Assembly: GCF_024734385.1 (NCBI RefSeq)
Contig: NZ_JANHAP010000003.1
Location: forward strand, 62,001 to 126,000
Length of the DNA stretch: 64,000 bases
DNA from: Dasania sp. GY-MA-18
Lineage (GTDB): Bacteria; Pseudomonadota; Gammaproteobacteria; Pseudomonadales; Dasaniaceae
Reading direction: 5' to 3'
Shown here: in pieces, positions 1-64,000 of the stretch
How the letters are laid out: each line of letters opens with the position of its first letter
Position numbering within the stretch: the first letter of the stretch is position 1
Program-made: the position numbers and the translations under genes
Notes under the pieces: generated by a model
Database searches by the model: none
The model's input: the letters and a program-made list of their open reading frames with translations, nothing else
What the model was told of the DNA's origin: nothing

Positions 1-830
1 CCTAACTCTGTTAAAGAAAAAGGGCCGTCAAAACTGGCTAGGGTTTGTTTAATCAACTGGGTTTTGCCGCCGCGCTTATTGCTGATGTTGGCCTGTTGGT
101 AGGCTAGCTGAAAATTCTCATAACTGTGTTGCAGCACTTGCCAGCAGTAGCTTAGCCACTCGGCGGGGGATGCCTGTTGTTGGCTGTAGGCATAGAGCTG
201 GCGATAACACTGCGGGTCATCTTTGAGCACTAGCGGCTCCAGGGCCTGGTACTGCAACACGCTATGGCCCTGTTCTATTAATAATTGCCTAAGCAGCAAT
301 AGCGCGATACGGCGGTTGCCGTTTAAAAAAGGGAATAGCTGTAAAAACTCAGCAATAAAAATAGGTATAGCCACTAAGGGCTCTATGCCTGCGGCGATAT
401 GGCCGCGTAAATTGTGCAGCTGTTGATCTATGCCTTGGGCCACCGGTGTGCTGTGGCTGCTAATGCTAATACGTTGGCCGCTCAGGTGGCGCAATGGCAG
501 GCTGAGTTTGAGCTCGCGCCACTGCCCGCCCTTGGGGTGTAACTGCTGGTGCAGCTGCTGAATGTGTTGGGCGTTTAAGTGTTTAAGCTCTAAGCCCTGA
601 ACGTATTTAAGCGCCGCTAAATAATTAAAAGCGGCACCGTCTAAGGTTAAGGTGCTTAATAGCAGGTCGGCTTGCTGCTGGCTGCGCTGGGCTAAATTCG
701 CCAGCCAATCAGCCGAGGCGGGCGCTTGAGCCTGATAGCGGCCCTGGCAGTATTTGAGCGCAGCCAGTTGCTGGCTTTGGGCCAGGCTGTAGCTGGTTTG
801 GGATAGATTGAAGGTGGCAGTGGTTTCCAT
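1..830 (-). CDS. Fic-like protein with degenerate active site (3' end outside window)
   Basis: Read from the ATG at 830, the minus strand stays open for 276 codons and runs off the left edge, so the C-terminus is missing. Residues 165-177 (LFPFLNGNRRIAL) line up with the Fic signature HPFx(D/E)GNGRxxR, and residues 59-65 (STLTLDG) resemble the (S/T)xxxE(G/N) inhibitory helix. Active Fic enzymes use the motif His to move AMP or a related group onto protein hydroxyls. Here that position is Phe166, the acidic residue is Asn170, a Gly is Arg173 and the last Arg is Leu177. AMPylation activity is therefore unlikely if the alignment is right. The family call rests on pattern matching only. No partner antitoxin is visible inside the window. 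Confidence 0.6.
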   Translation of the reverse strand, partial: METTATFNLSQTSYSLAQSQQLAALKYCQGRYQAQAPASADWLANLAQRSQQQADLLLSTLTLDGAAFNYLAALKYVQGLELKHLNAQHIQQLHQQLHPKGGQWRELKLSLPLRHLSGQRISISSHSTPVAQGIDQQLHNLRGHIAAGIEPLVAIPIFIAEFLQLFPFLNGNRRIALLLLRQLLIEQGHSVLQYQALEPLVLKDDPQCYRQLYAYSQQQASPAEWLSYCWQVLQHSYENFQLAYQQANISNKRGGKTQLIKQTLASFDGPFSLTEL

Positions 831-904
831 GTGGCTTAATATAGGTATTAAATTAACTTGATGCCACTTAGAAATAGATTTACAGGCGCTGGAGTATAGT
901 TCTA

Positions 905-943
905 CCAATAAAATAAGGTATTAATTTTAGTTAATGCCTTATT
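905..943 (-). terminator. Probable rho-independent terminator of hexR
   Basis: Arms at 912-924 and 931-943 form a 13-bp stem with one G-U pair and a 6-nt loop. On the minus strand the stem overlaps the hexR stop codon and is followed by TTTTATT. It separates hexR from the Fic-like gene downstream. Confidence 0.6.
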
Positions 944-1790
944 CTGATTTTCTTAATGACTGCAGCCCGCGGTTTACTTTTTGTAGGTGCTCACCAATGG
1001 CGGGGCCTTTGGCCTTGGATACACCTACGGCCAGAATATCAATCACAGCCATATGGGCGATGCGTGAGGGCAGTGGTGTGTAGTTTTCGGTGTCTTCTTC
1101 CACATCTATATGCAGGGGGATATCGCACTCCAGCGCTACCGGGGTATTACTGGGCGCTAAGCCAATAATGGTGGCCCCTGACTCTTTCACTAAGCTCATG
1201 GCATCTAGCAGTATTTGGGTGCGGCCAGATTGGGAGATGGCGACCACCACATCCTCGTCGGTGAGTGACATGGCCGACATGGCTTGGATATGGGGATCGG
1301 AGTAGGCAGAAGAGGGGATTTGCAGGCGGAAAAACTTATGCTGAGCATCGGTGGCCACCGGGCTGGAAGCACCAAAGCCGTAAAACTCTACCCGCCTAGC
1401 CAGCATTAGCGCGGCCACGGCCTGCTCTATGGTGTATACATCTATGCTATCGCGCACCCGCTTTAAGGTGTCTATGGTGGAGTCGAACACCTTGTTGGTG
1501 TATTCCCGCGCCGAGTCGGACTCGTTAAGGCTAAACTCCTGGTATTGCGAGTTGTGGGCAATGTGTTGGGCCAGCAGCACCTTAAAATCCTGAAAGCCAC
1601 TGCAACCTATGGCGCGGCAAAAGCGCACCACGGTAGGCTCGCTAACATCGGCGGCACTGGCCAGGTCGACAATGCGGCGGTGTATGACCTCGCCGGGGTT
1701 GGCCAGCACATACTCAGCAACCTTGCGCTCGGACTTGCGCAAATTGGGCTCACAGCTTTCTATAATTTTAATAATATTACGTGGCTTCAC
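939..1790 (-). CDS. hexR: HexR-type RpiR/SIS transcriptional regulator
   Basis: This 283-residue protein has an N-terminal RpiR-type helix-turn-helix (about residues 1-75, including VSEPTVVRFCRAIG) followed by a SIS sugar-phosphate-binding domain (about 120-260). Length and N-terminal pattern fit HexR, which in Pseudomonas and Shewanella represses central sugar metabolism genes (zwf, edd, gap) and is released by 2-keto-3-deoxy-6-phosphogluconate. None of those targets is in the window, so assignment to HexR rather than another RpiR member comes from sequence resemblance alone. It is divergent from uvrD across a gap of about 130 bp. A terminator-like hairpin overlaps its stop codon. Confidence 0.75.
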   Translation of the reverse strand: MKPRNIIKIIESCEPNLRKSERKVAEYVLANPGEVIHRRIVDLASAADVSEPTVVRFCRAIGCSGFQDFKVLLAQHIAHNSQYQEFSLNESDSAREYTNKVFDSTIDTLKRVRDSIDVYTIEQAVAALMLARRVEFYGFGASSPVATDAQHKFFRLQIPSSAYSDPHIQAMSAMSLTDEDVVVAISQSGRTQILLDAMSLVKESGATIIGLAPSNTPVALECDIPLHIDVEEDTENYTPLPSRIAHMAVIDILAVGVSKAKGPAIGEHLQKVNRGLQSLRKSE

Positions 1791-1906
1791 GGCGGCCCTT
1801 AGTCTTGGCTACAGATATTGGTGAGGGTAGTGGGTAAAAGGGGAGTGTAACCATTTTTTTTAAATCCGTCCCCTGCACAATTGCAGAATAACTGCGCAAT
1901 GAATTC

Positions 1907-1915
1907 TGATAGAAT
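1907..1915 (+). promoter_or_regulatory. Possible extended -10 of uvrD
   Basis: TGATAGAAT matches an extended -10 element (TGnTATAAT with one mismatch). No good -35 was found at 16-18 bp. It ends 8 nt before the uvrD ATG, so transcription from it would give an almost leaderless message. No Shine-Dalgarno sequence is visible before that ATG. Confidence 0.35.
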
Positions 1916-1923
1916 CCCTCGCC

Positions 1924-4089
1924 ATGGATGTTTCTCATATACTCAACGATTTAAACGACGCTCAACGGCAAGCTGTTGCGGCGCCTCCTTCTAATATGCT
2001 GATACTGGCTGGTGCTGGTAGCGGTAAAACCCGCGTGCTGGTACACCGCATAGCCTGGCTGATACAAGCTGAAAATATGGCCCCGCAGGGCATATTGGCG
2101 GTGACCTTTACCAATAAGGCCGCAAGGGAAATGCGCGAGCGCATAGACGAGCTGCTTAATATCCCCACCCGCAGTATGTGGGTGGGTACCTTTCACGGCT
2201 TGGCTCACCGCCTGCTTAAGGCGCACTGGCAAGATGCGGGGCTGCCGCAAAATTTTCAAATCCTGGATTCTGATGACCAGCTGCGCATTATCAAGCGTAT
2301 ACACAAAGAGCTGGCCTTGGATGAAACGAAATGGCCACCCAAGCAATCACAGTGGTTTATTAATGGCCAAAAAGACGAGGGTAAGCGCGCCGCCCATATA
2401 GAGGTGTACGGCAACGACCTGTACCAAAAAACCATGCTGGCGGTATACCTGCAATACGAGCAGGCCTGCGAGCGCCAAGGGGTGGTGGATTTTGCCGAGC
2501 TATTGCTGCGCGCCCATGAGCTGTGGTTAAAAAATCCGCGCTTACTGGCCCACTACCAACAGCGCTTTCAGCATATCTTGGTAGACGAGTTTCAAGATAC
2601 CAATGCCGTGCAATACGCCTGGCTACGGGTATTGGCGGGTAAGCAAATCCCCATCGCGGCGGTAGGTGATGACGACCAGTCTATCTACGGCTGGCGCGGT
2701 GCCAAAATAGAAAACATACAGCAGTTCGCCCGCGACTTTGCCAACACCCAAGTGATAAAGCTGGAGCAAAACTACCGCTCCACTGCCACCATATTGGGGG
2801 CCGCCAACGCGGTTATCGCCAATAACACCGAGCGCCTAGGTAAAGAGCTGTGGACCGAAGGTGGCGAAGGTGAACCCATTTCGCTATACACCGCCTTTAA
2901 CGAACAAGACGAAGCTCGCTTTGTGGTAGAGCGCATAGAAGAGTGGGTGAAGCAGGGCGAGCTGCGCGCGCAGTCGGCCATTTTATATAGGTCAAACGCC
3001 CAGTCGCGGGTATTGGAAGAGGCTTTGATTCGCGCCGGCATGCCCTACCGCATCTATGGCGGCCAACGCTTTTATGATCGCCTGGAAATTAAAAACGCCC
3101 TGGCCTATATGCGGCTGATTAATAATCGCCACGACGATACTGCCTTAGAGCGAGTGATCAACACACCCACCCGCGGCATAGGCGGCAAAACCGTAGACGT
3201 GGTGCGCAGCTATGCCCGCGAGCACGGCAGCTCCATGTGGCAGGCGCTGGCTAATGTGGTAGAGCAAAAGCTGCTGCCCGCCAGAGCCAGCAATGCGCTA
3301 TTGGCTTTTGTTGCATTGATCGATAGCTTAGATAGCGGCACCGACGAGTTAAGCTTAGATGAGCTGGCCGATGAGGTGATTAAAAGCTCAGGCCTAATAG
3401 AGTTTCATAAAAAAGAAAAAGGCGAAAAAGGCCAGGCGCGGGTAGAAAACCTGCAAGAGCTAGTCGTAGCCGCCAAACAATTTGATGCCAGCGATGAAGA
3501 GCTATCACCGCTGCAGCAGTTTTTAGATGAGGCCGCACTGGATGCCGGTGAGCAACAAGCCGATGAATATGAAGACAGCGTGCAGCTAATGACCCTGCAC
3601 TCGGCCAAAGGCTTAGAGTTTCCCTTAGTGTGTTTAGTCGGCATGGAGGAAAACCTCTTCCCCCATAAAATGTCCATGGACGAAGCGTCAGGCATAGAGG
3701 AAGAGCGCAGGCTGTGTTACGTAGGGATTACCCGCGCCATGCAAAAGCTCTACCTTAGCTATGCAGAGTCGCGCCGCATGTATGGCAATGAAAACTTTAA
3801 CGCACCTTCGCGCTTTATACGTGAGATCCCCACCGAATACGTGGAGGAGGTGCGGTTAAATACAACCATTAGCCGCCCAGCCAGTTATGCGCCAGCGGTG
3901 AATGGCAACGGCTACGATGTGCCGGGCACCGGCATAAGCTTGGGGCAGCCAGTATTTCATCAAATTTTTGGCAGCGGCACCGTGGTTAATTTTGAAGGCC
4001 AGGGCAGTAGCGCCAGGGTGCAAGTCAATTTTGATGATGAGGGAAGCAAATGGTTGGTGCTGCAATATGCCAATCTTGAAGCTTTGTGA
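1924..4089 (+). CDS. uvrD: DNA helicase II (UvrD)
   Basis: The 721-residue superfamily 1A helicase matches E. coli UvrD in length and along the whole sequence. Walker A is GAGSGKT at residues 30-36, Walker B is DEFQD at 221-225, and the VGDDDQSIYGWRG motif starts at 247. LMTLHSAKGLEFP and the RLCYVGITRA motif come later. The C-terminal region resembles the UvrD Tudor-like RNA-polymerase-binding tail. UvrD unwinds DNA 3'-5' in nucleotide excision and mismatch repair. No LexA-type box was seen upstream. The last bases overlap a possible GTG start of the next gene, suggesting read-through into the downstream run. Confidence 0.97.
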   Translation: MDVSHILNDLNDAQRQAVAAPPSNMLILAGAGSGKTRVLVHRIAWLIQAENMAPQGILAVTFTNKAAREMRERIDELLNIPTRSMWVGTFHGLAHRLLKAHWQDAGLPQNFQILDSDDQLRIIKRIHKELALDETKWPPKQSQWFINGQKDEGKRAAHIEVYGNDLYQKTMLAVYLQYEQACERQGVVDFAELLLRAHELWLKNPRLLAHYQQRFQHILVDEFQDTNAVQYAWLRVLAGKQIPIAAVGDDDQSIYGWRGAKIENIQQFARDFANTQVIKLEQNYRSTATILGAANAVIANNTERLGKELWTEGGEGEPISLYTAFNEQDEARFVVERIEEWVKQGELRAQSAILYRSNAQSRVLEEALIRAGMPYRIYGGQRFYDRLEIKNALAYMRLINNRHDDTALERVINTPTRGIGGKTVDVVRSYAREHGSSMWQALANVVEQKLLPARASNALLAFVALIDSLDSGTDELSLDELADEVIKSSGLIEFHKKEKGEKGQARVENLQELVVAAKQFDASDEELSPLQQFLDEAALDAGEQQADEYEDSVQLMTLHSAKGLEFPLVCLVGMEENLFPHKMSMDEASGIEEERRLCYVGITRAMQKLYLSYAESRRMYGNENFNAPSRFIREIPTEYVEEVRLNTTISRPASYAPAVNGNGYDVPGTGISLGQPVFHQIFGSGTVVNFEGQGSSARVQVNFDDEGSKWLVLQYANLEAL

Positions 4090-4118
4090 AGTTGTCGTTA
4101 ACGGTTAATCATAAAACA

Positions 4119-5273
4119 ATGAATAATAAGATGATGAAAAAAAGCCTAAATCTCACCCCCGCAATTATATTGTTATTAGTGGCGGCGGTGGTGGCGCTAA
4201 GTAGCCTATTGGTAATAGAGCGCAGCCAAAAAATTCTCGGTAAACAGGATCAAAAATCTGAGCTACAACAGGGTAGCCGAGAGGTTATAGAGTGGAAGTT
4301 GGTCACCTCTTGGCCAAAAAACTTTCCCGGTTTGGGCAACGGCCCAGAAGTATTTGCCAAAGCAGTAGAGCAAGCCAGCAATGGCCGCTTAAAAATTCGC
4401 GTCTACGGCGCTGGTGAGTTGGTACCTGCCTTGGGGGTGTTTGATGCGGTGTCGCAGGGCACTGTGCAAATGGGCCATTCAGGGGCCTATTATTGGAAAG
4501 GCAAAGCTCAGGCTGCCTCATTTTTCACCTCCATCCCCTTTGGTATGAATGCCCAAGAGATGAATGGCTGGCTGCACTATGGTGGTGGCTTGGAATTGTG
4601 GCAGGAGCTATACGCGCCCTTTAATATTATCCCCATGGCTGGGGGCAACTCCGGCACCCAAATGGGCGGCTGGTTTAATAAAGAAATAAACTCCCTAGCC
4701 GATATCAAAGGCCTGAAAATGCGCATACCCGGTATGGGGGGTGAAATTTTTAGCCGGGTGGGTGGTACCGTGGTGAATTTACCCGGTGGTGAACTTTATA
4801 CCGCCCTGCAAACCGGTGTCATCGATGCCACCGAATGGGTGGGGCCCTATAATGATAAGGCCTTTGGCCTGCATGAGGTGGCTAAGTATTATTACTACCC
4901 AGGCTGGCATGAGCCGGGTTCTAACCTAGAGTTTTTGATTAATAAAACCGCTTTCGAGACTCTGCCTGCAGACTTACAAGCTATAGTTAAAATTGCTGGC
5001 CGCTATGCTAACCAAGATATGCTGGATGAATATACCGCCAGAAATAATGCCGCCTTAGTGGAACTTAGTAAAAATCCCAACATCAGTATTCGTCAATTTC
5101 CCGATGACGTGATCAGAGCGCTAAAAGCCGCTACCGAGCAATATATGCAAGAGATTACTCAACAAGACCCAATGACCAAAAAAGTTTACCAGTCCTGGAA
5201 GCGCTTCGCCGAGGGCGTGAAAAATTATCACCATGTTTCAGAACAGGCATATATCAATGCCCGGGATTTATAA
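4119..5273 (+). CDS. TRAP transporter solute-binding protein, TakP-like
   Basis: This is a DctP-family periplasmic receptor of TRAP transporters. Patterns such as SWPKNFPGLG, GAYYWKGKA, GTQMGGWFNKEIN and WVGPYND closely resemble TakP, the alpha-keto-acid (pyruvate) receptor of Rhodobacter, so a 2-oxoacid ligand is likely. The N-terminus has one long hydrophobic segment with no clear cleavage site, so the protein may be membrane anchored. Starts at 4119, 4131 and 4134 (ATG) and 4086 (GTG, overlapping uvrD) are all possible. No permease gene is adjacent. DctQ/DctM subunits lie 26 kb away at 30778-32669. Its stop is one base from the next gene's ATG. Confidence 0.85.
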   Translation: MNNKMMKKSLNLTPAIILLLVAAVVALSSLLVIERSQKILGKQDQKSELQQGSREVIEWKLVTSWPKNFPGLGNGPEVFAKAVEQASNGRLKIRVYGAGELVPALGVFDAVSQGTVQMGHSGAYYWKGKAQAASFFTSIPFGMNAQEMNGWLHYGGGLELWQELYAPFNIIPMAGGNSGTQMGGWFNKEINSLADIKGLKMRIPGMGGEIFSRVGGTVVNLPGGELYTALQTGVIDATEWVGPYNDKAFGLHEVAKYYYYPGWHEPGSNLEFLINKTAFETLPADLQAIVKIAGRYANQDMLDEYTARNNAALVELSKNPNISIRQFPDDVIRALKAATEQYMQEITQQDPMTKKVYQSWKRFAEGVKNYHHVSEQAYINARDL

Positions 5274-5274
5274 G

Positions 5275-5958
5275 ATGATGTCAACTTGCCGGCCTTTTAC
5301 ACTTATCTTGCTGTCGCTACTGCTATCGGCTTGTAGCCTATTTGAGCGCCAGCCCGAGCCAGCTACCCCGCAGCCAGCGGTAGTGGAAGTGGTTCCGCAA
5401 GAGCCCGCAGCCGCACAGCCGCAGGCTCCAGAAATAAGCAGCTGTGAACAACCCATAGTGAAAGAGGTGATTAAATACGTAGAGAAAGCATGCCCCAGCC
5501 AACAAAAATCTATAGTCAAAAAAGCTAAAGCCGCCATGGTTGGTGAAAAGCAGGTGATAGGGCGGGTGGAATACGTCAGCATCAACAATAATGGTATAGC
5601 GATTAAATCGCGTATCGATACCGGCGCTAAAACCTCATCATTGAATGCACAAGATTTATCCGAGTTTGAACGCGATGGCAAAAAGTGGGTGCGCTTTGCA
5701 GTGCTCAACCCCAAAAATGACGAAGAAATATACTTTGAAAAAAGAGTAGTGCGCTTTGTGCGTATTAAGCAGCAAACCGGTGATTTGCAACGTAGGCCGG
5801 TGATTAAAATGCCAGTCAAATTAGGGGATGTTACCGAGAATATTGAGCTAACCTTAACCGATAGAAGCGATTACCTCTATCAAGTGTTAGTGGGGCGTAA
5901 TTATTTATTAGATCGTTTTTTAGTAGACGTTAGTCAAAAATACACGGCTAAAAAATAG
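5275..5958 (+). CDS. Lipoprotein with retropepsin-like (ATP-dependent zinc protease family) domain
   Basis: The 227-residue product starts with a lipoprotein signal ending in the lipobox LSAC. A Pro/Glu/Ala-rich linker and a basic stretch follow. The C-terminal domain of about 130 residues contains IDTGAKTSSL, with Asp115 as the likely catalytic aspartate. This is the family often named ATP-dependent zinc protease or RimB-like (PF05618), which has a single-lobed retropepsin fold. The ATG at 5275 follows the previous stop by one base and gives a good signal peptide. An ATG at 5257 is less likely. Families of this kind commonly stand beside 7TM-transglutaminase and ATP-grasp genes, as here. The substrate is unknown. 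Confidence 0.85.
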   Translation: MMSTCRPFTLILLSLLLSACSLFERQPEPATPQPAVVEVVPQEPAAAQPQAPEISSCEQPIVKEVIKYVEKACPSQQKSIVKKAKAAMVGEKQVIGRVEYVSINNNGIAIKSRIDTGAKTSSLNAQDLSEFERDGKKWVRFAVLNPKNDEEIYFEKRVVRFVRIKQQTGDLQRRPVIKMPVKLGDVTENIELTLTDRSDYLYQVLVGRNYLLDRFLVDVSQKYTAKK

Positions 5959-5969
5959 GATTATTGCGT

Positions 5970-7505
5970 ATGTCACCACGCGCTCAGGTTTACCTGCTAG
6001 GCCTTTTGCTGATTATTATGGGCCTGGGATTAATGGCTTATAAAAGTGAAATGCTAAGCATGCCGGTGAAGCCCGGTGAATATGCCACAGTATGGACCGT
6101 AGAAGCCAAAGTAGGGTTTACCGCAGATGGTGGTGCAGTCAAAGTCTCGCTGGCCTTACCTAAAAATCAAAATAATATGGAAGTGATAGAAGAACTGTTT
6201 AGCAGCTCAGGCTATGGCTTTAATATTTATGATAATGCAGGGCATAAGCGCGCCGAGTGGACTAAGCGCATGGCCAGCGGTAAGCAAACGCTGTATTACA
6301 AATTAGATGTTTATAAACGCCCTTCCGGCGAGGGCCTGCCAGAATTTGATGCCAGTAAAATGCGCGCCAAACCCAATTGGCAGGGTGAGCGCCAAGAAGC
6401 CTTACGCAATGCCGCGGCTTCGATTATTAACAACAGCTGGCAGACCTCCTCCAATAAAGAAAGCTTTGCCAGGCAGTTACTCAAGTCATTAAATGATAAG
6501 TCCAATAACGACGCTAGGCTTATACACAACAACTTGCCCGATAAAAAAACAGTAGATATTGCCTTAGACCTACTGTCATTGGCGGAAATTCCAGCGCATA
6601 TCATTCGCGGTATTTATCTAGAAGATGATAGAAACCGTATGAGCGCCGATGCCCTAGTAGAAATATTTGATGGTGAAAAGTGGATAGTGTTTAGCCCTAA
6701 TACTGGTGCTAAAGGCTTGCCCGATAATTTTTTAGTGTGGCAGCGTGGCGATGTTTCTATGTTGGATGTGGCAGGCGGCAGCCGTTCAGCGGTTAGTTTT
6801 TCAGTGTTAGCCAATGATGTGCCAGCGCGCAAAGTTGCCCTAGAGCAAATGGGTGGTGAGCAAGCGGCATTATTAGATTATTCGATTTATAGCCTGCCTA
6901 TAGAGCAGCAAAGTGTTTTTAAATTTATCTTATTGGTGCCTATAGGGGCTCTTATCGTGATTTTTTTACGGGTGGTTATAGGTATACGCACCGCCGGTAC
7001 TTTTATGCCCGTACTGTTAGCCATAGCGTTTATACAAACCCATCTATTAAACGGCGTGTTAATTTTTTTGTTAATACTAAGCATAGGTTTATTTGTGCGC
7101 TCATACCTAAGCCGCTTAGATTTATTGCTGGTAGCACGCATAGCGGCGGTGGTAGTAATAGTGGTTTGCTTGATGTCGTTTATCAGCATAGTCAGTTTTA
7201 AATTGGGGGTAGAACAGGCACTAACGATTACGTTTTTCCCTATGATTATCATCGCTTGGACTATAGAGCATATGTCCATCTTGTGGGAAGACGACGGCCC
7301 CATGGAAGTGCTAATTCAAACGGCGGGCAGTTTATTAGTAGCGATTATGTGCTACCTGGCTATGACCAACCATTACATAGAACATTGGATGTTTAACTTC
7401 CCCGAACTGTTATTCACCCTCTTGGGTATGATTATTATCTTAGGCCACTATACCGGCTATAGGATGTCAGAGCTGCTGCGTTTTCGCTATATGAGGCGTT
7501 CGTAA
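5970..7505 (+). CDS. 7TM protein with inactive transglutaminase-like domain
   Basis: The 511-residue membrane protein has an N-terminal helix (about 7-25), a long extracytoplasmic region (about 30-305) of the inactive-transglutaminase type, and a C-terminal block of about seven hydrophobic segments (about 310-500). This layout fits the UUP1 / 7TM_transglut families. In those families the transglutaminase fold lacks the catalytic triad and probably binds peptide. The ATG at 5970 is preferred to the upstream TTG at 5964 because AGGA lies 9 bp before it. The stop is directly followed by the ATG of the ATP-grasp gene. It may hold or present the substrate of the neighbouring ligase and protease at the inner membrane. 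Confidence 0.82.
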   Translation: MSPRAQVYLLGLLLIIMGLGLMAYKSEMLSMPVKPGEYATVWTVEAKVGFTADGGAVKVSLALPKNQNNMEVIEELFSSSGYGFNIYDNAGHKRAEWTKRMASGKQTLYYKLDVYKRPSGEGLPEFDASKMRAKPNWQGERQEALRNAAASIINNSWQTSSNKESFARQLLKSLNDKSNNDARLIHNNLPDKKTVDIALDLLSLAEIPAHIIRGIYLEDDRNRMSADALVEIFDGEKWIVFSPNTGAKGLPDNFLVWQRGDVSMLDVAGGSRSAVSFSVLANDVPARKVALEQMGGEQAALLDYSIYSLPIEQQSVFKFILLVPIGALIVIFLRVVIGIRTAGTFMPVLLAIAFIQTHLLNGVLIFLLILSIGLFVRSYLSRLDLLLVARIAAVVVIVVCLMSFISIVSFKLGVEQALTITFFPMIIIAWTIEHMSILWEDDGPMEVLIQTAGSLLVAIMCYLAMTNHYIEHWMFNFPELLFTLLGMIIILGHYTGYRMSELLRFRYMRRS

Positions 7506-8459
7506 ATGTTATTTGTCTGGCCCAAAGAGCTAAAACAGCTGGGCTTATTGGGCATGAACAGCCGCAATATTAATTATATTGCCAGGCATAATCCTAGGCA
7601 TTTATACCCAATTGTTGATAATAAATTACTCACCAAAAAAGCTGCTATAGATGCGGGCATACGAGTACCAGAGTTACTAGGGGTAATAGAAAGCAACCAC
7701 GAACTGAGCAAGTTGCCACAGCTATTAGCACCCTTAACCCAGTTTGTAATTAAACCTACCCGTGGCAGTGGCGGTAAAGGCATATTGGTGATTAGTGGCC
7801 GCGAGTTTGATTTTTTTCTTAAAACCAATGGCAGCAAAATTTTACAAAGTGATATACGTCGCCATGTAAATAATATTCTAAGTGGCCTCTATAGCTTGGG
7901 CGGCAAGCCTGATAAAGCCATGATAGAGGCCATGATTCAATATGACGATATCTTCAATGAGTACACCTACGAAGGTGTGCCCGACCTGCGTGTAATCGTG
8001 TACAAGGGCTTTCCTATTATGGCCATGCTGCGCTGTGCCACCCACTCGTCAGATGGCCGCGCTAATTTACACCAAGGTGCCATAGGGGTGGGTATAGATA
8101 TACTCACGGGTAAAAGCCAATACGCGGTGCAGCATGGTAGGCCAGTCACTGAGCACCCCGATACCGGCAAAAGCTTTAAGGATTTAAGCATACCCTATTG
8201 GCAGGAAATATTACGCTTAACGGCGGGCTGCCATGAAATGACCGGCCTGGGTTACATAGGTTGCGACATAGTCATTGATAAAGAGCAGGGCCCCATGATT
8301 TTAGAGCTAAACGCGCGCCCGGGCTTGGCGATACAACTGGCCTGTGGTTTGGGCTTGGAAAAGCGCCTATCCTTTATAGACCGCCTAAGCACGGAAGTGA
8401 TGGAACAAGATGCCGATAAACGAGTCTCCTTTTTAATGAGCAATCAATTTCAAGAGTAA
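7506..8459 (+). CDS. Alpha-L-glutamate ligase-like protein (RimK-type ATP-grasp)
   Basis: The 317-residue ATP-grasp enzyme has the nucleotide-binding loop VIKPTRGSGGKG at residues 81-92 and a metal/ATP-binding LELNARPG at 266-273. The family is related to RimK and other amino-acid ligases that make an amide bond through an acyl-phosphate. The true acceptor and amino acid are not known for this branch. Start and previous stop abut with no gap, so translation is coupled to the 7TM protein. Together with the retropepsin-like lipoprotein it forms a trio conserved in many Proteobacteria. Confidence 0.87.
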   Translation: MLFVWPKELKQLGLLGMNSRNINYIARHNPRHLYPIVDNKLLTKKAAIDAGIRVPELLGVIESNHELSKLPQLLAPLTQFVIKPTRGSGGKGILVISGREFDFFLKTNGSKILQSDIRRHVNNILSGLYSLGGKPDKAMIEAMIQYDDIFNEYTYEGVPDLRVIVYKGFPIMAMLRCATHSSDGRANLHQGAIGVGIDILTGKSQYAVQHGRPVTEHPDTGKSFKDLSIPYWQEILRLTAGCHEMTGLGYIGCDIVIDKEQGPMILELNARPGLAIQLACGLGLEKRLSFIDRLSTEVMEQDADKRVSFLMSNQFQE

Positions 8460-8490
8460 TTAGCGCGACTTAGCGCCAGAGGGCCTAGCT

Positions 8491-9111
8491 ATGATTACGG
8501 TATACGGAGCAGCACAAACTAGAGCGACACGCATAAGCTGGATACTGGAAGAGTTAGAACTGGCTTACCATTTTGAGGCCATAGACTTTAGTAAGGGCGA
8601 GCATAAAAGCGAGGCGTTTTTAGCCATAAACCCCGCAGGTAAAGTGCCCGTTATAAAGTTGGATGACTTTGTAATGACGGAGTCGGCGGCCATAGTGAGC
8701 CACCTGGCCGAGCGTTACAGTAATGGCCAGCTGATCCCTTTTCCTGCTACCGAGCAGCGTGGAAAATATCAGCAGTGGTGTGACTTTGTGATTAGCGAAT
8801 TAGAACAACCGCTATGGACTATGGCTAAACATCGTTTTGCTTTGGCTAAAGAACTAAGAGTGGCGGCAGTCATAGATACCGCCGCTTGGGAGTTTCAACA
8901 AGCCCTGGGCCTATTAAGCCAAGGCTTAGCAGAACAGGATTATATTTTAGGGGCAGAGTTTAGTGCTGCCGATATATTAATAGCTCACACTTTATTATGG
9001 GCGCAGGCTTTTAAACAGCCCATAGGTCAAGACAATCTACAGCGCTACTTGCAGCGCTGCCAACAGCGCCCAGCTTTGGCCAGAGCTATAGAGAAAGAAG
9101 CTCATCAATAA
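8491..9111 (+). CDS. Glutathione S-transferase family protein
   Basis: The 206-residue protein has a thioredoxin-like N-terminal half (about 1-77, including NPAGKVPVIKLDD and the glutathione-site motif TESAAI) and an all-helical C-terminal half with FSAADI near residue 155. The usual role is conjugating glutathione or binding hydrophobic ligands in the cytosol. The substrate cannot be read from the sequence. It sits 31 bp after the ATP-grasp gene and 14 bp before the AstE-like gene, so it is probably transcribed with them. An AGAGGG ribosome binding site lies upstream. Confidence 0.87.
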   Translation: MITVYGAAQTRATRISWILEELELAYHFEAIDFSKGEHKSEAFLAINPAGKVPVIKLDDFVMTESAAIVSHLAERYSNGQLIPFPATEQRGKYQQWCDFVISELEQPLWTMAKHRFALAKELRVAAVIDTAAWEFQQALGLLSQGLAEQDYILGAEFSAADILIAHTLLWAQAFKQPIGQDNLQRYLQRCQQRPALARAIEKEAHQ

Positions 9112-9125
9112 ACTTTGTAGGATGT

Positions 9126-10757
9126 ATGTTTAATAAACCGAATTTTGTAAAAAGTGGCTTGTATTCAGCCTTGTTTCTATCAGGCCTGCTACAGGCACAG
9201 GACACAGTTGAAACTTCAGCACTTATAGTTGCCGCTGCTCAACAGAGTACAGCCATAGCCGATGAGCCAGCCGCTAAGAGCAGCGAAAAGCCCGCCCCCA
9301 AAAAGCATAAGCAGGCCGCTAGGGCCGTGGATCTAGCTAAACCTATCAGCATAGAAGAAGTGGCATTGCCACAGGCTGAAAAAATTGAGGCTAGCAAAGC
9401 AGAGCCCGTCAGCAAAAAACAAAAGCCTATCACTGTAGCCAAACCTGAAAAACTAGAGGCTGTGGTAGAGGACAAGGAATATACGGCCAAGCAGCAATTA
9501 ATTGCGGAGCCCGAAGCTGTAGCAGTCACTAGCAATAGCAGCAAAAAAGTGAAAGCAGCTATAGCTGTGCAAGCACCAAGCTCCGGCAATGATGAGAAAA
9601 ATACGGCAGAAAAAAATGTGGTTGAAGCAAGTAACGAAGCCGTTAACAAAATCATACCCTCAATAGAGTCAGCGCTAAACACAGCCAAACAACAACAAGC
9701 TGCGCTGGATGAGCCCTTAGTTATTTTAGATACGGAAATTCCACCAGCAACAGCCACACGACTGGCATGGACCCCCGATCAATCCTTTAAAGGTATAGCC
9801 ATACCCACACCAGTGTTGGTGGTAAACGGGGCTAAACCGGGGCCAGTTGTTTGTTTAACAGCTGCTATACACGGCGATGAACTTAATGGCATAGAAATCG
9901 TAAGGCGTGTGCTTTATAACTTAAAGCCAGAAAAATTGACTGGCACAGTTATAGGCGTGCCCATCGTCAACTTGCAGGGCTTTCATCGCAACTCTCGCTA
10001 TCTGGCTGACCGCCGCGATTTAAACCGTTATTTCCCCGGCAACCCGGCAGGTAGTTCGGCTTCACGTTTGGCCTATTCATTTTTTAATGAAGTCATTTCC
10101 CACTGTGATGCCTTGGTGGATTTACACACTGGCTCGTTTTATCGCACTAACCTACCGCAGCTGCGAGCTAATACTAAAAACCCTAAGGTATTGGCATTAG
10201 CTAAACAGTTCGGTGCCACCGTTATTGTGCATGGCAAAGGTGCACCCGGCACCTTACGCTGGGCTGCGGTGCAGGCAGGCATCCCCGCGGTTACCTTAGA
10301 GGCTGGTGAGTCCATGCGTTTGCAAGTGGCTGCGGTAGAGCATGGGGTAAAAGGTATAGAAACCTTATTAGAACAAAAAGAGATGCTACACAGTTTAAAG
10401 TTTTGGAAAACCACCGAGGCCATTTACGAACAAACCCTATGGGTGCGCGCTGATCAAGGGGGTATATTATTTACCAGAGTATCAGAGGGCGATAGGGTTA
10501 AGGCGGGTGATGTACTAGGGGTGGTAACTGACCCTATCACCAATGCCAGCAGTGAAATTATTGCGCCTTTTAAGGGCCGAGTTATAGGTTTGGCACTTAA
10601 CCAAGTGGTGATGCCAGGTTTCGCTACTTTTCATTTAGGAGTAGAGGCAGCTAATCTCATAAAGCCTGAACTTATAGACGAATATAATGGTGTAAACCCT
10701 GTGCCCGATACCGAAAGCGTAGATGAAACCATTACCGAGTTGGAAGATTTTAACTAA
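9126..10757 (+). CDS. Periplasmic succinylglutamate desuccinylase/aspartoacylase-like zinc hydrolase with long linker
   Basis: The 543-residue product has a signal peptide (about 1-24), then about 180 residues rich in Ala, Lys, Glu and Pro, then an M14-like AstE/AspA catalytic domain (from about 215). Likely zinc ligands are His249 and Glu252 in HGDE and His334 in DLHTGSF. A C-terminal beta-rich segment (about 440-510) is typical of AspA/AstE relatives. The family cleaves N-acyl or amide bonds of acidic amino acids. The linker is much longer than in cytosolic AstE and suggests reach across the periplasm. Position at the end of the ATP-grasp run suggests it removes or trims what the ligase adds. 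That is inference. Confidence 0.8.
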   Translation: MFNKPNFVKSGLYSALFLSGLLQAQDTVETSALIVAAAQQSTAIADEPAAKSSEKPAPKKHKQAARAVDLAKPISIEEVALPQAEKIEASKAEPVSKKQKPITVAKPEKLEAVVEDKEYTAKQQLIAEPEAVAVTSNSSKKVKAAIAVQAPSSGNDEKNTAEKNVVEASNEAVNKIIPSIESALNTAKQQQAALDEPLVILDTEIPPATATRLAWTPDQSFKGIAIPTPVLVVNGAKPGPVVCLTAAIHGDELNGIEIVRRVLYNLKPEKLTGTVIGVPIVNLQGFHRNSRYLADRRDLNRYFPGNPAGSSASRLAYSFFNEVISHCDALVDLHTGSFYRTNLPQLRANTKNPKVLALAKQFGATVIVHGKGAPGTLRWAAVQAGIPAVTLEAGESMRLQVAAVEHGVKGIETLLEQKEMLHSLKFWKTTEAIYEQTLWVRADQGGILFTRVSEGDRVKAGDVLGVVTDPITNASSEIIAPFKGRVIGLALNQVVMPGFATFHLGVEAANLIKPELIDEYNGVNPVPDTESVDETITELEDFN

Positions 10758-10764
10758 GGCGTAT

Positions 10765-11469
10765 TTACAAAAACATAGTGGACATATCACCTAGTTGCAG
10801 CGAGTCTAAATAGTTTTGCACTGAGGTTTCGGCTTGAATAAAAGCTATGCCTAGTGAAGCTTGCGTGGGGCTTGTTTTTGTATAGGCAATGACTTTAACG
10901 GTCAGCTCTTGCTGTGCGTCCTCTGGATAAAAACGCAGCCGCAATTGTATATGTTGATCTTTTATATCGTCTATAGAAGTGCTCAGCTGGCTGGGATCAA
11001 AATGCAATTGGCAGCCGCCCTGGCTGATATCAACTATAACGGCTGTGAAAGCTTGCCCTTGATACTGGCAGCTGCATGATAAGGCACAGGGTAGGCGGGC
11101 ATCACGCCGTAAGGCCTGGCTTTGTATACTCGTGGGAAAACTGCTTAACAATAATTTACTGCCACTATAGTTGACGGCAATAACTTCTGACTCAAAAGCA
11201 AAAATAGAGCCTTGCGCAATTAAGCGCATCACCAGTTTTTTTTCGGGAAAAAACAAGTTGTCATAAACTACATCGACGGTTTCTTTTTTCATTTGCTTAG
11301 GTGTTGGCAGTGCAGTAATCAACACCTTATTACTATCAACACCCACCAAGCGGGTGAGATATTTTAAAGAGCCATCTAGGCTGGAGACTTGCACCAGCGC
11401 GGCCAGTTGTAATTTAGCCAGCATGCTGGCCGGGCTGGTTTCAGCTGCCGCGCCATCCTCTTTGGGCAT
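10765..11469 (-). CDS. PilZ-domain protein, YcgR-like c-di-GMP receptor
   Basis: The 234-residue protein has an N-terminal YcgR-like beta domain (about 20-115) and a C-terminal PilZ domain. The c-di-GMP motif RxxxR is present at 121-125 (RRDAR) and DxSxxG is present as DISQGG at 147-152, so binding is expected. YcgR-type proteins act as flagellar brakes or as adaptors controlling surface behaviour. No flagellar gene is nearby, so the target is open. It converges on the AstE-like gene with only 7 bp between stops. Confidence 0.85.
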   Translation of the reverse strand: MPKEDGAAAETSPASMLAKLQLAALVQVSSLDGSLKYLTRLVGVDSNKVLITALPTPKQMKKETVDVVYDNLFFPEKKLVMRLIAQGSIFAFESEVIAVNYSGSKLLLSSFPTSIQSQALRRDARLPCALSCSCQYQGQAFTAVIVDISQGGCQLHFDPSQLSTSIDDIKDQHIQLRLRFYPEDAQQELTVKVIAYTKTSPTQASLGIAFIQAETSVQNYLDSLQLGDMSTMFL

Positions 11470-11613
11470 GGTAAAACCTTTATATTGATGCGTTTAAGTT
11501 ACTAATAAAGCTAGCGTAGATCACTAAAATCGCCAGCGCTGATTATTAGTGTTAAAGTTGTTAAGTTTTTTGACGCCTACATAAATAAAACAAAAATATA
11601 GCAGAGCAATGTT

Positions 11614-12468
11614 GTGAGTCCACTTAATTATATTCGCGCGCTTTGCCTCAGCATCATTATAAGTGCCGAGTCTGGATGGGCTAATGTCGATGTGGCGGCT
11701 CCGAAAGTAATCCATGTGGCATCAGAGTATTGGCCAGGTTTTTCCAATCACGATGGTAGTGGGTTGTATTTCGAAATTATTAAGGCGGTATACGAGCCTG
11801 TAGGTATTGCCGTTAAATTCTCTATAGAGCCTTTTAAGCGAGCACGGCACAGTACCGTGCAACACCACCATGATGTGGTAATAGGCACTTATTCGCAGGC
11901 TGATAGAGGCAATAATTTATTATTGACCCCGCACTACCCAATCAACACAGAACGGGTATTGGCCATATATCATAAAGATAGCACCCTTAATTGGCACAAC
12001 TTTTATCAGCGTAATCGTGAGGATTCCAGTGAGCCTAATCCATACAGCTCGGCATGGATAATTGGCTATAACTACGATCAACATCTAGGGATTAAAAAGG
12101 GCTTTGAGTTACGCAGACCCGAACAGGGTTTAAAAATGTTGGTACAACGCCGACTGGATGTTTTTATAGAGCCTGAAGATGAAACATTGGTTTTATTACA
12201 GGGGGCTTTAGCTGATTTAGGCGCGCAGCTACGCTGGGAAAACGTGTCAACCAATAATATTTACTTAGCCTTTAGCCATAACCCCAGAGCTAAGCAGTTG
12301 TGCAAAATTTATGATCAACGCTTACCTCAACTCTATCACAGCGGTAAATTACAGGCCTTGTTTGCAAAGTGGCAGCTGGATATTTCTAAAGTTAATTTTA
12401 ATTGGGGTAAGTTGTTAGCGCAGGATTCTTGCGAACCTATAGAGGGGCTAAATAGCGTTAACGAGTAA
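11614..12468 (+). CDS. Solitary extracellular solute-binding protein (family 3 type)
   Basis: The 284-residue product has a short signal region and a two-lobed SBP_bac_3-like fold, recognised from IHVASEYWPGF, GLYFEIIKAVYEPVGI and DVVIGTYSQADRG. Family 3 proteins bind amino acids or related polar ligands. No ABC permease or ATPase is adjacent, so it may feed an unlinked transporter or act in sensing. The start is GTG at 11614 with only a weak upstream purine stretch. A similar lone protein is found at 55870-56652. Confidence 0.72.
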   Translation: MSPLNYIRALCLSIIISAESGWANVDVAAPKVIHVASEYWPGFSNHDGSGLYFEIIKAVYEPVGIAVKFSIEPFKRARHSTVQHHHDVVIGTYSQADRGNNLLLTPHYPINTERVLAIYHKDSTLNWHNFYQRNREDSSEPNPYSSAWIIGYNYDQHLGIKKGFELRRPEQGLKMLVQRRLDVFIEPEDETLVLLQGALADLGAQLRWENVSTNNIYLAFSHNPRAKQLCKIYDQRLPQLYHSGKLQALFAKWQLDISKVNFNWGKLLAQDSCEPIEGLNSVNE

Positions 12469-12473
12469 CGCTA
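12453..12473. terminator. Hairpin at the convergent ends of two genes
   Basis: A perfect 8-bp stem (TAGCGTTA / TAACGCTA) with a 5-nt loop overlaps the stop codon of the binding-protein gene. No clear T-tract follows, so termination is only possible. Confidence 0.3.
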
Positions 12474-12498
12474 TGTTAGGTGTGCTATGAGAGTTGCT

Positions 12499-12858
12499 TT
12501 ATTCTTCGTAAATAACGTAAATTTTTTGGGTGGGCTCTACTACTTCCCATTCGCCTTCAAAACCTGCGGGCACGCAAATTTTATCGCCAGCTACCATTTC
12601 TAGTTCATTGCCATCTAAATCGCGCAAAATCGATTTGCCGCTTAGTATATGGAAATACTCGTTTTCGCTGTATTTAATTTTCCAGCAGCCTACTTCTGAA
12701 CCCCATTCGCCAGCAAAAAATTTATCTTCTACAGCAAAATGCAGTTGATTGTTTTGTTCGGGGTTGCCTTTAACGATGCGATCTTGCGCCGTAGGATAGC
12801 GTTCTACTTTAGCGGTACTGGTTGCAAAGTTAATCAGGTCAGCGATTTTTTTAGCCAT
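12499..12858 (-). CDS. Cupin-domain protein
   Basis: This 119-residue single-domain cupin has the two conserved beta-barrel motifs around WKIKYSENEYFHILSG (about 58-73) and GDKICVPAGFEGEWEV (about 91-106). It resembles the cupin_3 / DUF861 group that includes EutQ-like and ureidoglycine aminohydrolase-like proteins. The first motif keeps one His (position 69 or close) and an acidic residue, so metal binding is uncertain. The specific reaction is unknown. It is expressed alone on the minus strand. Confidence 0.75.
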   Translation of the reverse strand: MAKKIADLINFATSTAKVERYPTAQDRIVKGNPEQNNQLHFAVEDKFFAGEWGSEVGCWKIKYSENEYFHILSGKSILRDLDGNELEMVAGDKICVPAGFEGEWEVVEPTQKIYVIYEE

Positions 12859-12981
12859 TATAGCCTCTGTGTATTCAACAAATATTGTTCAGCCTAGGGC
12901 GGCAATTCTACAGCCCTTATAAAATAAAGCTAGCGCTGCGGTTAAAAAACAAACAGCTGGCAGTATGAGCAGCCCGCGCGT

Positions 12982-14109
12982 TTAAGTGGCCTTAAAGGGC
13001 AGATGTTTGCTGCACTGCAGTTTATAACGCTTTAACTCAGTTGTTTCCTGCTGTAAAAACTGTTGTATCGCGTGGGCAAAGTCTGGCTGGGCTAGCCAGT
13101 GGCTGGAATGTGTGTCTACGGGCTGAAAGCCGCGCTGTATTTTATGTTCGCCCTGCGCCCCGGAGTCAAAGCGTTGTAGGCCTCGTTCTATGCAAAACTC
13201 TATGCCTTGATAATAGCAGGCTTCAAAGTGCAGCTGCTCTAGCTCTTCACTGCAACCCCAGTAGCGGCCGTAAAGGCTGTGGCTGTCAAAAAAATTTAGC
13301 GCACCGGCAACAATATCTTGGTCTTTACGGGCTATCACCAACATTATCTGGTCAGCCATGGAGCTGGCGATGCGTTTAAAAAAATCTTGTTTTAGATAGC
13401 CGCCGTGGCCGCTGCGCTTGGCGTAGGTGAGCTGATAAAAATAATAAAACTGCTGCCAAATTTCTTCGCTAATTTCATTTCCGCTTAGCCGCTGCAAGCT
13501 TATGCCTTGCTGTTTAACACTGCGCCGTTCTTTGTTAAGGGTTTTGCGTTTACGAGATTTAAACTGCGCCAAAAAATCATCAAAACAAGTATAGCCCTGG
13601 TTAAACCAGTGAAACTGTACACTGCTGCGGGCCATAAACGGGGCGTTAAAGTGATTTGCTTGGCTGTGGTATAGCACATGTACAGATGAGGCTTGTAACT
13701 GTTGCGCCTGCGCGATGAGTTGTTGCCCCACCGCCTCGTACAGGGCCGCTGCATCACTATCGGGGTGTATGCACAGCCGTGGCCCGGTTGCGGGGGTGAA
13801 GGGTATAGCGGCTAGTAACTTGGGGTAATAGTTATAGCCATGGCGCTGGTAAGCCTCGGCCCAGCTCCAATCAAAAATATATTCGCCGTAGGAGTGTTGC
13901 TTAATATACAGGGGCATCACCGCGACTAGCTGCTCAGCTTGGTATACGCATAGATGATGAGGTTGCCAGCCGGTTGCTACCGCCACCGAGCCACTGAGCT
14001 CTAGGGCCGCTAAAAAAGCGTGGCGGGTAAAAGGGTAATCGCTGTGGACTAAACTGTCCCATTGCTGGGCGCTAATCTCGCTAATGCTGTGCAGATAACG
14101 AAACTCCAT
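12982..14109 (-). CDS. FemAB/GNAT-like acyltransferase (DUF482 family)
   Basis: The 375-residue protein fits the peptidogalycan biosynthesis/recognition family (DUF482), which is built on GNAT/FemAB-like folds. Recognisable pieces are MPLYIKQHSYGEYIFDWSWA, RSSVQFHWFNQGYTCFDDFL and the C-terminal GAQGEHKIQRGF with HSSHWL. Function in this family is not established. A role in transferring an acyl or aminoacyl group is inferred from the fold. The ATG at 14109 (MEFRYL) lies 10 bp after the ubiA stop. An ATG at 14148 would overlap ubiA. The gene order places it at the end of the ubiC-ubiA run. Confidence 0.72.
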   Translation of the reverse strand: MEFRYLHSISEISAQQWDSLVHSDYPFTRHAFLAALELSGSVAVATGWQPHHLCVYQAEQLVAVMPLYIKQHSYGEYIFDWSWAEAYQRHGYNYYPKLLAAIPFTPATGPRLCIHPDSDAAALYEAVGQQLIAQAQQLQASSVHVLYHSQANHFNAPFMARSSVQFHWFNQGYTCFDDFLAQFKSRKRKTLNKERRSVKQQGISLQRLSGNEISEEIWQQFYYFYQLTYAKRSGHGGYLKQDFFKRIASSMADQIMLVIARKDQDIVAGALNFFDSHSLYGRYWGCSEELEQLHFEACYYQGIEFCIERGLQRFDSGAQGEHKIQRGFQPVDTHSSHWLAQPDFAHAIQQFLQQETTELKRYKLQCSKHLPFKAT

Positions 14110-14119
14110 AGCGATCGGC

Positions 14120-15007
14120 TTAGCTGGCAAATAAAGGGGGCAGGGCATAATCCAGTGCTATGCCGATAAAAATAGCCATACCCACCCAGTTGTTATTTAA
14201 AAAAGCTTTAAAACAATTATTTCTTTCACGTAGCTTAATTAATTGTTGCTGGTAGATAAAAAAGCCTGCCGCGATGATTAAACTTAAATAAAAATACGCC
14301 CCCAACTTAAACTGCTGGCCCACTAAGCACAGGGTGAAGATAACGCAGGCTTGCAGGATTGCGGTGATGGTTTTGTCGTCCTCGCCAAATAAAATAGCGG
14401 TGGATTTTACCCCTATCCTAAGATCATCATCCCTATCTACCATGGCGTAAAAAGTGTCATAGACTATGGTCCATAGCACGGCAGCAATATAGACCAGCCA
14501 TAATATAGCGGGCAGGCTGTTGGTTTGGGCGGCAAAGGCCATGGGTATGCTCATGGCAAAGGCCATGCCTAATACCAGCTGCGGCATATGGGTGTAGCGC
14601 TTCATAAAGGGGTAGCAGCTGGCCAGTGCTAGCGCTGCAAAAGACAGCTGTATGGTGAGGGTATTAGTAAACAGCACTAGCACAAAAGACAGCAAGCACA
14701 GCAGCACAAAAAACCCTAGCGCCTGTTTACTGCTAATACGGCCGGTGGCCATAGGGCGTTGGGCGGTGCGTTTTACATGGCCATCAATGTGCCTGTCGGC
14801 ATAGTCATTAATAATGCAGCCGGCCGAGCGCATTAAAAAAGTGCCTAGGCAAAAAATAATAAGCAGTTTCAAATCGGGTATGCCTTGCGCGGCAAGCCAC
14901 AAGGCCCATAGCGTGGGCCACAGCAATAAATAAGTGCCCACCGGTTTATTAAAGCGTATTAAAGCAAGGTAGTCGGGGGCGTGGCTGCGTAGTTGGGCAA
15001 GCGTCAT
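14120..15007 (-). CDS. ubiA: 4-hydroxybenzoate polyprenyltransferase
   Basis: The 295-residue integral membrane prenyltransferase carries both Asp-rich motifs of the UbiA family: NDYADRHID at 67-75 and YDTFYAMVDRDDD at 183-195. About eight hydrophobic segments are present. It attaches the polyprenyl tail to 4-hydroxybenzoate, the second committed step of ubiquinone synthesis. It follows ubiC by 42 bp on the same strand, so substrate production and use are probably co-transcribed. Confidence 0.96.
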   Translation of the reverse strand: MTLAQLRSHAPDYLALIRFNKPVGTYLLLWPTLWALWLAAQGIPDLKLLIIFCLGTFLMRSAGCIINDYADRHIDGHVKRTAQRPMATGRISSKQALGFFVLLCLLSFVLVLFTNTLTIQLSFAALALASCYPFMKRYTHMPQLVLGMAFAMSIPMAFAAQTNSLPAILWLVYIAAVLWTIVYDTFYAMVDRDDDLRIGVKSTAILFGEDDKTITAILQACVIFTLCLVGQQFKLGAYFYLSLIIAAGFFIYQQQLIKLRERNNCFKAFLNNNWVGMAIFIGIALDYALPPLFAS

Positions 15008-15049
15008 AGTCTGGGTGTCGTCTGTGCTGCTTCGTGGGTTTGATGGAGT

Positions 15050-15595
15050 TTACGGGGTAAAAGCCTCTAAAAACAACTCGCTGACCATTAAGGGTTTGCC
15101 CCCTAGCTCAAAGCGCGAGCGTCGGCCCCATAGAGGCTCTTTTTGCTGTAATGGTGCTGGCAGCTGCCAACTATCGCCAGGTAGGCGCGCAAGCTGAAAG
15201 GGGTGGCGTTGCATGCTGGGGTCGCTAAAGAGCATGGCGCCCAGCGAGCTATTATCAAATTTGCGCAGCCGTCGTAAATGACCCCGCAGCGAGGAAGCAG
15301 GTATTACGCTGCGGGCAAAGACCCAAGGCTGGCCGTGGCAGCGCAGGGCCACTTCACGCACTATCGCCCACTCGCGGGCCTGCATGCCCAACAACTGTTG
15401 CTCTGACAAGCGCGGTCGCTGCCAGCATTGGCGCAGTACCTGCACACTAAAATTTCCCAGGCTGGCTTTGAGCAGGCGTTGGGTTAACGAACCGCTGTCT
15501 AATAGCCAGGGCCTAATTACAGGGGGCAGCTGGTGGGCGGTATAGCGGTGGTAGTCTTGCCAATGGGCTTCTGCGGGGCCTAGTAATAGGGTCAA
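15050..15595 (-). CDS. ubiC: Chorismate pyruvate-lyase
   Basis: The 181-residue cytosolic protein fits UbiC, which splits chorismate into 4-hydroxybenzoate and pyruvate. Family features include WVFARSVIP (about 91-99), the GAMLF segment, and the conserved basic and acidic residues in LWGRRSRFELGGKPLMVSE-type C-terminal sequence. Upstream of ubiA in the usual order. The ATG at 15595 has no strong ribosome binding site, and a slightly later start is possible. Confidence 0.93.
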   Translation of the reverse strand: MTLLLGPAEAHWQDYHRYTAHQLPPVIRPWLLDSGSLTQRLLKASLGNFSVQVLRQCWQRPRLSEQQLLGMQAREWAIVREVALRCHGQPWVFARSVIPASSLRGHLRRLRKFDNSSLGAMLFSDPSMQRHPFQLARLPGDSWQLPAPLQQKEPLWGRRSRFELGGKPLMVSELFLEAFTP

Positions 15596-15765
15596 GCGTG
15601 GTATCCCTTGCGTAAAATAATGGGTAGAGAGTGCTGATGTTAGCCCTAGGGGCCAGGCAAAGATGGGCTATTTTAGCATCGAAAGCAAAAGGCAATGAAG
15701 CCGCAAGCTACTGTTAAAAACAATGAGTTTCTGTTTAGCTTGTTCTACACCCTACAAAGGGCCAG

Positions 15766-15774
15766 TGTTATACT
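15766..15774 (+). promoter_or_regulatory. Extended -10 promoter candidate for the rubredoxin fusion gene
   Basis: TGTTATACT is a near-consensus extended -10 about 90 bp before the ATG at 15866. No well-spaced -35 was found. An AAGAAGG ribosome binding site is present just before the gene. Confidence 0.4.
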
Positions 15775-15865
15775 CGTCGCTTTCGCTGTTTTAGCGAGTT
15801 CAATCATCGATGTTACCCCCCCTAGGTGGGTAAGACCGCAGTAATAAAATTAAGAAGGTAGTGTT

Positions 15866-17245
15866 ATGCAACAATGGGTCTGTATTGTTTGTGGCTGGAT
15901 ATATGACGAAAAAGTGGGCGACCCTGATTCGGGCATAGCGCCGGGCACTAAGTTTGAAGATATACCCGATGATTGGCTGTGCCCCGATTGTGGCGTGGGT
16001 AAAGATGATTTTGAGCTAATTGCCGTTAGCGAACCCGAGCCTGAAGTGCCCCACCACGAAGAAGAGGTCGCTACCGACCACGTGATAGCGCCAGTGATTA
16101 TTTTAGGCACCGGTATGGCTGGCTACGGTGTGGCTAAAGAGTTTCGTAAGCACGATAGTGACACGCCTTTAATTTTGATTACCTCGGACGATGGCCGCGC
16201 TTACTCCAAGCCTATGTTGTCTACGGGTTATACCCGCAATACCGAGGCCGCCGATTTAGTCACTGCCGATGCTGGCACCATGGCCAGGCAGCTGCGTGCT
16301 AGCGTGTGGACCATGACCCAGGTACACAGCATAGACACAGCTCAGCAACTCATACACATAGGTGATAGCAACAGCCAAGTACATTATGGCAAGTTAGTAC
16401 TGGCCTTAGGGGCCGACACTATCGTGCCGCCGGTACAGGGCGATGCCTTAGATCATGTGTACTCTATCAATGACTTATTAGACTTTGATGATTTCCGCAA
16501 AGCGGTGAAGAAAACCCAAGCTAAAAAGATTGTGTTAATCGGTGGCGGCCTCATAGGCTGCGAATTCGCCAATGATTTAATCAATGGTGGCTTTAATGTT
16601 GAGGTGGTAGATCCACTGGGTTACTGCTTACCCACTTTGCTACCCGAGCAAGCGGGCAAAGCCGTGCAGCGAGCCTTAGAGGCTAAAGGTGCCATCTTTC
16701 ACTTTGGCGATTTAGTGAGCGCGGTTAATCGCAACCCCGCTGGCGGCGTTAAAGTGACTTGTCAAAGCGGCCAAGAGCTACAGGCCGACTTGGTGATTAG
16801 TGCGGTAGGGGTGCGCCCGCGTACCGAGCTAGCCGCTGCCGCTGGCCTTACGGTTAATCGCGGCATAGTCACCGATCGTAAACTGCAAACCTCGGCGGCC
16901 AATGTCTATGCCTTAGGTGATTGCGCCGAAGTCGATGGCCGTAACCTCGTTTATGTAGCGCCGCTTAATGCCGCGGCCAAAGCTTTGGGGCAAACATTGG
17001 CGGGTAAAGCTAGCGACGTGGTTTACCCTGCCATGCCGGTAATGGTTAAAACCCCGGCCTGCCCAGTGGCCTTAAGCCCAGCACCCTTGGGTGCGGAAGG
17101 CAGCTGGCAAATACAGCAAAATGGCAACGATACCGTAGCCGAGTTTCGCAATGCCGCCGGCCAATTATTAGGCTTTGCTTTGACAGGCGAGGGAACAAAA
17201 GAGAAGATGCGCTTACAAAAGGAGTTGCCCCCTATACTGGCCTAA
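15866..17245 (+). CDS. Rubredoxin-rubredoxin reductase fusion protein
   Basis: The 459-residue protein fuses an N-terminal rubredoxin (Cys6, Cys9, Cys39, Cys42 as iron ligands) to a FAD-dependent NAD(P)H-rubredoxin reductase. GTGMAG at 81-86 binds FAD, GGGLIG at 226-231 binds NAD(P), and ALGDCAEV near 340 is the second FAD motif. A Glu/His-rich linker (about 54-72) joins them. Electrons would flow from NAD(P)H through FAD to the iron centre and on to an acceptor such as an alkane hydroxylase or an oxygen/superoxide-reducing protein. No such acceptor is in the window. Pseudomonas carries separate rubA and rubB genes in the same neighbourhood between ubiC and HU, so the fusion looks like a rearranged ancestral block. 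Confidence 0.93.
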
Positions 17246-17257
17246 GGGGGCAGAGCG

Positions 17258-17274
17258 CAGGCTAAGCCTGTTTT
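17258..17274 (+). terminator. Short hairpin followed by T-run after the reductase gene
   Basis: CAGGC TAA GCCTG followed by TTTT forms a minimal 5-bp stem-loop terminator 13 bp after the stop. A second hairpin (AGGGGCT/AGCCCCT, about 17299-17313) lies just downstream and has no T-run. Confidence 0.35.
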
Positions 17275-17381
17275 CTGTGTAACGATTGCTAAGGGTTAAG
17301 GGGCTCAGCCCCTGGCTACTGTCATAAAGTTACAATATTAAGCCAGCATAATTCCAATAATTATTTTACTAGGAGCTGTAC

Positions 17382-17660
17382 ATGCGCAAACCCGATTTGG
17401 CGGCCTATATTGCCGATAAAGCCGATTTACCCACCAGCCAAGCTAACGATGTGTTATCGGCTATACTCGATCAAATTACCATGAGCCTAAGCCGCAAAGA
17501 GTCGGTCACCTTAATAGGTTTTGGCACTTTTGAAGTGCGTCATCGCAATGCGCGCACTGGTAAAAACCCACAGACCGGCGCCCCTATAGAAATTGCCGCC
17601 AGCAATACGGTAGGTTTTAAAGCCGGTAAAGCCTTAAAAGAGAGTGTCAATAAAGCCTAA
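17382..17660 (+). CDS. HU-family histone-like DNA-binding protein
   Basis: The 92-residue protein has the HU layout: helical dimerisation half (1-45), conserved GFGTFEVR, and the arm with the intercalating proline in GKNPQTGAPIEI. HU dimers bend and compact DNA. It is followed by a strong terminator and has an AGGAG ribosome binding site. It is the single HU gene here, separate from lon and clp genes, as in the ubiCA-rubredoxin-HU order of pseudomonads. Confidence 0.95.
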   Translation: MRKPDLAAYIADKADLPTSQANDVLSAILDQITMSLSRKESVTLIGFGTFEVRHRNARTGKNPQTGAPIEIAASNTVGFKAGKALKESVNKA

Positions 17661-17685
17661 TCAGCTACCCACTCAGATAATATAA

Positions 17686-17716
17686 AAAAAACCCTTATCG
17701 ATAAGGGTTTTTTTTT
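17686..17716 (+). terminator. Strong rho-independent terminator of the HU gene
   Basis: The palindrome ACCCTTATCGATAAGGGT (17691-17708) is flanked by an A-run on the left and a run of T on the right, so it could also act on the other strand. Confidence 0.85.
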
Positions 17717-18001
17717 GCCACTAACAAAGCCTTTTTGGGCTTAATCGTGAGTATCAAGGCTGAGCAGTTGTTAAATGTTTGTTTAAAAGGGTAATATTTC
17801 AAGTTGCTCAGTCGCAGTTGTTTTGCTGATAAAACAAACTGCAGTAGGGATGTTAATTACTGCGGCTGGTATAAACAGAGTTGTCTTAGGGAAAGGTCAA
17901 TCTCCATCTCCACCATATTTAAAAGCGATCTTTTACCGTGCGATGTTTGTTATTAAGGGCATGCACTAAGCTTTAGGTCGATAATAATAAATGAGGTTGT
18001 A
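17717..18001. other. Non-coding stretch before the TonB receptor
   Basis: With the HU terminator this forms a gap of about 340 bp. I see no gene or structured RNA. It ends in a GAGG ribosome binding site (17993-17996) 5 bp before a GTG start. Any promoter or operator of the receptor module should lie here, but none is convincing by eye. Confidence 0.5.
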
Positions 18002-20065
18002 GTGTCTAAACATTCTGTCTTTTTCTTACCCCTGTTAACGGTTGCTGCCAGTGCAGCGATGGCGACAAACTCTGAAAATTATTATGACGAAAGTGATTTA
18101 CTGGTAGATATACCGTTAGTAAGCGCTGGCGCACGTATGGCGCAGGCGCGTCATTACTCGCCCTCTTCCGTTACAGTGATAGACAGCGAAACCATTGCCG
18201 CCTTGGCGCCTAACAGCCTAGTGGAAGTGTTCCGTTTAGTGCCGGGGCTAATGAGTTTCTATATTAATGCTTCCATGCCGGGCTTATCTGGGCATGACCT
18301 AACCGATGACGATCCACGCCGTTTAGAAGTGCGTATCAATGGCCGCAGCGTCTATGTACCCACTTTCCCAACGGTTAATTGGAATTCGTTGGGTATAGTG
18401 CCCGATGATATAGAGCGTATAGAAGTCGTGCGCGGTTCCAATGTGCCTGCCTATGGCTCTAATGCGGTGGTAGGGGCGGTGAGTATTATTACCAAAAGCC
18501 CGCTTGAAGAGAGCGGCACCCATATACGCAGCACCGTAGGTGAAAACAATACCCGCAATATTAATATACGCAGCAATTTTGAAATGACTAACGGCTATGG
18601 TCAGTGGCGCTTTGCCCATAGAGAAAACGATGGCTTCGATGTGCTGGATGACAGCACTTCGGTAGACCATCTAGTGTTTAATACCACCCTAACCCCTAAC
18701 TTGCTGGATAGCTACACGGTGGAGCTGGGGGTAAGCGAGGGCCGTTTTGGTATAGGCGACGGTGATTATGTGTACGCTTTTGCTGATGATAAAAATACCA
18801 GCTATTGGTTATCGCTGGGCTGGCTACGCGATGAAGGCAAGCAGCGTTGGGAAGGGTATTTTTCTTACTACGACAGCCACTCGGTGCATACACTGCCATT
18901 ATCGTTATCGGTTGGGGAAGGCTGGGATGCTGAACAACTGGATCGTTATCTTGCTGGCAAGCCCGATGTGGTGGTGGATTATGGCTGGGGTCTGCGGGAC
19001 TCACAGCTGTGGGAAGCCGAACTGGAGTACCAGTACAGTTTTAGCAAACAACTCAGAGTGTTAGCCGGTGCCGGTTATAAATACCAAAACATAGAAGCGC
19101 CCACCAATCTCAGTCACGGCGGTACTATTGATTACGGTATCTTGTATGGTTTTTCTAATATTGAATGGCAGCTTAGCCGCAAGTGGTTGGCCAATATTGG
19201 TTTTATGGCAGAAAACCAAGAACTAGATGAAACCCGCGTGTCACCCCGGGCATCGCTGCATTACCAGCTGTTACCACAACACAATTTTCGGATTAGTGCG
19301 GCCAAAGCTCACCGCAGTGCTTCAGTGTTTGAGTCACACCGGGAAGTGGTTGTGCGTGCCTACGACGATGTTTACGTAGATTACAATCTGCTCTCAGAGG
19401 ATAAGCTAGAGGCCGAAGAGATGGATAGCCTAGAGCTAGCCTACTACGGCAGTTTTTTTGATGGCAGGCTGGACATAGATTGGCGCGCCTTTCATGAAAA
19501 AATGGAAGGTGGCATAGACCATGTTAAGTGGTGGGTGGATCACTTAGGCTGGGATGCCAGTGCCGATTACGACGAAGGCGACCCTAGTGACCCTGATCAC
19601 AGAGCGCATTTTTTTACTAACAGTAAAAATTGGCGGGTAACGGGCTACGATATGCAGGTAAAGTGGCGGCCCACTGATAGTACAGTCGTGTCGCTGCAAT
19701 ATGCCAACCGACGTTTATATTTCACCCGTATAAGATACTGGACCCAAGCACCCCATGGTGAGAAGAGAGATAAACAGCGAGTGCCAGATCATACCGCCAG
19801 CCTGTTAATTACCCAGGATTTAGGCAGTGGCTGGAGTGCTTCGCTAATGAGCTATCATCAATCCGATATAGAGTGGCGCGGCGGCGAATTTGCCGAATCT
19901 TTTTATAGGCATGACATAGCGCTTAGCAAGGTGATGAAGTTTAATCAGTATCAGCTTAGGCTGGACTTAAAAGTTGATAATGTTACCGATGAAACCAACT
20001 TTGAATTTGAAACCTTAAACTACTTTAAGCGTACGGCCTATCTCAATGCTTCCTTGCAGTGGTAA
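18002..20065 (+). CDS. TonB-dependent receptor
   Basis: The 687-residue outer-membrane protein has a signal peptide (cleavage after AMA near residue 21), a plug domain (about 50-165, with VTVIDSETI, RINGRSVYVP and IEVVRGSN), and a beta-barrel to the end with a terminal aromatic residue (QW). A possible TonB box is in LLVDIPLV. The GTG start is supported by GAGG 5 bp upstream. It heads a plus-strand set with a response regulator, a binding protein and a hybrid kinase. No ABC or MFS import gene follows. This favours a sensing role, or uptake feeding the kinase module. The ligand is unknown. Confidence 0.92.
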   Translation: MSKHSVFFLPLLTVAASAAMATNSENYYDESDLLVDIPLVSAGARMAQARHYSPSSVTVIDSETIAALAPNSLVEVFRLVPGLMSFYINASMPGLSGHDLTDDDPRRLEVRINGRSVYVPTFPTVNWNSLGIVPDDIERIEVVRGSNVPAYGSNAVVGAVSIITKSPLEESGTHIRSTVGENNTRNINIRSNFEMTNGYGQWRFAHRENDGFDVLDDSTSVDHLVFNTTLTPNLLDSYTVELGVSEGRFGIGDGDYVYAFADDKNTSYWLSLGWLRDEGKQRWEGYFSYYDSHSVHTLPLSLSVGEGWDAEQLDRYLAGKPDVVVDYGWGLRDSQLWEAELEYQYSFSKQLRVLAGAGYKYQNIEAPTNLSHGGTIDYGILYGFSNIEWQLSRKWLANIGFMAENQELDETRVSPRASLHYQLLPQHNFRISAAKAHRSASVFESHREVVVRAYDDVYVDYNLLSEDKLEAEEMDSLELAYYGSFFDGRLDIDWRAFHEKMEGGIDHVKWWVDHLGWDASADYDEGDPSDPDHRAHFFTNSKNWRVTGYDMQVKWRPTDSTVVSLQYANRRLYFTRIRYWTQAPHGEKRDKQRVPDHTASLLITQDLGSGWSASLMSYHQSDIEWRGGEFAESFYRHDIALSKVMKFNQYQLRLDLKVDNVTDETNFEFETLNYFKRTAYLNASLQW

Positions 20066-20153
20066 GCTTACAGTCTAAGGATTAGTCTATAAGCGCTACA
20101 GCTAGGCAAACATAGCTAGAATAGCAAGCTTGTAAGGTATAGAAGGATTTTGC

Positions 20154-20804
20154 ATGAAAATAATTATTGCCGATGATCATGCGATGACCCGCGCAGGGGT
20201 TATCGCAGCCTTATCGGAAATGTACCCCGAGGCCGATATTATTGAGTGCAGTGATGCCGCGTCGGTTTTAGCCGCGGCCAAACAGCAGCACTTAGATTTG
20301 GCCATAGTCGATTTGTTTATGCCCGGCAGTGACGGCTTTGGTCTTTTAAAAAATCTCTGTAAAAATTACCCTGAGTTGCCGGTAGCGGTGCTGTCGGCCT
20401 CCGATAATCCTAAGCATGTACATAAGGCATTAGATTTAGGCGTCAGTGGCTTTATCCATAAAAGCAGCAGCTTTGATAGTATGCATAAAGCGATACAACA
20501 AGTGCTAGCGGGTGCTACCTATACCCCTAATTTAGCAGCTCCAGCAGATGAGCTGGCTACAGCCATGGCAGATGATGATAGCCCGGAAAAGCGCGATGCC
20601 ATCATCGCCAGCTTAACCAAGCGGCAGTTGGATATATTGGCCTGCCTAGCGCAGGGCATGAGTAACAAAGCCATAGCGGCAGATTTATTTATTTCTGAAA
20701 ATACGGTTAAAACTCACTTAAAAGCCATTATGGCGGAGCTGGGTTGTAACAATCGCACCGAAGCGGGTGTGCTGGCTGAAAAACTGAGCCTGCTACCTTC
20801 TTGA
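20154..20804 (+). CDS. LuxR/NarL-type response regulator
   Basis: The 216-residue protein has a receiver domain (1-120; phosphoacceptor Asp53 in IVDLFMPG, acidic pair DD at 7-8) and a C-terminal LuxR helix-turn-helix (about 150-210, with LTKRQLDILACLAQGMSNKAIA). It is likely the output partner of the hybrid kinase at 21792. Its stop overlaps an ATG of the next frame (TGATG), so translation may be coupled. Confidence 0.93.
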   Translation: MKIIIADDHAMTRAGVIAALSEMYPEADIIECSDAASVLAAAKQQHLDLAIVDLFMPGSDGFGLLKNLCKNYPELPVAVLSASDNPKHVHKALDLGVSGFIHKSSSFDSMHKAIQQVLAGATYTPNLAAPADELATAMADDDSPEKRDAIIASLTKRQLDILACLAQGMSNKAIAADLFISENTVKTHLKAIMAELGCNNRTEAGVLAEKLSLLPS

Positions 20805-20833
20805 TGCCCATGTTTGCTAAGGAAAGCTTTCTC

Positions 20834-21805
20834 ATGCTGGCGCAGTTATATGCTCGCAGCCTTGCCTGGCTAAGTATTTTTTTACTAAGCCTGTGTGGCA
20901 GCAGCTTAAGTTGGGCTAGCCCAAAAATTATTATTATTAACTCTTCTGATGCTCAGCCCTATCAGCTTGCCGCCGCAGCATTAAGCAAGCATTTAAGCGA
21001 TAGCGAAGAACTCGCGCAGTATCGTGTAGAGTTGTTAACCATTACCCAGGCCCAAAAAATCTCAGAGTTAGGCCTGGGGCCTGATAGTTTTATTGTGACC
21101 GTGGGCTCGGCTGCCGCAGAGTACGCCATACAGCTAAATCCCGATGTGGCCATAGTCAATAGCTTTATTACCCGCAATGCCTATCAGGCCATACGTGGGC
21201 AAGCAGCTGCAAACAAAGCCATTACTGCAGTGTTTATGGATCAGCCTATAGCGCGGCTTATACACTTAGCCAGTCTTTTAAAACAAGATCAGCAACCTTA
21301 CCGAATAGGCATGCTCAGCCAAACCGCATTGCCGGTAGATACTCCACACCCTGCCAGCATAGTAATTAATAGCGCTACATTACTGCTTAATCAAAACCCT
21401 ATTAAACAAATAGAACCGCTAATGAAAAATAGCGATGTTTTTATTGTTAGGCCCAATACCAGTTTATTTAATCGTTTAGTGGCTAAGTTAGTGCTGCAGT
21501 TGAGTATGCGCTATAAGACGCCGGTAATAGGGTTTTCAGAAAAATATGCCAAGGCCGGTGCTTTGTTATCGTTATATGCCAGCCCAGAAAACATAGGCCA
21601 AGATAGCGCTAAATTAATACATGATTGGATTAGCGATACACACAAAAATATGCCGGCGGCCCGCTATGGTAAAAGCTTTAGCATAGTGGTGAATCAGCGG
21701 GTTGCAAAAAAGATGGCGCTAAGTGTAGATGCAGAGCATTTAACACAACAATTACAGCAACGCGAATTACATAAACAAGAGGAAAATAATTTTGCAGATC
21801 AGTAA
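20834..21805 (+). CDS. ABC-type substrate-binding protein-like periplasmic protein
   Basis: From the ATG at 20834 the product has 323 residues with a clear signal peptide ending SWA. The rest fits the ABC_sub_bind family (PF04392-like): FIVTVGSAAAEYA, TAVFMDQPIARLI and a final region with KTPVIGFSEKYAKAGALLSLYASPENIG. AAGGA lies 10 bp before this start. An ATG at 20804 overlapping the regulator stop is an alternative. No permease or ATPase is adjacent. Because it is sandwiched between a regulator and a sensor kinase, with 14 bp overlap into the kinase gene, it probably presents a ligand to the kinase. Confidence 0.78.
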   Translation: MLAQLYARSLAWLSIFLLSLCGSSLSWASPKIIIINSSDAQPYQLAAAALSKHLSDSEELAQYRVELLTITQAQKISELGLGPDSFIVTVGSAAAEYAIQLNPDVAIVNSFITRNAYQAIRGQAAANKAITAVFMDQPIARLIHLASLLKQDQQPYRIGMLSQTALPVDTPHPASIVINSATLLLNQNPIKQIEPLMKNSDVFIVRPNTSLFNRLVAKLVLQLSMRYKTPVIGFSEKYAKAGALLSLYASPENIGQDSAKLIHDWISDTHKNMPAARYGKSFSIVVNQRVAKKMALSVDAEHLTQQLQQRELHKQEENNFADQ

Positions 21806-24500
21806 ATTATTTTCTTTTAGCCAATGGAGTCTCAGGGCTAGGGTGTCAGCACTGGTTGCGGTGCCGCTGGTGTGTATTACTTTATTAACAGTTTATAACA
21901 TTAATAGCGCACTGAGCCGCGAAACCGCTAGCTTAGAAGATCGCGTAGAAAAGTTATTGTTTTTGGCGGCCGATGCTGCCCAGCTGGCTTTATTTGCCGG
22001 TGATAGTGAGGCGCTAGATAATTTGGCTACCGCTATAATGCGAGATTCACAAATAGCCGAGCTATTATTTTTTGATGATGCCAAACAGCAGCTTAGCGGC
22101 CAGCCAGCGACTATTGCCAGCAAAGTTGTGGGGGATGATTTTGTCGATGGCAAGCAATTAGCAGTGGCTAATCACTGGGTCTTTGTACGTTCAGTAAAAC
22201 CCATGGGGGTGTTTATCGATGATGACCCTGAGCAGTATCAAGAGCCGGTCAGCCAAGAGCTATTAGGCTGGGTGCTGTTAACAGTGGATCTTAGTAATAG
22301 CCGTGATTATCGCGCCGCAGTGTTACGCAATAACCTATTAATAGCTGCGCTAATGTTAAGCATTGCACTATGGTTGGCGTTTCGATTTAGCCGGGCGGTA
22401 GTACGGCCTATTAATAAAATTACCGATGCTGTTGCTCGTTATGGTCAGGAAGATTTTAACCATCGTGTTGCCGAGCTGAGCTCGGGCGAATTAGGTGAGT
22501 TAGAAAAAGGCATTAATAAATTGGCTGAGCGGGTAGGGCAGTCACAATTGATTTTGAAAGCCGAGGTTGAAAAGGCCACCAATAAATGGGTGGCGGCGGC
22601 TAAAGACCTAGAGCGGCAAAACTTAGACTTGGCCGAGGCGAAAACTATTGCCGTTGAGGCCAACCACGCCAAAGATGATTTTTTGGCGCGTATGAGCCAT
22701 GAATTGCGCACACCCTTAACCGGAATTATGGGCTTTGTGCGGCTATTAGCTAAAACTGATCAGCCGAAATTACGACAGGAATACAGCGATATTATATTAA
22801 CCTCCTCTAGGGTATTACTGTCGACGATTAACGACATACTGGATTTTTCTAAGTTGCGCGCCAACTCCTTTGAGCTCAACCCCAGCCGTTTTAATCTGGA
22901 AACTTGTTTGTGTTCTGCCTTGGATTTGCACCGGGTGTCAGCTTTTGAGAAGGGGCTAGAGCTGAATGTATTAATCGATTCTGATGTGCCTCTAGAGCTA
23001 GTGGCCGATGTCGATAAATTACAAAAAGTGTTAAACAATATACTCTCAAACGCCGTGAAGTTTACCGAAGCCGGAGACATTATTGTGTTTGTTACCCTGC
23101 TAGAGCAACAGGGTGATGCGGCGGTGATTAATATAGCGATTAAAGATAGCGGCATAGGCATTAGCGCCGCTAATTTGCAGCGGCTGTTTAACCCCTTTTT
23201 TCAATGTGACGAAAGCAGCACCCGCAGTCACGATGGCACGGGCTTAGGTCTGTCTATAGCCGAAGACTTTGTCACCTTAATGGGTGGCCATATTAGTGTT
23301 GAGAGTGAGCAGGGTGAGGGCACAGAAGTGAGCTTTAGTTTTCTCTGCCAATTTCAGCAAAGCGCGGCTAAGCCTTTTGCCGTCGATGGCAGTTGGCGAG
23401 CACTTATTTATGATCGCAACCCCTGGACCCGGCGCTCGTGGCGTAACCAATTACTTAAGTACAGCAGTGATGTTTGTGTGTTGGCTAGCGCAGATAAACT
23501 ATTAGCCAGCTTATCGCAACAGCCCAAAGCAGACTTGCTGTTGCTAGGTTTTAATGCCCAGCTTGATAGTTACAAAGAGCTCAGTGCTTTACTACAAAGC
23601 ATAAGAGCGACGTATAAAGGGGTGATTCTTTTAGCCACTGCGGATGTAGGCAACAGCCAAATCATCGAACTGAGTGAGGCTTACAGTCACTGCTATTTAC
23701 TCAGCAAACCCTTAACCCATAGCCGCCTATGGGCTGCATTAGCTAAGGCTAACGAGGAGTCGGCGGCGGCTTTTATATCCTCTAGCAACAGCCCGCCAAG
23801 CCTAAAAGATAAAACTCTTAATAGCCCTCGTTTGCCGGCGGGGTTGGCGGTATTGGTGGCGGACGATAATCCCTTTAACCAGCGCTTACTACGCACGTTA
23901 TTACAGGCCGCCGGTGCCCAGGTAACCGTGGTTAATAACGGCCAAGAGGCGCAACGGCTATGTGCAAGGCAACGCTTTGATGCGCTGTTATTGGATTTGC
24001 ATATGCCCAAGCTCAATGGCATGCAAGTGAGTGAGGCCGTGCGCAAAGGGCAACTCAATAAGCAAACCCCCATTATTATCCTGACCGCCGATGCGCGTGC
24101 CGAGCAGCAGCCAGCCATGGCTGCAGCAGGAGTTGATGCGGTGAGCTATAAGCCCTTGGACGAACAGGATTTAATGGCAAAAATTCAGCGGCTAGCAACC
24201 CCGTGTGAGGTTGAGGCTGAGCCCGCATCCACTCGTGCGCTGGTAACGCTGGCTGCCAGTGATATTGAGGCGGAGTTAAATTTACAATTACAGGCCATCG
24301 CTAAGGCGCTATTAGCAAAAGATATAGCGGCAGTGCAGCAGCAGGTACATCAGCTGCTAGGGGTGATAGGTTTGTCGGGTATAGATAGCCTAGAGCAAGT
24401 TGCTGCAGAGCTAAGCCTAGCCGCCTCCGCGGGTGATATGGCGGCAGTGAGCCGCCATTATGAAAGGCTTGCTGCTGATTGCGCCGGTCTTACAGCATGA
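21792..24500 (+). CDS. BarA-like hybrid sensor histidine kinase with receiver and Hpt domains
   Basis: The 902-residue membrane kinase has TM1 (about 17-35), a periplasmic domain (about 36-175), TM2 (about 178-196), HAMP (about 197-250), HisKA with His303 (MSHELRTPLTG), HATPase (about 410-520), a receiver-like segment without a clear Asp (about 535-650), a true receiver with Asp735 (LLLDLHMPK) and a C-terminal Hpt with His853 (HQLLG). The phosphate path would be His303-Asp735-His853 and then Asp53 of the LuxR regulator. The start is TTG, supported by AGAGGA 8 bp upstream and by overlap with the binding-protein gene. The Hpt motif has Leu where Lys is usual. Confidence 0.93.
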   Translation: MQISKLFSFSQWSLRARVSALVAVPLVCITLLTVYNINSALSRETASLEDRVEKLLFLAADAAQLALFAGDSEALDNLATAIMRDSQIAELLFFDDAKQQLSGQPATIASKVVGDDFVDGKQLAVANHWVFVRSVKPMGVFIDDDPEQYQEPVSQELLGWVLLTVDLSNSRDYRAAVLRNNLLIAALMLSIALWLAFRFSRAVVRPINKITDAVARYGQEDFNHRVAELSSGELGELEKGINKLAERVGQSQLILKAEVEKATNKWVAAAKDLERQNLDLAEAKTIAVEANHAKDDFLARMSHELRTPLTGIMGFVRLLAKTDQPKLRQEYSDIILTSSRVLLSTINDILDFSKLRANSFELNPSRFNLETCLCSALDLHRVSAFEKGLELNVLIDSDVPLELVADVDKLQKVLNNILSNAVKFTEAGDIIVFVTLLEQQGDAAVINIAIKDSGIGISAANLQRLFNPFFQCDESSTRSHDGTGLGLSIAEDFVTLMGGHISVESEQGEGTEVSFSFLCQFQQSAAKPFAVDGSWRALIYDRNPWTRRSWRNQLLKYSSDVCVLASADKLLASLSQQPKADLLLLGFNAQLDSYKELSALLQSIRATYKGVILLATADVGNSQIIELSEAYSHCYLLSKPLTHSRLWAALAKANEESAAAFISSSNSPPSLKDKTLNSPRLPAGLAVLVADDNPFNQRLLRTLLQAAGAQVTVVNNGQEAQRLCARQRFDALLLDLHMPKLNGMQVSEAVRKGQLNKQTPIIILTADARAEQQPAMAAAGVDAVSYKPLDEQDLMAKIQRLATPCEVEAEPASTRALVTLAASDIEAELNLQLQAIAKALLAKDIAAVQQQVHQLLGVIGLSGIDSLEQVAAELSLAASAGDMAAVSRHYERLAADCAGLTA

Positions 24501-24745
24501 GCATGATCAGCCAAAAAATTAAAAAATCACCCGTATAGGTGACGCGCGCTAACCATCAGCGACGTATATTAACCCCTCGCTAAGCCGTTGTTAGGATGAA
24601 ACATGGATGCACAAGGGGTGCGCTTAGCGACTTATTACACCATTGCCCTAGCAGTAGATTTACTTATGTGCCGCCAACAATAATAACGCAGCACTCGGTC
24701 TATCATTTCACACAATAGCTAGGTGTTATTCAATAAGCTCTAGTT
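24501..24745. other. Intergenic region with interleaved inverted repeats
   Basis: TCGCTAAGC (24577-24585) pairs with GCTTAGCGA (24622-24630), and ACCCCT (24572-24577) pairs with AGGGGT (24614-24619). The order is a-b-a'-b', so the pairings compete or form a pseudoknot. A smaller hairpin TCACC/GGTGA lies near 24530. A 26-codon frame (24603-24683) with AGGA upstream is possible but unsupported. Confidence 0.35.
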
Positions 24746-25144
24746 ATGGATATGCTGGTAAAAAATAACATTTTCCCTATACAAGAATACAGCCTCTCTT
24801 TTGGCAACTTTCAGTTTTTTGCAGACTATGTGTGTTGCGAAATTAACGAGGGCGTAGACTTGGATGAAGCCAAGTTGCTGCAGTTTTATGCTTTATGCAG
24901 TGATGTGTTTCAGGGTGAGCGCTTTGCGGTTATAGAGTTAAGGCTGAGCTCTTTTTCGGTAGACCCCAGCTTTTATATTAAGCACAGTTACTTGCTCTCG
25001 CAGGTTAAAGCCCATGCCATGGTGTTAGCGGGCGGTACTTTTGCCCAGCTCAGTGAATTTGAGGCGCAATGTATAAAACATTGCCCTTGCCGGGTATTTC
25101 ATTCACTTAGCGAGGCTATAGATTGGGTGACCCAGCAAGCCTAA
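24746..25144 (+). CDS. Small protein, possibly STAS/SpoIIAA-like
   Basis: The 132-residue soluble protein is not clearly recognised. The spacing of hydrophobic strands and helices (FAVIELRLSSFSVDPSFYIKHSYLL, then AHAMVLAGG) and the length resemble SpoIIAA-like or STAS-type single-domain proteins. There is no signal peptide or membrane segment, and three or more cysteines occur near the C-terminus (CIKHCPC). It follows the hybrid kinase on the same strand after 245 bp, so it might belong to that module, but nothing proves it. Confidence 0.55.
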   Translation: MDMLVKNNIFPIQEYSLSFGNFQFFADYVCCEINEGVDLDEAKLLQFYALCSDVFQGERFAVIELRLSSFSVDPSFYIKHSYLLSQVKAHAMVLAGGTFAQLSEFEAQCIKHCPCRVFHSLSEAIDWVTQQA

Positions 25145-25172
25145 AACGGCTAGGCTAAGCCGCAGCAATAGG

Positions 25173-25427
25173 CTAATGCAAGGTGGCCGAACCCTCCAGC
25201 ACATAGACATCATTATAACGGCAGGCTTCCATCCACAGCGGCCACTCCATGGGCAGCAGGCTATCTATGGCCAGCATAGCTTGGCGTTGTTCGTGTTCTG
25301 ATAGGCAGTGTATATAAGCTTCCAGCTTTTCCAGTTGTACCCCCGCCATGCGGAAAATATCCAGGCTTTGGTCACGCTGAGCCCACTCTATGCTGGTGCG
25401 CAGATTGGCTAATTGCTGCTTAAACAT
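25173..25427 (-). CDS. Conserved-looking small hypothetical protein
   Basis: The 84-residue, probably helical protein has no signal peptide or recognised motif. Leu/Gln/Glu-rich helices and two Trp near the C-terminus (PMEWPLWMEACRYND) are the main traits. It converges on the preceding gene with a 28-bp gap. Coding status is supported by codon pattern and by the lack of a better frame. Function is unknown. Confidence 0.5.
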   Translation of the reverse strand: MFKQQLANLRTSIEWAQRDQSLDIFRMAGVQLEKLEAYIHCLSEHEQRQAMLAIDSLLPMEWPLWMEACRYNDVYVLEGSATLH

Positions 25428-25547
25428 ATGTCACCTTTTTGTTAACAAATTATATGCAGGTGACTAATGCAACATAGGGGCCAATAAGCCCGGTGCCTAG
25501 CTAGAAAGATAAGCGATTGATTATTAAAAGAAAATAGCAGGTAAATA

Positions 25548-25571
25548 GCCGCCAAGGTGGTGCCTGGCGGC
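25548..25571 (-). terminator. Hairpin after the dicarboxylate symporter
   Basis: GCCGCCA (25548-25554) and TGGCGGC (25565-25571) form a 7-bp stem. On the minus strand it comes about 30 bp after the symporter stop and is followed by TATTTA, a weak terminator tail. Confidence 0.35.
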
Positions 25572-25598
25572 CAGATTTTTGGCGCTAGCGCTGGCTGT

Positions 25599-26894
25599 TT
25601 ACCCCGCCAGCTTAGGCTCTAGGTCTACGGCGGTGCTTTCACCTTCGGTTTTGGCGATGACTACGGCGCCGCAGGCATCACTAAAAACATTAACCGCGGT
25701 GCGCATCATATCGAGTATGCGGTCGGTGACCAGCAATAGCCCAAGGCCTTCCAAGGGTAAGCCTATGACACCTAAGATGACGGTAATCGCCACCAGGCTG
25801 GCTGCGGGTATACCCGCCACCCCTATAGAGGTGAGCAGGGCGACCAAGACCACAATAAACTGCTGGCTAAAGCTCAGGTCCAAGCCATAGGCTTGGGCGA
25901 TAAACATAGCGGCCACGCATTCATACAGGGCGGTACCGTCCATATTAATAGTGGCACCCAGGGGCAGTACAAAACTGGTAGTGCGATTGGACACCCCTAC
26001 CTCTTTTTCTACGGTTTCTAAACTCAGCGGCAGGGTAGCTGAGCTGGAGGCGGTAGAAAAAGCAGTGAGCATGACCGGCGACATTTTTTTCATAAAGGCG
26101 CCGGGGCTGACCTTAGCAAAAAATCGTAAGATTAATGGCAGCACTACAAAGGCGTGTATTAGTAATGCGGCAAAGGCCGTTAAAAAGAAAATCATTAAGG
26201 GTTTAAAAGCTTCAAAGCCCGTGGCGGCTACGGTTTTGGCGACCAGCCCAAACACCCCTAACGGTGCAAACTTCATCACCCACATGGTGATGAACATCAT
26301 AATATCGAATACGCCCTGCCAGGCGTCTTGCAGCAGCTGGCCGCGGCTGCTGTCTATGCGGGTCATAAAAAAGCCAAATAATAGGCTAAAAAATATCAGC
26401 CCCAACATTTGCCCATCGGCTGCGGCTTCCACCACATTGGTGGGCACCATGCGCAAGAATACTTCGCTGAGATCACTAATATTACTGCCCTCTACCTTGC
26501 CTATCACCTCATCGAGTTGCTGCTTATCGGTGCTAAGGTTGAGCCTGGAACCCGCGGGTTCACCATCAATAATGCCCGGGGTGGTCAAGTTGACTAAGGC
26601 TAGCCCTAAGACTATCGCCAAGGTGCTACTGGTTAGGTAAAAGGCAATGGTTTTACCGCCTAACCGGCCTAAATGTTTACTGCTGCCTATGCCGCTAATA
26701 CCGCAAATAATTGAGGCCATGATTAAGGGCACAATAATCATTTTTAAGGCGTTTAAAAATAAGCTGCCCATAAAGCTATAGGCTGAGATTAACGGGATAC
26801 CCAGCAAGCTGCTGTCGCTGGAGGTGGCAAGGCCGGCTAGCACCGCCAGTACCATGGCGATAATAATTTGCCAGTGCAGAGCTAATTTTTTCAT
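25599..26894 (-). CDS. Dicarboxylate/amino acid:cation symporter (SDF family)
   Basis: The 431-residue inner-membrane protein belongs to the GltP/DctA (DAACS) family. Typical features are FVLPLGATINMDGTALYE (about 315-332), the serine-rich hairpin FSTASSSATLPLS (about 282-294) and GIPAASLVA in the second hairpin. It takes up C4-dicarboxylates, glutamate or aspartate with Na+ or H+. The exact substrate cannot be read. It is transcribed alone on the minus strand. Confidence 0.93.
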   Translation of the reverse strand: MKKLALHWQIIIAMVLAVLAGLATSSDSSLLGIPLISAYSFMGSLFLNALKMIIVPLIMASIICGISGIGSSKHLGRLGGKTIAFYLTSSTLAIVLGLALVNLTTPGIIDGEPAGSRLNLSTDKQQLDEVIGKVEGSNISDLSEVFLRMVPTNVVEAAADGQMLGLIFFSLLFGFFMTRIDSSRGQLLQDAWQGVFDIMMFITMWVMKFAPLGVFGLVAKTVAATGFEAFKPLMIFFLTAFAALLIHAFVVLPLILRFFAKVSPGAFMKKMSPVMLTAFSTASSSATLPLSLETVEKEVGVSNRTTSFVLPLGATINMDGTALYECVAAMFIAQAYGLDLSFSQQFIVVLVALLTSIGVAGIPAASLVAITVILGVIGLPLEGLGLLLVTDRILDMMRTAVNVFSDACGAVVIAKTEGESTAVDLEPKLAG

Positions 26895-26952
26895 AGTTGG
26901 CCTTCGTTTATTTTTTATTGTTTGTGGGTGTAGGTTATGAATAGTCCAGCGG

Positions 26953-27495
26953 CTATTGGCTGATGTTGTGCAATAAGCTTAGCACCTTTGCCAGGCCTAG
27001 GCCTTGCAGATGCTTGATATTGGTATCGGGTATGCTCTCGGGGTCGGGGTGATGGGCTATGGCCTGCTCCAGTTGTTGCTCGCGTATAAAATGCAGCATG
27101 GGGAAGGGGGAGCGGTTGCTGTAGTGGCTAACATCGTCTTCGGCGACACCGGCAAATACATACTGGGGGTGAAAGGTGGCGATTTGCAGGGTGCCTTCCA
27201 AGCCTGCCTCTAGCAGCAGGTCGTTGGCCCAATCGGCAAAATCTAAGTAGTCGTGAAAATCTGCCAAGGCCTGGTCGAATACCAATAGGCTGGTGCTTAG
27301 GGTTTTTGGGTCGCTTTGTACGAGTAGGTCTAGCTCGGCTAGTACTTGCCGCACCATCTCCTGCTCATCATTGCTGCTGCATAGGGCTATGCGTATGCTG
27401 TCCTCTTCCAATACCTTTTGGGCAAAGGGGCAGAGGTTAAGCTTAATAACAAAATCTGTTAGCCAGGCGCGAGTTTGTTGTTGGGGGCTAGGCAT
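26953..27495 (-). CDS. DUF1415 family protein
   Basis: The 180-residue cytosolic protein matches the DUF1415 pattern: WLTDFVIKLNLCPFA at 11-25, ATFHPQYVFAG near 107-117 and NRSPFPMLHFIRE near 127-139. Function of the family is not known. It sits 12 bp after the DUF938 methyltransferase gene on the same strand, so they are probably co-transcribed. Confidence 0.85.
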   Translation of the reverse strand: MPSPQQQTRAWLTDFVIKLNLCPFAQKVLEEDSIRIALCSSNDEQEMVRQVLAELDLLVQSDPKTLSTSLLVFDQALADFHDYLDFADWANDLLLEAGLEGTLQIATFHPQYVFAGVAEDDVSHYSNRSPFPMLHFIREQQLEQAIAHHPDPESIPDTNIKHLQGLGLAKVLSLLHNISQ

Positions 27496-27507
27496 TAGTG
27501 ATTTTTC

Positions 27508-28098
27508 TCACGCTTTCTTCCAAACCAGGCAGCGGTTATTGGCGGGCATCTCGTGGTCAGCGAGTAGTTGCAGGCCAGCCTGCTGGGCTAAGGCATCGAC
27601 CTTTTCAAAATCCCTAATGCCGCTAAGCGGGTCGCGGCTCTGTAACCACTGATCAAACTGGGCATTGCTGGCACTGGTGTAGTCGCCATGGTAGTTAAAG
27701 GGGCCGTAGACACAGACTAGGCCGTTGTTTTCCAATAATTCGGCCACCCCGGCAAAAAAACGCTGTACTTCATCCCAGCTCATAATATGTAAGGTGTTGG
27801 CAGTAAATATGGCGTCCACGGGATCTAGTAGCCAATGTTGGGCTACATCAAAATGTATAGGCGTGAGCAGATTGGACAGCTGACTTTGCGCGCAGCGCTG
27901 TTCTAGGTCTTCATCATAGTCGCTGCGGTCGCTGGGCTGCCACTGTAGCTGTGGCATTGCGGCGGCGAAATAAACCGCATGCTGGCCAGTGCCGCTACCA
28001 ATTTCTAGCACTCGCTTAGTATTGGCAAATAAGGGCTTGAGCACCGCTAAAATCGGATCTTTGTTATTTTCGCAGGATTGTGAAAATGCTAAGGTCAT
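27508..28098 (-). CDS. DUF938 family SAM-dependent methyltransferase
   Basis: The 196-residue class I methyltransferase-like protein has the SAM-binding loop EIGSGTGQHAVYFA (about 36-49), an acidic second motif (QWQPSDRSDYDED) and FTANTLHIMSW. This matches DUF938. The substrate is not established. It lies between DUF1415 and a receiver-domain gene on the minus strand. Confidence 0.87.
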   Translation of the reverse strand: MTLAFSQSCENNKDPILAVLKPLFANTKRVLEIGSGTGQHAVYFAAAMPQLQWQPSDRSDYDEDLEQRCAQSQLSNLLTPIHFDVAQHWLLDPVDAIFTANTLHIMSWDEVQRFFAGVAELLENNGLVCVYGPFNYHGDYTSASNAQFDQWLQSRDPLSGIRDFEKVDALAQQAGLQLLADHEMPANNRCLVWKKA

Positions 28099-28151
28099 TT
28101 TGGCTTATTCCTTGTGCTGGAGTACGTAAGCTCCGTGCTTAATAACAAATG

Positions 28152-29036
28152 CTAAAACGTGGCGATATAGCGTGAGAGCTGTTCTAGTTTTACGGGGTCG
28201 TCGTCAACAAAACGTATACCCAGCTTTAATACATTAGCATCTATACGGTTTTCTGCCGCTTGTATGCTGTGCACATAGCCATTTAAGCGGGCCACATCTT
28301 CGCCATCGTTTTGCACTATGCTGATGACTACCGGCTCTAGCACAGTGGGCAGCTGCTCTTCGCGCTTAATGGCGCCTGCTAATGTTTGTAAAGTAATGGA
28401 ACTAATAACGCATTGGCTGCTAAAGCCGGCGAAGTGAATTTGCGCCTGTCCGCGCGCCACAGCAGTTTTTTTGCTGGATTTTTTGCGGGCGGGTGCCGGT
28501 GCTGCGGCTGCCCCACCCATGAGTGCGCTAAGCGAATCACTGGCGGCAGCTTTAGTGTTGTTGCTGCTGGCGGCGGGTTTACTGCCAGCGGTTAATAAGT
28601 CTACGCTTTCACCTGCCAATCCCGGTGTGGCTTTCTTGGCCTCGGGTACTTTAAAGCCAGCTTTTTTCAGTGTTTTGCTAACTTTTTTGGCCAGTGTTTC
28701 TGGTGAAAAAGGCTTGCCTATGTATTCGCTAACCCCGGCCTGTACAGCTTTGATAATAAAATCTTTTTCGCCACGGCTGGTTACCATAATAAAGGGTAGC
28801 TCGGCAGTGCTTTCATTGCCGCGTACCCAGCGCAGCAATTCTTCGCCGCTCATTTCTGGCATTTCCCAGTCGCATAAAATTAAATCAAAGCGATTAATTT
28901 TAATCATGGATTGAGCTTTGCGGCCGTTGTTGGCATCGCTAACTTCGCAGCCGGGAAAGCAGCTGCGCAAGTTCTTTTTTAGCATTTCGCGTATAAACGA
29001 GGCATCGTCTACTACGAGTATTTTTAAACCTTTCAT
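28152..29036 (-). CDS. Response regulator with C-terminal PilZ-like domain
   Basis: The 294-residue protein has a CheY-like receiver (1-125; Asp56 in ILCDWEMPEMSG, acidic residues DD at 10-11, Lys near 108), an Ala/Ser/Lys-rich linker (about 130-195) and a C-terminal domain (about 195-294) whose ending (LKLGIRFVDDDPVKLEQLSRYI) resembles PilZ proteins. The RxxxR c-di-GMP motif is absent, so it may be a non-binding PilZ variant. No kinase gene is adjacent. It precedes the methyltransferase gene on the minus strand. A role in motility, surface or adhesion control is possible. Confidence 0.78.
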   Translation of the reverse strand: MKGLKILVVDDASFIREMLKKNLRSCFPGCEVSDANNGRKAQSMIKINRFDLILCDWEMPEMSGEELLRWVRGNESTAELPFIMVTSRGEKDFIIKAVQAGVSEYIGKPFSPETLAKKVSKTLKKAGFKVPEAKKATPGLAGESVDLLTAGSKPAASSNNTKAAASDSLSALMGGAAAAPAPARKKSSKKTAVARGQAQIHFAGFSSQCVISSITLQTLAGAIKREEQLPTVLEPVVISIVQNDGEDVARLNGYVHSIQAAENRIDANVLKLGIRFVDDDPVKLEQLSRYIATF

Positions 29037-29049
29037 AGGCTAGCCTTAA

Positions 29050-29826
29050 CTATTTTTGCTCTTCGCGGGTGAATACCCATTCTCTGGCGGTAGACATGGC
29101 GGCGTTGTAGCGATAGCCATCGGTATCAAACTTTTTAATCGCAGTAGCATCACTGAGCTGGTTTTCAATAATATAAGCGCTCATTAAACCGCGTGCTTTT
29201 TTGGCGTAAAAGCTAATGATTTTATACTTGCCGTTTTTACAGTCTTTAAAAACAGGGGTAATGATTTCAGCGTTTAAAGCTTTGGGTTTTACCGCTTTAA
29301 AATATTCATTGGAGGCAAGGTTAATAATGACATCGCTTTTAATTTTTTTAAGCTGGGCATTAATAGCATCAGTAATGTCATTGCCCCAGAATTCATAGAG
29401 GTTTTTGCCGCGTTGATTGGCAAACTTGGTGCCCATTTCTAGGCGATAGGGCTGGATTAAATCCAGTGGCCGCAATAAACCGTAAAGGCCAGACAATATA
29501 CGCAAATGTTTTTGTGCAAAGTTAAACGACTTGCTGTTAAAGCTTTCAGCATTCAGGCCGGTGTAGACATCGCCCTTAAACGCTAATACCGCAGCCTTGG
29601 CATTATTGCTATCAAAAGGTGTGTGCCAATTGTGAAAGCGTTGGTGGTTAAGCTCGCCCAGTTTGTCGCTAATACTCATTAGCTCAGAAATATCGCTGGG
29701 GCTGAGTTCGCGCAATTCATCAATCAACTGTTGTGAATGGGCTAAAAAATCAGGCTCGCTATGGACTTTGGTTTTGGCTGGAGTTTCAAAATCTAAAGTT
29801 TTGGCGGGGGAGATAAGCATTAACAT
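29050..29826 (-). CDS. yaaA: Peroxide stress protein YaaA (DUF328)
   Basis: The 258-residue protein matches YaaA from its start ([14 protein letters not shown]) through [26 protein letters not shown] and [11 protein letters not shown] to the C-terminal [11 protein letters not shown]. In E. coli YaaA lowers free iron during peroxide stress. The ATG at 29826 is the conserved start (a second ATG lies 2 codons in). It precedes the receiver gene by 13 bp on the same strand. Confidence 0.95.
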
Positions 29827-29843
29827 AAGGAATAACTCAATAA

Positions 29844-30359
29844 CTAATCAGGTGACAAAATGGCTTGCCACCAATTCAGGGGCTCGCCGCTTTGAGGGTG
29901 GTACACATTACCGTAGAGCCAGTTGGATTGTGGGTGTTGCTCTAATTGCTCGTTTAATAATTTTTCTATGGTATTAAAACCGCAGGAAACATGGATGCTG
30001 TACACCAGTACGCGCTTTTCGTGTATGTCTAAATCGCCGCCTAGTTTCTCTATCGCCGAGGTAAGGGCCTGCTCTAGGTTGTCGTTGTCTTCTTTGCTAA
30101 ATACTCGCACGCAGAGGTTGCCGCCGTGTTGAAGTACCTTAAAGCTGCCCTTGGGCTGGCTGCTATCGTTAGCATTGGCATGGATAACATCGCCGCGGGC
30201 AATACCGCGTACAAAGACAGGGGATTTTAATAATAAATAACTGTGCTCTTCGGGCTGGGGGGTGACTAGCACCCGCTCTACCACCATTTCGCCGTTGGGG
30301 TGCTGGCCGGCCAATAACTCTAGGGTGGGCTGGCCGCCTATGATTGTTTCTACTGCCAT
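29844..30359 (-). CDS. DUF4265-like conserved hypothetical protein
   Basis: From the ATG at 30359 (AAGAGA upstream) the protein has 171 residues. A longer frame to 30434 exists but would overlap the next gene's region and lacks a ribosome binding site. The pattern [32 protein letters not shown] and the following beta/alpha half resemble DUF4265. No catalytic motif is visible. It precedes yaaA by 17 bp. Confidence 0.65.
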
Positions 30360-30390
30360 GGTTAATTCTCTTAAGCTGTGACTGTGGTCG

Positions 30391-30603
30391 TTAGCAAATG
30401 TATACGCCGTTGTCGCGGCGGCGCTCACATTCACGAGTCACATTTTTGCACACCTGTATCATGGCCGAACTGGGGTCGGCTATTGCCGCACAGTCGCTGG
30501 CCTTAGCCGCTAGTTGATCATCGGGCAGCTTTTGCCATTTGCTTTCACAGGCGGCGAGTAAGACCGCTGAGCTTAATAGAGCTGATGTAAAAATAATTTT
30601 CAT
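30391..30603 (-). CDS. Small lipoprotein
   Basis: The 70-residue product starts with a lipoprotein signal (MKIIFTSALLSSAVLLAAC), predicting acylation at Cys19. The mature part of 52 residues holds four cysteines in addition to the lipid-modified one, which could form two disulfides. Family is not recognised. It lies upstream of the DUF4265-like gene on the same strand with a 31-bp gap. Confidence 0.7.
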   Translation of the reverse strand: MKIIFTSALLSSAVLLAACESKWQKLPDDQLAAKASDCAAIADPSSAMIQVCKNVTRECERRRDNGVYIC

Positions 30604-30731
30604 TATTCTCTCTCTTCGGGGAGTTAAGCGCTAAGGGAAGGTAGTCAATTATTGCTGGTGTACCGGCCCTCACTTTAACAGATAGCCCGCTTGTATGGCC
30701 AGTTGGCCGTGCTAGTTGCAGATAGCTTAGT

Positions 30732-30737
30732 TATAAT
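30732..30737 (+). promoter_or_regulatory. Consensus -10 before dctQM
   Basis: TATAAT occurs about 40 bp before the dctQ ATG. No -35 with normal spacing was found. Confidence 0.35.
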
Positions 30738-30777
30738 CGGTGCACAATAACAATCATCGCCTCACGAAGACATAACC

Positions 30778-31308
30778 ATGGCCTTTCTTTATACCCTGCA
30801 ACAAATGATAGATCGTTTTAGTCTGCTTAGTGGCCGTATACTGAGCTTGGTCAGTTTACTGATGATGCTCACGCTCAGTACGGTGGTGGTATTGCGCTAT
30901 GGTTTCAACCTAGGGTTTATAGCTCTGCAGGAGTTGGTGAGCTACCTGCACGCCTCGGTCTTTATGCTGGCCACGGCCTATACCCTGCAGCAAGACGGTC
31001 ATGTGCGGGTAGATATTTTTTACAGGCACTTTAGCCCCAGAGCTAAGGCCTGGGTGAACAGCCTGGGAGGTTTGGTTTTTTTACTGCCCTTGTGTGGCTA
31101 TTTTGTGCTCAGTAGCTGGGAGTTTGTGCTGCAAGCCTGGGCTATTAAAGAGGGCTCCGCTGACCCCGGCGGCCTACCGGCAGTATTCCTGTTAAAAACA
31201 TTGATTCCTATGATGGCTATTAGCTTGGCCTTGCAGGCGGTGGCGGAAATACTGCGCAATGCCCTGCTGCTGGTTACCACTACCGCCGAGCCGGAGGCCA
31301 GCGCATGA
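30778..31308 (+). CDS. TRAP transporter small membrane subunit (DctQ family)
   Basis: The 176-residue protein has four hydrophobic segments and the DctQ-type motif around TAYTLQQDGHVRVDIFYRHF (about 64-83). It pairs with the large subunit to form the membrane part of a TRAP importer. The stop overlaps the start of dctM by 4 bp (ATGA). No solute-binding gene is adjacent, which is unusual. The nearest DctP is the TakP-like protein at 4119-5273. Confidence 0.9.
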   Translation: MAFLYTLQQMIDRFSLLSGRILSLVSLLMMLTLSTVVVLRYGFNLGFIALQELVSYLHASVFMLATAYTLQQDGHVRVDIFYRHFSPRAKAWVNSLGGLVFLLPLCGYFVLSSWEFVLQAWAIKEGSADPGGLPAVFLLKTLIPMMAISLALQAVAEILRNALLLVTTTAEPEASA

Positions 31309-32669
31309 TAGAGCTAATTCCCCTGCTGATGTTTGTAGTGGTGTGCCTGGTGTTAATGCTGGGCTATCCAGTGGCCTTCTCGTTGGCGGGTACGGCGCTG
31401 ATCTTTGCTGGCGCCGGCATTATAGGCGGGGTGTTTGATCCCGCAGCCTTAAGCGCCTTGCCCAATCGCCTATTTGGCACCATGAACAATATCACCTTAA
31501 TGGCCGTACCTTTGTTTGTGATGATGGGGGTGATGTTAGAGAAGTCGCGCATAGCCGAAGAGCTATTAGACAATATGGCCAGTTTATTTGGCAGCCTGCG
31601 TGGCGGCCTTAGCATCTCGGTAGTGGTGGTAGGCATGTTGCTGGCAGCCAGCACCGGTATTGTCGGGGCTACGGTGGTAACTATGGGTTTAATGTCACTG
31701 CCCACTATGCTGAAGCGCGGCTATGACCCCAAGCTGGCCACCGGGGTGATATGCGCCACCGGCACCTTGGGGCAAATCATTCCGCCTTCCATCGCCTTGG
31801 TATTGCTAGGGGATATACTTTCTAGCGCCTATCAGCGTTCACAATTAAGCCGTGGTGTATTTGCTCCCGAAACCATGTCGGTGGGGGATTTATTTATAGG
31901 AGCACTGGTACCGGGTGTGGTTTTAGTGCTGCTATATGTAGGCTATGTGTTTATTTACGCGCAGCTTAAACCGCAGGCCGCACCCGCCATGGCGAAACAG
32001 GCGGTAGATTTTACTAAGCTGGGCAAGGGCTTATTGCCTCCGGTGCTACTAATAGTAGTGGTGCTGGGTTCTATTTTGGCGGGGGTGGCTACGCCCACAG
32101 AGGCTGCGGCCATAGGTGCCTTAGGTGCGACTTTGCTAGCGGCGGCCAAGGGCCAGCTCAGCCGCCAGCGCTTAGCGGAAGTGGCCGACGGCACGGTCAA
32201 AGTGACCTGCATGGTGTTTATGATTTTAATGGGCGCGGCAGTGTTTTCTATCGTGTTTCGTGGTTTTGGCGGCGAAGAGCTGATTCATCATTGGTTTGCC
32301 ACCATGCCCGGCGGCGTTATGGCCGCGACCTTGGTGGTGATGGTGGTGATCTTCTTATTGGGTTTTATACTCGATTTTATAGAGATCACCTTTGTGGTCG
32401 TGCCTATTGTGGCACCCATACTACTTAATATGGGGGTAGACCCTATCTGGTTGGGCATTATGATTGCCGTGAACCTGCAAACCTCCTTTTTAACACCGCC
32501 TTTTGGTTTTGCTTTGTTTTATTTACGGGGGGTGGCGCCAGAGTCAGTTCACACGGCTGACATATATAAAGGCGTTATCCCTTTTGTTGTTATACAACTT
32601 TTACTATTATTGGCGCTGGCCTGCTACCCTGAATTGGCCACGTGGCTGCCAGCAATAATGAAGCAATAA
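31305..32669 (+). CDS. TRAP transporter large permease (DctM family)
   Basis: The 454-residue protein with about 12 hydrophobic segments is the ion-coupled channel subunit. Family signatures include VPLFVMMGVMLEKS, TGIVGATVVTMG, GTLGQIIPPSIALVLLGD and NLQTSFLTPPFGFALFYLRG. The extended loop after IALVLLGD is seen in the TakM-like subgroup, which supports pairing with a TakP-like receptor. Overlaps dctQ by 4 bp. Confidence 0.93.
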   Translation: MIELIPLLMFVVVCLVLMLGYPVAFSLAGTALIFAGAGIIGGVFDPAALSALPNRLFGTMNNITLMAVPLFVMMGVMLEKSRIAEELLDNMASLFGSLRGGLSISVVVVGMLLAASTGIVGATVVTMGLMSLPTMLKRGYDPKLATGVICATGTLGQIIPPSIALVLLGDILSSAYQRSQLSRGVFAPETMSVGDLFIGALVPGVVLVLLYVGYVFIYAQLKPQAAPAMAKQAVDFTKLGKGLLPPVLLIVVVLGSILAGVATPTEAAAIGALGATLLAAAKGQLSRQRLAEVADGTVKVTCMVFMILMGAAVFSIVFRGFGGEELIHHWFATMPGGVMAATLVVMVVIFLLGFILDFIEITFVVVPIVAPILLNMGVDPIWLGIMIAVNLQTSFLTPPFGFALFYLRGVAPESVHTADIYKGVIPFVVIQLLLLLALACYPELATWLPAIMKQ

Positions 32670-32714
32670 CAAAACAATAAAGAAAATTTAACACCTACAT
32701 CTACCGGATTATTT

Positions 32715-33119
32715 ATGAACGCTAATAGCGACCTAGACGACCAAGCCCCCACGCCCAATGGCGATTTAATGCTGCAAACAGTAGCCATGCCTGCTGATAC
32801 CAACCCCGCAGGTGATATTTTTGCCGGTTGGCTAGTGTCACAAATGGATATAGCAGGTGCCATTAAAGCGGTTAACGTCACCCACACCCGGGTAGTGACA
32901 GTAGCTATAGATAGCATGCATTTTTTAACCTCGGTACGCATAGGCTCAGTAGTGAGCTGCTATGCCGAAGTCGTTGAGGTGGGTCGCACCTCGGTGCGGG
33001 TAAAAATGGAAGTATGGATTGATTACCACAACAGCCCCGAGCCTATAAAAGTAACTGAGTGTGAAATCGTTTACGTATCGGTTAACCCCCAAGGCCAAAC
33101 CGTTCCTATAGAACAATAA
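32715..33119 (+). CDS. yciA: Acyl-CoA thioesterase, YciA-like hotdog protein
   Basis: The 134-residue hotdog-fold enzyme closely matches YciA: TVAMPADTNPAGDIFAGWLVSQMD pattern near 19-42 (with the catalytic Asp in GDIFAGW), RVVTVAIDSMHFL and a final VYVSVNPQG. It hydrolyses acyl-CoA thioesters in the cytosol. It follows the TRAP genes by 45 bp but is not functionally tied to them by sequence. Confidence 0.92.
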   Translation: MNANSDLDDQAPTPNGDLMLQTVAMPADTNPAGDIFAGWLVSQMDIAGAIKAVNVTHTRVVTVAIDSMHFLTSVRIGSVVSCYAEVVEVGRTSVRVKMEVWIDYHNSPEPIKVTECEIVYVSVNPQGQTVPIEQ

Positions 33120-33120
33120 A

Positions 33121-33292
33121 CACAGCTGCAAGCTATAAGCTGCAAGAGGCAAGATAAAAAAATTCTTCTTTCTTGTCGCTTTCAACTTGTAGCTTTGCTC
33201 TTGTAGTTAAAGCTGTTGTGGCTACAGCCACAACTTTACCTCTCTTGCCACTTACCGCTTGCAGCTTGCCTCTGTGGCGGTGGAGCCGCCAC
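33121..33292. repeat. Intergenic island of short repeated and inverted words before mutM
   Basis: AAGCTGCAAG (33137-33146) is inverted at 33258-33267, and AGAGGCAAG (33145-33153) is inverted at 33265-33273. Two clean hairpins follow: GTTGTGGC/GCCACAAC (33215-33234, 4-nt loop) and GTGGCGG/CCGCCAC (33274-33292, loop TGGAG). The second ends 6 bp before the mutM ATG. Confidence 0.6.
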
Positions 33293-33298
33293 TTACCA

Positions 33299-34114
33299 AT
33301 GCCCGAACTACCCGAAGTCGAAACCACCTGCCGCGGAATTAGCCCTCATATCTGTGGGGTTAAGATTAAACAGCTGGTGGTTAGAAACAGCCGCCTGCGC
33401 TGGCCGGTGCCTGCTGAGTTAACTAGCCTAGTGCAGGGCCACAAGCTGCTGTCGGTAACCCGCAGAGCCAAATACCTGCTGCTCAACTTTGGCCACGGCA
33501 GTGTCATTATGCATTTGGGCATGTCGGGCTCTATGCGCATAGTGGCCGCGAAAACGCCACCCGCTAAACACGACCACGTAGATATGGTTTTTGCCAACGC
33601 CAAAGTGCTGCGCTTTACCGATCCGCGCCGCTTTGGCTGTGTATTGTGGTGTGAGGGCGATGTACATGGCCACAAACTGTTGGCCAAGTTAGGCCCTGAG
33701 CCGCTCACCGATGAGTTTGATGGCGAGCGCCTATACCTGCGCTCGCGCAAGCGTAAAAGCCCTGTTAAAACCTTTATTATGGATAACGCCCATGTAGTGG
33801 GGGTGGGTAATATTTATGCCAACGAGGCCTTGTTTAATGCGGGCATACGCCCCACCGCCGAGGCGGGTAAAATCTCTAGGCCGCGCTACCAGCGTTTGGC
33901 GGAAGAAATTAAGGCCGTGCTGGCTAAGGCCATCACTCAAGGCGGCACTACCCTAAAAGACTTTGTGGGTGGCGACGGCAAGCCCGGCTATTTTAAGCAG
34001 CAACTACAGGTATATGGCCGCGGCGGCGAGCCCTGTGTGGCCTGCGGTAAAACCTTAAAAGAAGTCAAAATTGGCCAGCGGGCTACGGTGTTTTGCCCAC
34101 AGTGCCAGCGTTAG
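33299..34114 (+). CDS. mutM: Formamidopyrimidine-DNA glycosylase
   Basis: The 271-residue enzyme begins MPELPEVET, giving the catalytic Pro2 and Glu3 after Met removal. It has [10 protein letters not shown] in the helix-two-turn-helix region and a C-terminal zinc finger with CVACG and CPQC pairs. It removes 8-oxoguanine and formamidopyrimidines and nicks the strand. Upstream in-frame codons exist to 33173 but the protein must start at 33299. No normal ribosome binding site is seen, and a hairpin ends 6 bp before the start. Confidence 0.96.
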
Positions 34115-34171
34115 TGCTAGAAAAGGCCTTAAAAGCCGCGACAAATTCACATTAAGCGCAGTTTTTTACCC

Positions 34172-34177
34172 TATAAT
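34172..34177 (+). promoter_or_regulatory. Possible -10 of the small membrane protein gene
   Basis: TATAAT lies about 175 bp before the ATG at 34351, implying a long leader. A stem-loop (34310-34328, GCACTCGC/GCGGGTGC with one G-U pair) stands just before the GGAG ribosome binding site. Confidence 0.3.
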
Positions 34178-34350
34178 CGAGACGTATCGTTGATTAAGGA
34201 CTATGATTAGCCCTACAGTGGCAGTACATAGAATAATCACGAAGTTTGGCTTCTAACTACTTATCAACTATAGTTTTTTACAGCTTTGAAGTTTGTGGCT
34301 AATAAAACGCACTCGCAAAGCGGGTGCTACCAAAAGATGGAGATATAACA

Positions 34351-34695
34351 ATGCGAGCCCTATTAGAGTCTTTTTCACGTTTTGCGGCGGTTTTGAGTTT
34401 AGCCGTGGTATTGGTTTTACCTCAAATTGCTTACAGCGAAGCGATTAAGGAAGAGCCCACGGCCTTAGCAATGACCGGCGATTTATTAATTGCCCGGCCT
34501 TTCTTATTGGTAGCCACAGTCGTGGGCACGGCAGTGTTCATAGTCAGCTCACCCTTTGCGGCAGCGGGCGGCAACTTAGGTGGCGCGGCTGAAACCTTGG
34601 TATTAGGCCCTGCCAAAGCAACCTTTGTGCGCTGCCTGGGTTGTACCAAATCGGGTTATCAAAGAGATGTAGTGGACGCCGACGCGGATAAATAA
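34351..34695 (+). CDS. Small exported or membrane protein
   Basis: The 114-residue product (ATG 34351, GGAG upstream) has an N-terminal signal peptide ending near AYSEA and one more hydrophobic segment (about 44-66, [20 protein letters not shown]). Two cysteines occur in the C-terminal [10 protein letters not shown]. The family is not named with certainty. Similar short proteins are annotated as uncharacterised in many gammaproteobacteria. It ends at a strong terminator. Confidence 0.7.
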
Positions 34696-34709
34696 GCGGC
34701 AGCTCCATT

Positions 34710-34738
34710 AAAAAAAGGCGCAGCATGCGCCTTTTTTT
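34710..34738. terminator. Bidirectional rho-independent terminator
   Basis: AAAAAAAGGCGCA / TGCGCCTTTTTTT with a 3-nt loop lies between the convergent small protein gene and the ferredoxin gene and can serve both strands. Confidence 0.9.
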
Positions 34739-34756
34739 GTGCCTGCTGTTTGCAGG

Positions 34757-35487
<731 letters not shown>

Positions 35488-35588
35488 ACGGTTGCTACTT
35501 AAGCTGGGGTTAGAACGCATAGCGCTGGCTAAGGGCATGGTAGCGAAGGGGCTGCTGCCCGTCTACAGTTAACAGGCCGTGGTGGTTA

Positions 35589-36170
35589 TCAAGCGGATGC
35601 TACTTTAAAGAGCTGATAGCGCACTTGACCGGCCGTTTTCTCGCGGTGTAAATGCCAGTGGCTGGGCAGTACGGGTAGCTCTTCATCGCGGCCCATCTCC
35701 AAATAGACCCAGGCGTGGGGCTTTAGCAGCGGCTGCTGAGCTAGGGCGGCTAAGCATTGGGCGGCCAGCCCGCTATGAAAGGGCGGGTCTAAAAAAATAA
35801 TATCGTAGGGCTCATGGTTTAGGCTTAACCAATTAAGCGCGTTGTCGTGTTTGGCTTGAGAGGTATCGGCTTGTAGCAGCGCCATATTACTGCGTAGCTG
35901 TTGCACGGCGGCGCGGGCGCTATCGACCATGTCCACACGGGCGGCGCCGCGCGATAAAGCCTCTAAGCCCAGAGCGCCGCTGCCACAAAATAAATCCAGG
36001 CATCTAGCGCCGCTAATCTCAGGTGCCAGCCAGTTAAACAGGGTTTCACGCACTCTATCGGGGGTGGGCCGCAGGCCTTCCAGCGTGGGGAAGCTGAGCT
36101 TGCGGCCGCGCCAGAGGCCGCCAATTATACGTAGTTGGTTACTGCTGGGATGTTTTTGCTGTTTGGCCAT
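35589..36170 (-). CDS. rsmD: 16S rRNA m2G966 methyltransferase
   Basis: The 193-residue protein fits RsmD: RIIGGLWRGRKL and RPTPDRVRETLFNWL near the N-terminus, CLDLFCGSGALGLEALSRG as the SAM-binding motif and IIFLDPPF as the catalytic (D/N)PPF motif. It methylates G966 of 16S rRNA. It is divergent from ftsY, the usual order. Confidence 0.95.
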   Translation of the reverse strand: MAKQQKHPSSNQLRIIGGLWRGRKLSFPTLEGLRPTPDRVRETLFNWLAPEISGARCLDLFCGSGALGLEALSRGAARVDMVDSARAAVQQLRSNMALLQADTSQAKHDNALNWLSLNHEPYDIIFLDPPFHSGLAAQCLAALAQQPLLKPHAWVYLEMGRDEELPVLPSHWHLHREKTAGQVRYQLFKVASA

Positions 36171-36334
36171 AAAAAGCGGTGCTGTGTTGATGCGGGTGGG
36201 TATTTAAGGGCTCTGTTTCGGGCGCTAAGAATGGTAGGATAGCCGCCCTATGTAAAGCATTTTGTTGGCTGTGCCTGGTTGTGATGTTGCTAAGCATAGC
36301 CCCGACAATCATATTTTGGTGTTTAGACCCGCCC

Positions 36335-37441
36335 ATGAAGTTTTTTAAGCGTTTTAAATCAGATAAATCCCAGCCTGCCGAGCAGCCCGCAACTGAACAA
36401 GCAGCAGTCGCTGAACAGGCCATAGATGAGACTGCGCCGTTAGAGGCACCGCCGGAAGCCATAGAGCCTGCTCAGGCGCAGGCTATTACAGAGTCAGCGG
36501 CAGAGCCTGAAAAAAAGGCCGGTTTATTCTCGCGCCTAAAAGCAGGCCTTAAGCGTACCAGCAGCAACTTAGGCTCAGGCTTGGGCAATTTGTTTTTGGG
36601 TAAAAAACAGATAGACCAAGATTTGTTAGAAGAGTTAGAAACCCATTTGCTCATGGCCGATGTGGGCATAGAGGCCACCCAGGATATTATTGGCGAACTC
36701 ACCCAACAAGTTTCGCGCAAAGAGTTGGCCGATGGCGATGCCCTGTATGCCGCCCTGCAAAAAGAGCTGGGCATATTATTACAACCCAGCGAAAGCCCTT
36801 TAAAAATTGATAGCAGCAAAAGCCCCTATGTAATTTTAATGGTAGGGGTAAACGGTGTGGGTAAAACCACCACCATAGGTAAGTTGGCTAAGCGCTTTCA
36901 AAGCGAGGGCCGTTCGGTAATGTTGGCTGCGGGCGATACCTTTAGAGCGGCTGCCGTTGAGCAGTTGCAAGTCTGGGGTGAGCGCAACAATGTGCCAGTA
37001 GTGGCCCAGCACACCGGTGCCGATAGTGCCTCGGTAATATTTGATGCCGTGCAAGCGGCGCAGGCACGCAACATCGATGTGTTAATAGCCGATACCGCGG
37101 GTCGCTTACACAACAAAGATAATTTAATGGAAGAGCTGCGCAAGGTGGTGCGGGTCATGGGAAAACTGGATGACAGCGCGCCCCACGAAGTGATGTTAGT
37201 GCTGGATGCAGGCACCGGCCAAAACGCCTTATCGCAGGCCAAAGCTTTTCAAGAAGTCGTAGGGGTAAGCGGCGTTACCTTAACCAAGCTAGACGGCACC
37301 GCCAAGGGCGGTATTATTTTTGCGATCAGTAAGCAGTTAAATATCCCAATACGTTTTATTGGTGTGGGCGAGCAGGTAGATGACCTACGCCCATTTGAAG
37401 CACAAGAGTTTATTAAAGCGCTATTTGCTGAACAGCAATAA
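36335..37441 (+). CDS. ftsY: Signal recognition particle receptor
   Basis: The 368-residue SRP GTPase has an acidic N-terminal A domain (about 10-75), an NG domain with GVNGVGKTTTIGKLA (P-loop), DTFRAAAVEQL, DTAGRLHNK and TKLDGTAKGG. It docks ribosome-SRP complexes at the inner membrane. The start was placed at MKFFKRFK. In-frame codons go back to 36281 (GTG). It heads the ftsYEX run. Confidence 0.95.
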   Translation: MKFFKRFKSDKSQPAEQPATEQAAVAEQAIDETAPLEAPPEAIEPAQAQAITESAAEPEKKAGLFSRLKAGLKRTSSNLGSGLGNLFLGKKQIDQDLLEELETHLLMADVGIEATQDIIGELTQQVSRKELADGDALYAALQKELGILLQPSESPLKIDSSKSPYVILMVGVNGVGKTTTIGKLAKRFQSEGRSVMLAAGDTFRAAAVEQLQVWGERNNVPVVAQHTGADSASVIFDAVQAAQARNIDVLIADTAGRLHNKDNLMEELRKVVRVMGKLDDSAPHEVMLVLDAGTGQNALSQAKAFQEVVGVSGVTLTKLDGTAKGGIIFAISKQLNIPIRFIGVGEQVDDLRPFEAQEFIKALFAEQQ

Positions 37442-37491
37442 CTTGCAACAAGGCCTAGCCCAACAATAATGATAAAGAAAGCACACCCGCT

Positions 37492-38169
37492 ATGATTCAA
37501 TTTGATAATGTTAGCAAGCGTTATGAAGGTGGCCACGAAGCGCTGCGCAATGTCAGCTTTCACATCAACAAAAACGAAATGTTGTTTTTAACCGGCCACA
37601 GCGGCGCGGGTAAAAGCACTTTATTAAAATTGATGATGATGATGGAACGCCCCACCTCAGGGCAGGTTTTTGTGGACGGCCAAAACCTTAGAGGTTTACC
37701 TAGCCGCCACATACCGGCGCTGCGCCGCAATATAGGCGTGGTGTTTCAAAACCATCAATTATTATTTGATCGCAGCGTATTTGATAATGTTGCCTTGCCC
37801 TTAATTATTGCTGGCTACCAGCCCCGCGATATTGCCCGCCGTGTACGCGCCGCCTTGGATAAAGTGGGCCTGCTGAGCAAAGAGAAAAAAATGCCCGTTA
37901 CCCTTTCCGGCGGTGAGCAACAGCGGGTGGGTATAGCCCGCGCAGTAGTTAACAAACCGAAAATATTATTAGCTGATGAGCCCACTGGTAATTTGGATCC
38001 AGAGTTGTCTGCCGAAATCATGCATTTGTTTGAGCAGTTTAATCAGGTGGGGGTGACGGTATTAATCGCCAGCCATGATTTAAGTTTAATTGCGAGGCTA
38101 CCCTATAGAATGATGACGCTGCGGCAAGGCCAAGTTGTATCCGGCATCAGTGGGAGGCCGCATGACTAA
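37492..38169 (+). CDS. ftsE: Cell division ATP-binding protein FtsE
   Basis: The 225-residue ABC ATPase has Walker [10 protein letters not shown] at 35-43, signature [14 protein letters not shown] near 139-152 and Walker B ILLADEP. With FtsX it activates septal peptidoglycan hydrolysis through EnvC-type partners. The stop overlaps the ftsX ATG by 8 bp. Confidence 0.96.
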
Positions 38170-39157
38170 GCCTGCCCAAAACAGTAACCAATATGCTCGC
38201 CGTAAAGATAAAGGCGCCAGCCAAAGTCGGGTGAGCTTAGGCGATAAACTAGGCAGTTACGCCAGCCATCATAAGCTAATCGCTAAAGACAGTTTTTTAC
38301 GTTTATTAAAAACCCCCATACCCAGTTTAATGACCTGGTTAGTGATAGGCATAGCATTGGCCTTACCCGGTGGTTTATTTGTGGCCTTAGCTAATGTTGA
38401 GTCAGTTAGCAAAGGTTGGGACGGCGCTGCGCAAGTGTCGCTGTATTTGCATAAGGCGGTGGGCGAACAAGACAGCCGCAAACTGGCCGATAAAATTCGT
38501 CTGCGTGATGATGTGGCAGAAGTAGAATACATTTCCGCCGTGCAGGCGCTAGAAGAATTTAAAAAACTGTCGGGTTATGGCGATGTATTAAATCAACTCG
38601 ACAGCAACCCCTTACCGGCGGTGATCGTAGTGCGGCCCGTAGATGATAGCCACGCTAACACCCAAGTCTTGTTTGAAGCGCTGCAAGCCATACCACAAGT
38701 AGAACAAGCCGTTATAGATTTAGAATGGGTGCAGCGCTTATACAGCATGATGGCCTTAGGCAAACGCATGACCTTAGCTTTGGCCGCACTGCTATCCTTA
38801 GGGGTGCTCTTAGTTATAGGTAACACCATACGCTTAGCCATAGAAAGTCGCCGCGATGAAATTGTCATTGTTAAATTAGTGGGCGCAACTAACGCCTTTG
38901 TGCGCAGGCCTTTTTTATACACCGGCCTATGGTATGGCTTGGGCGGCGGCATTATGGCTTGGTTAATTATTAGCATTAGCGTGCTGTGGTTAAGCAAACC
39001 GGTGGCGGTATTAGCCGGGCTTTATCAAAGCGAATTTAGCTTGCAAGGCTTGGCGGCTGGCGAGGTGCTTATGCTATGGCTGGCGGCGGGTTTATTAGGT
39101 TTACTAGGCGCATGGCTGGCGGTAGGTAGGCACTTGGGGTCTATAGAGCCGCGTTAA
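38162..39157 (+). CDS. ftsX: Cell division protein FtsX
   Basis: The 331-residue membrane protein has a cytoplasmic N-terminus, TM1 (about 58-80), a periplasmic domain (about 85-205) and three more helices. ESRRDEIVIVKLVGATNAFVRRPFLY matches the FtsX permease core. ATG at 38162 overlaps ftsE. In many gammaproteobacteria rpoH comes next. Here it does not. Confidence 0.95.
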   Translation: MTKPAQNSNQYARRKDKGASQSRVSLGDKLGSYASHHKLIAKDSFLRLLKTPIPSLMTWLVIGIALALPGGLFVALANVESVSKGWDGAAQVSLYLHKAVGEQDSRKLADKIRLRDDVAEVEYISAVQALEEFKKLSGYGDVLNQLDSNPLPAVIVVRPVDDSHANTQVLFEALQAIPQVEQAVIDLEWVQRLYSMMALGKRMTLALAALLSLGVLLVIGNTIRLAIESRRDEIVIVKLVGATNAFVRRPFLYTGLWYGLGGGIMAWLIISISVLWLSKPVAVLAGLYQSEFSLQGLAAGEVLMLWLAAGLLGLLGAWLAVGRHLGSIEPR

Positions 39158-39198
39158 TTCATCATTGAGCATGAATACAATAATAAGGAAGTTATAGG

Positions 39199-39912
39199 AT
39201 GAAGGATCTCACTACCCGTTTAATTATAATCGTACTATTTTTTACAGCCTCAACGGCAGCCTATTGTGAGGCTACTTCCGCTACTGACGCTGTTGTCTAC
39301 TTGCCAGCCCGGTTTGCTGATGGCGGTAATAGCTTATTAGATGCACTTACGTTTAAGACCGACCAATCTGATTTTATAGCGACGACGTTTTGCTATGCGA
39401 AGGCATCGATAAAAGGAAAATTAATCAAACCACTATGTCTTATTAGTGACTGGGAGCAGAGGGCTTTTAGTAAGGACGTAGAACTTCAGCTAAATGATTT
39501 ACCAATAGTAGCCGCTACAATCAACGGGGAGCCTGTAAATGTGCAGGTGCAGATGATGGTAAGTTATCAGTGCGGAAAAGGCCGATGCCAAGGCCTGGTA
39601 ACATTAAATCATGGAGAATTAAAAAATACCTATGGCTTAAATTATATTGCGCCACAGCTTATTTTAGATGGTTTAAAAGGCCCGCGCGGTGTTGGCGGTT
39701 GGTTCTTTGAACGGGGGGTTAAGCTTTCTTTAGGTGTTACGGTTGATAGTCAGGGATTGCCTATTGATGTAAAAGAGTTTAAGTCTGAACCTGAATATAG
39801 AATGTGGTCAAAAAAAGTAAAAAAAATGTTGAAGAGAAGCCGTTATATTCCTGGCATATATAACGCTGAGTATGTGAGTATGTCCTATACATATGCTTTT
39901 ATTGTTTATTAA
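39199..39912 (+). CDS. Exported protein with TonB C-terminal-like end
   Basis: The 237-residue product has a signal peptide (cleavage near AYC-EA, about residue 23) and no other membrane helix. The last 50 residues (GLPIDVKEFKS through YTYAFIVY) have the strand-helix-strand pattern of TonB C-terminal domains, including RSRYIPGIYNAEYV. The rest is not recognised. Base composition looks more A+T-rich than its neighbours. It occupies the place where rpoH often follows ftsX, so it may be an insertion. Without a TM anchor it is not a classical TonB. Confidence 0.6.
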   Translation: MKDLTTRLIIIVLFFTASTAAYCEATSATDAVVYLPARFADGGNSLLDALTFKTDQSDFIATTFCYAKASIKGKLIKPLCLISDWEQRAFSKDVELQLNDLPIVAATINGEPVNVQVQMMVSYQCGKGRCQGLVTLNHGELKNTYGLNYIAPQLILDGLKGPRGVGGWFFERGVKLSLGVTVDSQGLPIDVKEFKSEPEYRMWSKKVKKMLKRSRYIPGIYNAEYVSMSYTYAFIVY

Positions 39913-40083
39913 TGCTATGTAAACTTAATTAATAGAGAGAAATCTGATTAACAAAATGCAGTAGTGCTAAGCTTATTTATTAAATAAACCCATGTATGCC
40001 ATTGCTACTGCCGCGCTGGCTTTAAAAAACTACTATCATGCCCTTATGTTTAGCAAACGCGTAATAAGAACAAGGCGCCTTCC

Positions 40084-40944
40084 ATGACAAATATCAGCGT
40101 TACCATCACTGGCTTATATAGCTACCCCGTTAAATCCTGCAAGCCTGTCGCTTTAACATCCACGGTGCTAACCCCACAGGGCATACCCTATGACAGACAC
40201 TGGATGATCGTTAATGATGAAAATGTTTTTGTAACCCAGCGTCAAAATTCAAAACTGGCATTAATAGAATCCGCATTAACCGAACAGGGCTTACAGCTAT
40301 CCCTACCCGGGGCTGAGCCTATTACCATTGCCTACGCCATGCCTCAGGGCGAAATTATCAATACCGAAGTGTGGGGCGCGCCCTGTGTAGCCATAGATGA
40401 AGGCGCTGCCGTATCGCAGTGGCTGACCCAGCAGCTGCACAGTGATAAGCCCTTGCGACTAGTGCGTATGGCTGGTGATTTTATACGACTACAAAATGAA
40501 CCTGCTTTACAAGCGGCGGGCAATACTAACCAGCACCATGTGCACTTTGCTGATGCGGCACCTTATTTAATCGCTAACGAAGCTTCATTAGAGGCTTTAA
40601 ATAAAGCGTTAATACTGGCGGGTGAGCAGCCTGTGCCTATGAACCGCTTTCGACCTAATATTATTATTAAAGGCCTGCCCGCCTTTGCCGAGCATAATAT
40701 TAGCTCATTAGGAAATCAGCACTGCGAGCTTAATTTTAAAATGGCCTGCGAGCGCTGCATTATTACCACCATCGATCAGCAAACGGGGCAGCGCGACCCA
40801 GCCATGCAGCCTTTTAAATTATTAAAAACACTCAATGGCAGTGCCGATGAAAAATCTAGCCCCATGTTTGGTTGTTATGCCGGTTTGGAAAAGGGTGAAA
40901 GTGTTGAGCTGATGGTGGCTGATGAATTAGTGGTAGTGGCATAA
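40084..40944 (+). CDS. MOSC-domain protein (YcbX-like)
   Basis: The 286-residue protein has an N-terminal MOSC beta-barrel domain (about 5-115; GLYSYPVKSC, GIPYDRHWMIVN) and a MOSC domain (about 130-280; NRFRPNIIIKGLPAF, CERCIITTID with a likely molybdenum-cofactor or sulfur-carrying Cys). YcbX-type proteins reduce N-hydroxylated compounds together with a flavodoxin or ferredoxin. The C-terminal 2Fe-2S domain of E. coli YcbX is absent. Confidence 0.9.
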   Translation: MTNISVTITGLYSYPVKSCKPVALTSTVLTPQGIPYDRHWMIVNDENVFVTQRQNSKLALIESALTEQGLQLSLPGAEPITIAYAMPQGEIINTEVWGAPCVAIDEGAAVSQWLTQQLHSDKPLRLVRMAGDFIRLQNEPALQAAGNTNQHHVHFADAAPYLIANEASLEALNKALILAGEQPVPMNRFRPNIIIKGLPAFAEHNISSLGNQHCELNFKMACERCIITTIDQQTGQRDPAMQPFKLLKTLNGSADEKSSPMFGCYAGLEKGESVELMVADELVVVA

Positions 40945-40969
40945 GCAGTTATTTACGGCGAGTAAAATT

Positions 40970-41362
40970 ATGAAAAAGCTATTTATTTTTTTCACGGCTG
41001 GCTGCATAGGCGCTTTAGCGAATAGCCTAATTGTTTGGCAGTTTGGCCAGCTGGGTATTAGTGGCATGTTAGGGGTAAGCATAGCGCCCAGCCTAAGCCC
41101 GGCGTGGTTATACCCGCGCATCGTGTGGGGTGGGTTGTGGGCTTTATTATTTATTTTGCCCTTAATGCGCAGCCGTTTATTGTATAAAGGCTTGGTGCTG
41201 AGTTTAATTCCCACGGCTGTGCAATTGTTTGTTGTATTCCCCTTTAAAGCAGGCAAAGGCATGGCAGGCTTAGACTTAGGCATGCTTACGCCACTAATGG
41301 TTTTGTTTTTTAATGCGGTCTGGGGGCTGGTGGCAGCGCTAAGTATTCGAGCTGCAAGATAG
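40970..41362 (+). CDS. Small integral membrane protein
   Basis: The 130-residue protein has about four hydrophobic segments (near 3-25, 47-65, 72-92 and 103-125). No motif points to a function. Genes with this length and layout are often annotated as conserved hypothetical membrane proteins. It starts 25 bp after the MOSC gene and precedes another small membrane protein gene. Confidence 0.65.
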   Translation: MKKLFIFFTAGCIGALANSLIVWQFGQLGISGMLGVSIAPSLSPAWLYPRIVWGGLWALLFILPLMRSRLLYKGLVLSLIPTAVQLFVVFPFKAGKGMAGLDLGMLTPLMVLFFNAVWGLVAALSIRAAR

Positions 41363-41399
41363 CTTGCTGTGTTTAACTATCTGACTAAGGGAGTGAGTC

Positions 41400-41576
41400 A
41401 TGAAACCTAAGCATTACTTTCGCAGTGTTTGTGTCTTGGCGGGGCTAGTGCTAGTAGCCTGTGGTCTGATTGATGGTTACAGCAATGTGTTGCCTTATCT
41501 CGATGCTCAATGGCTGCTGGGTGCGGGCGTGGCCTTAGTGGCTTTAGCGGCACGCAAAGCTGGTATGGCAGGCTAA
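41400..41576 (+). CDS. Very small membrane or lipoprotein (58 aa)
   Basis: A 58-codon frame has a strong AAGGGAG ribosome binding site 6 bp before its ATG. It encodes a basic start, a hydrophobic helix (about 9-22) ending in LVAC, and a second hydrophobic stretch (about 38-52). Either lipidation at Cys21 or two membrane helices is possible. It stands 37 bp after the previous membrane protein gene on the same strand. Confidence 0.55.
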   Translation: MKPKHYFRSVCVLAGLVLVACGLIDGYSNVLPYLDAQWLLGAGVALVALAARKAGMAG

Positions 41577-41668
41577 TCAAAAAACTAGTAAAGGGGCTGC
41601 TTGCTATCAATTCCTATATTTCACTTAGGTTTTAAAGGGATATTAGGTATCATCCGCATTGGCGTCTA

Positions 41669-42571
41669 GTGTTAGGCGTATTCATCGAGTTTGTTGAGGC
41701 CCCTTTGAACGTTTTTACTTGGATGCTAGGCACCTTGCTGTCCTTTTGCTTAATGGCTATAGGGGCGCGTGAGCTTAGTGGTGAGCTTTGCACGGCTCAA
41801 ATTCTTTTTTTTCGCAGTGCTATAGGTTTATTGGCCATTGCGAGTTTGATTATATACTTGGCTAAGCCGCAGTACTTTAAAACTCAGTTGTTAAAACGCC
41901 ATTGCCTGCGTAATGGCTTTCAGTTTATAGGTCAGTACGGTTGGTTTTTAGGTATAGGCCTGCTGCCGCTGGCGGAGGTGTTTGCCTTAGAGTTTACCGT
42001 GCCGTTTTGGGTGCTAGTCATTGCCGCCATTTTTTTAAAAGAACAACTCACGATTAAAAAAATGTTAGCGGTGGCCTTAGGTTTGCTGGGGGTAGTAATT
42101 ATTGTGCAACCCGGAATCGCCATCATTAATAATGCCTCCTTTATTGTGTTAGGGGCTGCGGTGGGTTATGCCGTAGCACATGTAGCGACTAAGTTGCTAA
42201 CTCAAACCGAACACCCACTGACGATTATGTTTTATATGTGTTTATTGCAGCTGCCAGTAGGCTTGTTGCTGTCCTTGTCGCAATGGCAGTGGCCTAATGG
42301 GCAACAGCTATTGTGGGTATTAGTGGTAGGTTTTACCGCGTTAACAGCAAATTATTGTTTGGCAAGAGCCATGCTCTGTGCAGAAGTGTCTACAGTGGTA
42401 ACCATAGATTTTTTACGCTTGCCGGCTATCGCTGTGGTGGGGGTTATTTTTTATGGCGAAAGCTTTGAACTATCCCTGCTGATAGGAGGTGGTATTATGC
42501 TGGTAGGTAACTTGCTCAACGCCAAAGGTTTAAAATTAAGGCGTTGGAAGAAAGCCAGTATTAAAGATTAA
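41669..42571 (+). CDS. EamA/DMT-family transporter
   Basis: The 300-residue inner-membrane protein has ten hydrophobic segments in two EamA repeats. Recognisable stretches include FFRSAIGLLAI, GLLPLAEVFALEFTVPFWVLVIAAIFLKE and the C-terminal repeat with GFTALTANYCLARAM. Members export amino acids or other metabolites, but the substrate is not readable. The GTG at 41669 is the start that keeps the first helix. An ATG at 41723 would cut it. Confidence 0.88.
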   Translation: MLGVFIEFVEAPLNVFTWMLGTLLSFCLMAIGARELSGELCTAQILFFRSAIGLLAIASLIIYLAKPQYFKTQLLKRHCLRNGFQFIGQYGWFLGIGLLPLAEVFALEFTVPFWVLVIAAIFLKEQLTIKKMLAVALGLLGVVIIVQPGIAIINNASFIVLGAAVGYAVAHVATKLLTQTEHPLTIMFYMCLLQLPVGLLLSLSQWQWPNGQQLLWVLVVGFTALTANYCLARAMLCAEVSTVVTIDFLRLPAIAVVGVIFYGESFELSLLIGGGIMLVGNLLNAKGLKLRRWKKASIKD

Positions 42572-42589
42572 TTTGAGAAACGAAGGTTT

Positions 42590-43075
42590 ATGGCTAAAGA
42601 AATAGAGCGTAAATTTTTAGTGGATAGCGCTAAGCTCTGCCTGCCAGAAAATGGTGTAATCATTAAGCAGGGTTATATAGCTACCGCCAGCAAAACGGCT
42701 GTACGGATAAGAGTTAAAGGCGAGCAGGCTTTTTTAACCCTTAAAGGTGAAAACCGTGGCGCGGTGCGCTCGGAGTTTGAATACCCTATACCCATGGCTG
42801 ACGCGCAGGCGATGCTTACCGAGTTATGCCAGCGTCCTTATATAGATAAAACTCGTTATGAAATTCCACTAGGCTCACATATTTGGGAAGTGGATATTTT
42901 TCACGGTGATAACCAGGGTTTGTGTGTTGCCGAAATAGAGTTGGGGGCTGAGGATGAAGTATTTGCAAAGCCGCAGTGGCTAAGCCAAGAGGTTACTGGT
43001 GATGCCCGTTACTATAATAGCAGCTTGGTTAAGCAGCCTTATAGCCTGTGGCCGGAAAGTAACAACCACTACTAA
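42590..43075 (+). CDS. CYTH-domain protein
   Basis: The 161-residue protein begins with the CYTH signature EIERKF (ExExK, residues 4-8). Further basic and acidic strand residues follow, such as RIRVKGEQAFLTLKGE and WEVDIFHG. The fold is a tunnel that binds triphosphates with metal. Bacterial members of this length are usually inorganic triphosphatases or thiamine-triphosphatase-like. Starts 18 bp after the DMT gene. Confidence 0.92.
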   Translation: MAKEIERKFLVDSAKLCLPENGVIIKQGYIATASKTAVRIRVKGEQAFLTLKGENRGAVRSEFEYPIPMADAQAMLTELCQRPYIDKTRYEIPLGSHIWEVDIFHGDNQGLCVAEIELGAEDEVFAKPQWLSQEVTGDARYYNSSLVKQPYSLWPESNNHY

Positions 43076-43089
43076 TATGAGCAAGAACT

Positions 43090-43494
43090 ATGAGCATAAA
43101 AGTTAACTGGAAAAAAGATTGTCAGTTTAATGTCGTTACCGAAAAAGGCTTTGAGCTAACAGTAGATGCCGACAGTGAAATCGCGCCTTGCCCTACCGAA
43201 TTATTATTGTCGGCCTTAGGCAGCTGCAGCGCCACCGATGTGGTAATGGGTTTGCAGCAGCAAGGTGTAGAAGTGCAGGGTTTAACGAATACCGTCACTT
43301 ACACCCTTACAGAGCAAGAGCCGCGCTTATATAAAAGCGCGAATCTGCATTTTACGGTAACGGCAAAAAATGTCAGTGAGGAGCAAATAAAAACAGCGGC
43401 GGATAATGCTATACAAAAATATTGCCATGTTTGTTTGATGCTACAGCCTGCGATAGCGCTGAGTTATACAGTAGCAATGATTAATCCATACTAA
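43090..43494 (+). CDS. OsmC-family protein
   Basis: The 134-residue protein fits OsmC/YhfA-like peroxidases or thiol proteins: LLLSALGSCSATDVV around Cys46 and KYCHVCLML with Cys112 and Cys115. Typical members use the first and one later Cys to reduce organic hydroperoxides. Its stop codon touches the stop of the convergent acyl-CoA ligase gene with no spacer. Confidence 0.9.
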   Translation: MSIKVNWKKDCQFNVVTEKGFELTVDADSEIAPCPTELLLSALGSCSATDVVMGLQQQGVEVQGLTNTVTYTLTEQEPRLYKSANLHFTVTAKNVSEEQIKTAADNAIQKYCHVCLMLQPAIALSYTVAMINPY

Positions 43495-45123
43495 TTACGC
43501 TGTAGGTAATTGATGGTTTTTAAACTGCTCACGTAAGACCTTCTTATCTAACTTGCCGGTAGCCGCATGGGGTAATTCATCCACATACACTACATCGTCG
43601 GGCAGCCACCATTTGGCTACATGCTCACCCAAGTAAGTATTGAGTTCGGCCAGGCTTAGCTTTTTATTGGCAGCGGCCACCGCTACTAATAATGGCCGTT
43701 CATCCCACTTGGGATGAGGCACGCCAATGACTGCGGCTTCGGCTATGTCGGGGTGGCTGGTGGCGGCGTTTTCTAAATCGATAGAGCTAATCCATTCGCC
43801 GCCGGATTTAATCACGTCTTTTGCGCGATCAGTGATTTGCATATAGCCGTATTGGTCTATGGTGGCGATATCGCCGGTATCCATAAAACCCTGTTCGTCG
43901 ATTATGCTTTTGTCACTGCGAAAATATTGTGAGGCTACCCAAGGGCCGCGTATGCCTAAATTACCAAAACTCTCGCCGTCGCGGGGTTGCTCGTTACCCG
44001 CTGGCCCCGCTACGCGTAACTCTACGCCGTAAGCCGGTAGGCCGGGTTTAAGTTTATAGTTATTTAATTGTTCGGCTGGTAAGTCGTCCAGCTCGGGGCG
44101 CAACATATTAAAGGTGCCTAGCGGGCTGGTTTCTGTCATCCCCCAGGCCGGGTGTACCGATACCCCATGTTGTTGCTCAAACTCATCCATAATAGTTTGC
44201 GGGGTGGCGGCACCGCCCACACAAATACGCTTTAGGCTGGGCACGGTTTCATTGTGCTCGCGCAGGTGGTTGAGCATGGCCAGCCAAATAGTAGGTACAC
44301 CTGCCGCAACTGACACTTTACACTGGTTAACTAATTGCGTGAGTACGGCGCCGTCACCCATTTTGGGGCCGGGGAAAACAATCTTGCAGCCCGCCATTAC
44401 CGTGGCATAGGGCAGCGACCAAGCGTTGACATGAAACATGGGCACTATGGGCATCACGGTGTCACGTATGTTAAGGGCAAAGGTGGATGACGAGGTACAG
44501 GCCATGGAATGCAATACGGTAGAGCGATGGCTATATAAAACGCCTTTAGGGTCGCCTGTAGTACCCGAGGTATAGCATAAAGAGCTGGCGGTGTTTTCAT
44601 CAAACTCCGGGAATTCAAAATCAGTTGGGCGGCCTGCTAATAAGGTTTCATAGCACTCAACCTCTAATTCCGTGCTGGGCATATGTGCTTCGTCAGTCAT
44701 AATAATAATGCGCTGGACGCTGGGCATTTTGTCGCGCAGTTTCTCGACTAAGGGGAATAGCAATAGGTCAACCATCAGTACTTTATCTTCAGCATGATTG
44801 ACTATATAGATCAATTGCTCGGGGAATAAACGCGGGTTAATGGTATGGCATACCAAGCCTGAACAAGAGATGCCGTAGTAGGCCTCCAGGTGACGATAGT
44901 CGTTCCAAGCTAAAGTGGCCACGCGGTCACCCGGTGATAAACCCATTTCAGCCAAAGCGCTGCCCAACTGGCTGGCCCGGGCAAAGGCTTGCTCGTAGGT
45001 GTAGCTGTGTAGTGGTTGGTCAGCAGTAACGGAAATGATTTCTTGCTTGCCGTAAATACTGCGGCCATGGCGCATTACGCTATTGATGGTGAGTTGGAAG
45101 TCCATCATATTGCCGGTGAGCAT
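43495..45123 (-). CDS. AMP-binding acyl-CoA ligase, DmdB/AlkK-like
   Basis: The 542-residue adenylate-forming ligase has [18 protein letters not shown] (AMP-binding loop, near 183-200), [10 protein letters not shown] and a C-terminal [12 protein letters not shown] / [10 protein letters not shown] with the catalytic Lys. The N-terminus and the [10 protein letters not shown] segment resemble medium-chain (AlkK) and methylmercaptopropionate (DmdB) ligases. It would activate a medium-chain or short substituted fatty acid to its CoA ester. DMSP use cannot be claimed from sequence. The start has AGAGGA upstream. Confidence 0.88.
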
Positions 45124-45331
45124 AGGGGGGTCCTCTTTTATTATTTTGCAGTAGCGGCCCTGAGGCGTTTAGTTTTGTGAGTATTAGCACCTCAGTGTAG
45201 CGGCCGGCTATGGATATAAAAGGGTGAATGTCGCCAAATAAACTGGCATTTCACACCAGTAGGCAATATAAACAGGGCTGTAGCGGCGTAGCAGTCGCAA
45301 AGTATTTACATAAAATCGGCCCGGCAACAGG

Positions 45332-45337
45332 TATAAT
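45332..45337 (+). promoter_or_regulatory. Consensus -10 before rlmJ
   Basis: TATAAT lies about 70 bp upstream of the rlmJ start. A TTTACA at 45305-45310 is 21 bp away, longer than ideal for a -35. Confidence 0.35.
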
Positions 45338-45404
45338 TGCGGCCTCTTTATTGTTGCTACTACAACGCGGCTATAGAGCCTGCCTAATCAAATAGGACTT
45401 TGTT

Positions 45405-46250
45405 TTGCTAAGTTATAGACACTCCTTTCACGCCGGTAATTTTGCCGATATTTTAAAGCACAGTGTTTTAGTGGCTGTGCTTGAACACTTCATTAAAAAA
45501 GATAAGCCTTTTGATTATATAGACAGCCATTCTGGGGCCGGCCTATTTGATCTTAGCTCCGAACACGCCCAAAAACTGGGGGAATATAAGGAGGGCATAG
45601 CCAAATTGCAGCCCGAGCAATGGCCAGAGCTTAGCGCCTATTTAAATGCTATAGCCGCTTTTAATGACCAGGGCGAGCTGCGCTATTACCCCGGCTCACC
45701 GTTATTGGCCATGCAGTACCTGCGCGCAAAAGATAATGCCTGGTTATATGAATTACACCCCAATGACGTTGAGCTACTGCGTAATAATATTGCCAGTTGC
45801 CGTTATAGCAAGCGGGCAAAAGTGACCTGCGCCGATGGCCTTAAAGGCCTGCTTGCGCATTTGCCACCAGTCTCGCGCCGGGGCTTGGTATTAATCGATC
45901 CCTCCTATGAAATAAAAACCGAGTACGAGCAAGTGGTGGCGGCGATAGCCCAGGGCTATAAAAAATTTGCTACCGGCATTTATGCCCTGTGGTACCCAGT
46001 AGTAGATAGGCAAACTATTAATCAGTTGGAGCAATCCTTACTGGCCACCGGGATTAAAGATATACAGCGTTTTGAATTGGGCTTAGCGCCCGACTCAGCA
46101 GGCCGTGGTATGACATCCTCAGGGATGATAGTTATTAACCCACCCTGGGGCTTATTTGAACATATGCAGCAAGTGCTGCCGCGTTTAGCTGCTACATTAA
46201 AGACTAACGCCGAGGCGGTGTATCGCTGTGAGGTATTAGTGGGCGAGTAA
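45405..46250 (+). CDS. rlmJ: 23S rRNA m6A2030 methyltransferase
   Basis: The 281-residue protein begins MLSYRHSFHAGNFADILKH, the typical RlmJ start, with YIDSHSGAGLF as the SAM motif and IDPSYE as the catalytic DPxY motif. It methylates A2030 of 23S rRNA. The start codon is TTG, supported by AGGA about 9 bp upstream and by the family's conserved N-terminus. Confidence 0.95.
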   Translation: MLSYRHSFHAGNFADILKHSVLVAVLEHFIKKDKPFDYIDSHSGAGLFDLSSEHAQKLGEYKEGIAKLQPEQWPELSAYLNAIAAFNDQGELRYYPGSPLLAMQYLRAKDNAWLYELHPNDVELLRNNIASCRYSKRAKVTCADGLKGLLAHLPPVSRRGLVLIDPSYEIKTEYEQVVAAIAQGYKKFATGIYALWYPVVDRQTINQLEQSLLATGIKDIQRFELGLAPDSAGRGMTSSGMIVINPPWGLFEHMQQVLPRLAATLKTNAEAVYRCEVLVGE

Positions 46251-46283
46251 ACTGTTACCGGCAAAAGCTTAAGGAGATAAACA

Positions 46284-46523
46284 ATGAGCACAGCAGTAAG
46301 AGCATCTGATACCCCCTATGCCGTAGAAGTGGTTGCCGGCAAAAACTATTTTTGGTGTGCCTGCGGGCAGAGCAAAACCCAGCCATTTTGTGATGGCTCC
46401 CATAAAGGCACTGCGTTTACGCCGGTAAAATACTTAGCCGAGGAAACTAAACGGGTGTTTTTTTGCGGTTGCAAACAAACGGCGAATCAGCCGTTGTGTG
46501 ATGGCAGCCATAATCGAACATAG
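46284..46523 (+). CDS. CDGSH iron-sulfur protein with two motifs
   Basis: The 79-residue protein has two CDGSH motifs: Cys25, Cys27, Cys36, His40 and Cys61, Cys63, Cys72, His76. Each can hold one 2Fe-2S cluster with three Cys and one His. This tandem form is found in bacterial homologues of the MitoNEET/Miner2 group and may serve electron or cluster transfer. It starts 33 bp after rlmJ. Confidence 0.94.
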   Translation: MSTAVRASDTPYAVEVVAGKNYFWCACGQSKTQPFCDGSHKGTAFTPVKYLAEETKRVFFCGCKQTANQPLCDGSHNRT

Positions 46524-46560
46524 TCGCGTATAGGCGCAGCTTTATTAAATAGGTTTTGAC

Positions 46561-47100
46561 GTGGTAGATGTAATCATTTTAGCCCTGGCATTAAGTATGG
46601 ATGCCTTCGCAGTGGCTATAGGTTTGGGTTCTAAGCATCAGCTAAAAACCAGCCGTTTGGCGTTGATGTCGGCACTGTACTTTGGTTTTTTTCAAGGCTT
46701 AATGCCGCTGTTAGGTTATATGGGTGGCAGGGGTGTTTTGGGTTGGGTGCAATCCTACGCATCGTGGATAGCTTTTTTATTATTGCTATTAATCGGTGCA
46801 AAAATGATTTACGAAGCTTTTGCCGAGGGTATAGAAGAGGATATAGCCATCATTACTCATCGCGTGATGCTAATGCTAGCCATAGCCACCAGCATAGATG
46901 CCTTGGCCGCGGGTTTTAGTTTAACAGTGTTGGCGGTTAATCCTTTTGTGGCTTGTTTAATTATAGGGCTAGTCACCTTCGGTTTTAGTTGGCTGGGCGT
47001 TTTTGTGGGGGCTAAAACCGGCACGTATTTAGAGAGCAAAGCTGAGTTGTTAGGTGGCATAGTGTTGATAGCTATAGGTTTTAAAATTTTATTGTTATAG
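46561..47100 (+). CDS. mntP: Manganese efflux pump MntP
   Basis: The 179-residue protein has six hydrophobic segments and the two MntP-type repeats [13 protein letters not shown] (near 11-23) and [13 protein letters not shown] (near 106-118), whose Asp residues are needed for Mn2+ export. The start is GTG. No Mn2+ riboswitch (yybP-ykoY type) fits in the 37 bp upstream of it. Confidence 0.94.
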
Positions 47101-47104
47101 GCTT

Positions 47105-47125
47105 TAGTTCCTAGTTCCTAGTTCC
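47105..47125. repeat. Three tandem copies of TAGTTCC
   Basis: Perfect 7-bp direct repeats follow the mntP stop. Similar words (CTCCTAGA) continue to about 47147, just before the end of the convergent GNAT gene. Confidence 0.8.
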
Positions 47126-47153
47126 TAACTGTAGAGCTCCTAGATATAGAGCC

Positions 47154-47753
47154 TTAGCGTTTGTCGCGCCACATGGCGGTAAAAGTTGGGCCATTATTGG
47201 GTGCTTGATAGCGGCCTATAGGTTCAAAGCCCACAGCTTGATAACGCTTATCGTTAGCCGGGTTGCTGGATTCTAAATAGGCGGGCATGTGCATTTCGTC
47301 TAAGCGCGCCAGGTTTTCTTCTAGCAAGGCCATGCCTAAGCCGCGGCCTCGATAATCGTCGTGGGTGGCCAGCAAGCTTAAATAATAATGCGGTTCGGTT
47401 TGTGGATGTATCTTCTCAAATAGCTCGATAAATTCGCTTACCTGTTCGGCTCTTTCGCCAGTGAGGGTTTTAATGGTCTCGGGCAATTGTTGTTCGTGTT
47501 CGGGTAGCATCTCGCTACCGTAAGGCGGTATCCACACGGCAACGGATTCAAAGTTTTCGGTTTTGTACACCCAGGGGTAGCGCAGCGCGCCGCTAACAAT
47601 CTGTTTTAAAATCATGTTACGGGCTGAATCTTGGGGGAATAGCCAGCGCCAGATAGGGTCGTGGCTAAAGGCACTGGCGACGACGGCACTAATACGTTCG
47701 GCATCGGCGGCAAGCGCCGAGCTGATTTTAAGATGTTGGTATGTGCTAGCCAT
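47154..47753 (-). CDS. GNAT-family acetyltransferase
   Basis: The 199-residue protein has the acetyl-CoA loop YRGRGLGMALLEENLARL (near 133-150) and preceding strand HYYLSLLATHDD. The substrate is unknown. The C-terminus with YLESSNPANDKRYQAVGFEPIG resembles the large group of GNATs acting on small molecules. It stands alone on the minus strand. Confidence 0.88.
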   Translation of the reverse strand: MASTYQHLKISSALAADAERISAVVASAFSHDPIWRWLFPQDSARNMILKQIVSGALRYPWVYKTENFESVAVWIPPYGSEMLPEHEQQLPETIKTLTGERAEQVSEFIELFEKIHPQTEPHYYLSLLATHDDYRGRGLGMALLEENLARLDEMHMPAYLESSNPANDKRYQAVGFEPIGRYQAPNNGPTFTAMWRDKR

Positions 47754-47935
47754 TGCTATATGCCTTTGTGGTGGAGGGTTGCTCGCAGTTAGAGGCTAAA
47801 CAAATTGTGGGCTATAGAACATGCCCTAATCAGGGCAGTGGCCGCTAAAATCGCAACGGAATAGGCCCTTTAAAAGAATGCAGCAAAGTTTTGATGCTTG
47901 CCCAGCTGCCAGCGAGGCAATAGGGTGATGGGAGC

Positions 47936-49765
47936 TTACGGCGTCGCTGCAGCTAGCTCTTTCTGTTTGGCTTGCAGAGCCTCGCCGGGCAGCAGGCTAA
48001 TCAGCTCAACATTGTTGGGTATGTCCTCACTGTTATCGGCGGTAATAATGCGCAGTTTGTCGTTCTCTAGGTATAGCAAGGGCAGGGCGCTGTCGCCGTA
48101 GCTGGCGCGAAAATCGGCGTAGCTGTAATTATCATTAATTTGGGTACTTTTAATTATCGCCCCTTTGGCCATCAAGCCCGCTAGCTTGGAGTAAGAAATA
48201 GCATCACCAAATAAGCGCAGCCGTTGTAAATAAGACTCCGAAAATTGATGCCTGGCCTGCTTATTGTTGGGGTCTATATTGTTTAAGCCAAAGACTTTGT
48301 CGCTGCCAAAAATATCCTGGTAGTGGAAGTTAACCAGCGGGTTAAGCTGGCGGTAGGGTGAAATAATTAAGACCCGGCCTATTTGTGACAGGTCTATGTT
48401 GAGCTCGGCATGTTCAGAGGTGGGGTTGCCAAAGTAAACGGGAATATTGTCCATGCGGGCCCGTTTAATATTGTCGTAGTTATTGTCCGCTAATACGACG
48501 GGCATGTTTTTGTTGATCAGTACTTTTGCCAGTTCGCGGCAAAAGGCCGAGGCGCCAAAAATGAGCAAGCCCTGCGGCGAGCCGGTTTTTATCCCTAAAA
48601 CTTTGGCCCACAAACCGGCTGTTAGGCTTTGAATAACAACGGTGCCGATAATGATTAAAAACACCAGCGGCACTATGAGGCTGGCGTTTGCTATGCCCTG
48701 GGCCTCTAGCTTGATGGCAAATAGTGAAGATACCGCCGCGGCGACTATGCCCCTAGGTGCCACCCAGCTTAAAAACCATTTGTCGGGGCTGCTCAGGCCC
48801 GTGTTATAGCCACAGCACCAGATGCTGATAGGCCTGGCAATAAACATGACCACAGCCAGCAGGGCCAGTCCCTCCCAGCCCAGGCTGAGTAAGGCATCGG
48901 AATCTAAGCGTGCCGCTAGCAAAATAAACAGCGCCGAAATTAATAATACGGTCAGCGTTTCTTTAAATTCGATAATGTCGCTAATGTCTACGCCGCGCAT
49001 ATTGGCCAGCCAAATACCCATGACGGTGACAGTTAATAAGCCTGACTCTTCCTGTAGGTGGTTAGAGCCCACAAACACCGCCAGCATAATAGTAAGCACG
49101 GCGGTGTTTCTTAAATAATGCGGTAGTAGGTGGCTGCTAAGCAGGCGCCCTACCGCGTAGCCAGCGGCAGCGCCTAGGCCAAAGCCCAGTAATAACATAT
49201 AGGCTAGAGCCTGTAATACATGGGTGGCGGGGGCGGAGGCGACGGCAATAAATTCAAAAACTAATACGGCCAGTAACGCGCCTATAGGGTCTATGACTAT
49301 GCCTTCCCAGCGTAAAATACTGGCCAGCTCGGCTTTGGGGCGCACACTTCTCAGCATGGGCACAATAACAGTGGGGCCGGTAACCACGACTAAGGCGCCA
49401 AATAAAATGGCTAAATACCAGTTAAAGGCAAATAAATAATGGGTGGCAACGCTAATACATATCCAGGTAATGACTGTGCCTAGGGTAACTAGCCGGGTGA
49501 CCATCACGCCGTGATTTTTTATTTCTTTAAAGTTAAGGGTGAGTGCGCCCTCAAACAAAATCACTGCCACCCCTAAAGAGATAATAGGGAACAGTAGGTT
49601 GCCTAGTAATTCGTCGGGATTCAAAAAGCCTATGCCTGGACCCAGCACTAAACCACATAATAACAAGGGCAGTATGGCCGGTAGCCGCAGTGCCCAACCT
49701 AACCACTGGCACAGCAGTGATAATACGCCCAGTAATGCCAGCATAAGGGTGATGTGTTCTAGCAT
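47936..49765 (-). CDS. Cation:proton antiporter with TrkA-N-like domain
   Basis: The 609-residue protein has an N-terminal CPA1-like transporter domain with about 12-13 helices (1-395; ILFEGALTLNF, GALVVVTGPTVIVPML, SWVAPRGIVAAAVSSLFA) followed by a cytoplasmic Rossmann domain (about 400-520) of the TrkA-N type (LLIFGASAFCRELAKVLI), suggesting control by NAD(H) or a nucleotide. It exchanges Na+ or K+ for H+. The gene is monocistronic on the minus strand. Confidence 0.92.
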   Translation of the reverse strand: MLEHITLMLALLGVLSLLCQWLGWALRLPAILPLLLCGLVLGPGIGFLNPDELLGNLLFPIISLGVAVILFEGALTLNFKEIKNHGVMVTRLVTLGTVITWICISVATHYLFAFNWYLAILFGALVVVTGPTVIVPMLRSVRPKAELASILRWEGIVIDPIGALLAVLVFEFIAVASAPATHVLQALAYMLLLGFGLGAAAGYAVGRLLSSHLLPHYLRNTAVLTIMLAVFVGSNHLQEESGLLTVTVMGIWLANMRGVDISDIIEFKETLTVLLISALFILLAARLDSDALLSLGWEGLALLAVVMFIARPISIWCCGYNTGLSSPDKWFLSWVAPRGIVAAAVSSLFAIKLEAQGIANASLIVPLVFLIIIGTVVIQSLTAGLWAKVLGIKTGSPQGLLIFGASAFCRELAKVLINKNMPVVLADNNYDNIKRARMDNIPVYFGNPTSEHAELNIDLSQIGRVLIISPYRQLNPLVNFHYQDIFGSDKVFGLNNIDPNNKQARHQFSESYLQRLRLFGDAISYSKLAGLMAKGAIIKSTQINDNYSYADFRASYGDSALPLLYLENDKLRIITADNSEDIPNNVELISLLPGEALQAKQKELAAATP

Positions 49766-49859
49766 GGGTTATTATCCTTTATCAGCGGCTAGTCAGTGTA
49801 AGCAAAGTAAAGAGGATGGGAGTAAATAGCAATACGGCCGGGGCGGTATTTTTGCTGGC

Positions 49860-50744
49860 CTAGGTTGGTTTACTGTCTTGCTGTAAAAAATCAAACAGCG
49901 CTTGCCCGGCTTTGGGCAGGTAGCGATTTTTATGGTAAGCCAACCCCAAGTTTAAAAATAATGGCTCTTCAAAGGGTATGCCCACCAAGCCGGGCTCATC
50001 ATTAAGCACTTGTTTTAGGCATACGCTAATGCCGCAGTGCTCGCGTACAAAGTTAAACAGTGGCCGCAAAAGATTGGTCTCTATGCCTATATGCAAGGGG
50101 CTGTTTTGCTGCCGCGCTAATTTTTCTAACTGCTCACGCAGATAATAGCCCTGGCTGTATATCACCAAGTCGCGCTGGGCAAAGTCGCTAAACGGTATAT
50201 GGGCTCGCTGGGCAAACTCATCATCGTCTTTTACGCAGATAACAATTTCTTCTTGTAGTAAGGGGAAAGCCAGCAGGCTGCTGGGCACGGTATCCATATT
50301 GACTATGCCTAGGTCTACCTCGCCCTGTTCCAATAACTGCACCGCGCGGCTGGTGCCTTCGCCGCGCAGTTGTAACTTAATGCCGGGGTAAAGGTTGCGA
50401 AAGCGGCTGAGCTTGTCGGGTAAAAAATAAGAGCCCAGCATGGCCGAGGTACAGAGTTTAACTTCACCTAAGGTTAGGCCTGCAAGTTCGGACATGGCCT
50501 GCCGCGCCTGCTGGAACTGATCCAGTATGCGGTTGGCGTGGTCTAACAGTACTTCGCCTTCGGGAGTGAGGCAGATTTGTTTTTCGGCGCGGTCAAACAG
50601 CTGGCTATTGAGTTCGCTCTCTAGCTTTTTAATGGCAATGCTCACCGCAGGCTGGGCCATATGCAGGGCCTTGGCGGCCTGGGTAAAACTGAGCTGGGTG
50701 GCGACGCATTGAAAGATTTGTAGCTGGCGATTATCCATAGGCAC
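49860..50744 (-). CDS. LysR-type regulator of the glutaryl-CoA genes (GcdR-like)
   Basis: The 294-residue LysR protein has an N-terminal winged helix (about 3-62; FTQAAKALHMAQPAVSIAIKKLE) and an effector-binding domain. It is divergent from gcdH with a 203-bp gap containing an A+T-rich inverted repeat. In Pseudomonas the LysR protein GcdR occupies the same place and activates gcdH and the CoA-transferase gene in response to glutarate. That function is inferred from position here. Start could also be the ATG at 50738. Confidence 0.85.
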   Translation of the reverse strand: MPMDNRQLQIFQCVATQLSFTQAAKALHMAQPAVSIAIKKLESELNSQLFDRAEKQICLTPEGEVLLDHANRILDQFQQARQAMSELAGLTLGEVKLCTSAMLGSYFLPDKLSRFRNLYPGIKLQLRGEGTSRAVQLLEQGEVDLGIVNMDTVPSSLLAFPLLQEEIVICVKDDDEFAQRAHIPFSDFAQRDLVIYSQGYYLREQLEKLARQQNSPLHIGIETNLLRPLFNFVREHCGISVCLKQVLNDEPGLVGIPFEEPLFLNLGLAYHKNRYLPKAGQALFDFLQQDSKPT

Positions 50745-50773
50745 ACCCTGAAGGTAGGCAATAAAGCATATAT

Positions 50774-50807
50774 ATAATATATCGATTGAATATAAAGTAT
50801 ATATTAT
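50774..50807. promoter_or_regulatory. Candidate LysR operator between the regulator and gcdH
   Basis: ATAATATAT (50774-50782) and ATATATTAT (50799-50807) form a perfect 9-bp inverted repeat with 16 bp between arms, 30 bp upstream of the regulator start. It is the clearest symmetric element in the divergent promoter region. LysR autoregulation sites commonly lie here. Confidence 0.4.
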
Positions 50808-50947
50808 CGCTTATGATCTCTTTCGGCTACAGTTTGAGCAGTTTTAAAATGGCGTAATTAAGGCGAGTTTCAACTATGGTTGTAAATCTAGGTCCTTGTT
50901 TATCGTTTAACCCTTTTATTGCGCAGCTGCGTTAACAGGAGTCAGAG

Positions 50948-52132
50948 ATGTCTAAAAGCCAGTACGGTAAATTTAATTGGGAAGATCCTTTTTTATTGGA
51001 CGACCTACTCACCGAAGAAGAGCGCATGGTGCGTGATGTTGCCCGCCAATACAGCCAAGAGCAATTAAAGCCCCGCGTCAGAGAATCTTTTGCCAACGAG
51101 CACACTGACCCTGAGATATTCAGAGAAATGGGTGAGCTGGGCCTGCTGGGTTCTACCATAGAAGGCTACGGCTGCCCCGGCGTTAGCTATGTGGCCTATG
51201 GCCTAATCGCCCGTGAAGTGGAGCGTGTGGACTCAGGTTACCGCTCTATGTTGAGCGTACAGTCCAGCCTGGTCATGCACCCCATTAACGAATTTGGTAG
51301 CGAAGCACAAAAAGAAAAGTACCTGCCCAAGCTAGCCACTGGTGAATGGATAGGTTGCTTTGGTTTGACCGAGCCCGACCACGGTTCTGACCCCGGCAGC
51401 ATGATTACCCGCGCTCGCACTGTGGATGGCGGCTATAGCCTGTCAGGTGCCAAAATGTGGATTACTAACTCACCTATAGCCGATGTCTTTATAGTGTGGG
51501 CTAAAACCGACGACGATAAAATCCGTGGGTTTATTTTAGAGAAGGGTATGAAAGGTCTGTCAGCGCCTAAGATTGAAGGCAAGCTAGCGCTGCGCACCTC
51601 TATTACCGGTGAAATCGTAATGGACGAAGTGTTCGTACCCGAAGAAAACCTATTACCGGGTGCCGAAGGCTTAAAAGGTCCTTTCAGCTGTTTAAACAGC
51701 GCGCGCTTGGGCATAGCTTGGGGTGCCTTAGGTGCCGCCGAAGATTGCTGGCACGCCGCCCGCACTTACACCATGGATCGCAAGCAGTTTGATCGCCCCT
51801 TGGCGGCCAACCAGCTAATCCAAAAGAAACTGGCCCTAATGCAAACTGAAATCTCATTAGGTTTGATGGGCTGCTGGCGCGCCACCTCTATGAAAGACCA
51901 AGGCAAAATGGCTATAGAGACCATTTCCCTATTGAAGCGCAACAGCTGTGAAAAAGCCTTAGTCGTAGCCCGCGAAGCCCGCGATATGCATGGCGGTAAC
52001 GGTATCTCTGACGAGTTCCCCATTATGCGTCACATGATGAACCTGGAAGTGGTAAACACCTACGAAGGGACTTCGGATATACATGCCTTGATTCTGGGTA
52101 GGGCGCAGACGGGCATACAGTCGTTCTTTTAA
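50948..52132 (+). CDS. gcdH: Glutaryl-CoA dehydrogenase
   Basis: The 394-residue acyl-CoA dehydrogenase fits GcdH throughout. [12 protein letters not shown] and [17 protein letters not shown] are FAD/substrate regions, and Glu373 in NTYEGTSD is the catalytic base. It oxidises and decarboxylates glutaryl-CoA to crotonyl-CoA, passing electrons to ETF. An AGGAG ribosome binding site lies upstream. It is followed after 130 bp by a CoA-transferase gene that would supply glutaryl-CoA. Confidence 0.95.
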
Positions 52133-52139
52133 AAGTATG

Positions 52140-52254
52140 AAGTCGCTAGTGGGTAGTCTCTAGTCGCTAGCAATACAGCCATTCCCGTAGGGGTATGGCT
52201 GTATTTGTTTATGACTCCTAAAAACTAGAGACTGTCGACTATTAACTAGAGACT
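52140..52254. repeat. Nested inverted repeats between gcdH and the CoA-transferase gene
   Basis: A central hairpin has a perfect 11-bp stem (AATACAGCCAT 52172-52182 / ATGGCTGTATT 52195-52205). AGTCTCTAGT (52155-52164) on one side is inverted as ACTAGAGACT twice on the other (52224-52233 and 52245-52254). AGTCGCTAG words also repeat on the left. No T-run follows the stem, so it is not a standard terminator. Confidence 0.75.
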
Positions 52255-52262
52255 GCTTCACT

Positions 52263-53474
52263 ATGTCCTCCCCCCTAACCGGTTACAAAGTCTTAGATAT
52301 GAGTCGCATCCTCGCTGGCCCTTGGGCGGGCCAAACCTTGGCCGACCTCGGTGCGGATGTAATTAAGGTAGAGCGCCCCGGTGAGGGTGATGATACCCGC
52401 AAGTGGGGGCCTCCATACCTGAGTGATAATGAGGGCAATCCCACTTCTGAGTCGGCCTATTACCTATGCGCTAACCGTGGCAAGCGCTCACTTACCTTAG
52501 ATATAACCTCCGCCGAGGGGCAGGCCATTATTAAAAAGCTGGTGGCTGAGTCGGATGTGTTATTGGAAAACTATAAAGTCGGTGGCCTGAAAAAATACGG
52601 CTTGGACTACGAAAGTTTAAGTGCCATAAACCCGCGCCTGGTGTACTGCTCTATTACCGGCTTTGGCCAGCATGGCCCCTACCAAAACCGCGCCGGCTAT
52701 GACTTTATGATACAGGGCATGGGCGGCTTGATGAGCATCACCGGCGAGCCCGAAGGCGGCCCATTAAAGGTGGGGGTGGCGGTGACCGATATTTTTACCG
52801 GCCTCTACGCCACCATCGCCATACAAGGTGCCTTGCTGGAGCGTGAGCGTTCGGGGCTGGGGCAGCATATCGATATGGCGCTGCTGGACTCACAGGTGGC
52901 AGTATTGGCCAACCAGGCCAGCAATTACCTGGTGGGCGGCATGGTACCGGGCCGTTTGGGCAATGCCCACCCCAATATCGTGCCCTACCAGGCTTTTGCT
53001 ACCAGCGACGGCTTTATTATTTTGGCGGTGGGTAACGACAGCCAGTTTAAAAATTTCTGCGAGCTGGCGGGCAGGCCGGAGTTGGCAGATCTGCCACAAT
53101 ATGCCACCAACCAAGCGCGGGTACACAACCGCGAAACACTCTGTGCCGAGGTGGCGGCGTTACTGGCACAGCGCAGTGAGGCCTATTGGTTGGATGAGTT
53201 AACCGCCAGAGGCATACCCTGCGGCCCGGTTAACAGCATTGATAAGGTGATGGCCGACCCGCAGGTCAATGCCCGCGATATGCGCACCACCGTCAAACAC
53301 CCCTATAACGACCAGCTGCAATTAGTGGGCAGCCCTATGAAGTTTAGCCGTACCCCCGTCAATACCGAGCAGGCTCCGCCGCTGTTGGGTGAGCACAGCG
53401 CGCAAATATTGGCGGAGTTGGGCTATAGCGAGGCAGAAATCGCCCAGTTTAAGGCCAAGGGTTTAGTTAGTTAA
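52263..53474 (+). CDS. Class III CoA-transferase (CaiB/BaiF family), probable glutarate CoA-transferase
   Basis: The 403-residue enzyme has the family N-terminus (LDMSRILAGPWAGQTLADLGADVIKVE) and the catalytic Asp176 in VGVAVTDIFTG. Family members move CoA between carboxylates. Next to gcdH and a LysR gene it most likely forms glutaryl-CoA from glutarate and succinyl-CoA, as the SUGCT/GcoT enzymes do. Substrate is inferred from context. The ATG has no strong ribosome binding site. The intergenic repeat island lies directly upstream. Confidence 0.88.
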   Translation: MSSPLTGYKVLDMSRILAGPWAGQTLADLGADVIKVERPGEGDDTRKWGPPYLSDNEGNPTSESAYYLCANRGKRSLTLDITSAEGQAIIKKLVAESDVLLENYKVGGLKKYGLDYESLSAINPRLVYCSITGFGQHGPYQNRAGYDFMIQGMGGLMSITGEPEGGPLKVGVAVTDIFTGLYATIAIQGALLERERSGLGQHIDMALLDSQVAVLANQASNYLVGGMVPGRLGNAHPNIVPYQAFATSDGFIILAVGNDSQFKNFCELAGRPELADLPQYATNQARVHNRETLCAEVAALLAQRSEAYWLDELTARGIPCGPVNSIDKVMADPQVNARDMRTTVKHPYNDQLQLVGSPMKFSRTPVNTEQAPPLLGEHSAQILAELGYSEAEIAQFKAKGLVS

Positions 53475-53644
53475 ACGGCGGCCGATCTAGGGCGAGTATA
53501 GCTGTTGCATTCGGCCGGTTGTTTTTTGTTCAATGAAATCAAGGGCTTGCGCAGTCTACGAATTCTTATTATGAAAACAAGCACTTAGCGTCTATTTTAA
53601 GGCGGTAGCCGGCAGCAAGGAAAAGCAGTCATATTGATAATTTT

Positions 53645-53674
53645 TTCAACAATGCTGAGAAAATCCTGTATACT
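53645..53674 (+). promoter_or_regulatory. Promoter candidate of the EF-G2 gene
   Basis: TTCAAC (53645-53650), an 18-bp spacer and TATACT (53669-53674), preceded by TG, form a plausible sigma-70 promoter about 40 bp before the ATG. Confidence 0.45.
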
Positions 53675-53712
53675 TCGGCGCAATTTTTTCCCCTGACATA
53701 TTGAGTGACGCA

Positions 53713-55797
53713 ATGGCAGAATTATCACATTACAGAAACATAGGTATCTTCGCGCACGTTGATGCTGGTAAGACCACAACCACAGAACGTATTTTGAAGT
53801 TGACCGGTAAAATCCACAAAACCGGTGAGGTTCATGACGGTGAATCAACCACTGACTTCATGGAGCAGGAAGCTGAGCGTGGTATAACCATACAGTCTGC
53901 TGCGACTACTTGTTTTTGGAAAAACCACCGCTTTAACGTAATCGACACACCAGGACACGTTGACTTCACTGTAGAAGTTTACCGTTCACTAAAAGTATTG
54001 GACGGCGGTATAGGCGTATTCTGTGGTTCTGGTGGTGTAGAGCCACAATCAGAAACTAACTGGCGTTATGCTAACGAATCAGAAGTTGCTCGTGTCATCT
54101 TTGTTAATAAGTTAGACCGCTTAGGCGCAGACTTCTTGCGTGTAGTGGGTCAAATCGAAAGAGTCCTGGGCGCTAACCCCCTAGTAATGACTTTACCTAT
54201 AGGCCGTGAAGACGGTTTCGTAGGTGTAGTAGACGTATTAAACCAACAAGCCTTTGTTTGGGATGATACTGGCCTGCCTGAAAACTTCGAAATCAAAGAA
54301 ATCCCCGAAGACATGGTTGACCAGGTTGCTGAATACCGCGAGAAGCTAATCGAAACCGCTGTTGAGCAAGATGACGACTTAATGATGGCCTACATGGATG
54401 GCGAAGAGCCTTCTATTGAAGACCTAAAGCGTTGCATACGTAAAGGTACTATTAACCTGGACTTCTTCCCCACTTTCTGTGGTTCTGCCTTTAAAAACAA
54501 AGGTATGCAGTTAGTGTTGGATGCAGTAGTTGATTACTTGCCTTCACCTACTGAAGTTGAAGCTCAGCCATTAACTGATGAGTACGGTGAGCCTACTGGT
54601 GAAGTAGCCACAGTATCGGTAGATGAGCCCTTACGTGCCTTAGCGTTTAAAATTATGGATGACCGCTTTGGTGCATTGACGTTTATTCGTATCTACTCAG
54701 GTACTTTAAACAAAGGCGACACTATTCTTAACTCTTTCACCGGTAAAACTGAGCGTGTTGGCCGTATGGTTGAGATGCATGCCGATGAGCGTACTGAATT
54801 AAGCACGGCTCACGCTGGTGACATTATCGCTATCGTAGGTATGAAGAACGTACAAACCGGTCACACCCTGTGTGATCCTAAGCACTCTTGTACGCTAGAG
54901 CCTATGATCTTCCCACAACCTGTAATCTCGATTGCGGTTGCGCCTAAAGATAAAGCCTCTACTGAGAAAATGGGTGTTGCGATTGGTAAAATGGTTGCAG
55001 AAGATCCTACCTTTGTTGTTGAAACTGACGAAGACTCAGGTGAAACCATTCTTAAAGGTATGGGTGAGCTGCACTTGGATATCAAAGTCGATATCTTAAA
55101 GCGCACCTACGGTGTTGAGCTAGATGTAGGTAAGCCTCAAGTTGCTTACCGCGAAACCATTACTCAGCCTATCGAAGACAGCTACACGCACAAGAAGCAG
55201 TCGGGTGGTTCTGGTCAGTTCGGTAAGATCGACTACCGCATCAAGCCAGGCGAGCCAGGTTCAGGCTTCACCTTTAGCTCTGTGGTTGTAGGTGGTAACG
55301 TTCCTAAGGAATTCTTCCCCGCGATTGAGAAAGGCTTTAAAGGCATGATGGGTGAAGGCCCACTAGCTGGCTTCCCCGTACTAGACGTAGAAGTTGAGCT
55401 ATACGACGGTGGTTTCCACGCGGTTGACTCGTCAGCGGTTGCGTTTGAAATCGCGGCTAAAGGCGCTTTCCGTCAATCTATGCCTAAGGCCGGTCCACAG
55501 TTGATCGAGCCCATCATGGCAGTAGACGTGTTCACACCAGACGATCACGTAGGTGACGTAATTGGTGACTTGAACCGTAGGCGCGGCATGATCAAAGACC
55601 AAGAAGCTGGTGTTACCGGTGTGCGCATCAAAGCTGATGTTCCACTATCGGAAATGTTTGGTTACATCGGTCACTTGCGTACTATTACTTCTGGTCGTGG
55701 TCAGTTCTCTATGGAGTTCTCACACTACAACCCATGTCCAGCTAACGTGTCTGAAGAAGTAATCGCTGCTGAGAAAGAAAGAAAAGCTAACAAATAA
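53713..55797 (+). CDS. fusA2: Elongation factor G, second copy type (EF-G2)
   Basis: The 694-residue GTPase has AHVDAGKTT at 14-22 (G1), DTPGH (G3), NKLD (G4) and the five EF-G domains. It begins [22 protein letters not shown] and matches the separate EF-G2 found in Vibrio and Pseudomonas. It is not next to rpsL/rpsG. It translocates ribosomes or acts under special conditions. Codon choice is shifted to GGT, CGT, GTT and AAC relative to neighbours, suggesting strong expression. The start was taken at the ATG although TTG 53701 is in frame. A terminator follows. Confidence 0.95.
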
Positions 55798-55820
55798 TTT
55801 TTGTTAGTTTAGTAATACTA

Positions 55821-55853
55821 AGCCCCGCTAATGAAAATTAGCGGGGCTTTTTT
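55821..55853 (+). terminator. Strong rho-independent terminator of fusA2
   Basis: AGCCCCGCTAAT / ATTAGCGGGGCT with a GAAA tetraloop is followed by T-run. It separates fusA2 from the next gene. Confidence 0.93.
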
Positions 55854-55869
55854 ATGAGTTTAAAAACCT

Positions 55870-56652
55870 ATGGCACAGCTATATAAAGCATTTCTACTCA
55901 CCCTAGTGCTCTCTACTATTGCTAACCATGCTCAGGCTACAGAGCTGACCTATTATGTTGTTGAAAAACAATCGAGACCTTTTCAAATAGAGGCCAATGG
56001 TCAGAGTCAGGGCGGGATAATTACCGATATAGTCAGTGAATTAAGTCAGCGTTTAAATTGGCAGTTGCGGATAAAAATTTTGCCGTTTAAACGCATGTTG
56101 CAAGATATGGACAAGCATAAACATGACAGCTGGATAAATTATGCCGCTCCGGCCTGGGGGGTAGAGGGGGTACGCGGTGCGCAGAATCGCAATCTAGTTA
56201 TGCCGGCAATAATGGAAGTAAAACATAAACTTTTACTGCGAGCAGACAATAGCTTTGAGCTAAGCAGTAAAGAGGATTTATGGGGCAAGACCTTAATTAC
56301 CTTAATGGGCTTTGATTATCCGGGCATAGACGCAGAGCTGCAGCAGGGGTTGATACACAGGCTAGAAGTTAAAGACCATTATGCCGCTATCAAGGCGGTA
56401 TACGCCCAGCGAGGCTTAGGCTTTGTCGGTATGGAAAATCGAATTCTATATAATATGAAGCGTGAAAATATTGATGCTAGTCTGTATAAGCTTATCGATT
56501 TTTCTGATGTGATACCCAGCTATAAAATCTTTTTAGGCGTCAGCCCAGACTTCGACCCACAGCTTAAACAGCAGTTGCAGCAAGAGTTTGTAAAAATGAA
56601 GCACGAAGGCGTGGTAGAGACGATTATCGCGCGATACACGACCCTGCTTTAG
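55870..56652 (+). CDS. Solitary solute-binding protein (family 3 type)
   Basis: The 260-residue product has a signal peptide (cleavage near AQA, residue 23) and an SBP_bac_3-like sequence: GGIITDIVSELSQRLNWQLRIKILPFKRMLQDM and LGVSPDFDPQLKQQLQQEF. No permease or ATPase is adjacent. It is similar in kind to the protein at 11614-12468. Its stop overlaps the convergent M48 peptidase gene by 4 bp. Confidence 0.75.
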   Translation: MAQLYKAFLLTLVLSTIANHAQATELTYYVVEKQSRPFQIEANGQSQGGIITDIVSELSQRLNWQLRIKILPFKRMLQDMDKHKHDSWINYAAPAWGVEGVRGAQNRNLVMPAIMEVKHKLLLRADNSFELSSKEDLWGKTLITLMGFDYPGIDAELQQGLIHRLEVKDHYAAIKAVYAQRGLGFVGMENRILYNMKRENIDASLYKLIDFSDVIPSYKIFLGVSPDFDPQLKQQLQQEFVKMKHEGVVETIIARYTTLL

Positions 56653-57710
56653 GGCGCCGTTGTGGGGGCATGCTGCTGGGCCTTCTGGATGCGCTCGCTA
56701 GTGGGTGGGTGAGTCGATAAAATATCACGCAGTGGTTTATCCTTTGCCCGCTGTTTTTTGCTGTTGTTGTCAAGCTGGGCAAAGCGTTGCATTACCGTGG
56801 CAAAATATTGCGGATGGATGCCATGCTGATGCATGGCGTGCAGCGCAAAGTCATCAGCCTCGGTTTCAAAGTCCCTAGAATAGGATAAATCTAAAATTAA
56901 GGTGGGCAGGCCGGTAAGCAGGTCCAGCGTGTCTATGTCGCCAGTGGCAATAATAACCACTAGGGTGACCATGCTGTCTTGCAATACCCGGCGAATAATA
57001 TGCCTGCCCTGCAAATGCCCCAGCTCATGAAACAGCACTGCTAATAACTCTTTATCGTCTTCAACTAAATTAACCAGCGCATCGGTAAACACAATCTCGC
57101 CATTAGGAAGGGCTAAGGCATTGGCGCCCATGCCAGAGCGAAAATAAATTTTAGGGTTAAGCTCACTGTAATTGGCCAGTATGGGTTGGCTAAGCTCGAG
57201 AAGGGCTAGTTGACGTTCGGCGCTCAGTTCGCTGGGTTGAAAAATAGTTTTATCTAACAGCACTAAACTACTGGCTAACTTTTTTTGCGCAAACTCCGGC
57301 AGTTTAAAGGCAATAAAATTAGCCGCTGCTGGAATACCAAAAGTAAAACAGGCCCATAGCGCCACGGCGGTGGCCAAGGTGGCAAAGCAAATAGTGGGTA
57401 AGCTGTTTTCTAGTTTATGTAGCCAGCCACTGCGCTGCTTGCTCTTGGCTAGTTTCAGCCATGACTCTATAGCTTGATGATCGTCAGTAATAAATAATTG
57501 CTTATCGGCCAAGGCTATCTCGCGGGGAGTGCTGCCCAGCCTGCTATGTATGCGTAAATCCTTTAACTGCGTTTCAATGCGGGTGGGGGTGTCAGCTTGG
57601 TGATCTAGGTGTAGCGTCACTAGCTGGGGTTGTTGTGGGCTAAACGCCAAGCGCGCTGCTATGCGCTTAGAGGATAGCCCATCTAAAAAATGGCCTTCGA
57701 TGACAGTCAT
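56649..57710 (-). CDS. M48-family membrane metallopeptidase with N-terminal domain
   Basis: The 353-residue protein has an N-terminal soluble domain (about 1-95, DUF7092-like), a membrane helix (about 103-123) and an M48 Ste24-type peptidase domain with zinc motif HELGH at 228-232 and a later EADDFALHAM glutamate. DILSTHPPTSERI is near the C-terminus. It cleaves proteins or peptides at the membrane. It follows the DUF898 gene by 8 bp, a common pairing. Confidence 0.9.
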   Translation of the reverse strand: MTVIEGHFLDGLSSKRIAARLAFSPQQPQLVTLHLDHQADTPTRIETQLKDLRIHSRLGSTPREIALADKQLFITDDHQAIESWLKLAKSKQRSGWLHKLENSLPTICFATLATAVALWACFTFGIPAAANFIAFKLPEFAQKKLASSLVLLDKTIFQPSELSAERQLALLELSQPILANYSELNPKIYFRSGMGANALALPNGEIVFTDALVNLVEDDKELLAVLFHELGHLQGRHIIRRVLQDSMVTLVVIIATGDIDTLDLLTGLPTLILDLSYSRDFETEADDFALHAMHQHGIHPQYFATVMQRFAQLDNNSKKQRAKDKPLRDILSTHPPTSERIQKAQQHAPTTAP

Positions 57711-57718
57711 GCTATGTG

Positions 57719-58750
57719 TTATACGCCAAAGTCGAAGACTTCACCAAACTGATCGCCTAAGGCAGTAATGCTGTCGTTTTCAGCAGCGATAAAGTTATCC
57801 AAAGAGCCGTGGGCTTGCAGGCATAAGTTATCGCATAAATATTTAGTCATGCGTACTTTCGCTGCAGGTAAGTATAGGCCTAGGGTTAAGACGGTGAGTA
57901 CAGCATTAATAATAAATACCCGCGCCAAGCCTGGCAGGGTCAGCTGGGCTTTAAAGCGATGCCTGCCTAAGGATAAGCTGCGATAAAATAAATTAGTCAC
58001 TTCGGCATAGAAGTAAGTGAACAGTATAAAGTACAGCGCCATCATTAAAACCGGAGCAACAAAATTAAGCGAGGCAAACAGCAGCGATATGCCCCACAGC
58101 GGCAAGCCTATAGTGATGCCTACGCCTATCATAATTAAAAACAACACGCCGTAATCTTTATAGGTGGCATCAAAATTAAAAGCGGTGGTACCGTAGGCGC
58201 TATTTTTAACTAGGTACTGGTTCATTTTGAGTATGGCCATGGGGTATAAAATCCCCAAGCTTAAAATGCCTAATAAGGGCCAAATATAAAACACCATAAA
58301 GGCCTCGCCATAACTGGCCTTAAAACGAAATTGGATATTTTTGTAGGCCGACATGCGGTGGTTAAAAGCCAGCGCTTTATTAACAAAAAAAGGTATCGCC
58401 AATGTCAGTGCTAAGGCCAGCACTAAGCCGGCACTGGGATCTTGTTGTGAAATAAAGGTGTAAGCAACAAACGCTAGCACGGCAATAATGCGGCTTTTGA
58501 GTATGGGTATAGGCTCTGCTAGGTAACGGAAGTTATTATTGTCTAAATAAAGGTTGGAGTAGAGATAGCGGTTGTTGCGCACCTTGGCCCAAGGGGAATA
58601 TATGCCTAAGGTAATAATGCTCAGTAGTAAATTAACGATCCAAATTTTAAAATATTCGCTGCCGTCACCGCGAAATTTAAAATTACAGGCTTTAGCTGCT
58701 GGCGCATTGGCCGCGGCAGAAGAATTTGCTTCCATAGTAAGTCTTTCCAT
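57719..58750 (-). CDS. DUF898 (YjgN-family) membrane protein
   Basis: The 343-residue protein has eight or so hydrophobic segments and the DUF898 pattern: FKFRGDGSEYFKIWIVNLLLSIITLGIYSPWAKVR-type repeat near 24-58 and again near 262-300. Function is not established, though it is often paired with M48 peptidases. Starts at 58750 or the ATG at 58735. Upstream is a small membrane protein gene. Confidence 0.9.
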   Translation of the reverse strand: MERLTMEANSSAAANAPAAKACNFKFRGDGSEYFKIWIVNLLLSIITLGIYSPWAKVRNNRYLYSNLYLDNNNFRYLAEPIPILKSRIIAVLAFVAYTFISQQDPSAGLVLALALTLAIPFFVNKALAFNHRMSAYKNIQFRFKASYGEAFMVFYIWPLLGILSLGILYPMAILKMNQYLVKNSAYGTTAFNFDATYKDYGVLFLIMIGVGITIGLPLWGISLLFASLNFVAPVLMMALYFILFTYFYAEVTNLFYRSLSLGRHRFKAQLTLPGLARVFIINAVLTVLTLGLYLPAAKVRMTKYLCDNLCLQAHGSLDNFIAAENDSITALGDQFGEVFDFGV

Positions 58751-58864
58751 TGGTGATATTGTTATTGTTATTTAGCCTGCCCTCCAGACTAGCTATCAGC
58801 AGTATAGTAATAATTATTGGCTGGGCCTAATAAAAAGAATGGCAATATTTTACAAAAACAGCGC

Positions 58865-59203
58865 TTAAGAGTTTTTAGCTTGAGCTTTTTTAACCAGCCT
58901 ATAGCAATCTATCATGCCCCACACCCACACTATGGCTAGCAGCCAGCTTAGGCTGGAGAGTGTGCCAGCGCTTACTTGGCCGGGGGTATTAAGTATGGCT
59001 TGCTGTATGGCGGCAGGGTCTATGGGGAGGTCGCCATTGATAATACGCTGGCTAATTATTTGTGACTTGTACCAGGCTTCTTTAATTAGCACCACTAACA
59101 CGGCAACTACGATCAAGGCCGACACGGTACCCGCTAGGGGTTTTTTAAGTAGGAAATAGCCCGAGCCAGGAAAGACAAAGGCGGAGAGTAGTAGGGGTTT
59201 CAC
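58865..59203 (-). CDS. Small membrane protein
   Basis: From the GTG at 59203 the product has 112 residues and two hydrophobic segments (about 18-42 and 83-100) around a periplasmic loop. The family is not recognised. AAGG lies 7 bp before the GTG. TTG at 59209 is also in frame. The ribosome binding site is inside the right arm of a 16-bp inverted repeat, so translation may be blocked by RNA structure. Confidence 0.6.
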   Translation of the reverse strand: MKPLLLSAFVFPGSGYFLLKKPLAGTVSALIVVAVLVVLIKEAWYKSQIISQRIINGDLPIDPAAIQQAILNTPGQVSAGTLSSLSWLLAIVWVWGMIDCYRLVKKAQAKNS

Positions 59204-59206
59204 AGT

Positions 59207-59263
59207 CAAACCTTAATTGTTAATGGTACTAGTTGCTAAAAGTACTGTAACAATTAAGGTTTG
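59207..59263. repeat. Perfect 16-bp inverted repeat between lhgO and a membrane protein gene
   Basis: CAAACCTTAATTGTTA (59207-59222) and TAACAATTAAGGTTTG (59248-59263) are exact complements with 25 bp between, and GTACT/AGTAC adds an inner stem. On the minus strand one arm holds the AAGG ribosome binding site of the gene starting at 59203. Confidence 0.85.
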
Positions 59264-59276
59264 TCATCTTTATCAG

Positions 59277-60485
59277 TTAGGCAGGCAGTTTATTAATAAT
59301 ATACTCGCCTATAGGTATGGCCGAGGTTGCCGCCGGTGAGGGGGCGTTGCATACGTGTAAGCTGCGTGGGCTTTCGGCGAATAAAAAGTCGTGCACTAAG
59401 GTGCCGTCACTTAATACTGCTTGTGCGCGTATACCTGCGGGGTAGGGCTTTAAATCCGCTAGGGTTAGTTGTGGGCAGTATTTTTGCACCAGTTTTAAGT
59501 AGCCGGGTTTCCACCAAGAGTTCCAGGTTTCTACTAAGCCAGTTTTGTAGTTGGCCTGTAATACTTTCCAAAAACCTTTAAAGGTGATCATATCCAGCAC
59601 ATCGCGCAGGCTGATATTAATTTTGCCATAGCCTTCACGCTTCCAGCCCTGTACCGCATTGGGGCCTACGGTAACGGAGCCGTCTATCATGCGGGTGAGG
59701 TGTACGCCTAAAAAGGGCAGCTCAGGATCAGGTATGGGGTAGATCAAATGTTTAACTATGTCGTTGTGCTTGGTGGGTAATTGGTAGTATTCACCGCGGA
59801 AAGGAATAATTTGAAAATCGGTTTCTATGCCTAGCATACGAGTAGTGCGGTCGGCCATTAAGCCGGAGCAGGTGATTAAAAAACCGGCGCTAATAACTTG
59901 CGTTTGACCGTTACAGTTAACCGTTACGTTAATGTTGTCGGAGGTTTCTTGCAGGCCAATTACTTCGCTATTAAGTCTGGCTTCACCGCCTAACTTTTCA
60001 AACTGTTTAGCCATGGCGATGCTAACTTGTTGATAGTTAACAATGCCAGTGGTTCTAACGTAAATAGCACCCAGGCCGACGATGTTGGGCTCACGCTGTT
60101 TTAGTTCAGCCTCGGATAATAGTTCCACCTCTAAGCCATTTTCTAAGCAGCGTTGAAACAGGGCTTGCATACGCTCAACTTCCACCGCATTGGTGGCTAC
60201 TAAGAGTTTGCCACATTGCTCTACTTTAATATTGTGCTCAGCACAAAATTTTAAGGTGGCATCAACACCGCGCTTACAAAAATCAGCTTTTAAGCTACCC
60301 GGCGCATAGTAAACACCGGCGTGAATCACGCCGCTGTTATGGCCGGTTTGGTGTTTGGCGTATTGGTCTTCTTTTTCTAGCAGTAAAACTTTTTTACTGG
60401 GTTCGCGCTGTTGCAGCTGCATAGCGGTTGAAAGGCCAACTATGCCGCCGCCGATAATAATATAATCGTAATCTATACCGCTCAC
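59277..60485 (-). CDS. lhgO: L-2-hydroxyglutarate oxidase/dehydrogenase
   Basis: The 402-residue FAD-dependent enzyme has GGGIVG at 12-17, KHQTGHNSGVIHAGVYYAPGS (about 45-65) and the C-terminal GIRAQAVLSDGTLVHDFLF, matching LhgO/L2HGDH. It oxidises L-2-hydroxyglutarate to 2-oxoglutarate, passing electrons to the respiratory chain. It follows the glutarate 2-hydroxylase gene by 36 bp, so the pair turns glutarate into 2-oxoglutarate. Confidence 0.96.
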   Translation of the reverse strand: MSGIDYDYIIIGGGIVGLSTAMQLQQREPSKKVLLLEKEDQYAKHQTGHNSGVIHAGVYYAPGSLKADFCKRGVDATLKFCAEHNIKVEQCGKLLVATNAVEVERMQALFQRCLENGLEVELLSEAELKQREPNIVGLGAIYVRTTGIVNYQQVSIAMAKQFEKLGGEARLNSEVIGLQETSDNINVTVNCNGQTQVISAGFLITCSGLMADRTTRMLGIETDFQIIPFRGEYYQLPTKHNDIVKHLIYPIPDPELPFLGVHLTRMIDGSVTVGPNAVQGWKREGYGKINISLRDVLDMITFKGFWKVLQANYKTGLVETWNSWWKPGYLKLVQKYCPQLTLADLKPYPAGIRAQAVLSDGTLVHDFLFAESPRSLHVCNAPSPAATSAIPIGEYIINKLPA

Positions 60486-60521
60486 AGCGCTACCTCCAGA
60501 TGGTTAAATATTTAAAAAAGT

Positions 60522-61478
60522 TTATCGAGTGAAGTGACCGCGCTGTCTTAATAGCTCGCGGCGTAGGCCTTCATGGGCAACAAACTTATCGCGGCCGTGT
60601 AGCCACATGTAGTTTTGTACTACCAACATAGAGCCCACTCTAACGCGCACGTTAATGCAGTTTTCTTCACTTTCTAGCGATTCACCCATGGCGTGCAAGT
60701 ATAAACCCTGGGCGCGGTTTTGTGGCTCGGCAAACTGGTCTATGTATGACAGCTGGGGGTTGCCGTTAACGTCTTCATCAATAAATACAGGGTGGTGAAC
60801 CTTAGTGCTAACGTTTTTGCTAGGTGGAGCACCCCATTGTATAGATTGCTTGGCTAGGGGGTGGTGGTAAAACTTATTAAGGTCTTTCCAATCATCCAAG
60901 TGCAGTAGCAGTGAGTCGCCACCATCCATGTTTTCTTCGGCCATCTTCATCATTAAAACAAAGTCAGTTTGTTCGTTAACAAAGGTGCCGTCATTGTGTA
61001 ACTCCATGCGGCGGTGTGCTTGACGCAGGTAGCTGTCGCTGTTGTCTTTGTTCTCTACTGTGAAGCGTGCGTAAAACTTACCGTACATGGCGTCATGGTT
61101 GGGGATGCCGCAGATGTGTGAGATAGCGGTAGAAAGTTGTACGTGGAAGTCACCCTCTTGGTTAGCTTCTTCAGTATTAACGGGCTGGCCTTCGTATTCT
61201 AGTAGGAAGCCGCCGGTGTTACGGTCGCGCAGGGTGGCGTGTAAAAAGGCACCTAGGCTGTAATCGGTGATTTTGTCTAGTGCTTCAGCCAAGGCAAAGC
61301 GCAGGAAGGGTTTGTACTCTATTGCTTGTACCGAGTAGGTTTCACAGCTGCTTTTAAAGGCTTTAACTGTATCCGCGCTCAAAGTGACGACTTGCAAGCG
61401 CTGGCTGGCGGGGTAAGGGGCAACGGTAAAGCCGATAGGGCTAACGGAAGCAGGTTTTTGTAGAGCTAATGCGTTCAT
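60522..61478 (-). CDS. glaH: Glutarate 2-hydroxylase (CsiD/GlaH)
   Basis: The 318-residue Fe(II)/2-oxoglutarate dioxygenase fits CsiD. Iron ligands are His161 and Asp163 (HNDG) with His294 near the C-terminus, and a conserved Arg-rich RRELLRQRG end binds 2-oxoglutarate. It hydroxylates glutarate to L-2-hydroxyglutarate. A good AGGAGA ribosome binding site precedes the ATG. The promoter reads TTGACA, 17 bp, CATTAT and is overlapped by operator-like sites. Confidence 0.95.
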   Translation of the reverse strand: MNALALQKPASVSPIGFTVAPYPASQRLQVVTLSADTVKAFKSSCETYSVQAIEYKPFLRFALAEALDKITDYSLGAFLHATLRDRNTGGFLLEYEGQPVNTEEANQEGDFHVQLSTAISHICGIPNHDAMYGKFYARFTVENKDNSDSYLRQAHRRMELHNDGTFVNEQTDFVLMMKMAEENMDGGDSLLLHLDDWKDLNKFYHHPLAKQSIQWGAPPSKNVSTKVHHPVFIDEDVNGNPQLSYIDQFAEPQNRAQGLYLHAMGESLESEENCINVRVRVGSMLVVQNYMWLHGRDKFVAHEGLRRELLRQRGHFTR

Positions 61479-61549
61479 GGCTTTCTCCTGGTATTTGTTT
61501 TGGGCCTACCGGCAAGCATTTAGGTTGTGCTGTCGTGTAGCTGAGGGCA

Positions 61550-61580
61550 ATAATGTCGACATTCTTGGTAAATGTCAACA
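61550..61580 (-). promoter_or_regulatory. csiD/glaH promoter with overlapping operator sites
   Basis: On the minus strand TTGACA (61573-61578) and CATTAT (61550-61555) are 17 bp apart. The perfect palindrome AATGTCGACATT (61552-61563) covers the -10 end, and a second TGTCAACA (61573-61580) covers the -35. The two TGTCRACA cores are 19 bp apart, about two helical turns. This fits repression by the adjacent GntR regulator. Confidence 0.65.
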
Positions 61581-61599
61581 AAAATATAAATCGGCGAGA

Positions 61600-61629
61600 T
61601 TTAACTTTTCTGTCGATCCAGCATAAAAT
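61600..61629 (+). promoter_or_regulatory. Promoter candidate of the GntR regulator
   Basis: TTTAAC (61600-61605), 18 bp and TAAAAT (61624-61629) form a plausible plus-strand promoter about 30 bp before the ATG. It lies just right of the operator sites. Confidence 0.4.
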
Positions 61630-61661
61630 GGCCACCACTAAGCCTATTGATGAGAAACCGC

Positions 61662-62372
61662 ATGTCTGCCATTACCCCAGCCAGCGCTAGCAGCCCCGAA
61701 AATAGTGATAACTTTGCCTCACAGGTATTGGGGCAGCTGAAAAGCGATATTCTCAATGGTTATTTTGGCCCCGGTGAAAAGCTGAAAATGGCCACCTTAA
61801 AAGAGCGCTATCAAGTGGGAGTTAGCCCCCTGCGTGAGGCGCTATCGCAATTATTGGTAGAACAGCTGGTGGTGGTAGAGAACCAGCGCGGTTTTAGGGT
61901 GCACCCTATCTCGCTGGAGGAAATGAAGGATATTTACGATACCCGGGCGCAGATCGAGGCCCTGTGTGTTAAGCAGGCTATAGCCCGTGGGGATGATGAA
62001 TGGGAGGCGGCGATAGTCGCTGCCAGTCATCGCTTAAATAAGTCGGGTGAGCTGCTGGAAAAGGCCAGCGACGATGTGCAGGAGTGGGAGTTGCGCCATC
62101 AGGCCTTCCACACGGCCATAGCCAGCGGCTGTGGCTCTGCGACCTTGTTGCAGGTGCGTCGCTCGCTGTACGAGAAGGCCTCGCGCTACCGCAACCTGTG
62201 GCTAAAGCAGAATATGTCGGATCGCACAGTGTACCACGCCAACCGTCAGGAGCACGATGAGTTGGTAGAGGCCTTATTGCAGCGCGATGCCGATACGGCG
62301 GTTGCCCTGATTAGCCGGCACCTGCTGCGGCCCAGCCAGCTGTTACAGCAGGCTGAGCCTTCCTTGTTTTAG
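61662..62372 (+). CDS. csiR: GntR/FadR-family regulator of glutarate hydroxylation (CsiR/GlaR-like)
   Basis: From the ATG at 61662 the protein has 236 residues with a winged-helix (about 20-80; LKERYQVGVSPLREALSQLLVEQLV) and a C-terminal FCD ligand-binding domain. Starts at 61650 (ATG) and 61647 (TTG) are possible. It is divergent from glaH-lhgO, the position of CsiR, a repressor that responds to glutarate or 2-hydroxyglutarate in E. coli and Pseudomonas. The operator sites between the genes support this. Its stop overlaps the stop of the convergent DUF885 gene. Confidence 0.88.
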   Translation: MSAITPASASSPENSDNFASQVLGQLKSDILNGYFGPGEKLKMATLKERYQVGVSPLREALSQLLVEQLVVVENQRGFRVHPISLEEMKDIYDTRAQIEALCVKQAIARGDDEWEAAIVAASHRLNKSGELLEKASDDVQEWELRHQAFHTAIASGCGSATLLQVRRSLYEKASRYRNLWLKQNMSDRTVYHANRQEHDELVEALLQRDADTAVALISRHLLRPSQLLQQAEPSLF

Positions 62373-64000
62373 TGGCCGGCTTTTTGCTGGGCGATATAGT
62401 CGTCAACCAGTTGCTCCAACACGGTTAGCGGCACCGAGCCATTGCGCAACACTACATCGTGATACTCGCGTATATCAAAACGCTGGCCCAAGGCTAGGCG
62501 GGCTTTTTCTCGCAGTTCGATAATTTTTAGCATACCTATCTTATAGGCTGTGGCCTGTGCGGGCATTACGATATGGCGCTCCACCATTTTTACGGCATCG
62601 GCCAAGGCGTTGGGGGTATTGTTGGCGTAGTAGTCTATGCCTTGCTGGCGGGTCCAGCGTTTGGCGTGTATGCCGGTATCGACCACTAGGCGGCAGGCCC
62701 GCCACAGCTCCATAGCCAGGCGGCCGAAGTCGGCGTAAGGGTCTTGGTACAGGCCTATCTCTTTGGGCAGCATCTCAGAATATAGGCCCCAGCCTTCGGT
62801 GTAGGCGGTATAGCCCTCAAATTTGCGAAACTTGGGCAGGCTGTCCATCTCTTGCTTAATGGCTATTTGCATATGGTGGCCGGGTATACCCTCGTGGTAG
62901 GCCAACGCCGCCATTTGGTAGCTGGGCATGGAGGCCATGTCGTAGAGGTTGGCGTAATAAATGCCGGGGCGCGAGCCATCGGGGGCTGGCATTTGGTAAA
63001 AAGCTTTACCGGCAGATTTCTCTCTAAAGGCCTCTACTCGTTTCACTTTAAGTTGAGCCTTGGGCTGGGTTAAAAATAATTGCTCTAAGCGCCCCTGCAT
63101 ATCGTCTATCAGTGCGGTAGCCTCGCGTAAATAGCGATCCCGGCCTTGTGGGGTTTCAGGGTAGTAGAACTGTGGGTCTTGGCGCATAAAGTCAAAAAAC
63201 GCGCGCAGTTCTCCCTTAAAGCCGACTTGTTGCATAATTTGCCGCATCTCACTATGTATGCGGGCCACTTCTTGTAAGCCTATGTTGTGTATCTGCTCTG
63301 CGTTTAATGTAGTGGTAGTGATTTTGGCCAGGGCATGGTTATAGAAGGCTTCGCCGTCTGGTAGTTTCCATACGCCAGCGCGGTTATCGGCTTGTTGTGC
63401 TAGTTGCTCTAAATAGCTAATTAATTGTTGGTAGGCGGGGCGTAGCTGATGCAGTAAGGCATGCTGCAGTTGTTGCAGCAGCTGTTTGTTTTCGCTGGGG
63501 CTGAGTTCCAGCGAGCTTAATTTGTTTTTAAAGTCTGCTAGTAAGGTGCTGTCTTTGCCTTCAGCAAAGGGTTGCCCGTTGAGTAGGTTTTTTGAGTCGC
63601 GTATTACATGAGCAAAGACAAATTTCGGTGCAATAATGCCTTTGTCGGCGCGTAGTTGTAGTTGTTCTATCAGCTGAGTGATTAAGCGCTGGCTGCCTTT
63701 TACCCTGGCGATATAGTCCAGCGCTTCTTTGTGGTTGGCGATGCTGTGTTGGTTAATTAAAAAAGCCGGTATTTCTGAGTGGGTGCCAAACATTTGGTTT
63801 ACCGGGTAGCTGTGGTGACGCCAGGGGTAATCATCAATTTGGCTTTGCAAATATAAGCGCATCAGCTCGTGGCTGAGCAAGGTCTGCGGGCTGAGTTGCG
63901 TTTGATCCAGGCTTTGCAGGCGCTGTAGGTTGGCTTGGGCGTGATGATGTTCTGCCAGGGCAAACTGCTCGGATAAATCATGCCATTTATCATAATCTTT
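62369..64000 (-). CDS. DUF885-family peptidase-like protein (5' end outside window)
   Basis: The frame stays open to the right edge, so the N-terminus is missing and the visible part is 543 codons. YHEGIPGHHMQIA carries the HExxPGH motif typical of DUF885 proteins, which resemble zinc metallopeptidases. Further conserved stretches are GFKGELRAFFDFMRQD, PAPDGSRPGIYYANLYD and GYTAYTEGWGLY (the second glutamate site). Many members are exported. The signal cannot be seen here. The apparent start at 63880 (TTG) is internal. Confidence 0.85.
   Translation of the reverse strand, partial: KDYDKWHDLSEQFALAEHHHAQANLQRLQSLDQTQLSPQTLLSHELMRLYLQSQIDDYPWRHHSYPVNQMFGTHSEIPAFLINQHSIANHKEALDYIARVKGSQRLITQLIEQLQLRADKGIIAPKFVFAHVIRDSKNLLNGQPFAEGKDSTLLADFKNKLSSLELSPSENKQLLQQLQHALLHQLRPAYQQLISYLEQLAQQADNRAGVWKLPDGEAFYNHALAKITTTTLNAEQIHNIGLQEVARIHSEMRQIMQQVGFKGELRAFFDFMRQDPQFYYPETPQGRDRYLREATALIDDMQGRLEQLFLTQPKAQLKVKRVEAFREKSAGKAFYQMPAPDGSRPGIYYANLYDMASMPSYQMAALAYHEGIPGHHMQIAIKQEMDSLPKFRKFEGYTAYTEGWGLYSEMLPKEIGLYQDPYADFGRLAMELWRACRLVVDTGIHAKRWTRQQGIDYYANNTPNALADAVKMVERHIVMPAQATAYKIGMLKIIELREKARLALGQRFDIREYHDVVLRNGSVPLTVLEQLVDDYIAQQKAGH

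Follow-up and report, generated by a model that had tools for sequence, protein, structure and literature searches.

An exported AstE-type zinc hydrolase as a probable gene-level partner of an RloABC-like operon in Dasania

The rlo operon was described in Pseudomonas aeruginosa, where RloABC guards the cell against hypoosmotic stress (Lormand et al., mBio 2025; PMC12239564). RloA is exported and cuts glutamate stretches of eight or more residues, but not those of six or fewer. Triple loss of rloA is lethal at low salt and is rescued by the added loss of rloB or rloC; cell shape and the response to beta-lactams are affected in rlo mutants as well (PMC12239564). In the cytosol, RimK, which modifies ribosomal protein S6 (RpsF), makes poly-alpha-glutamate that RimB cuts (PMC11957791). 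The cyanophycin pathway combines an ATP-grasp synthetase and a first peptidase with a hydrolase of the AstE type, the last of which was discovered through gene neighbourhoods (PMC10206079). While RloABC is already known, our comparison suggests that an AstE-type hydrolase, AstE1, as a fourth Rlo partner is the new element of the locus described here. Literature searches for AstE together with Rlo or RimK returned nothing relevant; a paper outside these searches, Iyer et al. 2009, may note such neighbours and reportedly named the Pfam families.

The locus lies in a 64,000-nucleotide stretch of DNA from Dasania sp. GY-MA-18 (the window), in which six genes, all on the plus strand, occupy the interval from the end of uvrD (4089) to position 10757. 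The first, dctP (4119-5273; PF03480, 207 bits), starts 29 bp beyond uvrD and encodes a TakP-like TRAP receptor. It is followed by an rloA-like gene for a retropepsin lipoprotein of 227 amino acids (5275-5958; PF05618, 131.5 bits), an rloB-like gene for an inner-membrane protein with an inactive transglutaminase and seven transmembrane segments (7TM; 5970-7505; PF14400, 153.7 bits, and PF14402, 339.7 bits), and an rloC-like gene for a cytosolic ATP-grasp ligase (7506-8459; PF14397, 304.9 bits). A glutathione S-transferase gene (GST; 8491-9111; PF02798/PF00043) and the gene of AstE1, an exported AstE/AspA-type zinc hydrolase (9126-10757; PF24827, 145.6 bits, cut-off 25), complete the block. With these starts, the successive gaps are 1, 11, 0, 31 and 14 bp, the 11 and 0 bp falling within the trio. 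Domain scans and coordinates thus agree with an earlier, sequence-only reading in gene identities, strand and spacings, except that it counted five genes after uvrD where there are six. Promoter and terminator scans of the gene block returned numbers near those from shuffled sequence.

The genes for the retropepsin, the 7TM protein and the ATP-grasp ligase correspond to the RloA-RloB-RloC set of gammaproteobacteria, associated with envelope stress. All three proteins pass their Pfam cut-offs, and among the 78 loci of the order (Pseudomonadales) with a regular RloB, the trio is contiguous in 75, with RloC after RloB in every locus and RloA before RloB in 75. The families, their order, the exported retropepsin, the 7TM inactive transglutaminase and the cytosolic ATP-grasp protein are all as in P. 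aeruginosa (PMC12239564), whose operon has three genes with no AstE-type hydrolase mentioned, whereas the window adds AstE1 and the GST. The sequence-only reading had called protease, 7TM protein and ligase a known conserved set, which these counts and RloABC confirm; it had also called their product unknown, and the P. aeruginosa genetics of 2025 (PMC12239564) have since given the trio part of a function.

The NCBIfam models for RloA1, RloA2, RloA3 and RloB are narrow ‘exception’ or ‘equivalog’ models. The retropepsin has its best NCBIfam matches to RloA3/RloA2/RloA1, at 109.5 bits against a cut-off of 210, and the 7TM protein matches RloB (NF052267) over its full length at 366 bits against a cut-off of 900; we therefore use the names RloA-like and RloB-like and do not treat the two as named equivalogs. 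The ATP-grasp protein scores 420 bits with TIGR02291 (alpha-L-glutamate ligase-like), above the cut-off of 314, and only 18 bits with the RimK equivalog, which places it outside the RimK-RimB system; the true RimK of the genome (455 bits) is encoded at another locus, L113. PF14403, used as a probe, matched unrelated ATP-grasp genes on another contig. By motif and hydropathy, the RloA-like protein has a hydrophobic N-terminus with the lipobox LSAC that reads as an export signal, unlike RimB, and its active-site motif is DTGA. Related solved structures are 9g58, 9g59 and 2pma. In the alignment to 9g58, the Asp of DTG is kept, as are arginines 66 and 89 positions later (in RRPVI and TDRS), so that the residues equivalent to RloA D48, R114 and R137, which serve poly-glutamate contact and catalysis, are all retained.

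To follow AstE1 across genomes, we used a threshold of at least 340 bits for its orthologues and PF14402 for the presence of RloB. AstE1 occurs in 44 of 146 genomes of the order, all 44 among the 86 with RloB, and in 17 of 281 genomes of the class, all 17 among the 65 with RloB. Hypergeometric p-values for co-occurrence in the order are 1e-13 for genomes, 1e-7 for genera and 2e-5 for families, values that overstate independence because the genomes compared are related and collapsing to genus or family only partly corrects for shared ancestry. The distance to rloB is no more than about 7 kb in 11 of the other 16 class genomes with AstE1. In eight of these 11, the AstE1 gene follows rloC immediately and in the same direction, as a rule with a short gap or an overlap; the other linked copies are divergent from rloA, upstream and co-directional, or convergent (L061, L131, L200, L223, L229). 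Within the order, AstE1 is mostly unlinked, being near rlo in five of 44 genomes from four lineages, that of the window included. On a tree of 52 AstE1 proteins, the linked state requires eight changes, which shows that linkage was gained or lost repeatedly. About half of the RloB-positive genomes of the order have no AstE1, so it is not essential to Rlo. The number of RloA copies does not differ between AstE1-positive and AstE1-negative genomes (2.07 versus 2.12, p 0.78); this argues against the idea of more RloA where AstE1 is missing, and no compensation between the two is seen. We consider AstE1 very probably a gene-level partner of Rlo. The sequence-only reading had placed the AstE-like hydrolase with the trio, and this is upheld by the RloB-positive state of every carrier and by adjacency in many lineages; of the co-occurrence that it expected among neighbours, AstE1 travels with the trio, but DctP does not.

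AstE1 consists of a long low-complexity linker (about residues 25-195) and a catalytic core (about residues 200-510), in which the metal and catalytic residues H249, E252, H334 and E392 (HxxE...H...E) are invariant. Judged by hydropathy rather than with a signal-peptide predictor, an export-type hydrophobic N-terminus is present in 22 of 22 AstE1 proteins and in none of 19 proteins of a paralogue, AstE2, in a first set, and by the same measure in 83 of 93 AstE1 proteins of a larger collection whose starts were assigned mechanically. Equivalog scores do not support AstE1 as a true AstE (TIGR03242, 24.7 bits against a cut-off of 305.65) or a true DoeB (TIGR02994, 70.1 bits against 402.7). The model of its core (mean pLDDT 89.7, pTM 0.87) fits DoeB/AspA-type hydrolases with Z 31-34, the closest fold being the DoeB-type 3cdx (Z 34). 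These DoeB/EutE and aspartoacylase-type enzymes (3cdx, 6twm) are also closest in sequence and have the same metal-site motif, but they are soluble cytosolic deacylases with 24-25% core identity and different invariant arginines. CphZ (8ein; PMC10206079), an AstE/AspA-type hydrolase that completes the breakdown of an ATP-grasp-made polyamino acid, has the same fold (Z 27.6) at 15% identity; its setting differs in that the polymer is a cytosolic Asp/Arg store and the enzyme acts on beta-Asp-Arg dipeptides. Weaker fold matches are Csd4 (Z 19), MpaA (Z 17) and the deglutamylase CCP5 (Z 17-19). Arg340, Arg347 and Arg378 vary little or not at all across AstE1 and AstE2, and the aligned sequence of 3cdx has no Arg at these positions. 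As read from the alignment, the three arginines would suit a multiply acidic substrate, although they are not proof of one.

AstE2, of about 350 amino acids, forms a clade sister to AstE1 (support 100). It adjoins RimK in 16 of 19 loci, with RimB in the same stretch in 14 of 19, and in the genome of the window itself the order at L113 is RimK, AstE2, a small MscS-like protein and RimB. Four AstE2 loci and one AstE1 locus have such a small MscS-like gene nearby. The RimK-RimB clusters with AstE2 resemble the window locus in combining an ATP-grasp glutamate ligase, a retropepsin and an AstE-type hydrolase, and differ in being cytosolic and without RloB. Judged from sequence, the set of ligase, retropepsin and AstE-like hydrolase occurs twice, once in the cytosol and once in the envelope.

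The poly-glutamate chemistry of RimK and RimB, together with cleavage by RloA, leads by parallel to a glutamyl cycle of RloC, RloB, RloA and AstE1. Breakdown of cyanophycin, which CphZ-type enzymes complete, is the precedent (PMC10206079). Gene content, co-occurrence, linkage, compartment signals, conserved active sites and the parallel with RimK-AstE2-RimB are observed here; we infer the product of RloC, a role of RloB in transport or anchoring and the substrate of AstE1. In the proposed cycle, RloC would build an acidic, glutamate-rich chain in the cytosol, either free oligo- or poly-alpha-glutamate or a glutamyl tag, and RloB would pass the chain to the periplasmic side or hold it there. 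The lipoprotein RloA would make the first internal cuts, and AstE1, placed either in the periplasm or in the outer envelope, would hydrolyse the short products or remove the last residues singly, finishing the remainder that RloA cannot use. RimK as ligase, RimB as retropepsin and AstE2 would divide the same labour in the cytosol. On balance, we favour an RloABC operon core extended by a secreted metallohydrolase, AstE1, that trims the short glutamyl products left by RloA. For glutamyl trimming as the chemistry of AstE1, taken by itself, we see the chances as even; the many substrates of AstE-type folds count against it. The sequence-only reading had put forward a cycle that makes and trims an acidic amide or peptide, and for a peptide this part fits the chemistry of RloA (PMC12239564). 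More tentatively, a poly-glutamate or glutamyl-tag cycle of the envelope may have AstE1 as its dedicated terminal hydrolase, with RimK-RimB-AstE2 and RloC-RloA-AstE1 as matched forms of a general bacterial glutamylation-deglutamylation module. As a tractable enzyme fold, AstE1 offers a biochemical handle on Rlo, which in Pseudomonas influences how the cells tolerate osmotic conditions, form biofilms and respond to antibiotics: the substrate of AstE1 would largely identify the RloC product, and the cytosolic RimK-RimB-AstE2 set provides a second system for the same chemistry.

Two other chemistries for AstE1 have to be weighed against glutamyl trimming. It could act on peptides derived from peptidoglycan, for example as a gamma-D-Glu-meso-DAP amidase or an L,D/D,L-carboxypeptidase, with Rlo regulating the cell wall and not poly-glutamate, as would agree with the fit of the model to Csd4 and MpaA and with the cell-shape and beta-lactam phenotypes of rlo mutants (PMC12239564). 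We regard this as unlikely, as the closest folds, AspA, DoeB and CphZ, align over about 300 residues, including the C-terminal beta domain, compared with about 190 for Csd4, the sister protein AstE2 is cytosolic and sits beside a maker of poly-glutamate, and RloA itself cuts poly-glutamate. Equally doubtful is that AstE1 is a deacylase or desuccinylase that strips a non-glutamyl acyl or amino-acid cap from the RloC product, which would amount to editing or unmasking instead of trimming by a peptidase. Its nearest relatives in sequence and fold are indeed deacylases (DoeB, AspA-like), yet the equivalog scores are far under their cut-offs (rounded, 70 against 403 for DoeB and 25 against 306 for AstE) and the three arginines shared with AstE2 are without an Arg counterpart in the aligned DoeB-type sequence.

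Other alternatives concern the partnership itself. The tie between AstE1 and Rlo might be merely statistical, reflecting shared lifestyle and lineage, with AstE1 serving another envelope pathway; the mostly unlinked AstE1 genes of the order and the kinship of the genomes behind the p-values would allow this. It is nonetheless improbable given that AstE1 carriers lie wholly within RloB carriers in both samples, that linkage recurs in differing orientations, that the genus and family collapses are still significant, and that dctP, a control in the same genomes, shows a weak tie to RloB with an odds ratio of only 2.2. Less probable still is the full version of the sequence-only reading, in which DctP imports or senses an acid that the cycle makes or releases. 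The gene runs in the same direction as rlo, 1 bp away from it, in both the window and the sister species, and in another genome (G024) uvrD and dctP flank the rlo trio (L108). The assignment of DctP as a TakP-like 2-oxoacid receptor also stands: NF037995 is matched at 71.4 bits (cut-off 50), and solved relatives are 4pet, 5cm6, the ketoacid-binding 7ug8 and TakP (2hzk), with 7ug8 and 2hzk at 277-298 bits. However, uvrD and dctP adjoin in all 20 other genomes inspected, including six without RloB (G061, G027, G054, G003, G008 and G009), with dctM near them in about half of the 20, and dctP is retained in some 30 genomes of the order that have no RloB. The sole DctM of the genome is encoded at 31305-32669 of the window. 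Its neighbours there are dctQ and a thioesterase-like gene, and in other genomes this block stands beside uvrD-dctP, so the permease genes for DctP likely sit there. The neighbourhoods thus largely refute a link of TRAP uptake or sensing to the cycle: DctP is next to rlo because of uvrD-dctP synteny, which exists with or without rlo and rules the receptor out as an Rlo component, contrary to its earlier description as an embedded functional part. DctP belongs instead to a separate uvrD-dctP/dctQM set, and the rlo trio likely came to sit at the uvrD-dctP site, with the TRAP gene as a neighbour. The GST, too, is rejected as a component of the system, since among the order loci examined a strong match at this position is found only in L093, from the same genus as the window; by its distribution, it is probably a genus-specific passenger.

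The dctQ and dctM genes lie together with a thioesterase-like gene on the plus strand of the window (30778-33119), and this block probably encodes the TRAP permease partner of the TakP-like receptor encoded by dctP (4119-5273). In related genomes the same block adjoins uvrD-dctP, while in the window it stands apart from dctP. The site behind uvrD-dctP may be an insertion hotspot. At one uvrD-dctP locus (L164, genome G143), a RimB/RloA-family retropepsin of 160 aa is encoded immediately behind dctP; the rlo trio of retropepsin, 7TM and ATP-grasp genes is on a different contig of that genome.

Contig C18 of the window's own genome carries consecutive genes for RimK, the cytosolic hydrolase AstE2 and a short protein resembling MscS, followed by RimB and a PEP phosphotransferase with a GAF domain (L113:6313-11468). 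This mechanosensitive-channel-like gene within a glutamate-ligase cluster fits an osmotic theme. MscS-like genes are also present at L114, L121 and L129, and at L137 one is close to a gene for AstE1, the exported sister of AstE2.

In the window, a FemAB-like protein (PF04339, 506 bits), possibly a peptide-bond-forming envelope enzyme, is encoded on the minus strand at 12982-14148, 2.2 kb from AstE1. A contig titled Deltaproteobacteria (L225) contains both an RloB-like protein and an AstE1 match, the latter without a called ORF; the two may thus occur outside the gammaproteobacteria as well.
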